From Candidatus Omnitrophota bacterium (lineage in GTDB: Bacteria; Omnitrophota; Gorgyraeia; 2-02-FULL-51-18): a stretch of 36,864 nucleotides of DNA. Below the pieces are notes generated by a model that saw only the letters and a list, made by a program, of their open reading frames with translations, was not told the DNA's origin and ran no database searches. The position numbers and the translations under genes were made by a program. Below, one piece after another: positions 1 through 36,864 of this stretch (the first letter of the stretch is position 1; each line of letters begins with the position of its first letter). Where the stretch lies: assembly GCA_945877765.1 (NCBI GenBank), contig CAMDWQ010000014.1:1-36864 (forward strand), given 5' to 3'.

Positions 1-2185
1 GGAGAGCTTTTAAGGCGGCTTGGCGGACATCCCGCCTACCATCTTTTAGCATTTCAAGAACGAGAGCGAGATTCTCTTCTGATGCATCAGCTTTGCCAAA
101 TTGATTTATCCTTATTTTATCTTGAATCTCTTTAAAGGTTAATGTAGCCGCCAACCTCGCCCCCTGCCCCGCCGGCACAAGCTCTCTTTTTGATGAAGGG
201 GTCGAGTCTCCTCTTGGCTGCATGGTAAGTCTCGCGCCGATAGGATTCCTTACGCTTTTCACACCTCCAAGGTATGAATCGGTGCCAGAAGGCTGACTAG
301 CAACCTTGAGGGCTTCTGTAAGTTCTTTATGATAACTTTGAGATTGAGCGACTAGCCTTGCGCCTTGAGACACATCGGTTTTCCCCTCTAGCATTTTTTG
401 TACCCTTCCTGGACTTGTTATAGCAGCCGCCATCCTCGCCCCCTCATGCTTTTTGGCAAGAATTAGATCCGCTTCGAGGGAGCTTGCCATCCTCTTCCTA
501 TCTTCACCGTGAACGACTTCGATGCGCTTGGTTTCTTTTTGAAGGGGTTCTAAGAGAAGTTTTTCGTATTTCTTTTGATTGGTTTCGGAGGTGACGATGG
601 GGGTGAGTACCGCCCAGGAGTAGCCTTTGTCTTGGACTAGTTTCTTAAGATGCGGTGTGTGATAGCCTCCGGTGATAAGGACGGCTACTTTTTGCTTTTC
701 TTCTTCTAGGATTCTTTGGGTGTTTTGGATAAAGGCGTTGTCTCTTTTATCTACTGAGTCGTAAAAGTCAATGAGGGCTTCTTTTCCTTTCTCTAAGATA
801 TCTTTGTAGCTAATAAGGTCCTGGAAGAAGCCGAAGTCAGCAAGTTTTCTGTTGATGAAGGCAAGATACGCGATAGTGGCAAAGTCAGGCTCATTGGCTT
901 GGAAGAAGTTAAACTCTTTGGTGGTCATTTGTATCTTGTAGGCGGTCAAAAGAAGTTTGGTGTAGCGGTCAATGGCGCGAACTAGCAGCGCATCCTTACC
1001 CCCGGTGCCAGAGGGGTCAGACCCCTGTGGTACCGGCTTTAGGTAGGCAACGTAAACCTTATCTTCCAATTGCATTGATTCGTCGAGTACCCGGTCTAGG
1101 TCAAGATCAGTGAATTCTTTTAGGTAGTCGCCGTAGAGGATAAGGTTGGGATAGTCCTTAAGAGAGATATTCTTTTCTTTGGCTATAGTAAAAATGTTTT
1201 CAAAGAAGGTAAATTGACTTACCGTCATTCCCGAAAGTTTTAATCGGGAATCATACTTGGTTTGATCCCCTATTAACGATTTAGGGGATGACGTTGTGTC
1301 AGTGCTCGGGGATGACGTTGTGTCAGTGTTCGGGGATGACGTTGTGTTGATTTTTTCCATCAGCACTGCTTGTTCGAGGTTAGCCGCTTGAAAGTCGACT
1401 TTCTTTTCTTTTTCAAGCAGAGAGGACATTCTTTCTAGGCCTGAGAATTCTTTAAGATCGATGCTCTTTGCTTGGGCTAATTGTAGGAGTCCTTTTAGGT
1501 TAAGACTTGAGTCTTTGTTTTCTTTTTGTGCTTCTTTCTCGTAGGTCAGAAGCTCTTGAGGGTAGAATTTGGTTTTAAGTTTAGTCAGGGATCTTTGGAT
1601 GAGTTTTAGATACTCAAGGATATCTTCTCTTTTATCGGCGAGCTGTGCGTAGCTAGTGATACTTTTGGCGTAGAGATTGATATCTTCTATTCCCATGATT
1701 TTCATGGGGTGGGTGGTGGTGAGATTGAGATATTCTTCTCCGGCTATTTGGCCTTCTAGAAGAAGGCTTTTGGCTGTTTGAAGGCACGTGTCTTTGGGGA
1801 CGATGTTTCGGATGGGGGTCAAGGTTCCATCGTGAGCGCCCCCTTCTACCAATACCAAAGAGACACCATATTGGGTCATGATTTTATCTAACGTAGCGGC
1901 AAGGTTCTTTTGACCGGAGTAGTTCGAGTGAGCGTCTTGGATGTGGATGATAAGTTTGCCGTTAGTGCCTTGGTGGATTTCCTTAAGGGATGAGAAGTCT
2001 AGAGGAGCTTCAAATCTTGTGGGGTTTTTGGCTAGTGCTTCCAGAGGTGACACAGAATGTAGCGCAAACACTTCCGCTGGAGCTGAGTAAGAAAGCTCCG
2101 TCAAAAGAAATGAAAAAGCCAGTAAAAGAGATAGACTTTTCATGCCAATCGAATAACGTTGAGTCGATTTAGCAATTTTAAGCAT
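1..2185 (-). CDS. Large exported protein with TraB/ChaN-like domain and HEAT-like C-terminus (3' truncated)
   Basis: The frame is open from an ATG at 2185 (or an in-frame ATG at 2143) to the left edge, over 720 codons with no stop, so the C-terminus lies outside the window. A signal peptide (hydrophobic SLLLAFSFLL, cleavage likely near SYSAP) indicates export. Residues ~77-125 hold HIQDAH and LVLVEGG, and about residue 506 there is ITGGYHTPHL followed by a Gly-rich turn and a beta strand. This paired His arrangement resembles the TraB/TIKI and EreA/ChaN-like fold; the link is by pattern only. After it come four GAR(L/M) motifs and, at the edge, a HEAT-like helix pair (DGRRDVRQAALKAL). Two palindromes and a 24-base tandem repeat lie in frame inside the gene. 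No function can be assigned. Neither candidate start has a convincing Shine-Dalgarno sequence. The coding frame is certain; the function is unknown. Confidence 0.8.
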   Translation of the reverse strand, partial: MLKIAKSTQRYSIGMKSLSLLLAFSFLLTELSYSAPAEVFALHSVSPLEALAKNPTRFEAPLDFSSLKEIHQGTNGKLIIHIQDAHSNYSGQKNLAATLDKIMTQYGVSLVLVEGGAHDGTLTPIRNIVPKDTCLQTAKSLLLEGQIAGEEYLNLTTTHPMKIMGIEDINLYAKSITSYAQLADKREDILEYLKLIQRSLTKLKTKFYPQELLTYEKEAQKENKDSSLNLKGLLQLAQAKSIDLKEFSGLERMSSLLEKEKKVDFQAANLEQAVLMEKINTTSSPNTDTTSSPSTDTTSSPKSLIGDQTKYDSRLKLSGMTVSQFTFFENIFTIAKEKNISLKDYPNLILYGDYLKEFTDLDLDRVLDESMQLEDKVYVAYLKPVPQGSDPSGTGGKDALLVRAIDRYTKLLLTAYKIQMTTKEFNFFQANEPDFATIAYLAFINRKLADFGFFQDLISYKDILEKGKEALIDFYDSVDKRDNAFIQNTQRILEEEKQKVAVLITGGYHTPHLKKLVQDKGYSWAVLTPIVTSETNQKKYEKLLLEPLQKETKRIEVVHGEDRKRMASSLEADLILAKKHEGARMAAAITSPGRVQKMLEGKTDVSQGARLVAQSQSYHKELTEALKVASQPSGTDSYLGGVKSVRNPIGARLTMQPRGDSTPSSKRELVPAGQGARLAATLTFKEIQDKIRINQFGKADASEENLALVLEMLKDGRRDVRQAALKAL
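1002..1036. repeat. Imperfect palindrome inserted in frame in the exported-protein gene
   Basis: Two 17-base arms (CCGGTGCCAGAGGGGTC and its near complement) flank a single central base, with two mismatched pairs. It encodes a Gly/Pro/Ser/Asp-rich loop (VPQGSDPSGTGG) in an otherwise helical region, consistent with insertion of a REP-like element into a surface loop. Whether it is dispersed elsewhere in the genome cannot be seen here. Confidence 0.7.
1227..1289. repeat. Two adjacent inverted repeats inside the exported-protein gene
   Basis: The first hairpin pairs ATTCCCGA (1227-1234) with TCGGGAAT (1244-1251). The second pairs ATCCCCTA (1265-1272) with TAGGGGAT (1282-1289). Both begin or end with the cgtcattccc/ggggatgacg type of sequence often seen in dispersed palindromic elements. 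Together they look like one composite element read through in frame by the host gene. Confidence 0.7.
1287..1346. repeat. 24-base tandem repeat, 2.5 copies, encoding TTSSPSTD units
   Basis: The copies at 1287-1310 and 1311-1334 differ at one base, and a half copy follows at 1335-1346. The unit begins GATGACGTTGTGTCAGTG. Because 24 is a multiple of three, each copy adds eight residues (Thr/Ser/Pro/Asp-rich) without shifting the frame. It abuts the second palindrome and seems to have grown from its gatgac end. Confidence 0.85.
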
Positions 2186-2250
2186 ATTTAACCATTTAAC
2201 GGAAGTATGCCTGATGGCTTTTGAGAATGCAATTTTTGGAAACCCTCGAA

Positions 2251-3678
2251 TTACTGGCTTAAAAAGGCTACAATTCCCTGAGCAGTCTTCTCAGAAATAC
2301 CCGCCTGGTGCGCCAAGTCCTCGGGCGCCATCGTGCGGATTTTGGCTACCGGGCCGATCTTTCGAAAAAGCCGCTGCCGCATTTTGGGTCCCACGCCCGG
2401 AATCGAATCTAACGCAGAAAGAATGGCCTCTTTGCGGTGAAGCTTACGGTGATACGTAATCGCAAAGCGATGGGCTTCATCGCGCAGGCGGCGAATGAGC
2501 GCCAAGTGAGTAGAGGTGGGAGAAAAAACATACGGCGCTTGCCTGCCCGGCGAATAAATATACTCATGCTCCTTGGCAATTGAAACCAGAGGCAAATTTT
2601 CCAAGCCGATTTCTTTTAGCTGTGCATGCGCCGCCGCCAGATGCCCCTTGCCTCCGTCAATCACCACCAGATCCGGCAGAGCGCTTTTTTCTTCGATGAT
2701 TCTAGAGTAGCGCCGCTTCACAACTTCTTTCATCATGCGATAATCGTCAATTCCTTTGACCGTCTTGATGCGAAAACGCCGGTACTCCTCCCGCGCCGGT
2801 TTCCCATCGATAAATACCGCCATGGACGCCACGGCCTCGGCTCCTTGAATATTGGAAATATCAAAACAGTCGATGCGCCGCGGAAGTCTGGGCAACTCAA
2901 GCTTCTCCTTGAGTGTTTCGAGAATATTTTCGCTCACGGCTTGGGGATGCAACACGGCGGGCACCAATGAAAGCGCTCGAATCTGCTCATACAAAACCTT
3001 CGCTTCTTCAAATTCATTTTTTTTAGAATGCTCTTTCATCCGCCGCGAAAGATTTCGCACCATGGCATCTCGGCGTCCCTCCAAGAAATCAGCCAATTCT
3101 CTCACCGTTGCAAGATACTGTTCGCGAGACTGGTGGCCCTCACAAGGGCCATGGCATAGCCCGATGTGAAACTGAAGACACACCTTCTTGGGCAGAGTCT
3201 TACACGTCCGAAGAGGAAACTGCCGACGCAAAAGGGTGACCGCGCGACGCAATAGCCGCGCATCCGTATAAGGCCCAAAGTAGCGCGCACCATCGACGCG
3301 GCGCCCGCGCGCAACCAAAAGCCGCGGGTATTCCTCAGCCGTCAACTTAAGGTAGGGATAGCTCTTATCGTCTTTTAATTCTTGGTTGTACTTGGGGGTA
3401 AACTGTTTGACAAGGCTTGATTCCAAAAGAAGCGCCTCCGCCTCCGTCGGTGTCTCGATAAAATCAATCCGCGTCGTCTGCGCTAACAGCGCCCCTTCTT
3501 TGGAAAAACTTTCCCCGTAATAGCGAAAATGTCCTGCCACCCGCTTTTTGATCGAGAGCGCTTTTCCAATATAGACAGGATTGCCTTCGCGATTTTTAAA
3601 AAAATAAACTCCCGGATTAACCGGAAGTTCTGCAATGCGATTTTTTAAATAGCCGGGAATAATCCGCTCGGTGCTCAT
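2251..3678 (-). CDS. uvrC: Excinuclease ABC subunit C, short form
   Basis: This is the dual-incision nuclease of nucleotide excision repair, acting with UvrA and UvrB. A GIY-YIG domain lies at ~18-95 (GVYFF, VYIGKA). A four-Cys cluster (C159, C167, C175, C179) fits the reported iron-sulfur site, and a UVR helix that binds UvrB is at ~205-240. The RNase H-like nuclease has D273 (CFDIS), D341 (VVIDGGKG) and H410, and a helix-hairpin-helix pair ends the protein (~418-475). At 475 residues it is well below the usual 560-620. The missing part is the ~130-150 residues normally found between UVR and CFDIS, while all catalytic residues remain. Its ATG overlaps the murJ stop by four bases (ATGA), so the two are probably co-translated. 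Confidence 0.95.
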   Translation of the reverse strand: MSTERIIPGYLKNRIAELPVNPGVYFFKNREGNPVYIGKALSIKKRVAGHFRYYGESFSKEGALLAQTTRIDFIETPTEAEALLLESSLVKQFTPKYNQELKDDKSYPYLKLTAEEYPRLLVARGRRVDGARYFGPYTDARLLRRAVTLLRRQFPLRTCKTLPKKVCLQFHIGLCHGPCEGHQSREQYLATVRELADFLEGRRDAMVRNLSRRMKEHSKKNEFEEAKVLYEQIRALSLVPAVLHPQAVSENILETLKEKLELPRLPRRIDCFDISNIQGAEAVASMAVFIDGKPAREEYRRFRIKTVKGIDDYRMMKEVVKRRYSRIIEEKSALPDLVVIDGGKGHLAAAHAQLKEIGLENLPLVSIAKEHEYIYSPGRQAPYVFSPTSTHLALIRRLRDEAHRFAITYHRKLHRKEAILSALDSIPGVGPKMRQRLFRKIGPVAKIRTMAPEDLAHQAGISEKTAQGIVAFLSQ

Positions 3679-5240
3679 CGAAAAATCTTCCTGGCTTCTT
3701 CCAGGCGCAACAGCAAAGTGGACGCAAAATAAATCAAGATGGCAATCGCGATTCCCAACAATAAAATCCCGCCCTGTGCCAGGCGGCTGGAATGAAGAAA
3801 AGCCGAAATCACCCAGTGCCGGTATCCCCAGGTAAAAATCGCCATGAGAGTAGAGGCGATCAACACCTTCACCAACCCATCCACAATACGCTTTTCATCC
3901 AAGACGCCAATCCTTCGAATTAGAAAGTGGTACAGAAGCCCCATATTGGCCGTGGCGGAAATGGAGGAGGCAAACGTGAGCCCGCCGATTTTCATCGGAA
4001 ACATAAATAGCAAACTCAAGACCACATTGAGACTGACGGAGAAAAGCATGATCTTGACCGGAGTCCGCGTATCCTGGAGCGCATAAAAAGCGTTGGCAAA
4101 AATCTTGATCATGGCGCAAGACAGAAGCCCGAAAGAATAATAAAAAAGTGCCGATGACGTAATCGACGTCGAGTACGCGTCAAATTTTCCATGTTCAAAA
4201 ATAATACGCACGATCGGCTCGGACAAAACCACAAGCCCGACCGACGCCGGTAAAATGACAAATAGAATCGAGCGAATCGCCATGGAAACCGTTTTCTTAA
4301 AAGCCTCCATGTCTCCTTTAGCCGCCTGCGTAGAAAATGTCGGAAGCACCGCCTGTGCCAGGGACAATCCCAGCACCGCCAAAGGCAGTTGAAACAAGCG
4401 GTTGGAATAATAAAGTGCTGATTGGCCTCCCGCGCCCACGATTTTTTCAAACGAAGCCAAAATTGAATCCACTAGCACATTGATCTGGTAGAGCCCCGAA
4501 CCCAGCGCTCGCGGCACAAGCAACCGAGCTATTTTTTTTACATACTCATGGCCAAAATCCGGCTTTTCAAAGCGAAAGCCACTGCGCAAAAGAGGCGGGA
4601 TTTGAAACGCTAATTGCAAGACACCTCCCGCCAGGACACCCACGACAAGCGCGATCGGTCCGTATTTTTTTTCAAAAAAAAGAGCCGTGACAATCATCGA
4701 GACATTTAAAAGGGCGGGGCCAATCGCAGAACTGGTAAATTCTTTTAGCGAGTTGAGTACTCCCATCGCCAGCGCCGAAAGACCGATAAGAAAAAGGTAA
4801 GGAAACATCAGACGTGTCAAAGCAATGGTCAGGGGCAACTTCTCGGCGTCTGCCGAATGGACAAAGCCGGGCGCCAAAAGCCTCACAATTTGAGGCGTAA
4901 AAAACACTCCCAGCGCCGACAAAACAAGCAGCACGGTCCCCATGACCCATAGAACCGTGGAAACAAGCTTCCAGTAATCCGCCGGTTTTTTTTGACGACA
5001 TTCGGAGAAGACAGGGACAAACGCGGCATTGGCAGCCCCCTCGGCCACCAAATCTCTCAAAAGGTTGGGAATTTTAAAGCTGACAACAAATGCCTCGGCA
5101 CCAATGCCAGTCCCAAACACGGAAGCAATCAACATATCCCGGATAAACCCAAGAATACGGCTAATTCCCGTAAAACCCCCGATCACTCCCGCCGATTTTA
5201 CAACGTGCCGGTGTGCCGATCCCGCCTGGTCTTGCTTCAC
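3675..5240 (-). CDS. murJ: Lipid II flippase MurJ
   Basis: This multi-pass inner-membrane protein of the MOP/MATE-like MVF family flips lipid II to the periplasm for peptidoglycan polymerisation. The N-terminal signature GGFTGISRILGFIRDMLIAS and the charged loop GAEAFVVSFKIPNLLRDLVAEG are typical of MurJ, and ~14 hydrophobic segments follow. I chose a GTG start at 5240 (521 residues) because GGAGG and AAGGG lie just upstream. An ATG at 5270 would add ten residues, but it has no ribosome site and lies close to the divergent rpsT promoter. It ends by overlapping uvrC, an unusual partner. The dcw cluster in this window carries the other lipid II genes but not this one. Confidence 0.94.
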   Translation of the reverse strand: MKQDQAGSAHRHVVKSAGVIGGFTGISRILGFIRDMLIASVFGTGIGAEAFVVSFKIPNLLRDLVAEGAANAAFVPVFSECRQKKPADYWKLVSTVLWVMGTVLLVLSALGVFFTPQIVRLLAPGFVHSADAEKLPLTIALTRLMFPYLFLIGLSALAMGVLNSLKEFTSSAIGPALLNVSMIVTALFFEKKYGPIALVVGVLAGGVLQLAFQIPPLLRSGFRFEKPDFGHEYVKKIARLLVPRALGSGLYQINVLVDSILASFEKIVGAGGQSALYYSNRLFQLPLAVLGLSLAQAVLPTFSTQAAKGDMEAFKKTVSMAIRSILFVILPASVGLVVLSEPIVRIIFEHGKFDAYSTSITSSALFYYSFGLLSCAMIKIFANAFYALQDTRTPVKIMLFSVSLNVVLSLLFMFPMKIGGLTFASSISATANMGLLYHFLIRRIGVLDEKRIVDGLVKVLIASTLMAIFTWGYRHWVISAFLHSSRLAQGGILLLGIAIAILIYFASTLLLRLEEARKIFR

Positions 5241-5282
5241 AAAGCCCTTTTCCCTCCCCCACCCTGCCATGACAGGACGGGA

Positions 5283-5311
5283 TTGACATCAAAAGCTATT
5301 TTCTGTAGAAT
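5283..5311 (+). promoter_or_regulatory. Sigma70 promoter of rpsT
   Basis: A perfect -35 TTGACA (5283-5288) is followed by 17 bases and TAGAAT (5306-5311, five of six to consensus). It points at rpsT, whose ATG is 46 bases further on. The strength suits a ribosomal protein gene. Confidence 0.85.
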
Positions 5312-5356
5312 TACCCCACTAAACGCATTCTAACACAAGAACATTTAAAGGGAATT

Positions 5357-5629
5357 ATGGCACATAGAAGATCAGCTATTAAAAAAATCCGCATCGATAA
5401 GAAGCGGCATATTCGCAATTCGGGAATTCTTTCGGCTCTTCGCACGCAGATGAAGAAGACCAACCGTTTGATTACCGAGAAAAAGATGGATGAGGCGATC
5501 AAGGATTCCCGCGAGCTCTTCTCGCAGCTTGATAAAGCGGTCAAAAAGAACTTGCTCCACAAAAAAAGCGCTTCCCGTCAAAAATCCCGTTTTACGCTCA
5601 GACTAAACTCTCTCAAAAAGTCGAAATAA
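5357..5629 (+). CDS. rpsT: 30S ribosomal protein S20
   Basis: This is the primary 16S rRNA-binding protein of the small subunit body. It is 90 residues, highly basic and helical, starting MAHRRSAIKKIR with the conserved SAIKKIRIDKKRHIRN segment, an SALRT motif, and a C-terminal HKKSASRQKSRFTLRLNSL helix, all diagnostic of S20. AAAGGGA lies just before the ATG. It is the only plus-strand gene in the window, monocistronic, divergent from murJ and convergent with holA. Confidence 0.97.
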   Translation: MAHRRSAIKKIRIDKKRHIRNSGILSALRTQMKKTNRLITEKKMDEAIKDSRELFSQLDKAVKKNLLHKKSASRQKSRFTLRLNSLKKSK

Positions 5630-5638
5630 AACCCGACG

Positions 5639-5730
5639 GGTGGCGCGGAGGCGGGGCGCCCCATCTCGCCCGGAGTGGACGAAGTCACACGAGGACGGAA
5701 TGGGGCTGCCGCAGCGACAGGACCCGGCGC
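5639..5730. other. GC-rich hairpin element between convergent rpsT and holA
   Basis: This stretch is markedly richer in GC than its neighbours. GCCCCAT (5658-5664) pairs exactly with ATGGGGC (5700-5706). Inside, CTCG (5665-5668) pairs with CGAG (5690-5693), and GTGGAC/GTCACAC forms a bulged apical stem. GCGG (5651-5654) can pair with CCGC (5709-5712). No proper T-tract follows on either strand, so it is not a classical terminator. It may be a dispersed repeat, a structured RNA, or a shared transcription end. Confidence 0.5.
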
Positions 5731-5741
5731 ACACATTGCTT

Positions 5742-6728
5742 TTAACTTTCCAGTATAAACCTCTCAAGCGCAAGACGCTCTCCCACCCTTCCCTCTTTGA
5801 TTGAAAGGTCGCACTCCAGAAGCCTTTTTTGCAGCCGAGAAATCCCTTTGACGGACAATTTTTTAAGCTGTAAAAAAAATTTCTGCTGAAAAAAGGAGTG
5901 AACGCGAAACGCCGAAGCCACCTCTTGGGGAGAGGCGCCTCGTTCGGTAAGAGCGGCAGCTTGTTTCATGCGCTCTAGCTGTCCCGCCAAAACGGCGATG
6001 ATTTCCGGCGCCCGGACCCCTTCACGAAAAAGGTAAAGTGTTTTTTCAAGGGCGCTTTGGGTGTCTTTTTGAAATAAGTCCTCCGCAATGGCAAAAACAT
6101 CCTCCTCGGAGGTTTTCCCCAAAAGCTTATCCACATCCTGGCTCGACACCGCCGTCCGCGGATGAATATAAACAAACAGTGTTTCAAGCGCATTCTGCAG
6201 TGCCGCGGTATCCTTACCCGCCATGGCAATCAAGCGCCGCGTGGCCTCACGGTCAATCGTTCCACCCATTTTCCGCGCGCGGGCCTCTATCCAAACCGGA
6301 AAATCTTTGTCAAACGGGGTATGGCAAGCCACCAGCGTCGCCGCACTTTCAATGTCACGTAAAAAAGCACTTTTTTTTGTGCTCGTTTCCTCAGATACAA
6401 GGACCATGATGCTCGTGGAAGGAAGATTTTCAAGGCAAGCTAATAGATTTTTGCGGGCAGGATCTTCGAGTTCTTCAATCTGCCACAATACGGCGATTCT
6501 TTTTTCACCCAGAAACGGGGCTGTCTGAATAAATTCCAAGGCAGGTGCCAACGCGGGGTCTTCGGCCAGATTCCATTCCTGGGTATTCATGGTGGCGTCG
6601 GAGAGATTGGCAAAATGCTTCTTCCCCAACTCGCGGATAAACTCTTTTTTTAGAAGTCTCTCTTTGCCGACGAGAAGAAAACACTCACCAGATTTCAATC
6701 GTTTTATCCACCAAGCGGCGCGCGGCAT
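5742..6728 (-). CDS. holA: DNA polymerase III subunit delta
   Basis: The clamp-loader delta subunit opens the beta sliding clamp. It has ~328 residues, the normal HolA length, with the N-terminal GECFLLVGKERLLKKEFIREL (an inactive AAA+ fold), the helical GGTIDREATRRLIAMAG region, and a C-terminal collar domain (SEEDVFAIAEDLFQKD onward). The ATG at 6728 overlaps the end of the lptE-like gene by 44 bases; a TTG at 6698 is an alternative. The frame stays open upstream to 6872, but that part is Trp/Arg-rich, reads the lptE gene out of frame and is not conserved-looking. The lptE-holA order is also found in Proteobacteria. Confidence 0.92.
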   Translation of the reverse strand: MPRAAWWIKRLKSGECFLLVGKERLLKKEFIRELGKKHFANLSDATMNTQEWNLAEDPALAPALEFIQTAPFLGEKRIAVLWQIEELEDPARKNLLACLENLPSTSIMVLVSEETSTKKSAFLRDIESAATLVACHTPFDKDFPVWIEARARKMGGTIDREATRRLIAMAGKDTAALQNALETLFVYIHPRTAVSSQDVDKLLGKTSEEDVFAIAEDLFQKDTQSALEKTLYLFREGVRAPEIIAVLAGQLERMKQAAALTERGASPQEVASAFRVHSFFQQKFFLQLKKLSVKGISRLQKRLLECDLSIKEGRVGERLALERFILES

Positions 6729-7233
6729 CCTCAACTGCTTTTTGAGAAGCAGCATCCTCACTGATTGCGTGGGCTCCCGCAAGAAAAAAGGAACTCTCAC
6801 CCACAAGCGAGCCGTCGTGCCACAATATTTTGTGCGTACGTGTTTCCACGACAGAGACATCCAAGACCACACTCAGACGATACTCTTGAACATCATTAGA
6901 ATCCGAGTACCGCAGCGCATCCCGGCGATAGTCGACAAGCTTAGCTTCGACGGTCAAATCCGCTTTTTCAGGCACACTGACTTTGAGGTTGCCATCGAAA
7001 ATAAAACGGTTCACAATCGCGTTGGTCAGATCAGACTCGGTACCGGGCCGGTAAATGCGAAAGGGGCTTTTATCGGTCACTTCTCCGGAAAGATTGATGG
7101 CGTTCACCACAGGGCTGATAGACACATTCTTAAACTCTTCAGACAAAAGAGATTTTTGCGTGTAGCCTGCACAACCCGAGCCAACCGTCAAACATAGAAG
7201 CAAGCCTAAAAAAAACCAAAAGCGCTTTACCAT
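6685..7233 (-). CDS. lptE: LptE-like LPS assembly lipoprotein
   Basis: This 182-residue protein has a lipoprotein signal peptide (WFFLGLLLCLTVGSGC, lipobox VGSGC with lipidated Cys21). The mature domain matches the LptE/DUF-type beta-sandwich pattern: ISPVVN near the start, TNAIVNRFIFDG, a long strand pair (LTVEAKLVDYRRDAL, YRLSVVLDVSV), and a C-terminal helix with AVEDAARRLVDKTI. LptE plugs LptD in the outer membrane and helps LPS insertion. Sequence conservation in this family is low, so the call rests on architecture and on the neighbours bamD-like and holA. It starts inside the last codons of the upstream gene (7-base overlap). Confidence 0.75.
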   Translation of the reverse strand: MVKRFWFFLGLLLCLTVGSGCAGYTQKSLLSEEFKNVSISPVVNAINLSGEVTDKSPFRIYRPGTESDLTNAIVNRFIFDGNLKVSVPEKADLTVEAKLVDYRRDALRYSDSNDVQEYRLSVVLDVSVVETRTHKILWHDGSLVGESSFFLAGAHAISEDAASQKAVEDAARRLVDKTIEIW

Positions 7234-8213
7234 AAAAGAAACTTTTTGGGTTTTGCGGGTGCATCCGTCTGCTGAATCATTCCCTCCAAGCGCTTCTGCG
7301 CAAGCTCTGCCGCCGGTGTTTCAGGGTACCTGGTTACGATTTCCTGATAGTAGACCTTGGCGCTTGCCCGTTTATTTTGCTTGTCATAAAAAGCGCCTGT
7401 CTCAAAACTAGTCATCGCCTTACGCGCACGCAAAATCTTGATCGATTCATCCGCTTCCAAAGACTGTGCATTCTCAGGATAAGATTCTTTGAAGCTTTTA
7501 AATTCCTCGATGGCGCGCTTGGCTGAGTCCTCATTGTAATTCGCTTTTTTGGACGCTAGTAGGGAAACGTAAGCGATTTGATAGCGCGCCTTGGTAAGCA
7601 GGTCTGAGCTAGGATATTCGTCAACGAGAGTCTGATAAGCTTTTTGGGCTTCTTCATAAAAACCTTGCGTCTTATAAACTTCCCCAATTTGAAACTGCGC
7701 CTGGTCGCCATAGCTGCCAAAAGGGGCATTTTTAACCACATGCGTATAAAGTTCGATCGCCTTATCTCTTCCGGAAAATGTGGGAATACCAACCACCTTA
7801 ATTTTTTCGCCTTCGGCAAATCGACCCGCAATTTCAAATTCTTTTTTTACCGCGTCTTTGATGCGATCGCTGTAAGGATAGCGGTCAATGAGTTTTTGGT
7901 AGGCATCGGCAGCCTTGGCGATGTCCTGCTTGGCTTCCTGGGACAATCCTACAAAATAGACGCCTTCAGCAGCAAGCCTTGAATTAGGAAATGCCGCAGG
8001 CAGCTTTTCAAACTCTTCAATTGCCCGGTCCCAGTTCTTTTGATTATAAAACTGCATGGCCCAGTCGTACTGCTGATCCGGGGTATCTTTAGCGGCTTTT
8101 TTGGGATTGATCCACTTCGCTAAATCAGGGCTCCATATCCAGGCCGCCTGACTCGCAGAAGAAAAAGATGCCAAACAAAGACAGAGCGCTGTAATTCTTA
8201 AAAAATTTCTCAT
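7227..8213 (-). CDS. bamD: BamD/YbgF-like TPR outer-membrane assembly protein
   Basis: This 328-residue exported protein has a signal peptide (TALCLCLASFSSASQA) and at least five TPR-type repeats. Examples are DWAMQFYNQKNWDRAIEEFE, GVYFVGLSQEAKQDIAKAAD, FQIGEVYKTQGFYEEAQKAY and a final FETGAFYDKQNKRASAKVYY. The spacing (pairs ending in RYPYSD, EYPSSD, RYPETP) is that of BamD, which docks BamA during beta-barrel folding. Unlike E. coli BamD there is no lipobox Cys at the cleavage site, so it is probably soluble in the periplasm or held by partners. AGGAG lies 11 bases before the ATG. It heads an outer-membrane unit with the lptE-like gene and holA. Confidence 0.8.
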   Translation of the reverse strand: MRNFLRITALCLCLASFSSASQAAWIWSPDLAKWINPKKAAKDTPDQQYDWAMQFYNQKNWDRAIEEFEKLPAAFPNSRLAAEGVYFVGLSQEAKQDIAKAADAYQKLIDRYPYSDRIKDAVKKEFEIAGRFAEGEKIKVVGIPTFSGRDKAIELYTHVVKNAPFGSYGDQAQFQIGEVYKTQGFYEEAQKAYQTLVDEYPSSDLLTKARYQIAYVSLLASKKANYNEDSAKRAIEEFKSFKESYPENAQSLEADESIKILRARKAMTSFETGAFYDKQNKRASAKVYYQEIVTRYPETPAAELAQKRLEGMIQQTDAPAKPKKFLLW

Positions 8214-8248
8214 AAATTAGAGGACTCCTAAAAGGTGAATTTTTATAG

Positions 8249-8275
8249 CTTATACCGCTAGCCACAGAAAGTCAA
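8249..8275 (-). promoter_or_regulatory. Candidate promoter for bamD-lptE-holA
   Basis: Read on the minus strand, TTGACT (8275-8270) and TATAAG (8254-8249) each match five of six consensus bases. The spacer is only 15 bases, shorter than ideal. It lies about 35 bases upstream of the bamD ATG, in the gap after the GNAT gene. Confidence 0.5.
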
Positions 8276-8367
8276 TTGAACCCAAAAACTAGATAGAAGA
8301 AATTGCCCCAATTCATCGCCCGCTTCGTTAATGCTAATTTTCAGCAAATCTGCTAAGTGGCTATTTT

Positions 8368-8892
8368 TTAAGAGAATATATCTTTTCTCATGCTGACGGT
8401 GGGGCCGCTACTGGCACGAGCCTGATTTCTTATGAAGCCGCGCTTCTCATACCAAGATTCTTTGGCTCTGTAGGCATCAACCGTGACGTACCGACAAGCT
8501 ACACCGTTTTTATTGATGGCTACGGCCATACCTATTACAATCTCAATGATGATCTTGCCAAGACCGCAGCGTTGATGCTCTTTGACGCAGGCCATACGAG
8601 CCAACTTAACAGCCGGGTAGCTTGGGATTTGTTTATTTTCAGGGAATTTTGCTTTTTCGTCTTCGGATAGGCGTATCGAATCATTGCAGACAGCAAAATA
8701 GGCGACAAGTCTCCCCTTGAAGAACAGGCAGGTAGTCTGGGCTATTTTCTGCTCCTGATACTGGAAGGCGTCATCTCTAAGGAAAGAATTTAAATCCTCA
8801 TCGTCACAGTCAAAGCCCGAGCAGTCCATGTCAGCGGAAATAGAGCGGAACTCAAGCTGATCCGCCGTAATAATTAATTTTTCCGAGGTCAA
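8368..8892 (-). CDS. GNAT acetyltransferase, probable toxin of a toxin-antitoxin pair
   Basis: This 174-residue single-domain GNAT protein has acetyl-CoA motif A, VKEHQRCGLGKIII (Q-R-x-G-x-G), and a C-terminal WYEKRGF. The N-terminal segment FDCDDEDLNSFLRDDAFQYQ is the form seen in the TacT/AtaT group, whose members acetylate aminoacyl-tRNA and block translation. The start is a TTG at 8892, 11 bases after the stop of a 53-residue upstream ORF. The pair sits alone between the riboflavin and bamD units, as inserted toxin-antitoxin modules often do. Toxicity is inferred from family and context; it could instead be an ordinary protein or metabolite acetylase. Confidence 0.8.
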   Translation of the reverse strand: MTSEKLIITADQLEFRSISADMDCSGFDCDDEDLNSFLRDDAFQYQEQKIAQTTCLFFKGRLVAYFAVCNDSIRLSEDEKAKFPENKQIPSYPAVKLARMACVKEHQRCGLGKIIIEIVIGMAVAINKNGVACRYVTVDAYRAKESWYEKRGFIRNQARASSGPTVSMRKDIFS

Positions 8893-8903
8893 GAAATCAG
8901 GTC

Positions 8904-9065
8904 TTACTTATTAAGACGAGTAAGGAATCTCTCGTATAACGAGAAACAGCGATTCAATTCCTCTGTTTTCTGAGGAGTCGGGCGGATAGGTTTCTGCGCT
9001 TCTTGATACAATTTTTGCGCGTCTTCGCCTGAAAGTATTGGCGTTGATTCTATTGGACGTGCCAT
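8904..9065 (-). CDS. Small protein, candidate antitoxin partner of the GNAT protein
   Basis: This 53-residue ORF begins MARPIESTPILSGEDAQKLY and ends in a basic amphipathic helix (SLYERFLTRLNK). AAGG precedes the ATG with good spacing, and the stop lies 11 bases before the GNAT start, so the two are translationally linked. Small proteins with a similar RPI-x-x-TP-x-L-x-G-x-DA start are, as I recall, found beside GNAT or other toxin genes, but I cannot confirm this. It shows no obvious ribbon-helix-helix or helix-turn-helix motif, unlike the usual GNAT antitoxins. The antitoxin role is inference from position and size. Confidence 0.7.
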   Translation of the reverse strand: MARPIESTPILSGEDAQKLYQEAQKPIRPTPQKTEELNRCFSLYERFLTRLNK

Positions 9066-9127
9066 ATTGCTACCTTGCTTTTCTATTACTATCTGTGATT
9101 ATCTTTTGCCATCTATGGCGTATGTAG

Positions 9128-9156
9128 ATTATGCCACACGGGCATTGACAATTCAA
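9128..9156 (-). promoter_or_regulatory. Candidate promoter of the small-protein/GNAT pair
   Basis: On the minus strand TTGAAT (9156-9151) and CATAAT (9133-9128) are separated by 17 bases, about 60 bases before the small ORF. The -10 matches five of six bases and the -35 four of six. Confidence 0.4.
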
Positions 9157-9171
9157 TCTTTGAGCAAAATC

Positions 9172-9750
9172 TTAAAGCGTCCTAAAAAATTTGACCATTA
9201 GATCTGCCTCTAGATTGAGTTGGTCTCCTGGTTTTAACTGATTGAAATTACTAAGCTTAAGCGTGTGTGGAATCAGGTATAGATAAAATTGATTGGCTTT
9301 GACGGGGCCCAGAGTGAGGCTGACACCGTTAACCGCAATAGAGCCCTTTTCAATCAAAAAAGGTTTAAGCTTTGCCGGGTATTTAATTTGGAAGCAAACG
9401 TCCTTGTCTCGGCGGCTAATCTCTAGAAGTGTCCCAATGCCATCCACATGGCCCTGGACAAAATGACCCTCAATGCGTTCCTTCCACTCAAGTGCCGGTT
9501 CCAAATTCACCAAAACACCTTTTTTGTACTTTCCTAGAGTTGTTCTGCGTACGGTTTCGGCGACGACATCAAAAAAATAAATAGCGCCTTTTTTTTGGGA
9601 AACCGTTAGACACACGCCGTCCACCGAAAGACTGCCGCCAATCTTTAGCGGTGGAAAATTTTTTGGTGCAGCAATGGCCAAACGCCAGGCATTTTTTTCG
9701 GCCGAAAAACTCAACACCCTGCCGCAGCCGCGGACAATCCCCGTAAACAT
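9172..9750 (-). CDS. ribE: Riboflavin synthase alpha subunit
   Basis: It converts two 6,7-dimethyl-8-ribityllumazine molecules to riboflavin and the pyrimidinedione, the last step of riboflavin synthesis. The N-terminus MFTGIVRGCGRV is diagnostic. Two lumazine-binding barrels follow, each with its own signature: SLSVDGVCLTV in the first, SIAVNGVSLTLG in the second, with GHFVQGHVDGIG opening the second barrel. It has 192 residues, slightly short of the usual 200-215. It shares one base with the ribD stop and is the last gene of the long dcw-rib unit. No clear terminator follows. Confidence 0.96.
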   Translation of the reverse strand: MFTGIVRGCGRVLSFSAEKNAWRLAIAAPKNFPPLKIGGSLSVDGVCLTVSQKKGAIYFFDVVAETVRRTTLGKYKKGVLVNLEPALEWKERIEGHFVQGHVDGIGTLLEISRRDKDVCFQIKYPAKLKPFLIEKGSIAVNGVSLTLGPVKANQFYLYLIPHTLKLSNFNQLKPGDQLNLEADLMVKFFRTL

Positions 9751-10844
9751 TAAAATCTCCCCCGCAAGAGAAGGTCTCCGCCGATTGGCTCGGCCTTTAA
9801 ATCACGCAAATTGGCAGCTTCTTTTAAAAACTGAATCCCCTCGCCCCCCACGGCGCTAATAGAGCTCTTCCCGCCAATAATCTTAGGCGCCACAAACACA
9901 ACCATCTCATGCACAATTTTTTCACGGATGGCGCTTCCGATGACTTCGCCGCCACCTTCGATCAAAAGATTGACGATCCCGCGGCTGCCCAACTCACCCA
10001 AGAGCGCGTTCCAATCAATGAAGCCTTTTTTTTTCTCCGGAACAAGCATAATCTCCGCTTTTTTTTCAAGACGCGTCCACTGCTTCTGTGGCGCGCGCTT
10101 AGTCGTGACTAAAACAACGCGATTGCGGGATGTTTTTGAAAAAATTCTGGCTTTGGACGGTGTCCGTAAAAAACTGTCCAACACCACTTTGACCGGATAC
10201 CTTTGAATGGAAGCCAGACGCGTATCCAGCCGAGGATCATCCTTCAGGATGGTATTGACCCCGACAAGAATAGCGTCCGAGGAAGCACGAAGCTCATGGG
10301 AAAATATCCGGGATTTTTTCTCCGTGATCCACTTGGAATCACCGGTGGAGGTCGCAATTTTTCCGTCCAGGCTCTGCGCAGCTTTGACAATCACATAGGG
10401 TCTTTGGTGAACTACCCAGTGACAATAATCACGGTTTAGCTCTCGAGCTTCGTCCTCCAACACGCCACAGTCAACCTCCACGCCAGCTTTTTTAAGAACT
10501 TTTAAGCCCCTGCCGGCGACAAAACGATTAGGATCCTTCATTCCCACCACCACACGGCGAAGCTTGCTCGCCAAAATCAAATCCGTGCATGGCGGCGTCT
10601 TGCCAAAATGCGCGCAAGGCTCAAGATTTACATACAGCGTGGCACCCTTGGGGTCTGCTTTGCAGGAAAAGATCGCGTTGACTTCCGCGTGACTTTGGCC
10701 GTATCGCTCGTGCGCGCCTTCACCGATGATTTTACCCCGCTTGACAAGAACAGCACCCACCAGAGGATTAGGATGAGCTTTTCCGCGGCCGAGTTCCGCC
10801 AGCTCGAGTGCACGCTTCATGAAATGAGCGTCTTGGGAGGTCAT
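9750..10844 (-). CDS. ribD: Bifunctional riboflavin biosynthesis deaminase/reductase
   Basis: It carries out deamination and then NADPH reduction of the ribosylaminopyrimidine made from GTP. The N-terminal deaminase (~1-145) has the zinc site HAEVNAI and PCAHFGKTPPC. The C-terminal DHFR-like reductase (~146-364) has KAAQSLDGKIATSTGDSKWI, ILVGVNTILKDDPRLDTR and the late LLIEGGGEVIGSAI. Its length of 364 is standard. It abuts the nusB stop at 10844 and runs one base into ribE, so it is translated as part of the rib operon. Confidence 0.97.
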   Translation of the reverse strand: MTSQDAHFMKRALELAELGRGKAHPNPLVGAVLVKRGKIIGEGAHERYGQSHAEVNAIFSCKADPKGATLYVNLEPCAHFGKTPPCTDLILASKLRRVVVGMKDPNRFVAGRGLKVLKKAGVEVDCGVLEDEARELNRDYCHWVVHQRPYVIVKAAQSLDGKIATSTGDSKWITEKKSRIFSHELRASSDAILVGVNTILKDDPRLDTRLASIQRYPVKVVLDSFLRTPSKARIFSKTSRNRVVLVTTKRAPQKQWTRLEKKAEIMLVPEKKKGFIDWNALLGELGSRGIVNLLIEGGGEVIGSAIREKIVHEMVVFVAPKIIGGKSSISAVGGEGIQFLKEAANLRDLKAEPIGGDLLLRGRF

Positions 10845-11308
10845 TATTTTTTGCTTGGATTCTCAGTCTTGGCGATGCGGTCCAAAATCCCGTTAACAAA
10901 TTTAGAAGAGTCGGACTCTCCATAGCGCTTGGCAAGCTCAACAGCTTCATTGATCGCTACTTTTACGGGAATATCCTCACAATAAAGAATTTCATACGCG
11001 CCCAACCGTAAAATATTGCGGTCCACATAAGCCATACGCATCATCGACCAGTTTTCGGCATACCGCTCAAGCATCGGATCAATTTTTTCCAATTGTTGCA
11101 AAACGCCTTGCACTATTTTTTCTGTATAAAGATGCACTTCGGGATCTTTTTTATCAGCCTCAATTACATTTTTTTCAGGCTCGTTGAGCGCCAGATCCGA
11201 TTTGTCTTTCCAAAAATCTTCCAAGGCATCCTTAAGCGGAGCATCACTTAAGTCCATCTGGTAAAGAATTTGAAGCGCAAATTCACGGCTGCGTGTACGC
11301 TTTCTCAT
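10844..11308 (-). CDS. nusB: Transcription antitermination protein NusB
   Basis: This is a helical RNA-binding factor that joins NusE (S10) on boxA RNA for rRNA antitermination. The start at 11308 (MRKRTRSREFALQILYQMD) gives 154 residues and overlaps the ribH stop as ATGA; an upstream ATG at 11365 would read the ribH end out of frame and is rejected. Typical NusB elements are RTRSREFALQILYQ, YVDRNILRLGAYEILY, IPVKVAINEAVELAKRYG and KFVNGILDRIA. ribH-nusB adjacency is common in bacteria. Here nusB lies in the middle of the rib genes. Confidence 0.95.
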   Translation of the reverse strand: MRKRTRSREFALQILYQMDLSDAPLKDALEDFWKDKSDLALNEPEKNVIEADKKDPEVHLYTEKIVQGVLQQLEKIDPMLERYAENWSMMRMAYVDRNILRLGAYEILYCEDIPVKVAINEAVELAKRYGESDSSKFVNGILDRIAKTENPSKK

Positions 11309-11820
11309 TTTTTTAGACTCATTTTTCTTAGAAGGCTCGCCATCTGTATCGCCGAAAGCGCCCACTCCCGGCCTTTACTGGTATGTTTAATACCGACACG
11401 CTCGGCTGCGTCCTCAATCGAATTGGCAGGAATCATCCCCAAAATGATAGGCACACCGCTTGTCTGGGAAAGCTCCCTGATGCCTTTCGCCGTTTCAAGT
11501 GTCACCTGGTCAAAATGACTCGTCTTGCCGCGAATCACAACGGCCAGCGTAATCACTGCATCCAATGCCTTTTTTTTCAAAAGGCGTGAAGCCGCCAAGG
11601 GGATCTCAAAAGCGCCGGGCACATGGACGACCGTAATATTTTTTAAATTGGCCCCCGAGCGTGAGAGGGTATCAATTGCGCCTTCCAAGAGACGGTCCGT
11701 CAAAAATTCGTTAAACTCAGAAACCACGATGCCAAATTGCATGCCCACGGCAGAATTATCGCCTTTAATATTGACGGTATTGAATTTCTTGAGTGAAGTT
11801 GTTGCGAGTTTTTTAAGCAT
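11305..11820 (-). CDS. ribH: 6,7-dimethyl-8-ribityllumazine synthase
   Basis: It condenses the ribitylaminopyrimidine with dihydroxybutanone phosphate to form lumazine, assembling as pentamers or a capsid. Conserved segments are FGIVVSEFNEFLTDRLLEGA, VPGAFEIPLAASRL, AVVIRGKTSHFDQV (the catalytic His in SHFD), and GVPIILGMIP. The usual GKEAA near the end reads GREWA. It has 171 residues including a short extra N-terminus. The ATG directly follows the ribBA stop codon with no spacer. Confidence 0.96.
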   Translation of the reverse strand: MLKKLATTSLKKFNTVNIKGDNSAVGMQFGIVVSEFNEFLTDRLLEGAIDTLSRSGANLKNITVVHVPGAFEIPLAASRLLKKKALDAVITLAVVIRGKTSHFDQVTLETAKGIRELSQTSGVPIILGMIPANSIEDAAERVGIKHTSKGREWALSAIQMASLLRKMSLKK

Positions 11821-13023
11821 CTATACGGAGGCCAGATAATGCCCAAGCTTTGTTTTTTTAGTGTGAAGATATTTGCGGTTGTGCGGCCCAGCCTTGATCT
11901 GAATCGGCACGCGTTCTGTCACTTGCAGGCCATAGCCTTCAAGTCCCACAATTTTTTTGGGGTTATTGGTCAAGAGCCTAATTTTGCGTATCCCCAGATC
12001 CGCCAAAATTTGAGCGCCGACTCCATAATGGCGCAAATCCGCTTCAAACCCAAGTTTTTTATTGGCTTGTACCGTATCCAAGCCCTGGTCCTGCAAAGAA
12101 TAGGCTTTTAGTTTGTTTAGAAGGCCTATCCCGCGGCCTTCCTGTCTCATATAGAGAAGCACGCCTGCCTTTTCTTTGGCGATGCGCAAAAGCGCATGAT
12201 CCAGTTGCTCACCGCAGTCGCAACGGGCCGACCCGAGCACATCCCCGGTAAAACATTCAGAATGTACGCGCACAAGCACCGGCTTGGAAGGGTTGATTTC
12301 TCCCATCACCAGTGCCACGTGATAGTCACGATCCACGACCGATTCGTACGCCACCAGTTTAAAATCGCCGTATTCATTGGTAAGCCGTGTCTCCACCGCC
12401 TTAAACACTAATTTTTCTTTTTTTCTTCGGTACTCAATCAAATCGCGAATCGCACAAATTTTAAGATGGTGCTTTCGGGCAAATCGGTAAAGCTCCGGAG
12501 TGCGCGCCATCATTCCGTCATCGCTCATAATCTCGCAAATGGCTCCCGCCGGCCGCAAACCTGCTAAGCGAGCCAAATCGACACAGGCCTCCGTATGCCC
12601 GGCGCGCACCAAAACGCCGCCTTCGCGGGCTCGCAGCGGAAAAATATGGCCCGGCCTCACCAAATCATCTTTAGTTGTTTTGGGGTCAATCAACGTTTTC
12701 ACGGTACGCGAACGGTCGTAGGCTGAAATTCCTGTCGTAACCCCTCTCCGGGCATCGATCGAAACAGTCCAGGCCGTCTTGTATTCATCGCTATTATTGG
12801 CAACCATCAGATCAATTCCCAGCTTTACCAAGCGTTCGCCAGTCATTGGCGCGCAAATAATCCCGCGTCCATGCTTGGCCATGAAATTAATATTTTTGGG
12901 GGTGGCAAAATCAGCCGCCACCACAAGATCCCCTTCGTTTTCGCGGTCCGCATCATCAATAACGATAATGATTTTACCTTTTTTAAGATCCGCCAAGACT
13001 TCTGGAATGGTATTAAATTTCAT
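11821..13023 (-). CDS. ribBA: Bifunctional DHBP synthase / GTP cyclohydrolase II
   Basis: It supplies both precursors of riboflavin. The N-terminal domain (~1-200) makes 3,4-dihydroxy-2-butanone 4-phosphate ([42 protein letters not shown]). The C-terminal domain (~205-400) opens GTP, with the zinc Cys set [20 protein letters not shown], the catalytic RQEGRGIGL loop and GLDTVQAN. Its length of 400 is typical. Only 25 bases separate it from ftsA, holding GAGG before the ATG. That gap is too short for an FMN riboswitch, so rib expression seems driven by the dcw transcript. Confidence 0.97.
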
Positions 13024-13048
13024 TTTTTTTCCTCTAAATTAAAAAAGG

Positions 13049-14098
13049 TCAAAAGTAATCGCTTAAAAATGATCGGACTTTTGAACTCGCTAAAGTCAGC
13101 GTACTTCTTTCGGGTTTCAGAAAAACCGATCGCTTATCGCTTTCCGCCGCCAACCGAAGCAGTCCCACAATAGATGCATACTGAGAATTTTCTAAACGTG
13201 CTATCCCAACGCAAGCAGCACTGCGAACCGGAATCTCAAGGCCATTTTTTAGTTCCGCTAGGCGGCGGTCATCCCCGGCTAGCTCGCCGGTAAGAACCAC
13301 TTCAACAATTCCGGGGTGCTTTTTCTTAAACTCCTGACAGACCGCCAAGATCACATCAGACGCATAACCCCACTCCGAAGCGGTGGACAAAAGCGTCCTG
13401 TATTCCAAAATGCGGTTGTTGCTTAGTACTAATCCGTTTAAATAATCCTTGCTCAGATCCCAGATGATTCTCTCGCCTTGTCTTTCCTCGGCACTCAAAA
13501 CTCCGTACGCACTCGCTAGCCCTGAAAGGATCGGGATCGCCGACGAAAAACCGGCTCTGCGCATCAAACGAGCCCACACATCCACACGTTCGGCGCGCGC
13601 TAAAAGAAGGTGCGTTATAACATCCAATTGATGGCCAAAAATTCCTACCGGGTCCGTCACGGGATCTTTTTCGTCAACAATGTAGTCCACTTCACAGGCG
13701 TACACGATTTTTTTTTCAAAATTACCCGCAAGCCTTTGCGCTGCCAAAAGAGCTGCGCGGACATCCGACCCCTGGATTTCACCCTCCCCGTCCAGCATCT
13801 TGGAACCTACCGGCCACACGCTCTCTATTCGAGTATCATCAAGGTTGTAATAAAGCTTCTGAACCTGAACGCCGGCGGAATTTTCCGCTTTCCCGCTAGC
13901 ATCCACCACTGACTCGACCACATCGCCAATATGCACAATTTCGCCTTTGGCCATGCCTCGCAAGTCGCTTTCACCTGTACCCAAAATCCGAAGCTCGCCG
14001 CCAGCCTTCCTATCAGCGATGATGACAGTTACTTGCTCAGCGCCGATTTCCATCGCCGATAAAATTTTTACCGGAAATAGGGTGGGAAAATTTTTCAA
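13049..14098 (-). CDS. ftsA: Divergent FtsA-like cell division protein
   Basis: FtsA is the actin-like protein that anchors FtsZ to the membrane and recruits later division proteins. At 349 residues it is short (usual 400-420). FtsA marks remain: the 1C-domain segment DPVGIFGHQLDV (~148-159), GLASAYGVLS (~193-202), and an amphipathic C-terminal tail VRSFLSDYF (341-349). The ATPase motifs are eroded: MEIGAEQVTVIIAD for phosphate-1, WDLSKDYLNGLV (213-224) where DxGxGTTD is expected, and VVLTGELAGDD where an LTGGG loop is expected. Nucleotide binding is therefore doubtful. It overlaps ftsQ (ATGA) and is followed by ribBA; no ftsZ is in the window. Confidence 0.82.
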   Translation of the reverse strand: MKNFPTLFPVKILSAMEIGAEQVTVIIADRKAGGELRILGTGESDLRGMAKGEIVHIGDVVESVVDASGKAENSAGVQVQKLYYNLDDTRIESVWPVGSKMLDGEGEIQGSDVRAALLAAQRLAGNFEKKIVYACEVDYIVDEKDPVTDPVGIFGHQLDVITHLLLARAERVDVWARLMRRAGFSSAIPILSGLASAYGVLSAEERQGERIIWDLSKDYLNGLVLSNNRILEYRTLLSTASEWGYASDVILAVCQEFKKKHPGIVEVVLTGELAGDDRRLAELKNGLEIPVRSAACVGIARLENSQYASIVGLLRLAAESDKRSVFLKPERSTLTLASSKVRSFLSDYF

Positions 14099-14916
14099 CG
14101 AGGGCCGATCACCACATCGTCAAAACGAAGATCGATATAGGCAATTTTAGAAGAATCTAGGGGTACCCGTTTCAATGTTTGTTCCAAAATTTTGAATCTT
14201 TCCGCATAGTGAGCGCCGCCAAAACGAATTTCAATTTGACCGTCGACCAAAAGTAACAAATTATCGGGATCGCTGATATTGACGGCCGTCAACGCATGTC
14301 CGCGAAGAACACCCGACTGACGCATGACATCCGCAAGCTTAATCGCCCTTTCCATCACAGGATTTTTCAGTACCACGCCAACAAAAAGGCCCTCGGGAGG
14401 GGCAGACAAACCCTCCACTACGGTTAGATTTCGAAAAGGGGCAGCGCTTCCACCAGGCAGGAGCACCAAATCTTTATCCACCTGAATATAGCGTGATGAA
14501 AAAATAACTTGAGCGACAGGAGTCCGCCGCTTCAAAACAACCTCCAGCTCATTGGGCAGCACGCGGCGCACGCGCACTTCTTTGTATTCGGGATGCTTGC
14601 GTTTAATGACTTCTTGAACACCGACAAGATCCAAATGAATCAGGCTCTCCCCTTTTCTTAATTCACAGAAATCAAAAGCCTGCGCCTGGTTCATCGGACC
14701 GGCGTTGAGAATCCTTACTTGAGTTAACTGAAACGTCGAGGAATTGAGCGCATAGGCAATCACCGTCCCAAACAACAAACCCACGGCGGTGAGCGAGAGT
14801 ATGTAAGGAAGGGAGTAAAAAAATCCCTGTCGCAATCCGCTGAGCATTCTGACCGGCAGCACGGAGCTGCTGTTCTGTGCTTTTCTTCTGACCTTCAACT
14901 TGACTGGTTTTACCAT
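14095..14916 (-). CDS. ftsQ: Cell division protein FtsQ
   Basis: This bitopic membrane protein of the divisome forms the FtsQLB complex. A basic cytoplasmic tail (KPVKLKVRRKAQ) precedes one membrane helix (~35-58, LPYILSLTAVGLLFGTVIAY). The POTRA domain follows (FQLTQVRILNAGPM, KGESLIHLDLVGVQEVIK, VRRVLPNELEVVLKRRTPVA), then the beta domain ending with IAYIDLRFDDVVIGPR. It has 273 residues, the usual size. Its start overlaps the murC-murB-ddl end by seven bases and its end overlaps ftsA. Its place between ddl and ftsA is the classical dcw position. Confidence 0.92.
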   Translation of the reverse strand: MVKPVKLKVRRKAQNSSSVLPVRMLSGLRQGFFYSLPYILSLTAVGLLFGTVIAYALNSSTFQLTQVRILNAGPMNQAQAFDFCELRKGESLIHLDLVGVQEVIKRKHPEYKEVRVRRVLPNELEVVLKRRTPVAQVIFSSRYIQVDKDLVLLPGGSAAPFRNLTVVEGLSAPPEGLFVGVVLKNPVMERAIKLADVMRQSGVLRGHALTAVNISDPDNLLLLVDGQIEIRFGGAHYAERFKILEQTLKRVPLDSSKIAYIDLRFDDVVIGPR

Positions 14917-17900
14917 GATGGCTTTGCCTTTACCCTGTTTTCTGACAACTCTAGGATTCTAACACAAAGCTCTCCAAACTCTAACCCCGACGCCTCCGCC
15001 GCCTTCGGCAAAAGGCTTTTCGAAGTCAAGCCGGGAATCGTGTTGATTTCTAAAACATACGGCTGGCCATGCGCCAAAATAATATCAACGCGCCCCATCA
15101 CGCTGCAGCCCAGCGCGCGGTAGGCACGCAACGCCATATTTTCCACCACCCTAGCCTCCTCATCCGTCAGACGAGCAGGAAACTCATACTGCGTCTTAGG
15201 GCTTTTATACTTGGCCTCATAATCATAAAATTTGTCGACAGGGATCACTTCCACAATCGGCAGTGCCTTGTCTCCTAAAATTCCGACCGTTAGCTCGCGG
15301 CCGTAGATATGCTCCTCAACAAGCACCTTGTCAGAATAACGAAATGCTTCCGCGCAGGCTTTTGCAACATCTTCCTCTTTTAGAACAATCGAAATACCGA
15401 CGCTGGATCCTGCACTAGACGGCTTAATCACCACGGGAAAACGGCTAAAGATAAGCTTCGCAACCGACTGCATCGAATGCAATACCTGAAATTCAGGCAC
15501 CAAAATCCCCTCTTTTTTGAAAATGGTTTGCGCTTTTGATTTATCAAAAGCCATCTCGCTAGCCGCGGGCCCCGAACCCGTGTAAGCAATTCCTGCCTCT
15601 TCTAAAATTTTTTGCAACACTCCATCCTCGCCAAAAGTGCCATGCACCGCATTGAACACCATCGAAATATTTTGGCTTTTCAAATCCTCCACAAAATCAT
15701 CAACCGGATCCATTAGGATTACCTGACAACCCCTGGCTTTTAGCGCATCATAAACCGCCTTTCCTGAAATGAGCGATATTTCCCGCTCACAGGAAGGTCC
15801 TCCCGCAAGCACAGCGATCGCCCCCGGCCATGATTTAACAGGGTTTAGAGTGTCGTCCGAGATGTACTTGACTTCTGTCTCAAGCTCGATCCCGGACCTT
15901 TGCTTGACGACATCACGCACCCTGGAAATCAACTCAAGGACGTTGCTGGACGACGCGCCGCCCCGATTAATTAAATAGTTGGCGTGTTTTTCGGATATTT
16001 GTGCTTGATTGACGGCAAAACCTTTTAGACCCGCCTCATCAATCAACTTGCCGCTGGAACAACCAGGCAAATTAGGATTTTTAAAAAGACAGCCAGCGCT
16101 GGCGTGCTGCAGATCCTGGCTCTTGGTGCGGTAATCGCGGTATTCCTGAAGTTTTAGCTGCACGGCTTCTTTGCTGCTGGGTGGGAATGAAAACAAAGCC
16201 TCAACGATAATCCCCTCTTCGAGACCCGAATGGCGATAGCGAAAATTAATTTGGCTTTTTTTAAGAAAATGGGAGCGGCCATCAAAACCCAAAAATAGAA
16301 TTTCTTCCAGAAATTCATCCACCGACTGGCCGTGACTGCCGGCATTCATCGCCACTGCGCCGCCAATATTCCCCGGAATTCCGGACATAAATTCAAAACC
16401 GCCAAGCCCCTTCTCAAAACTGTATTGAATTAGCAGCGAGTTCATGACTCCGGCTCGAGCGAGCACCCGGTTCGCTCCGGGGCTATGAAGCTGTCGAAAG
16501 TAAGGCGCCCCCAGATGTATCACCACACCCCGCACCCCTTGGTCTGCAGCAAGAATATTGCTCCCGGCACCAAAAATGCGCACGTGCAATCCCCTGGCCC
16601 TAGATTCCCACAAGACACTCTTTAAATCTTCCATATCCTCTGGCTCTATCCAGTATTCGGCGGGACCGCCAATCTTAAGCGTCGTGTGCTTAGACAAAGG
16701 TTCTTCCAGAGCCACCTTCCCACGAATCCCGCGAAAAAAAGACAACTCTCGAGCCACTTGATACACATCACCGGCTCCCAGGGCAATGACCAGGTCCCCT
16801 GGCAGCATCTGACTACGAATCGCCTCTGTTACGAGTGCACGAGGCACGTAGCTGACATCCGCATGCCCCTGACGACGGACAGCGTCACAAACTTTTTGGG
16901 CAGAAATATTTTCCATTGGATCTTCATTCGCTGCATAAATATCCGTAATAAAAAGTTTATCAGCGTCACTAAAAGCGGTTGCAAAATCATCCAGAAGCGA
17001 CGCTGTGCGCGAATACCGATGCGGCTGAAAAACAGCAAAAATTCTTTTCTTTGAGAGCGCTCGGGCCGCGGCAAGCGTCTTTTGAATCTCTGTTGGGTGA
17101 TGAGCGTAATCATCCACGATCATCGTGACGGGGCTTTCGTATTGAATATCAAAACGCCGCTCGGCGCCCCTGTATTTTAAAAGCGCTTTTTGCACACTGG
17201 AAAAATCAACGCCGCAAAGGGAAACCGCCGCAATCGCGCCCAGAGCATTTAAAACATTGTGGCGCCCTAAGATCCTCAGTTGCACTTTCCCCAAACAAAC
17301 AGTGCCGCGCCATGCATTAAAAGAAACACCCCTCACTCCTTCCGGACACTCACTCACATCCGTGGCATAAAAATCGTTTGAGGAATTGAATCCGTATAAT
17401 ACCGCCGGGATGTCAGCCTCCTTGGCCAAGCGTAATACATTGGGGTCCTCCGCACATCCGACCCAGCGGCCGCCAGGCTTTAACCGCAAGACAAACTTTC
17501 GGTAGGCTTCTTCCATTTGATCAAATGTGCCGTAATGATCCAGGTGCTCTTTCTCAATATTGGTAATGATTTCAATGTCGGGGCTAAACTTAAGAAAAGA
17601 AGCGTCACTCTCGTCTGCCTCAATCACCATCTCTTTCCCTTGGCCCACACAGGCATTTCCACCCAAAAGATCTACCAAACCTCCGACTACCACCGAAGGG
17701 TCTCGCCCCGCCTCTCGTAAAATAAGGCCCACTAGAGCAGTGGTCGTTGTTTTTCCATGAGTCCCGCTGACGGCAATTGTAAATCGATCGAGACAAAGCG
17801 CTGCCAAAGCATCCGCCCGGTGAATAATTCGTACTCCCGCGCGCACCGCCTCCACCCGCTCCGGATGATCTTCACGAATGGAGGAAGAATAAACCACCAA

Positions 17901-18119
17901 CCCCGCTCCCTCGATATGAAGCGGATCATGGCCAATCAGCACTTTGGCTCCCAATTTTTCAAGATTGAGTAAAATCGGCGTCTTCTTCACATCGCTTCCC
18001 TGGACCGCATAGCCCAACGCCAGATAAATACGTGCGATACCGCTCATTCCAATCCCCCCCAATCCAATAAAATGGATCGGTTTTTGAGCGTTTCTGTTTT
18101 CTAAATCCACCCGGCGCAC
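14910..18119 (-). CDS. MurC-MurB-Ddl trifunctional fusion protein
   Basis: One 1069-residue frame holds three peptidoglycan enzymes. Residues ~13-460 are MurC (UDP-MurNAc:L-alanine ligase): HFIGLGGIGMSGIA, P-loop SGTHGKTTT (118-126), EADESDASFL, DDYAHHPTEI. Residues ~463-750 are MurB (UDP-enolpyruvyl-GlcNAc reductase, FAD): IFGAGSNILAADQGVRG, SGIPGNIGGAVAMNAG, and ASAGCLFKNP, with Cys677 where many MurBs have catalytic Ser. Residues ~766-1069 are Ddl (D-Ala-D-Ala ligase, ATP-grasp): LAGGPSCEREISLISG, VVIKPSSAGSSVGIS, YVLEINTIPGLTSKS. All active-site motifs are intact and the linkers are short, with no stop or frameshift. Two-part fusions (MurC-Ddl in Chlamydia, MurB-MurC in others) are known. 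It overlaps murG by 19 bases. Confidence 0.97.
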   Translation of the reverse strand: MRRVDLENRNAQKPIHFIGLGGIGMSGIARIYLALGYAVQGSDVKKTPILLNLEKLGAKVLIGHDPLHIEGAGLVVYSSSIREDHPERVEAVRAGVRIIHRADALAALCLDRFTIAVSGTHGKTTTTALVGLILREAGRDPSVVVGGLVDLLGGNACVGQGKEMVIEADESDASFLKFSPDIEIITNIEKEHLDHYGTFDQMEEAYRKFVLRLKPGGRWVGCAEDPNVLRLAKEADIPAVLYGFNSSNDFYATDVSECPEGVRGVSFNAWRGTVCLGKVQLRILGRHNVLNALGAIAAVSLCGVDFSSVQKALLKYRGAERRFDIQYESPVTMIVDDYAHHPTEIQKTLAAARALSKKRIFAVFQPHRYSRTASLLDDFATAFSDADKLFITDIYAANEDPMENISAQKVCDAVRRQGHADVSYVPRALVTEAIRSQMLPGDLVIALGAGDVYQVARELSFFRGIRGKVALEEPLSKHTTLKIGGPAEYWIEPEDMEDLKSVLWESRARGLHVRIFGAGSNILAADQGVRGVVIHLGAPYFRQLHSPGANRVLARAGVMNSLLIQYSFEKGLGGFEFMSGIPGNIGGAVAMNAGSHGQSVDEFLEEILFLGFDGRSHFLKKSQINFRYRHSGLEEGIIVEALFSFPPSSKEAVQLKLQEYRDYRTKSQDLQHASAGCLFKNPNLPGCSSGKLIDEAGLKGFAVNQAQISEKHANYLINRGGASSSNVLELISRVRDVVKQRSGIELETEVKYISDDTLNPVKSWPGAIAVLAGGPSCEREISLISGKAVYDALKARGCQVILMDPVDDFVEDLKSQNISMVFNAVHGTFGEDGVLQKILEEAGIAYTGSGPAASEMAFDKSKAQTIFKKEGILVPEFQVLHSMQSVAKLIFSRFPVVIKPSSAGSSVGISIVLKEEDVAKACAEAFRYSDKVLVEEHIYGRELTVGILGDKALPIVEVIPVDKFYDYEAKYKSPKTQYEFPARLTDEEARVVENMALRAYRALGCSVMGRVDIILAHGQPYVLEINTIPGLTSKSLLPKAAEASGLEFGELCVRILELSENRVKAKPSW

Positions 18120-19213
18120 TCCTCGATAAAAGTCATTAATTTTATTCTTGAGTTTAACGCCGCATTTATTAACGGCGAAACAATCGGCTTGTTTTTTTGT
18201 TGCATAGCTCTCTCCACAAAATCTTGAAAAATTGGCGCAAACATCACCGGCGACAAATCACTCTGATGAATAATCAGCGAGCGGCCATCTTCCACAAAAG
18301 CCTTTGCATTTAATAACTGATGCCCGCCGGCAAAGGGGTAGGGAACCAAAATGGCCGGCATTTTTTTCGCCTTGGCTTCCGCTAAAAAAGTAGCTCCCGC
18401 ACGCCCAACGGCAAAATCGGCCGCGCCATAAGCTAGCTCCATTCTTTCAAAAAAAGAAAAAGCGCGGCAAACAACCCCTTCCTTCATGCAGGTTTCTTCC
18501 GCCAGCGCCGTCGACATTTTTCCGGTCAGATGAACCACCTGAAGCAACGACTTCACCGATACGGGCACCTGGCTAAGCGCCTCCAAAAAAACGGTATTAA
18601 TAGATTCGGCTCCTTGGCTTCCTCCGAGCACCAACACCGTTACCTTGTTCGCCGAAAAACCAAAAAATCCAAGTGCCTCTTGGCGGCAATCACGATCGAT
18701 CGCAGCGCGGATTGGGTTCCCCGTCTCCCGCATATTGCGGTGAGGCGGCAAATATTTCCTAGTGTCCTCAAAACTCAAAGCCACCGCATCTGCCCACCGC
18801 GTCAAAACCTTATTGGCGAATCCCGGCATGACATTTTGTTCATGAATCATGGTTTTAATCCCTAAGCCCCTTGCCATGAGAATCATAGGAAAAGAAAAAT
18901 GGCCGCCAAAACCCACCACCACCGCAGGTTTTTCTTTCCTTAAAATCGTAAAGGCTTGATAAAAACCTTGCGCTAATTTTAACAGAAATACACCGTTGAA
19001 GAAAGACCGCGCACCTCGGAAAGGGGCGCTATCAATAGGGATTACTTTTTCTTGAGAGACCATGCGAAAAATGGCGTTTTCGATATCTTTGTTGCCGCAG
19101 ACATAGACTAGGCGCAAAGAAGGGTATTTTTTTTTGAGTTCCTCCGCGACGCTAAAGGCAGGAAAAATATGCCCCCCGGTTCCCCCGCAGGCCAGTATGA
19201 GGCAACGCTCCAT
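18101..19213 (-). CDS. murG: UDP-GlcNAc:lipid I N-acetylglucosaminyltransferase
   Basis: This peripheral inner-membrane GT28 enzyme turns lipid I into lipid II. The N-terminal glycine loop ACGGTGGHIFPAFSVAEEL and the second GFGGHFSFPMILMARGLG are the two acceptor-side G-loops. The donor domain has VLGGSQGAESIN and the UDP-GlcNAc site AVGRAGATFLAEAKAKKMPA with PYPFAGGHQLLNAKAF (usually RSGA and DHQ; here GRAGA and GHQ). It has 370 residues, close to normal. It follows ftsW after three bases and overlaps the fusion gene, so coupling along the operon is tight. Confidence 0.96.
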   Translation of the reverse strand: MERCLILACGGTGGHIFPAFSVAEELKKKYPSLRLVYVCGNKDIENAIFRMVSQEKVIPIDSAPFRGARSFFNGVFLLKLAQGFYQAFTILRKEKPAVVVGFGGHFSFPMILMARGLGIKTMIHEQNVMPGFANKVLTRWADAVALSFEDTRKYLPPHRNMRETGNPIRAAIDRDCRQEALGFFGFSANKVTVLVLGGSQGAESINTVFLEALSQVPVSVKSLLQVVHLTGKMSTALAEETCMKEGVVCRAFSFFERMELAYGAADFAVGRAGATFLAEAKAKKMPAILVPYPFAGGHQLLNAKAFVEDGRSLIIHQSDLSPVMFAPIFQDFVERAMQQKNKPIVSPLINAALNSRIKLMTFIEECAGWI

Positions 19214-19216
19214 GGC

Positions 19217-20320
19217 TTAGGAAAGAGCCGGTTTCTGCTTGGAGATATTGATCAAAAGTCCCAGCGCCACCATATTTGCCAGAAGCGCAGAACCGCCGTA
19301 ACTGATAAAAGGCAGCGAAAGCCCTTTGGTGGGAAGCGCGCCGATACTGACGCCAATATTAATCACCGCTTCAAATCCAATCAAACTGACCAAACCCAAA
19401 GCGAGAATCTGCGAAAAGTAATTTTTGGAACGAAAAACAATCACCATGCCGGAAAAAATAAAAACTAAAAAAAGAAGAATCACTGACCCTGCGCCCACAA
19501 AACCGAGCTCTTCCCCAATAATAGAAAAAATAAAATCAGTGTGCGACTCAGGCAGGAAAAAAAGTTTTTGCTGGGAGCCTCCGAGCCCCCGGCCAAACAA
19601 CCCTCCTGAGCCAAGCGCTAAGAAAGACTGGATAATTTGAAATCCCACTCCCCGCGGATCGTCCCAGGGATGAAAAAAAGCCAGAATTCTTTTACGCCGG
19701 TAAGGTTTTGCCAGCATCGCATACAAAAGCCCTGGGATAGCCACTGCAACGATCCCCGCTAAATATTTTAACGGAAATCCTGCAGCAAAAAAAAGGATCA
19801 GCATGACCATGGCAATCGTCACGGCAGTACCCAAATCCGGCTGTTTGAGCACCAACCCCGCCGAAACTCCCAGGACAAAAAGCGCGGGTAGGACGGTGTG
19901 TTTTAAATCGCTCAGGCTTTCCTTTTTACGTTCGAGAAAATCTGCCATGTAAAAAATAAGGGCTATCTTGAGAAATTCCGACGGTTGCACGCTGAATCCC
20001 ATAAATTTAAACCATCGCCTCGCTCCCCCTGCCGAAGAACCGATGTGAGGGATTAAAACCAATACCATCAACACAATGACAGCGATTAATATATTTTTGG
20101 AATGCCTACGCAGTGCTTGGTAATTGATACGTGAGGCCAGCCATGCTATCAGCGAACCGATCCCCAGGTAAACCAAATGCCTCACCAAAAAATAATTTGG
20201 GTCCTTCATCGTATCGAGCGCATAAATAGCGCTGGCACTATAAATCATGACAATTCCGATGGCGATTAAAATCGAAGCTGAGCCAAAAAGAAGCGACCTC
20301 GCGCGCGTCAGAGGGTCCAT
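19217..20320 (-). CDS. ftsW: Septal peptidoglycan glycosyltransferase FtsW
   Basis: This SEDS-family polytopic membrane protein polymerises lipid II at the septum together with FtsI. It has 367 residues with ~10 hydrophobic segments. SEDS signatures are VQPSEFLKIALIFYMADFL, LKQPDLGTAVTIAM, SHTDFIFSIIGEELGFVGA and the late LPFISYGGSALLANM. It overlaps the murD end by 13 bases and lies three bases before murG. Position between murD and murG is the classical dcw place of ftsW and separates it from the elongation paralogue RodA. Confidence 0.95.
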   Translation of the reverse strand: MDPLTRARSLLFGSASILIAIGIVMIYSASAIYALDTMKDPNYFLVRHLVYLGIGSLIAWLASRINYQALRRHSKNILIAVIVLMVLVLIPHIGSSAGGARRWFKFMGFSVQPSEFLKIALIFYMADFLERKKESLSDLKHTVLPALFVLGVSAGLVLKQPDLGTAVTIAMVMLILFFAAGFPLKYLAGIVAVAIPGLLYAMLAKPYRRKRILAFFHPWDDPRGVGFQIIQSFLALGSGGLFGRGLGGSQQKLFFLPESHTDFIFSIIGEELGFVGAGSVILLFLVFIFSGMVIVFRSKNYFSQILALGLVSLIGFEAVINIGVSIGALPTKGLSLPFISYGGSALLANMVALGLLINISKQKPALS

Positions 20321-21669
20321 TGCTTCTCCAACTCATGAAATATCTGCTTAAATGTTTCACCGCGATGCTCATACGAAGAAAATTGATCAAAACTTGTGCA
20401 CATGGGCGATAGAAGCACCGTATCCCCCGGCCGAGCTTCTTCATAAGCAAGGCGGACCGCCTGATGAAAGTCACGTTCAGTTCTTACCGATGAAAGAGTG
20501 GGCCATGCCGCCGCAATTTTTTCTCGCGCTTCGCCGTACAAAACTACCGTCCTTACCCGTTCCCGCACCAGCATCTCAATCTCGGAAAAAGGGGCTCCTT
20601 TGTCCCTGCCTCCTGCCAGAAGGATGACCGGCGTCTCCGAAGCAAGAATGGCCGCCCGCGTGCTCTCGACGGTAGTAGATTTAGAATCATTCACAAAATG
20701 AATGCCACGGACTTGCCCCATCAATTCAATACGATGCTCAAGCGTCTTAAAAGACTCGAGAGTTTTCTGCATTTTCTCGCGCGGTAACTTTAACGCCATC
20801 CCCACCGCTGCGGCGGCCATTATGTTTTGCATATTATGCATGCCCTTTAACTGGAAATCCGCGGCATCGAGAAATGTTTTTTTTGCGCGTCCACGGCGAA
20901 TCCAAACCATGTGATCCTGCCAAAAAATATCACCCTGTAAATGGTTCTGGCTGTAGAAAATGACCTTTGACTTTGTTTTTTTGGACATCGATCGGACAAT
21001 GGGGTCGTCATAGTTTAGAATTAAATGATCGCTAGCTTTTTGATTTTTAAAAATTTTTTCTTTAGCCAGCGTGTAATTTTCAATTGTTTTGTGCCGGTCT
21101 AGATGATTGGCGCTGACATTTAGTACCACCGCAATAGAGGACCTAAAGGTCGGGCTATCCTCTAGCTGAAAAGAGCTTAGCTCCAGCACCACCACGGTCT
21201 CCGGGCCAATGCCTGGTACCGCCTCCAAAAATGAATACCCCACATTGCCGCACAAAACGCTAGGGCGCCCGGCATCCGAAATCATTCGGTGAATCAAATT
21301 GCAAGTCGTTGTCTTTCCATTGGAACCTGTCACCGCCACGATCAGTCCCTGGCAAAACTGGTACGCAAGTTCAACTTCACTAATCACTGATATTTTTTTC
21401 TTTTTGGCAAACTCTAGTGGGAGACTATCTCTGGGGACTCCGGGGCTGGTGACAATTAGGTCCACGTTTTGCAAAAATTCCTCGGTGTGGCCACCGGTCT
21501 CAACCTCAGCCCCTACGCTGCGGAGATAACCCGCGTTCTCAAGCACCTCTTTTTTGCTGGAGGAATCCGTCGCGCAAACCTGCGCTTTTTGCGTTAAAAG
21601 AAATTTGGCCGCCGCAAAGCCGCTTTTTCCCAGGCCGATGACGGCGATTTTTTTATTTTTTAATTTCAT
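20308..21669 (-). CDS. murD: UDP-MurNAc-L-Ala:D-glutamate ligase
   Basis: It adds D-Glu to UDP-MurNAc-L-Ala. The ATG at 21669 (MKLKNKKIAVIGLGKSGFAA) overlaps the mraY stop as ATGA and gives 453 residues; an upstream in-frame ATG at 21723 reads inside mraY and is rejected. The N-terminal Rossmann domain has VIGLGKSG. The central domain has P-loop VAVTGSNGKTTT (~112-122), ELSSFQLED and NVSANHLDRH, and the C-terminal domain starts at FVNDSKSTTVEST with LLAGGRDKGAPF. All are typical of MurD. Confidence 0.96.
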   Translation of the reverse strand: MKLKNKKIAVIGLGKSGFAAAKFLLTQKAQVCATDSSSKKEVLENAGYLRSVGAEVETGGHTEEFLQNVDLIVTSPGVPRDSLPLEFAKKKKISVISEVELAYQFCQGLIVAVTGSNGKTTTCNLIHRMISDAGRPSVLCGNVGYSFLEAVPGIGPETVVVLELSSFQLEDSPTFRSSIAVVLNVSANHLDRHKTIENYTLAKEKIFKNQKASDHLILNYDDPIVRSMSKKTKSKVIFYSQNHLQGDIFWQDHMVWIRRGRAKKTFLDAADFQLKGMHNMQNIMAAAAVGMALKLPREKMQKTLESFKTLEHRIELMGQVRGIHFVNDSKSTTVESTRAAILASETPVILLAGGRDKGAPFSEIEMLVRERVRTVVLYGEAREKIAAAWPTLSSVRTERDFHQAVRLAYEEARPGDTVLLSPMCTSFDQFSSYEHRGETFKQIFHELEKQWTL

Positions 21670-22754
21670 TGAATTTTTAAAGTAGCCAGACCCACCAAGG
21701 CCAGAAGAATTGAAACAATCCAAAACCGTATCACGACCTTGGTTTCCTTAAGTCCCAATAGTTGAAAATGATGGTGGAGCGGCGCCATCAAAAAAATACG
21801 CTGTTTTCTTAGTTTATAACTGCCTACCTGCAAAATAACGGAAAGCGCCTCCACCACAAATATCCCACCGACCAAAACAAGCAAAAGTTCTTTTTTTGAA
21901 AAAATAGCCACAGCCCCCAAAACACCGCCAAGACTCAAAGACCCCATGTCCCCCATAAAAAGGCTGGCGGGGTGAGCGTTAAACCATAGAAATCCGAGGC
22001 CTGCTCCGAAAAGCGCCGCGCAGAATACCGCCAGCTCCCCAACACCCGCGATATGGGGGATATGCAAATAGTGGCTAAACCCCCAATGCCCGCCAACGTA
22101 ACTAAACACCGCATAAGTAAGAGCAATCGTCAACGTACAGCCGATGGCTAAACCATCGAGCCCATCCGTCAGATTGACGGCATTGGAGGACCCCGTAATC
22201 ACAACCGCTACAAAGAGAATATACAGTGGGCCCAGCGCCCAAAACCAATTTTTAAAAAAAGGGATGGCAACATCGGACCATACAGGAGAGTCATGATACA
22301 AATAAAACCCGATGGTGATTCCCAGTAGAAGCTGGGCAGCCATTTTATAAGACCCTCTCAGGCCCTTTGAATTTTTCTTTGAAAATTTTAGGTAATCATC
22401 GACAAATCCCACAGCCCCAAGCCACAATACAACCCCCGAACAAAGAATCACAAATCGATTTCGAATATCCGCCCACAAAAAAACTGATAGCAGCATCGCT
22501 CCTAAAATCATCAAGCCGCCCATCGTAGGCACTTTTTCCTTGCCAGCGTGTGCTTCGTAGAGCTTGGAGAAACCTGCGCGCTCGATTCCCTGCTTCAGGT
22601 TAAGACCCGACAAAAAACGGATGACCAGCGGGCCGATCCAAAGACTCAACAAAAATGCAGTAATCCCCGCCATAGCCGCACGAAACGTAATGTACTGAAA
22701 TAGGTTAAACCCAATAAAGAATTTTTTTAAAGGGTAGAGCAGTGAGTACAGCAA
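21666..22754 (-). CDS. mraY: Phospho-MurNAc-pentapeptide transferase MraY
   Basis: This inner-membrane enzyme moves phospho-MurNAc-pentapeptide to undecaprenyl phosphate, forming lipid I. It has 362 residues and ~10 membrane helices. The catalytic aspartate motifs GFVDDYLKFSKKNSKGL and NAVNLTDGLDGLAIG and the histidine cluster PLHHHFQLLGLKE are present, as is KVPTMGGLMIL near the start. The murF stop ends at the base just after its ATG, with no spacer, and its own stop overlaps murD. Confidence 0.97.
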   Translation of the reverse strand: MLYSLLYPLKKFFIGFNLFQYITFRAAMAGITAFLLSLWIGPLVIRFLSGLNLKQGIERAGFSKLYEAHAGKEKVPTMGGLMILGAMLLSVFLWADIRNRFVILCSGVVLWLGAVGFVDDYLKFSKKNSKGLRGSYKMAAQLLLGITIGFYLYHDSPVWSDVAIPFFKNWFWALGPLYILFVAVVITGSSNAVNLTDGLDGLAIGCTLTIALTYAVFSYVGGHWGFSHYLHIPHIAGVGELAVFCAALFGAGLGFLWFNAHPASLFMGDMGSLSLGGVLGAVAIFSKKELLLVLVGGIFVVEALSVILQVGSYKLRKQRIFLMAPLHHHFQLLGLKETKVVIRFWIVSILLALVGLATLKIQ

Positions 22755-24137
22755 TTAAACGGCCTCCATCTTGAAATATTCAAAAACTTTTTCCATCTTC
22801 ATCGCACGCGACCCTTTCACGAGTACCATATCCCCCGCCGCCACCAAGCCCCTGCAAATCTTGCCGGCTTCAGCGCTGTCGCTAGCCATATAAACAGACG
22901 AGCTGTTCACACCGTTTTTTAATGCTTCTTGGGCTGCAAAATTTGCCAATGGCCCTGTTGCAATTACAAAATCAAACATAAGTTGTGACAACAAAGAACC
23001 TGCTTCCCGATGGAAAGCCTCCGCCTGGCTCCCCAGCTCCAGCATATCGCCGAATACAACCCCTTTTTTGCCGCGAGTTTTGAAACTTTTTAGCGTTTCA
23101 AGTGCCGCACGAAAAGAAACGGGATTTGAATTGTAACTATCATCGATAAAAATAACATCCTCTATATTTTTTAAATTGAGCCTTCCGGAAACAGGCTTAA
23201 ACTCTTTTAAGCTTCTGCGAATATCCTCCATCGGAGCCCCAAACGTCAGCGCAACCGCAATCGCTAAAAGAGAATTGATGATATTATGACGGCCGATCAG
23301 CGAAGTTTCAAAAACTTCTTTCCCGTTGAGCTGAAAGGAGGTTCCCGTCTCATGGCACCAAATATTATCGGCAAAATAATCATTCCCGTCTTTTGTCAAT
23401 CCCACACGGACAACGCGGTGAGAACCGCTCTGAACATCCACGAGCCGTGCATCCTCACCGTTGACAAACAAGGTCCCGCCGCGCTCAACATTGGCCACAA
23501 CGCCCATCTTTTCCTTTCGGACGCCTTCAATATCTTTTAATTTTTCCAGATGGGAAGGCCCAATCAACGTCAAAACAGCCGCTTGAGGTGAAATAATCGA
23601 GGAAAGACGGCTAATCTCCCCCGGCTGATTGGTGCCCATTTCCAAAACCATCATTTCATGCGATGACTCTAGCTGTAGGATTGTCTTGGGGACCCCCACA
23701 AGATTATTCTCAGTCCCGTGGTTTTTTAAAACTGAAAATCGCGAGGAAAGCGCTTGTGCCGCCAATTCCTTCACGGTTGTTTTTCCCGAACTCCCCGTGA
23801 TGGCCACCGCTGGAACATGAAATTGTCCACGAAAAAAAGCTGCCAGATTCCCATAAGCCTTAAGGACATCCGGGACTACAATCAAATTTACCTCCGTCTT
23901 ACTATTTTTTGGGAATTTTGCAGGATTAGAAACAACAAAATGCCGGGCACCCTTGGAAATGGCGGCGTCAATAAAATCATGCCCGTCAAAATTAGGCCCT
24001 CCAAGCGCAAAAAAAACATCATTCTTCCCTAGTTGCCGAGAATCGGTAGAAATGTTCCCCAAGCCAAGGCTGTCCCGAAGAGGTGTAGCCGCTGTTCCCT
24101 CCACTGCTTTCAAAATTTGCGAAATCGTAAGATTCAT
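22755..24137 (-). CDS. murF: UDP-MurNAc-tripeptide:D-Ala-D-Ala ligase
   Basis: It adds D-Ala-D-Ala (made here by the Ddl domain of the fusion protein) to complete UDP-MurNAc-pentapeptide. It has 460 residues. The N-terminal domain carries ISTDSRQLGKNDVFFAL, the ATPase domain has VAITGSSGKTTVKE (P-loop ~114-121), EMGTNQPGEI and GPSHLEKL, and the C-terminal domain has FIDDSYNSNPVSFRAAL and GDMLELG. These are MurF-specific patterns. It shares one base with murE and abuts mraY. Confidence 0.97.
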   Translation of the reverse strand: MNLTISQILKAVEGTAATPLRDSLGLGNISTDSRQLGKNDVFFALGGPNFDGHDFIDAAISKGARHFVVSNPAKFPKNSKTEVNLIVVPDVLKAYGNLAAFFRGQFHVPAVAITGSSGKTTVKELAAQALSSRFSVLKNHGTENNLVGVPKTILQLESSHEMMVLEMGTNQPGEISRLSSIISPQAAVLTLIGPSHLEKLKDIEGVRKEKMGVVANVERGGTLFVNGEDARLVDVQSGSHRVVRVGLTKDGNDYFADNIWCHETGTSFQLNGKEVFETSLIGRHNIINSLLAIAVALTFGAPMEDIRRSLKEFKPVSGRLNLKNIEDVIFIDDSYNSNPVSFRAALETLKSFKTRGKKGVVFGDMLELGSQAEAFHREAGSLLSQLMFDFVIATGPLANFAAQEALKNGVNSSSVYMASDSAEAGKICRGLVAAGDMVLVKGSRAMKMEKVFEYFKMEAV

Positions 24138-25597
24138 TATTTTCCCCGAAGCACTTTTTGTGTTTCGTCCAAATCGCTAAAGGGCAACACTTCGCCCCCG
24201 ACCACCTGTGTTTTTTCGTGGCCTTTACCCGCCAACAAAACCACATCGCCCTCCCGGGCTGCCATGAGTGCCTGACGAATGGCTTTCCGGCGATCCAACA
24301 CCACCGTATAATTTTTAAAATCTAACGGAAAGCCAGCACAAATTTCATCGGCAATTATTTTGGGATTCTCCGAACGCGGATTATCCGAGGTGATGTAAAT
24401 AAAATCGGCTAGCTCAGCCGCGACAGCAGCCATTTTTGGCCGTTTACCACGGTCACGATCACCTCCGCAGCCAAAGACCAACAAAAGTTTTTTCTTCCGG
24501 TATTCCTGAAGAGATCCCAACACATTCAAAAGCCCATCGGGTGTATGAGCAAAGTCAATATACACCTTGAAGTTTTGCCCCTCAACCACCCTCTCTAAGC
24601 GCCCCGGCACACCCGCAAAACTCGCAAGATTGGCCGCAGCCTTTTCAAGAGAGAAACCAAGGCCGTACAGCACCCCAAAAGCACCCAAAACATTGTATAC
24701 ATTATGCAGTCCCACCAAAGGAGAAGAAACCTTTATTTTTTTTCCGGAAAGGATTAAATCCCACTCCGTTAAATCCGCATCAAAATGAATGCTGGCCGCC
24801 ATTAGCATTGCTTGGGAACGAACGCCGTAGCTGATCACGCGTGCTTGCGTCCTCGCTGGGAGCTTTCTTCCCCAATCGTCATCGGTATTGATGACGGCGA
24901 TCTTATCCGCAGAAAGAGAGGAAAAAAGCAGCACCTTCGCCTCAAAATAAGCTTCCATTGTTTTGTGATAATCCAGATGGTCTTGCGTAAGATTCGTAAA
25001 CAATGCCGCGCAAAAATCAACACCCAAGACTCTCTTCTGGTCCAGCGCGTGAGAAGATACCTCCAGGGCCGCATAGTCACATGCCGCATCACGCATCGCA
25101 GACAATATCTTTTGAATTTTCAACGGGCCGGGCGTCGTCTCCGAAGCTTGTATCTCGATTCCCCCAAAACGACAGCTGACAGTCCCAATGACACCCGCTT
25201 TTTTTTGCTCACAAGTAAGAAGGTGTTCAAGGATATAGCTTGAGGTGGTCTTTCCATTAGTCCCGGTAATACCAATCACTTTAACACTGGCCGATGGGTT
25301 TTGGTGATACACCTGGGATAAGAGGGCTGCGGAAGCCCTGGCATCTTGCACTTGGATGAATGGTACTGGGGAAAGTTGGGGAGGGTTTCTTTCGGTGATG
25401 ATGGCCACCGCTTTGCGCTCAAGAGCTTCTTTCACAAAAGCACTCCCATCTTGATGGACCCCCTGAATCGCGATAAAAATAAATCCTGGTTCAACCGCAC
25501 GCGAATCGGTTTCAACACCAGCAACCTCAATCCCCGCGAAATTTTCCGGTGCGGCGTACCCGGGAAGTGCCCGCAAAACTAAATCCCGGAGATTCAT
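24137..25597 (-). CDS. murE: UDP-MurNAc-dipeptide:meso-DAP ligase
   Basis: It adds the third residue of the stem peptide. The P-loop is at 111-118 (TGTNGKTT), with TTPGPL, ALEVSSHALDQ, TNLTQDHLDYH, the carbamylated-Lys candidate K221 (YFEAKVLLF), and VYIDFAHTPDGL. DNPR at 405-408 is the signature of ligases that use meso-diaminopimelate rather than lysine, indicating a Gram-negative-type wall chemistry. Its length of 486 is normal. The ATG overlaps the ftsI stop (ATGA), and the stop shares one base with murF. Confidence 0.97.
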   Translation of the reverse strand: MNLRDLVLRALPGYAAPENFAGIEVAGVETDSRAVEPGFIFIAIQGVHQDGSAFVKEALERKAVAIITERNPPQLSPVPFIQVQDARASAALLSQVYHQNPSASVKVIGITGTNGKTTSSYILEHLLTCEQKKAGVIGTVSCRFGGIEIQASETTPGPLKIQKILSAMRDAACDYAALEVSSHALDQKRVLGVDFCAALFTNLTQDHLDYHKTMEAYFEAKVLLFSSLSADKIAVINTDDDWGRKLPARTQARVISYGVRSQAMLMAASIHFDADLTEWDLILSGKKIKVSSPLVGLHNVYNVLGAFGVLYGLGFSLEKAAANLASFAGVPGRLERVVEGQNFKVYIDFAHTPDGLLNVLGSLQEYRKKKLLLVFGCGGDRDRGKRPKMAAVAAELADFIYITSDNPRSENPKIIADEICAGFPLDFKNYTVVLDRRKAIRQALMAAREGDVVLLAGKGHEKTQVVGGEVLPFSDLDETQKVLRGK

Positions 25598-27318
25598 CGG
25601 CTTAAGGCAGCAGACTTACGCCCGCGCACAACGGTTTCATCTGGAATTTCTGTTTGGGAAATTTGCCAGTAGCTCATAATCTCAGAAGCAATCTTTGAAA
25701 ATGCGGGAGCTGCCGTCTCGCCTCCAAAAATAATCGGATGAGGCTCATCCAAACTCACGCTAATCACTATCTTTGGCTCATCGTAGGGTACCAACCCCAC
25801 AAATGAAGCAAAAAAATGATCATGTGAATAGGTTCCGTTGGGTAAAATTTTCTGCGCTGTGCCTGTTTTCCCCGCCGCGCGAAAACCGGGCACTTTGGCT
25901 TTCTTGCCCGTGCCCCGCGAAACAACACCCTCTAAGACAGTCCGGACCTGAATCGCTGACTCCCGTGAAATGACCTGACGTACCGCTTCCACCGGGAAAC
26001 TTTGAATCAACTTCCCATTCGCGTCTTCGATGTAGTCAATGATTCGAGGCTTCATCAAGAGACCGTTGTTGGCAATAGCTGACATAGAAACGGCAAGCTG
26101 CAACGGCGTCACCGCAATGCCCTGTCCAATGGGAATATTAATGATTGAGCTGCGCGACCAATGGCGAGGATTCGGCACAATCCCCGAGACTTCACCGGCC
26201 AAGGGAATTTGCGTCCTATGCCCAAAACCAAAATCCTTGATTGTTTTGTAGAGTTTATCTCCACCCAGACGCATCGCGCCTTTGACGGTTCCAATATTGC
26301 TTGAGCGCTCAATCACCTCGCGAAAGGTTAGAACGCCCGACCCATGGTGGTCGTGCAACACCTTGCCCGCGACTGCCCATGAACCGTTCTCGCAATTAAA
26401 TTTTTCACTTAAATCAAATGTTTTGTTTTCGACGATGGACGAAAGGGTAACAGCTTTAAAAACAGACCCCGGCTCAAAAATATCGGTGATCGCGCGGTTA
26501 CGCCGTGTTTCCATATCGGAATTCTTGGAATTATTGAGATCATAAACGGGGTAGATGGCCATCGCCAGTACATTTCCGGTTTTGGGTTCAAGCACCACCA
26601 CAGACCCGCCCTTAGCGTTGTACTTTTTACAGGTGTCGGATAATATTCTTTGGGTCAGAGACTGAATGACCTCATCAATGGTGAGGTGGATATTGTAACC
26701 GTCCACGGGCGGCGTCATCTCCACTTCTTTGGCAATGAGCTCTCTTTGCTTGGCATCCTTTTGAGCCAGCCGCCAGCCGGGAACCCCCTTTAAAAAACTA
26801 TTGTATTGAAGCTCAATACCCTCAAGCCCATCATTATCAATTCCCGTAAACCCGATCAAGTGGCAAGCGGTTTCCCCTTTAGGGAAAACACGCTGAGACT
26901 CTTTGACAAATTCCAAACCCTCGATTTTTAAGCGCTTAATAACTTCTGTTTTTGTGGGAGAAATTTTTCTGGCGATCCAGACAAATAATTTATCGCGGTT
27001 TAAGCGGCGATAAATCTCCGCACGGTCCAGCCCAAGAATTTTTGCTAGAGCACCGGCAACCATCTGCTTATTTTTGATCTCGCGCGCTACCGCGTAGAGC
27101 GAATCCAGCCGGACGTCCAGCGCCAGCTCCTTGCCTTTAGCATCAAAAATACGGCCCCGTGCGGGCTGCATTTCGACAATCACACGCGACTGATTTTGAG
27201 CGATGGAAAGGTATTTGGAGGCTTTAAAAATTTGGATAAAACCCAGGCGCGCCAGGAGGACAAGAAGCGCGATAAGAAAAAAAGCTAAAATGACAAATAA
27301 ACGTTTTTTTGAAAGCAC
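25594..27318 (-). CDS. ftsI: Septal transpeptidase FtsI (PBP3 class)
   Basis: This class B penicillin-binding protein cross-links septal peptidoglycan with FtsW. One N-terminal anchor helix (~7-30) precedes the pedestal domain, which has QPARGRIFDAKGKELA. The transpeptidase domain has the SxxK nucleophile at S285 (EPGSVFKAVT), SSN at 339-341 and KTGT at 484-487. It has 574 residues. There are no C-terminal PASTA repeats, which would mark the sporulation or Gram-positive types. It lies 24 bases after ftsL and overlaps murE. Confidence 0.96.
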   Translation of the reverse strand: MLSKKRLFVILAFFLIALLVLLARLGFIQIFKASKYLSIAQNQSRVIVEMQPARGRIFDAKGKELALDVRLDSLYAVAREIKNKQMVAGALAKILGLDRAEIYRRLNRDKLFVWIARKISPTKTEVIKRLKIEGLEFVKESQRVFPKGETACHLIGFTGIDNDGLEGIELQYNSFLKGVPGWRLAQKDAKQRELIAKEVEMTPPVDGYNIHLTIDEVIQSLTQRILSDTCKKYNAKGGSVVVLEPKTGNVLAMAIYPVYDLNNSKNSDMETRRNRAITDIFEPGSVFKAVTLSSIVENKTFDLSEKFNCENGSWAVAGKVLHDHHGSGVLTFREVIERSSNIGTVKGAMRLGGDKLYKTIKDFGFGHRTQIPLAGEVSGIVPNPRHWSRSSIINIPIGQGIAVTPLQLAVSMSAIANNGLLMKPRIIDYIEDANGKLIQSFPVEAVRQVISRESAIQVRTVLEGVVSRGTGKKAKVPGFRAAGKTGTAQKILPNGTYSHDHFFASFVGLVPYDEPKIVISVSLDEPHPIIFGGETAAPAFSKIASEIMSYWQISQTEIPDETVVRGRKSAALSR

Positions 27319-27342
27319 CTTGTCTTTTTTTTCAGAGAAAAA

Positions 27343-27714
27343 CTAATTCGAAGATTCTTTGGCTTGCGCTTCAGCCGTCCCTACAAAAAATTTAGCCAGC
27401 ATGGTTGGGTTGTACCACGTTGACTGTGCCAATGCCTCACGACGCAATGCGGGCTGGCCCGTCAACACAAGCGTTTGCCATGTCTTAGGAGATGATAATA
27501 AAACATTGTGCGCAATCAGCCGCTTCTCCAGATTAGCGGGAGATTTTAACCTTGCGATATTGTACTTCAATGCCCGTGTGCGATCAATCAGCTGGGTCTT
27601 CATTTCTTCCTGCCTTCGAATCGTATAACCAATCTTGGTCATCTGGACTTCCGTGTAAACATAAACAAGGCATGCCATCGTTACCCCGATCACTCCGGCG
27701 ATAAAGCGTCTCAT
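27343..27714 (-). CDS. ftsL: FtsL-like cell division protein
   Basis: This 123-residue bitopic protein has a short basic start (MRRF), one membrane helix (IAGVIGVTMACLVYVYTEV) and a heptad-like periplasmic coiled coil (GYTIRRQEEMKTQLIDRTRA onward). It then has the PANLEKRLIAHNVLL segment found in FtsL-type proteins and a Pro/Ala tail. FtsL proteins are poorly conserved, so the call depends on topology and on the fixed position between rsmH and ftsI. The start at 27714 overlaps the rsmH stop as ATGA; an ATG at 27738 would add eight residues. Confidence 0.8.
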   Translation of the reverse strand: MRRFIAGVIGVTMACLVYVYTEVQMTKIGYTIRRQEEMKTQLIDRTRALKYNIARLKSPANLEKRLIAHNVLLSSPKTWQTLVLTGQPALRREALAQSTWYNPTMLAKFFVGTAEAQAKESSN

Positions 27715-28610
27715 GACCCACTCCTCTGCGCTTTGCAAAAAGCGCGAAGTTTAGCGCTGCGCGAACGAGGGTTCACTAGGATCTCGCTCTCCGCCGCCAT
27801 GACTGGTTTTTTTGTCAGTACTACGCCCATCTGGTTCTTCTCCAAATCTCGAAATGAATTCTTCACGATCCGGTCTTCCAATGAGTGAAACGAAATTACC
27901 ACTAACCGCCCGCCTTCATTCAAAAAAACCGGCGCTTCCTTCAAAAAGACCTCTAGCGCCTCAAGCTCGTTGTTCACCGCGATTCTTAGGCCCTGAAAAG
28001 TCCGGGTTGCCGGGTGAATCCTTCCGTACCGATACGCCTTTGGGACCGCATGAAAAATTATATTTTCAAGTTCCTTGGTCCTTTGAATCCGCTTGGATTG
28101 GCGCGCTTCTAGGATGCGGTCAACAATTCTCCGCGCCAACCTTTCTTCGCCCCACTCCCAAAGAATCTGGCGAAGACTCTCGGGTGAATACTCATTCACA
28201 ATCTCTTCTGCCGTCAAACTTGCGCTTGCATCCATGCGCATATCCAGCGGTCCATCCTGCTGAAAACTGAAGCCGCGGCCTGCGTCACCCAGCTGCGGAG
28301 AAGAAACTCCCAGATCCAGCAGCATTCCATCCACCTTCTCAATGCCCAGGCTCGGAAAAAAACTCCCGATATCCCTAAAATCTTTCTGCAGGATAATCGC
28401 CTGCCCGTCACACCCTTCAAACTTTTTTCCTACTTCACTGACCGCTTGCGCATCTCTATCAATCCCGATCAATGTACCGCCAGGACCGATCATTTCTAAA
28501 ATTTTCTGAGCATGGCCCCCTCGGCCCAGGGTCCCGTCAAGCACCCGCTTACCCATCTTAAGATCCAAATAAAAAATTACTTCATTCAAGAGAACGCTAA
28601 CGTGTGCCAC
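27711..28610 (-). CDS. rsmH: 16S rRNA (cytosine1402-N4)-methyltransferase
   Basis: This SAM-dependent enzyme (MraW) methylates C1402 in the ribosomal P-site region. It starts MAHVSVLLNEVIFYLDL, then SAM motif VLDGTLGRGGHAQKIL. GIDRDAQAVSEV, DGMLLDLGVSSPQL, FSFQQDGPLDMRMD, the inserted helical domain (RIHPATRTFQGLRIAVNNEL) and VISFHSLEDRIVKN are all standard. Its length of 299 is normal. It follows a small uncharacterised ORF by 21 bases and overlaps ftsL. Confidence 0.97.
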   Translation of the reverse strand: MAHVSVLLNEVIFYLDLKMGKRVLDGTLGRGGHAQKILEMIGPGGTLIGIDRDAQAVSEVGKKFEGCDGQAIILQKDFRDIGSFFPSLGIEKVDGMLLDLGVSSPQLGDAGRGFSFQQDGPLDMRMDASASLTAEEIVNEYSPESLRQILWEWGEERLARRIVDRILEARQSKRIQRTKELENIIFHAVPKAYRYGRIHPATRTFQGLRIAVNNELEALEVFLKEAPVFLNEGGRLVVISFHSLEDRIVKNSFRDLEKNQMGVVLTKKPVMAAESEILVNPRSRSAKLRAFCKAQRSGS

Positions 28611-28631
28611 AAACTACGCCAAAATGCTGCT

Positions 28632-28856
28632 TTAGCGGTTCCGCGCCGAAGACTTAGAAATAAACGTAGGATCCTGAAAGCGTTTCATCATCAGAATCCT
28701 TTCAAAAAACTTAAAATCACCGCTTGCCTGCGACATCATGTGGCGCCGCTTTGAATTCTCAACCGACTCCTCGCCATGAAATCCCGCATAACCCAGATGA
28801 GCTTCCATCGCTTCTTTTTTTCCCTGTTTCTTCACGAGGCCTCCCGCTTTACTCAT
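28632..28856 (-). CDS. Small basic hypothetical protein between mraZ and rsmH
   Basis: This 74-residue ORF starts at an ATG that overlaps the mraZ stop by eight bases (MSKAGGLVKKQGKKEAMEAH), and its stop lies 21 bases before rsmH. It is Lys/Arg/Met-rich, has no membrane segment or signal peptide, and ends FISKSSARNR. No known domain is recognised. Without it there would be a 238-base hole in an otherwise gapless operon, which favours a real gene. A start at 28901, inside mraZ, is less likely. Confidence 0.6.
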   Translation of the reverse strand: MSKAGGLVKKQGKKEAMEAHLGYAGFHGEESVENSKRRHMMSQASGDFKFFERILMMKRFQDPTFISKSSARNR

Positions 28857-29304
28857 CAGACTCTTCCTGGTTATTGAAGATTTGCTCGGCTGTCTTTTCA
28901 AACGTGTCCTTGGTGTTCTTGTAAAACTCTTCCCAACCTTCTTTTGCCCATATTTCCATACGGCTAGAAACTCCCACCACCATCACGTCACGCTTAATTT
29001 TGGCAAATTCTTTCAAATAATCCGGAACTAAAATCCTCCCTTGCTTATCGCAGGTAACTTCGCAGGCGCCTGAGAAATAAAGCCGGTTGAATTGCCGGGC
29101 TTGCGCGCTGGTAAACGAAAGGGCGCGAAATTTGGCTTCTTGTTTTTTCCACTCATCTTCTGTGAATACAAAGAGACACGTATCAAGCCCCCGAGTAACA
29201 AAAAATCGTTCGACATAATTTTCTTTGACTGCCTCCCTGAATTTAGAGGGGATAATAAGCCGGCCCTTTTCGTCAATGCTATGTTCGTGCTCCCCGTAGA
29301 ACAT
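28849..29304 (-). CDS. mraZ: Transcriptional regulator MraZ
   Basis: This is a DNA-binding regulator of the dcw operon that forms rings of AbrB-like domains. It has two repeats: MFYGEHEHSIDEKGRLIIPS (first SpoVT/AbrB-type unit, with DEKGRLxIP) and ACEVTCDKQGRILVPDYLKE (second). MEIWAKEGWEEFY near residue 127 is typical. It has 151 residues, average. Ribosome-binding GGGAGG sits eight bases before the ATG and overlaps the proximal MraZ box, so MraZ binding would affect its own transcript directly. Confidence 0.96.
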   Translation of the reverse strand: MFYGEHEHSIDEKGRLIIPSKFREAVKENYVERFFVTRGLDTCLFVFTEDEWKKQEAKFRALSFTSAQARQFNRLYFSGACEVTCDKQGRILVPDYLKEFAKIKRDVMVVGVSSRMEIWAKEGWEEFYKNTKDTFEKTAEQIFNNQEESDE

Positions 29305-29315
29305 GAATCCGACCT

Positions 29316-29348
29316 CCCACTTTCCCCCACTTTATGGGTTTCTATGGG
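29316..29348 (-). promoter_or_regulatory. Four-box MraZ operator
   Basis: MraZ binds TGGG boxes spaced ten bases apart. Here CCCA starts at 29316 and 29326, that is, GTGGG boxes on the mraZ strand; TGGG starts at 29335 and 29345 on the opposite strand. This makes two direct repeats facing two others, all with near ten-base phasing. The array lies between the -10 and the mraZ start codon, as in known mraZ leaders. The box sequence is seen directly; binding is inferred from the family. Confidence 0.8.
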
Positions 29349-29351
29349 TAT

Positions 29352-29380
29352 ATCGTACCCCCGGGGAGATTTGCTGTCAA
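29352..29380 (-). promoter_or_regulatory. Promoter of the mraZ-dcw-rib operon
   Basis: On the minus strand a perfect TTGACA (29380-29375) is followed by 17 bases and TACGAT (29357-29352, four of six to consensus). Transcription would begin near 29345, inside the MraZ box array. The next gene upstream ends at 29390, so this promoter fills the intergenic gap. Confidence 0.75.
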
Positions 29381-29389
29381 CACCTATTC

Positions 29390-29821
29390 TCATTTTTGTT
29401 GCCTTGTGCGGAGTTTTTCAGCCAGAGCGTTGATGTGGTCCGCCAGGACTCGCAATTCATCACGCTTTCTCAGGGTAATCTTGACGTCAAAATTACCCTC
29501 TCCGATATTCTCGAGAGCTTGGTAAATTTTTGGCAGCGGTCCAGCGATGCGGTGAGAAAAGACAATGGATCCCCAGAAAATAAATGGAACCGCTGCAAGT
29601 AAACTCATCAAGGCCCAAAAATAAACGGATTGAAATATGACGACTAGCCTCGCTTGCGGGTAAACGTCCGCAAGTTTTTCTCCCATCAACATAAAGGTCG
29701 TGAAAAAAATTGCGGCACCGGTCAATAGCGCCGAAAAAAAAGCCAGTAGAATAACAAAACGTGCAAAGCGCAGCTGCATCCCCTGCTGAACAAAATATTT
29801 TTTACGTCCGATAAGCGCCAT
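29390..29821 (-). CDS. Orphan HAMP-domain membrane protein
   Basis: This 143-residue protein has two membrane helices (RFARFVILLAFFSALLTGAA and VYFWALMSLLAAVPFIFWGS) around a short periplasmic loop. A HAMP domain follows at ~88-138 (IAGPLPKIYQALENIGEGNF, then LRKRDELRVLADHINALAEK). The protein ends right after HAMP with no kinase, cyclase or methyl-accepting output module, so any signalling would need a separate partner. It starts one base after the PDZ gene stop, implying co-expression. The signal and partner are unknown. Confidence 0.8.
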   Translation of the reverse strand: MALIGRKKYFVQQGMQLRFARFVILLAFFSALLTGAAIFFTTFMLMGEKLADVYPQARLVVIFQSVYFWALMSLLAAVPFIFWGSIVFSHRIAGPLPKIYQALENIGEGNFDVKITLRKRDELRVLADHINALAEKLRTRQQK

Positions 29822-29822
29822 T

Positions 29823-30794
29823 TTATCTCCTTGTAAGCATGGCAGAGCGACGAACCGAAAGAACCAAAGAGCTCTGTTTTGAATCGTTAATAATGCTCAT
29901 GACCCTTCCCAACGGGGTGTAACGCATCGATTCGCCATTGATTTGCTCCACCCGGTCTCCCACGCGAACACCCGCTTGCGCGGCGGCCCCGTTTAATACA
30001 GCTTTGGTTACTACAATTCCCTCAGAATCAAGATTAAGCTCAAGCCCCAAAGATCCGGATTTTTTTTCAATTCGATATTGGCGTTCGTATTCGAGAACAA
30101 AACTCGAATAGCGTGGTGCAATCATTTTTTTAGCTACCACCTCAGCCCCTAGATAACGAAGAGAGTCTGCGTCCATCCCAACTAAACGGTCATTACGGCG
30201 AATACCGGCCAGTGCCGCATCCCCTTTTTGGCGAGACTCCTTAACATAAACCCAATCGCCTTTTTTTATCAGCGTCAGACCTAAGTTTTCACTGAGCTTT
30301 TTTACATCCTCAGACATCTTCTTTTTAACGGCAATCTCCGGCGACCGGCCTTGCCCCCAGATATCATAAATGGCTTGCTGCTTGTCCATTTCACTCTGCG
30401 GTCCCTCCGTGCTTTGGGCCCAAAAACGGCTCCTCATCGCCGACCCCGCTTTTCTGGCCTCATCAAAATTGGGGTTAATTTCAAGCGCTTTATCATAATA
30501 AGCCAGAGCCTCTCCGTATTTATTTTTGGCCTCATAGGCTCGGCCAACTTGCATAAAATTTTGCTCCGAGTCATCATATTTGATGCTCACTACCCCCGAG
30601 AGGAGAATGGGGATTTCTCCTTTTTCAGTACTCAAAATTAAGCGGTCCGCGTGTTTTTCAACGACGAGGCCCTTGAGCATTTTTTGATTTTTTAGAAGAA
30701 TGGTATCCGCGAACACAGGTGACAAAACAGGCGCGGAGATAAGAAAAAAAACTGTGAGGGAAATAAAAAAAATACCGCGATAGACTCGCTTCAC
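29823..30794 (-). CDS. Exported TPR/PDZ-domain protein
   Basis: This 323-residue protein has a signal peptide (GIFFISLTVFFLISAPVLSPVFA). Next is a small beta domain (TILLKNQKMLKGLVVEKHAD, ending SGVVSIKYDD), one or two TPR-like helices (VGRAYEAKNKYGEALAYYDK), then two PDZ-like units. The first is around KGDAALAGIRRNDRLVGMD (~195-225), the second around GAAAQAGVRVGDRVEQINGE (~270-305). No protease residues are visible, so it is probably a scaffold or tether in the periplasm rather than a DegP-type enzyme. It is followed directly by the HAMP gene. Function is not known. Confidence 0.75.
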   Translation of the reverse strand: MKRVYRGIFFISLTVFFLISAPVLSPVFADTILLKNQKMLKGLVVEKHADRLILSTEKGEIPILLSGVVSIKYDDSEQNFMQVGRAYEAKNKYGEALAYYDKALEINPNFDEARKAGSAMRSRFWAQSTEGPQSEMDKQQAIYDIWGQGRSPEIAVKKKMSEDVKKLSENLGLTLIKKGDWVYVKESRQKGDAALAGIRRNDRLVGMDADSLRYLGAEVVAKKMIAPRYSSFVLEYERQYRIEKKSGSLGLELNLDSEGIVVTKAVLNGAAAQAGVRVGDRVEQINGESMRYTPLGRVMSIINDSKQSSLVLSVRRSAMLTRR

Positions 30795-30954
30795 TTTAAA
30801 ATCTCTTTTCGTCTCGGCATAAGCCGTTAAAAATAGTTGAAAATAGAAACACTACATGTTGTATGCTATCAAAAAGAAAACCCCTATGCAATCAAATTGA
30901 AGTAGAAGTGAAGTCTAGGCGACTCATACACTTACCGCTATTAATTAAAGAATC

Positions 30955-31290
30955 TTAAAAAGCTGGGGATTGGTCTTTTTTCTGGCTAGCCATTGCGGAT
31001 TTTTCACGGGCAAAAGGACTTGCCGGGGCTTGATTGGATGATTTAAAGGATTGCTCGGGGGAGGAATACCCTCGATCAAAATCACCGGCGATGCGGTTTA
31101 TGCTATCGGTAGAATCCAACTCCTCAGAAGAGATGGAAAAAATCTCCTGCTGCAAATTTTTAGGCGGCTCCAAAGAAACTTTTTTGGCTTTATCATCTAC
31201 TGAGTTTCCATACGCAAAGGACGGAATCCCCCGCATCAAGAATACCGGAATCACAATCAACGCCATGAGGGCAATAGAATTAATTTTCAT
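30955..31290 (-). CDS. Small secreted hypothetical protein
   Basis: This 111-residue protein begins with a signal peptide (MKINSIALMALIVIPVFLMR, cleavage likely after PSFA). The mature part is low in complexity, rich in Ser, Gln, Lys and Asp, and appears unstructured; it has no Cys. It lies just downstream of the rnpB terminator hairpin. No family is recognised. The 160 bases between it and the next gene contain no clear promoter or RNA. Confidence 0.6.
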   Translation of the reverse strand: MKINSIALMALIVIPVFLMRGIPSFAYGNSVDDKAKKVSLEPPKNLQQEIFSISSEELDSTDSINRIAGDFDRGYSSPEQSFKSSNQAPASPFAREKSAMASQKKDQSPAF

Positions 31291-31311
31291 TTTTTTATTT
31301 TTAATAAAGCG

Positions 31312-31352
31312 CCCGCTCCCCCGAAGGTTTTGGGCCTCTCGGAAAGAGCGGG
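31312..31352. terminator. Hairpin terminator after rnpB
   Basis: CCCGCTC (31312-31318) pairs with GAGCGGG (31346-31352). On the plus strand it is followed at once by ATTTTTT, the best terminator form; on the minus strand it ends with a weaker GCGCTTTATT. It lies about six bases beyond the rnpB 3' end, so it probably ends that transcript, and may act in both directions. Confidence 0.65.
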
Positions 31353-31357
31353 ATTTT

Positions 31358-31730
31358 TTACAGATCTGTAAGCCGGGTTCTGTTCCACCAACACAACATT
31401 GATGGAGACGATCATCTGTCTAGCTTTGCCATTGCTGACAAAGTCTTTTACGTTTTTCAACGTAAATTTAGCGGTTTACCCGGGAATCATACGAGCGAGC
31501 CGCTCGTGTCCCACTTTTTACGTCGGACTCTTCCCCTATTTAACCTTGCTCCGCGTGGAGATTGCTCGTTTCACCCTTCGACTTTCATCGAAGTATCGTC
31601 TCTGTAGCTCTAATCCTACTACCGTTTACACGGTAGCGATGGATGTTATCCATCACGCTGCTCTTGGAGCCCGGACTTTCCTCCCTCCACCACCAAAACG
31701 ATGGCGGACGGCGATCATCCGATCTGTAAA
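31358..31730 (-). ncRNA. rnpB: RNase P RNA, bacterial class A
   Basis: This is the catalytic RNA that cuts tRNA 5' leaders. On the minus strand the universally conserved GAGGAAAGTCCGGGCTCC lies near the 5' end. Further along come ACAGAGACGATAC and AAGGGTGAAACGAGC, then GGAGCAAGGTTAAATAGGG (CR-IV). The CCGGGTAAACC loop has the GGU that pairs with tRNA CCA ends, and ACAGAACCCGGCTTAC closes the core. The ends form P1: TTTACAGATC (31730-31721) pairs with GATCTGTAAA, and ATGATCG pairs with a GATGATCG segment as P2/P4-side helix. The length, ~373 nt, is normal. Exact ends are estimated from P1. Confidence 0.96.
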
Positions 31731-32122
31731 AAAGTGTTGTCTAAAGCCTGGTTGGCGGCCGCATCGGCGAGCTTATTTTTCTCTCGCGGGACGTGGCTGA
31801 CCGCAAGCTTTTTAAAGCCTTGCTTCAGATGGCTAACCAGCAAAAAAAGCTGTTGAAGCGACGCATCTTTAATCTTGTATTCGCCGCTAAACTGTTTGGC
31901 GACCAGTTCGCTATCGGTGTAAACCTGCAGTTCATCCGCTTTCAGTAGGATCGCCTCCTGAAGAGCAAAAATCAAAGCGTAATACTCAGCAATATTGTTA
32001 GTGGCTGTCCCAATACGGGCAGACAAAGTCTTGATCGGTTTTTCTTCCAAATCCAGCAGAACCACACCCAAGGACGCCGGGCCCGGATTGCCACGGGACG
32101 CGCCGTCCACGTAAGCGATCAT
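31715..32122 (-). CDS. rnhA: RNase HI-type ribonuclease
   Basis: It degrades RNA in RNA:DNA hybrids. It starts MIAYVDGASRGNPGPASLGV (first catalytic Asp in YVDGAS). Then come NNIAEYYALIFALQEAI (catalytic Glu), LQVYTDSELVAKQFSGEYK (catalytic Asp in TDSE) and HVPREKNKLADAAANQALD (last Asp). It is 135 residues with no N-terminal hybrid-binding domain. The ATG at 32122 is chosen because the domain begins there; upstream codons read the zinc-ribbon gene out of frame. The last codons (TFLQIG and stop) lie inside the rnpB 5' strand. Confidence 0.93.
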   Translation of the reverse strand: MIAYVDGASRGNPGPASLGVVLLDLEEKPIKTLSARIGTATNNIAEYYALIFALQEAILLKADELQVYTDSELVAKQFSGEYKIKDASLQQLFLLVSHLKQGFKKLAVSHVPREKNKLADAAANQALDNTFLQIG

Positions 32123-32135
32123 TTTTTTTACCAAT

Positions 32136-32852
32136 TTACGGCGCCCAGTAAAGCATGCGGGCGCAGGACTCGCAGGTGATAAACTTCTCCAACATCCGCG
32201 CCTCATTGACAATTTGCGGGGGCAAGCCAATGTTACAGCCGCCGCACGAGTTGTTGCGAATCGGCGCGATAGCAAGACCCTCGCGGTTTTTTAAAAGCTT
32301 CTCGTACTGAGGCAAAATCTTGGGATCAATGCTTGGAGTAAAAGCTTTACGTTTCTCCTCGTGAACTTGAATGTCAGCCTGGATTTCGGCGATTCGCTTT
32401 TGCGTCACGGAAAGCTCTTCTTTGTGCTTTTTTTCCTCAACGGACAGCAGTTCTTTCTCTTTGGTCACTTTGGCTTTTGCTGTCTCAATGGAATCAAAAA
32501 AAATCAGGATTTCTTCCTCCAAAAGAGATTTGTCAGCTTTTAGAGCTTTGATTTCAAAATCCATCGCCTGGTATTCTTTGTTGCTCTTAAGGGAAAAAAG
32601 CTGCGATTGAAGCTTAGCGATCTTATCTTCTTTAGATCCGAGCTCTATTTCCATTCCCTTCTGCTTAGCCTGTAATGCCCGATGCTCATCTTCAGCGGAT
32701 TTTAAATTTAATTTTTTGTTATCAAATTCCTGGTCAGCTTTTTTCTGAATTTCAGGATAGGCTTCGATCTCCTGCCTCAAAGCATAAATTTCAGAATCAA
32801 TCTTCTGAAGCTCGGCAAGAATTTTGATCTGCTCGCTAATAATGGCTGTCAT
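32136..32852 (-). CDS. Coiled-coil protein with C4 zinc ribbon
   Basis: This 238-residue protein is an antiparallel coiled coil for most of its length (~5-185, heptads rich in Glu/Lys/Leu). A zinc ribbon follows with CGGC and, about 30 residues later, CESC (four Cys ligands). This is the architecture of the CT398/HP0958 (FlgZ) family, which binds sigma54 or RNA in Chlamydia and Helicobacter. Whether that role holds here is unknown. The ATG at 32852 lies seven bases after the CCA of tRNA-Val. An in-frame extension to 32942 would translate the tRNA and is rejected. Confidence 0.88.
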   Translation of the reverse strand: MTAIISEQIKILAELQKIDSEIYALRQEIEAYPEIQKKADQEFDNKKLNLKSAEDEHRALQAKQKGMEIELGSKEDKIAKLQSQLFSLKSNKEYQAMDFEIKALKADKSLLEEEILIFFDSIETAKAKVTKEKELLSVEEKKHKEELSVTQKRIAEIQADIQVHEEKRKAFTPSIDPKILPQYEKLLKNREGLAIAPIRNNSCGGCNIGLPPQIVNEARMLEKFITCESCARMLYWAP

Positions 32853-32859
32853 TTTTTTA

Positions 32860-32936
32860 TGGTGGGCAATACTGGGCTCGAACCAGTGACCTCTTCGATG
32901 TGAACGAAGCGCTCTAACCAGCTGAGCTAATTGCCC
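32860..32936 (-). tRNA. tRNA-Val (anticodon CAC)
   Basis: The acceptor stem GGGCAAT pairs with ATTGCCC. The D arm is GCTCAGCTGGTTAGAGC, the anticodon stem CTTCG/CGAAG encloses TTCACAT with anticodon CAC (codon GUG), and the T arm is ACTGG TTCGAGC CCAGT. Discriminator A and an encoded CCA follow. All arms pair fully. Confidence 0.95.
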
Positions 32937-32968
32937 ATTCATTCCTTTTTTTTGATCAAATAAACCAG

Positions 32969-33042
32969 TGGGCCCGGCTGGACTTGAACCAGCGACCCGC
33001 TGATTATGAGTCAGCTGCTCTAACCAACTGAGCTACGAGCCC
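32969..33042 (-). tRNA. tRNA with anticodon CAU (Ile2 or elongator Met)
   Basis: Acceptor GGGCTCG pairs with CGGGCCC (one G-U). The D arm is GCTCAGTTGGTTAGAGC, anticodon stem GCTGA/TCAGC encloses CTCATAA (anticodon CAU), and the T arm is GCTGG TTCAAGT CCAGC. No CCA is encoded (CTG follows), unlike its neighbour. The T-arm region GGTCGCTGGTTCAAGTCCAGC is close to that of lysidine-modified tRNA-Ile2, so Ile2 is favoured slightly over Met. It is 32 bases upstream of tRNA-Val and probably co-transcribed. Confidence 0.92.
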
Positions 33043-33111
33043 AAACTCTATAATTCTATACCTTAAATACGAAAGGTAATTCTAACACAACGAGGATGAA
33101 TCAGGTAAATG

Positions 33112-33140
33112 AAAAAGGCGGGGCAATTTCTTGCCCCGCC
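33112..33140 (-). terminator. Intrinsic terminator of dnaG-rpoD
   Basis: A perfect ten-base-pair stem GGCGGGGCAA/TTGCCCCGCC (33117-33126, 33131-33140) has a four-base loop and is followed on the minus strand by TTTTT. It lies 26 bases after the rpoD stop. Confidence 0.93.
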
Positions 33141-33166
33141 TTTGAACTTACCCGTCAAGGAGCTCT

Positions 33167-35029
33167 TTAGAATTCCAGGTCTTCTCCGACCCCAAGCTCC
33201 AGAAACGTCTTTAGTTTGCGTGAACGAGTCGGGTGACGCAATTTCCGCAGTGCCTTGGCTTCGATCTGACGTACACGCTCACGCGTAACGCTAAAAATCG
33301 AACCCACTTCTTCCAGTGTCCGAGGGTAACCGTCATTGACACCAAAACGCAGCTTAAGAACTTTTCTCTCGCGCTCCGTCAGCGTTGTCAACACCTCATC
33401 CATCTGCTCCTTTAACATGGCGTAAGTCGTAGCGCTTGAGGGAGACACCGCTCTCTTATCTTCGATAAAATCACCGAAATGAGTATCCCCTTCATCGCCA
33501 ATTGGCGTCTGTAAGGATATTGGTTCTTGCGCGATTTTTAAAATTTCACGCACTTTTTCGACACCCATACGCATGCGCTGGCCAATTTCTTCAGGCGTTG
33601 GCTCTTTGCCTGTCTCTTGGACCAGTGTGCGCGATACACGAATCAGCTTATTAATTGTTTCCGTCATATGCACAGGAATGCGGATCGTGCGAGCTTGATC
33701 GGCAATCGATCGCGTCACCGCTTGGCGAATCCACCACGTGGCATAAGTGCTAAACTTGTAGCCGCGGCGGTACTCAAACTTATCCACCGCTTTCATAAGA
33801 CCTATATTTCCCTCTTGAATGAGATCCAAAAACGACAATCCCCGATTGGTGTATTTTTTCGCGATGCTGACCACCAGTCTCAGATTGGCCTCGACAAGCT
33901 CTTTTTTCGACTTTTGATATTTATTTTCCTTCCGGCGTATATTTTGATAAAGCTCCTTAAAACCGTCATAATTTTTTTCCCCGAATTGTTTCAAAAGAGC
34001 AGCTCGCTCCTTCAAAAGCTTCCCAATCTCGGTACGCTCACGACGGCGGCGGTGCTTTTCCATATCCCGATCGATTTTATCGATACGCATAATCGCCATG
34101 CGAATCTCATCAAAAATCTCTTCGACCGTGTTGTTGGATACGCGAAACTCAATCAAAAGATCCGTGACGTTGGCACCACGTTTGATTGCTTTTAGCTTTT
34201 TGGAAAGTGCTTTCAAGCGGCGCAAAGAACGCGGGGCATTGTCACGAAACTTCAACTCCTCGTCGATGTACTCATCAACCGGGTGCTCGTGCTTAAGAAG
34301 CTTGCTGGTAAAATCCAGTACATAATCACGAGAGAATACGCACTGAAATACCGTTTTACGAAACTCAATCTCGTCTGCTTCGATACGTTTGGCAAGCGCA
34401 AGCTCCGCATCGCGCGTCAATAAAGATATCTGTCCCATCTGGCGTAAATACATACGCACGGGGTCATCCATCTGCTCCAAACGGCCCGGTGAAACAGCAG
34501 CGGCGGCCTCAGGCTCTTCTTTTTTGTCGCTATCCTTATCCGAAAAAGGGGCTTCTTCCCCAAGCTCTGCTTCCTTTTCTTCATCCGAATCAGAATCATC
34601 GTCCTTATCAATGCTGTCTTCTGTTTCCACCACATCAATGCGCTGCGTACCAAGCGTTACCAGAACATCGTCAATTTCATCTGAAGAGGTGACGTGTGCC
34701 GGAAGGATCCGATTGATTTCATCGTAGGTTAAAAATCCTTTTTCTTTGCCTAGCGCAATCAGCTGCTCAATTCCTTTAGACTTCGCTTTCGCCTTTTCTT
34801 CCGGCGTGCTCCCCTCAACCAACGTCGCGCCGCTCGAAACCGAAGAGCGTGAGGACACCTTATCTCTGAATTTCTGACCAGAGACCTTCTGATCATGAGA
34901 TAAACCAGATATCTTTTTATCCTTTGCCTTTGCTTTGACGGGGACAGCTTTCGTCTTTTTAATTTCATCCACGATCATTTTTTTGACCGTTTTCTTGGAA
35001 GACAGCTTCGCTTTTTTATTTTTTTTCAT
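33167..35029 (-). CDS. rpoD: RNA polymerase sigma factor RpoD (sigma70)
   Basis: This is the primary sigma factor. Residues 1-40 are a Lys-rich tail not usual in the family. Region 1.1 is at ~85-135 ([18 protein letters not shown]), then an acidic linker (136-172, Asp/Ser/Glu). Region 1.2 follows at ~188-217 ([20 protein letters not shown]). Region 2 (~380-455) has [38 protein letters not shown] and [14 protein letters not shown]. Region 3 is at ~456-530 and region 4 at ~545-610 ([20 protein letters not shown]). It has 620 residues. The start overlaps the dnaG end by 14 bases. The near-consensus promoters in this window fit such a sigma. Confidence 0.97.
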
Positions 35030-36839
35030 TGATTTTTTTTTCCTTTTTATTTAATTCGTGTAAATGGCTCATAAACTCGTTAACTTTTCCCTGGTCACCG
35101 GCTCTCTCGGCGACGGCGATGTGCGAGAGAATTTCTCCTCGTTCAGCACGAATTCTCTGCCGCTTCATCTGCACCAGACAATCCGACAAAACCTTTTCCT
35201 TGTCTGCCAAAATTTCAACATCTGCCGAAACCTTTGATATCAGGGATACTATTTCTGCTTCCTCGCAAAAGAAAATCATCAACTCTTTTGCCGAAAGTGC
35301 AACGGTCTCGTCGGTCTTTAGCTCAAAAATTCTACGCGCCATTTTCTGTGCCGCTGGATTCTGGAAATCTGTTTCCCTTAATTCCTCTCGGACTCTTTGG
35401 GAAAAACTATCATTCTCCATCGCAAGCCCTAAGACTAGCCTTTCCGCCGGCGTGACGGGATGCTGATTTTCGCTGCCGCCATGAATATCTTTAGTCGTCA
35501 CCCCCATTGAGAACGATTCAACAGATCTTGCCAAAACCTGTCTTGCGCCGCGCGGCTGCGAAGCGCTTTTTTTCATTTCAACCACTAACGCTTCTTCGGA
35601 AAGAGACAGCTCCTTGGCCAGCGCCTTGGTCCAAGCGGATCGAAGAATCTCATTCTGAACTCTGGAAAAAAGCGTCACCAAGTCATTGGCAATCTTGACT
35701 TTTCCCTCGATCGTCGCCGGATCAAATTTTTGTTTTAAAAGATCAAGCTTATAATCAAAAAGATTTTTAGCGCCTGCCAGCGCCAGACGAAAACCTTGAC
35801 CGCCTTGCTTTTGCACAAAAGAATCGGGGTCTTCGCCCTCGGGAAGGCGCACAATCTTAACTTCCATCCCCTCTTCAATAAAAATTTCAAGGCCTCGCAA
35901 TGTCGCTGATTCGCCTGCCTTGTCGGCATCGTAAACAATATAAACATTTTTGGTGTGGCGTTTTAGCAACCGAGCCTGATCCGTCGTAAGCGCCGTCCCC
36001 AGCGAAGCGACAACATTTTGCACTCCGGCCTGATGACAACTGATCAAGTCCATATAACCTTCGACCACCACTACTGCATCTTCATCCCTGATCGCTTTGC
36101 GAGCCTGAAAGAGACCATATAAATTCCGGCCTTTCGAATATATTTCCGTTTCAGGCGAATTCAAATATTTCGGCTGTGTATCGTCCATCACCCGGCCGCC
36201 GAACGCAATGCATACGCCCTTTCCATCCAGAATCGGAAAGATAATGCGATTGCGAAACCGGTCGTAAAAACCGCCTTCTTTTTTGGCAATGACCAATCCT
36301 GATTTTTCAAGGAGCGCATCGGCCAAAGACGATTTAACCGATAAATAAAACCCATCCCACGCTTCGGGAGCAAATCCCAACTTAAAATTTAAAATTGTCT
36401 CATGCCCAAGACCGCGCTTATCTAAATAAGCTCTCGCCGCCTGAGCCTCTTTTTGATTCAACAGAATCTGATGATAAAACTCAGCTGCCTTTGCATGAAT
36501 CAGAAAAAGCTTACCCGTCCGCTCTTCTGTTTTTGGATCTACGGATAAATCTTTCGGCATTTCGATGCCCGCGCGGTCCGCCAAAGATTCAACCGTTTCA
36601 CGAAAATCTTTTTTTTCAATTTTCATGACAAAAGCGAAGACGTTGCCGCCAACAGCGCATCCAAAACAATGAAAAATTTGTTTCTCAGGGCTCACCATAA
36701 ATGAGGGTGATTTCTCCCCATGAAACGGGCAGTTCGCCTTAAAATTTTTTCCCGCGCGGCGAAGCGTCAAATAACCTGAAATAACCTCAACAATATCCAG
36801 ACGGTCCTGGATTTGCCGAATAAGCGCATCCGGAATCAT
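35016..36839 (-). CDS. dnaG: DNA primase DnaG
   Basis: It makes RNA primers at the replication fork. The zinc-binding domain has C37, H40, C58 and C61 ([16 protein letters not shown]). The RNA polymerase core (~105-360) has [12 protein letters not shown] and the TOPRIM motifs [12 protein letters not shown] (E260) and [12 protein letters not shown] (D304, D306). The C-terminal ~450-607 would hold the helicase-binding domain and is poorly conserved, ending Lys-rich. It has 607 residues, normal. Together with rpoD it forms the core of the macromolecular synthesis operon; rpsU is not visible. Only 25 bases remain beyond its start, so its promoter is outside the window. Confidence 0.97.
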
Positions 36840-36864
36840 CCTTGCGGCTGCTGACTTACGGGTA

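Follow-up and report, generated by a model that had tools for sequence, protein, structure and literature searches.

The window, a stretch of 36,864 nucleotides from a Candidatus Omnitrophota genome (1.65 Mb, 97.9% complete), carries on its minus strand a classical dcw cluster in the order mraW, an ftsL-like gene, ftsI/PBP, murE, murF, mraY, murD, ftsW, murG, a murC-murB-ddl fusion, ftsQ and ftsA. The fusion gene (14910..18119, minus strand) lies between murG (18101..19213, minus strand), which is directly upstream and overlaps its start, and an ftsQ-like gene (14095..14916, minus strand), which encodes an FtsQ/DivIB C-terminal domain, is directly downstream and overlaps its stop. The other dcw neighbours likewise have intact frames and mostly overlap or abut. 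As suggested earlier, the head-to-tail order of the three parts is the ancestral dcw gene order.

The minus-strand frame is uninterrupted from 14910 to 18119, while the plus strand is closed by stops throughout the same coordinates. Counted from GTG 18119 the longest open reading frame has 1069 codons for amino acids, the length given in the sequence-only reading. However, a Shine-Dalgarno-like GAGGAG (18119..18124, minus strand) lies 8 nt ahead of GTG 18110, so that translation probably starts at this second GTG and yields a protein of 1066 residues. The same reading did not name the strand. In the assembled sequence no in-frame stop or break separates MurC, MurB and Ddl. There is also no in-frame ATG, GTG or TTG between the C-terminus of MurB and the first strand of Ddl, and free Ddl is thus not obviously made.

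Domains were called with Pfam and NCBIfam profiles at their curated cut-offs, and all three exceed them, confirming a one-frame MurC-MurB-Ddl protein with a counterpart in a second genome (G010). MurC, the UDP-MurNAc:L-Ala ligase, occupies residues 15-459 (16743..18077, minus strand). It belongs to the TIGR01082 equivalog, with a full-length match (490 bits against a cut-off of 335, profile positions 2-448 of 449) that includes the Mur-ligase ATP-binding P-loop GTHGKTTTT; EADESD, DDYAHHPTEI and FQPHRYSRT are also present. MurB, the FAD-binding UDP-enolpyruvyl-GlcNAc reductase, follows at residues 464-755 (15855..16730, minus strand) and is a full-length member by both PRK13905 (302 bits versus 259) and TIGR00179 (219 versus 144.5). 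Ddl, an ATP-grasp D-Ala-D-Ala ligase, fills residues 766-1060 (14940..15824, minus strand), again as a full-length member (PRK01372, 350 bits versus 243). Its motifs SCERE, AGSSVG, YEAKY, GRVD and EINTIPGLT are recognizable, and alignment to DdlB (1iov) finds equivalents of the Glu, Ser, Tyr, Arg, Asp, Glu and Asn residues.

The assertion that all active-site motifs are intact is nearly right: the MurC motifs, the Ddl residues, and the catalytic Arg (YRHS) and Glu (LETEV) of MurB are kept, with a caveat for the catalytic Ser of MurB. In described MurBs, among them those of E. coli and S. aureus, a serine protonates the substrate. Here its site (SAGCLFKNP) is Cys677 (codon 16089..16091, minus strand), and this cysteine could serve as the general acid instead. 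The same position is Cys in 30 of the 33 other aligned MurBs, with Ser only in G039, G079 and G091. Since most MurBs of the phylum carry it, Cys677 is no consequence of the fusion. More generally, the motif SAGC[LMV]FKNP runs across most of the Omnitrophota (Ser in 3 of 34 aligned).

In sequence, each domain is matched nearly end to end by solved structures of MurC, MurB or Ddl, respectively. The AlphaFold model has three domains predicted with confidence (mean pLDDT 88.6); residues 753-759 of the linker fall below 50, and the pTM is 0.54, a low value that implies no defined mutual arrangement of the domains. The MurB-Ddl linker, ISDDTLNPVKSWP (15825..15863, minus strand), is predicted to be disordered and has no in-frame start codon.

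The protein is very probably a genuine trifunctional enzyme of peptidoglycan-precursor synthesis that arose in two steps, the sequence, its domains, their single copies, the two genomes and the frame relations being observed, and the activities, the uncleaved state and the exact mutational steps inferred. One mRNA frame would give a single chain in which short linkers connect three catalytic modules that fold independently. In this chain MurB would convert UDP-GlcNAc-enolpyruvate to UDP-MurNAc (with FAD and NADPH), MurC would add L-Ala to it, and Ddl would make the D-Ala-D-Ala used later by MurF. The MurB of the fusion is the only one in the genome, and its Ddl is the only clear D-Ala-D-Ala ligase (other ATP-grasp matches to the Ddl model are weak, with 47.9 and 27.9 bits versus 183). 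The cells would therefore rely on the fusion protein if they make peptidoglycan, and all three modules are presumably active. The likeliest effect of fusion would be fixed co-production, and the 1:1:1 stoichiometry proposed earlier holds only if the chain stays uncleaved. Three points count against this reading: the triple form is seen in two genomes only, one base less in a run of five G residues at the seam would restore a separate ddl, and the related Verrucomicrobium MurB/C fusion, despite complementing in vivo, gave no demonstrable MurB activity in vitro (PMC4803751).

Fusion states in the family were read from stop-to-stop open reading frames in 13 genomes. Among the readable members only the source genome and G010 have the triple fusion. 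G010 belongs to a different genus; its fusion is 56% identical to the first, lies on a 1.59-Mb contig and holds the only MurB of that genome. The common state of the family is a MurC-MurB fusion with a separate ddl, as in G002, G003, G004, G008, G009 and G012, and in G007, where the locus is cut by the contig. The architecture of G012 is also that of JAHFFL010000001.1 (Candidatus Omnitrophota bacterium isolate nzgw291, locus L073). G006 has the same arrangement with an in-frame TAG in MurC; in this otherwise intact gene (L036) the codon sits just ahead of VDDYAHHP and may be a sequencing error, a pseudogene mutation or a site of readthrough. G001 has MurC-MurB with the MurB stop visible. Its murB and ddl each lie at a contig end (L011 and L040), with about 80 similar bases on both, as if a repeat element had been inserted between them. 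In G005 murC, murB and ddl are all separate. This genome (L043) is nested among fused ones and its murC and murB frames are one base apart at GCCCTTTAA, which suggests a reversal or an indel error. The locus is absent from G011, and three order mates show no fusion.

The seam between MurB and Ddl bears on how the third enzyme was added. Where relatives keep the two genes unfused, these overlap, usually by the sequence ATGA, and their frames differ. The ddl gene is out of the murB frame in all nine readable unfused family mates and in both order mates that can be read (offset +2 in eight of the nine and in both order mates, +1 in G008). Loss of a stop codon between neighbours, the origin proposed in the sequence-only reading, can thus be part of the reconstruction, but as a sufficient cause of the MurB-Ddl joint it is rejected, because a frame-changing indel is needed as well. 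In the source genome the seam reads ...AAA TCA TGG CCG GGG GCG ATC... and contains an out-of-frame ATG (15831-15829), in the usual frame of ddl, followed by TGG and the G5 tract (15825-15821; the whole at 15821..15831, minus strand). With one G fewer a 306-residue Ddl beginning MAGAIAVLAGG would open at this ATG. The seam of G010, TTGGGGGCGG, has TTG and G5 and can be read in a similar way.

Most likely the fusion originated in two steps, with MurC-MurB first and Ddl later. In an Omnitrophota family whose murC, murB and ddl genes lie tightly overlapped in one operon, an in-frame MurC-MurB join, now the family norm, would have been followed by loss of the murB stop together with a net shift of frame where murB and ddl overlap. 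This shift was probably the gain of one base in the G tract, although the exact mutational steps are a reconstruction. In trees the two triple fusions stand apart with weak support, and an AU test does not reject their common grouping (p 0.232), so that either one event or two would agree with the data. A further reading, of rather low probability as a whole, is that Ddl was added twice independently in this family, each time by murB stop loss and the gain of one base in a G tract behind the former ddl start, that the block is a slip hot spot toggling between one, two and three proteins, and that the chain works as a small precursor-making assembly.

In the phylum the architecture is rare, as a survey of the kind proposed earlier shows. 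In an even sample of 384 Omnitrophota genomes, one match across all three domains occurs only in the two triple-fusion genomes. Open-frame values of 1050-1160 residues, which could be taken for many more triple fusions, were rejected as same-frame matches of separate genes joined together; in G014 the stop-to-stop frames are separate (455, 306 and 308 residues). When the open reading frames of a further 60 loci were checked, 51 had three separate genes, five MurC-Ddl, two MurC-MurB and two some other state. MurC-MurB fusions occur in Omnitrophota families f1, f30, f8, f38 and f17. Family f39 (L159, L177, L183, L187 and L194) has Chlamydia-like MurC-Ddl fusions of about 800 residues, and the sole MurB detected in each of these five genomes is on another contig. 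An alignment scan of named contigs from many phyla gave 80 loci (a single-protein query gave none), with no triple fusion among them; MurC-MurB appears there in Verrucomicrobiota, 'Ca. Obscuribacterium' (Elusimicrobiota at NCBI) and one Acidimicrobiales MAG. One phylum thus holds separate, MurC-MurB, MurC-Ddl and MurC-MurB-Ddl states side by side, which allows a comparative test of whether such fusions are adaptive or a side effect of gene overlap.

Why the enzymes are tethered can be explained in more than one way. Selection for channelling of UDP-MurNAc from MurB to MurC, or for a Mur multi-enzyme complex, is a possible but rather unlikely reason. These two enzymes catalyze consecutive steps, their fusion recurs in several Omnitrophota families as well as in the other phyla named above, and Mur complexes have been proposed (PMC6420597). 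However, the order of the chain, MurC and then MurB, is set by gene order; the non-consecutive pair MurC-Ddl recurs too; the model, with its low pTM, fixes no arrangement of the domains; and the MurC-MurB join has seemingly been lost or is absent in G005. The product of MurB is the substrate of MurC, while that of Ddl goes to MurF, a separate protein. D-Ala-D-Ala is therefore not expected to be channelled along the chain, and the earlier proposal, as far as it involves Ddl, finds no support, given also the predicted disorder of the MurB-Ddl linker. Channelling is conceivable only for the MurB to MurC pair.

It is less probable still that the chain is cut in its linkers into separate enzymes, fusion being only a convenience of translation. 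The disordered linker of the model could be accessible to proteases, but neither a protease site nor a precedent was found, and the authors of the work on Verrucomicrobium MurB/C concluded from complementation and a cleavage assay that this protein is probably active in fused form (PMC4803751). An assembly or sequencing artefact, in which one G too many in the G5 tract would join ddl to MurC-MurB spuriously, is very improbable: the Ddl frame that reopens with one G fewer and the separate ddl of all other readable family mates would fit it, but the same fusion is present in a different genus on a long contig, removal of one G still leaves MurB stopless at the seam for about 27 codons into ddl, unlike every relative, and the adjoining dcw genes have intact frames.

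The cluster around the fusion has a further peculiarity. At 11821-14098 the window contains ftsA and then ribBA, with no ftsZ there. With the PF00091 profile FtsZ was found in none of 79 relatives and none of 146 phylum genomes, the source genome included among those without it, and with TIGR00065 in none of 98 genomes, while 13 of 14 control genomes were positive. FtsZ is thus unseen in the sampled Omnitrophota, although ftsA, ftsQ, ftsW and ftsI are among the dcw genes that persist. In a 2016 study Omnitrophica OLB16 alone showed FtsZ, and whether two others truly lack it was left undecided (PMC5147048). By these profile searches the Omnitrophota look like a phylum that divides without FtsZ, possibly a larger observation than the fusion. 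At 349 residues the FtsA of the window (13049-14098) is short, and it scores 134 bits against an equivalog cut-off of 176, its match confined to positions 3-226 of a profile of 371; it may be a reduced form belonging to a lineage that lacks FtsZ.

Pairwise fusions of Mur enzymes are known, as the sequence-only reading stated. The first MurC-MurB fusion described, MurB/C of Verrucomicrobium spinosum, complements murB and murC mutants, although its MurB activity could not be shown in vitro (PMC4803751). This protein has 770 residues and is reported to be essential (PMC12283558). The other characterized kinds are chlamydial MurC-Ddl and the MurE-MurF of Bordetella and others (PMC6420597, PMC5814848, PMC12283558). 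In Chlamydia, Ddl activity is reported to depend on the fusion with MurC (cited in PMC4803751). The Mur fusions given in PMC6420597 and PMC4929429 are all pairs. No three-part MurC-MurB-Ddl protein was found in the open-access papers searched, which agrees with the earlier impression that a fusion of three in this order had not been described.

Each known system resembles part of the Omnitrophota protein. Verrucomicrobial MurB/C shares the uninterrupted chain with MurC N-terminal and MurB C-terminal, and is usually encoded in the dcw cluster with ddl adjoining; there ddl is separate, whereas the present chain carries an additional C-terminal Ddl. Chlamydial MurC-Ddl (NF011171/PRK14573) shares an N-terminal MurC and a C-terminal Ddl in one chain but has no MurB between them, and the present fusion falls outside that family (430 bits, with the equivalog cut-off at 1015). 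Bordetella MurE-MurF also joins adjacent dcw genes through a short linker (PMC6420597, PMC4929429) but consists of other enzymes and of two parts only. The MurC-MurB and MurC-Ddl fusions seen in Omnitrophota families come from the same phylum and the same operon, but these too are two-part. Natural fusions of Mur enzymes had joined two catalytic enzymes; the present one joins three, and its compactness would suit it to structural and kinetic studies of Mur complexes. Apparently undescribed and rare, it is a small step past the known double fusions.
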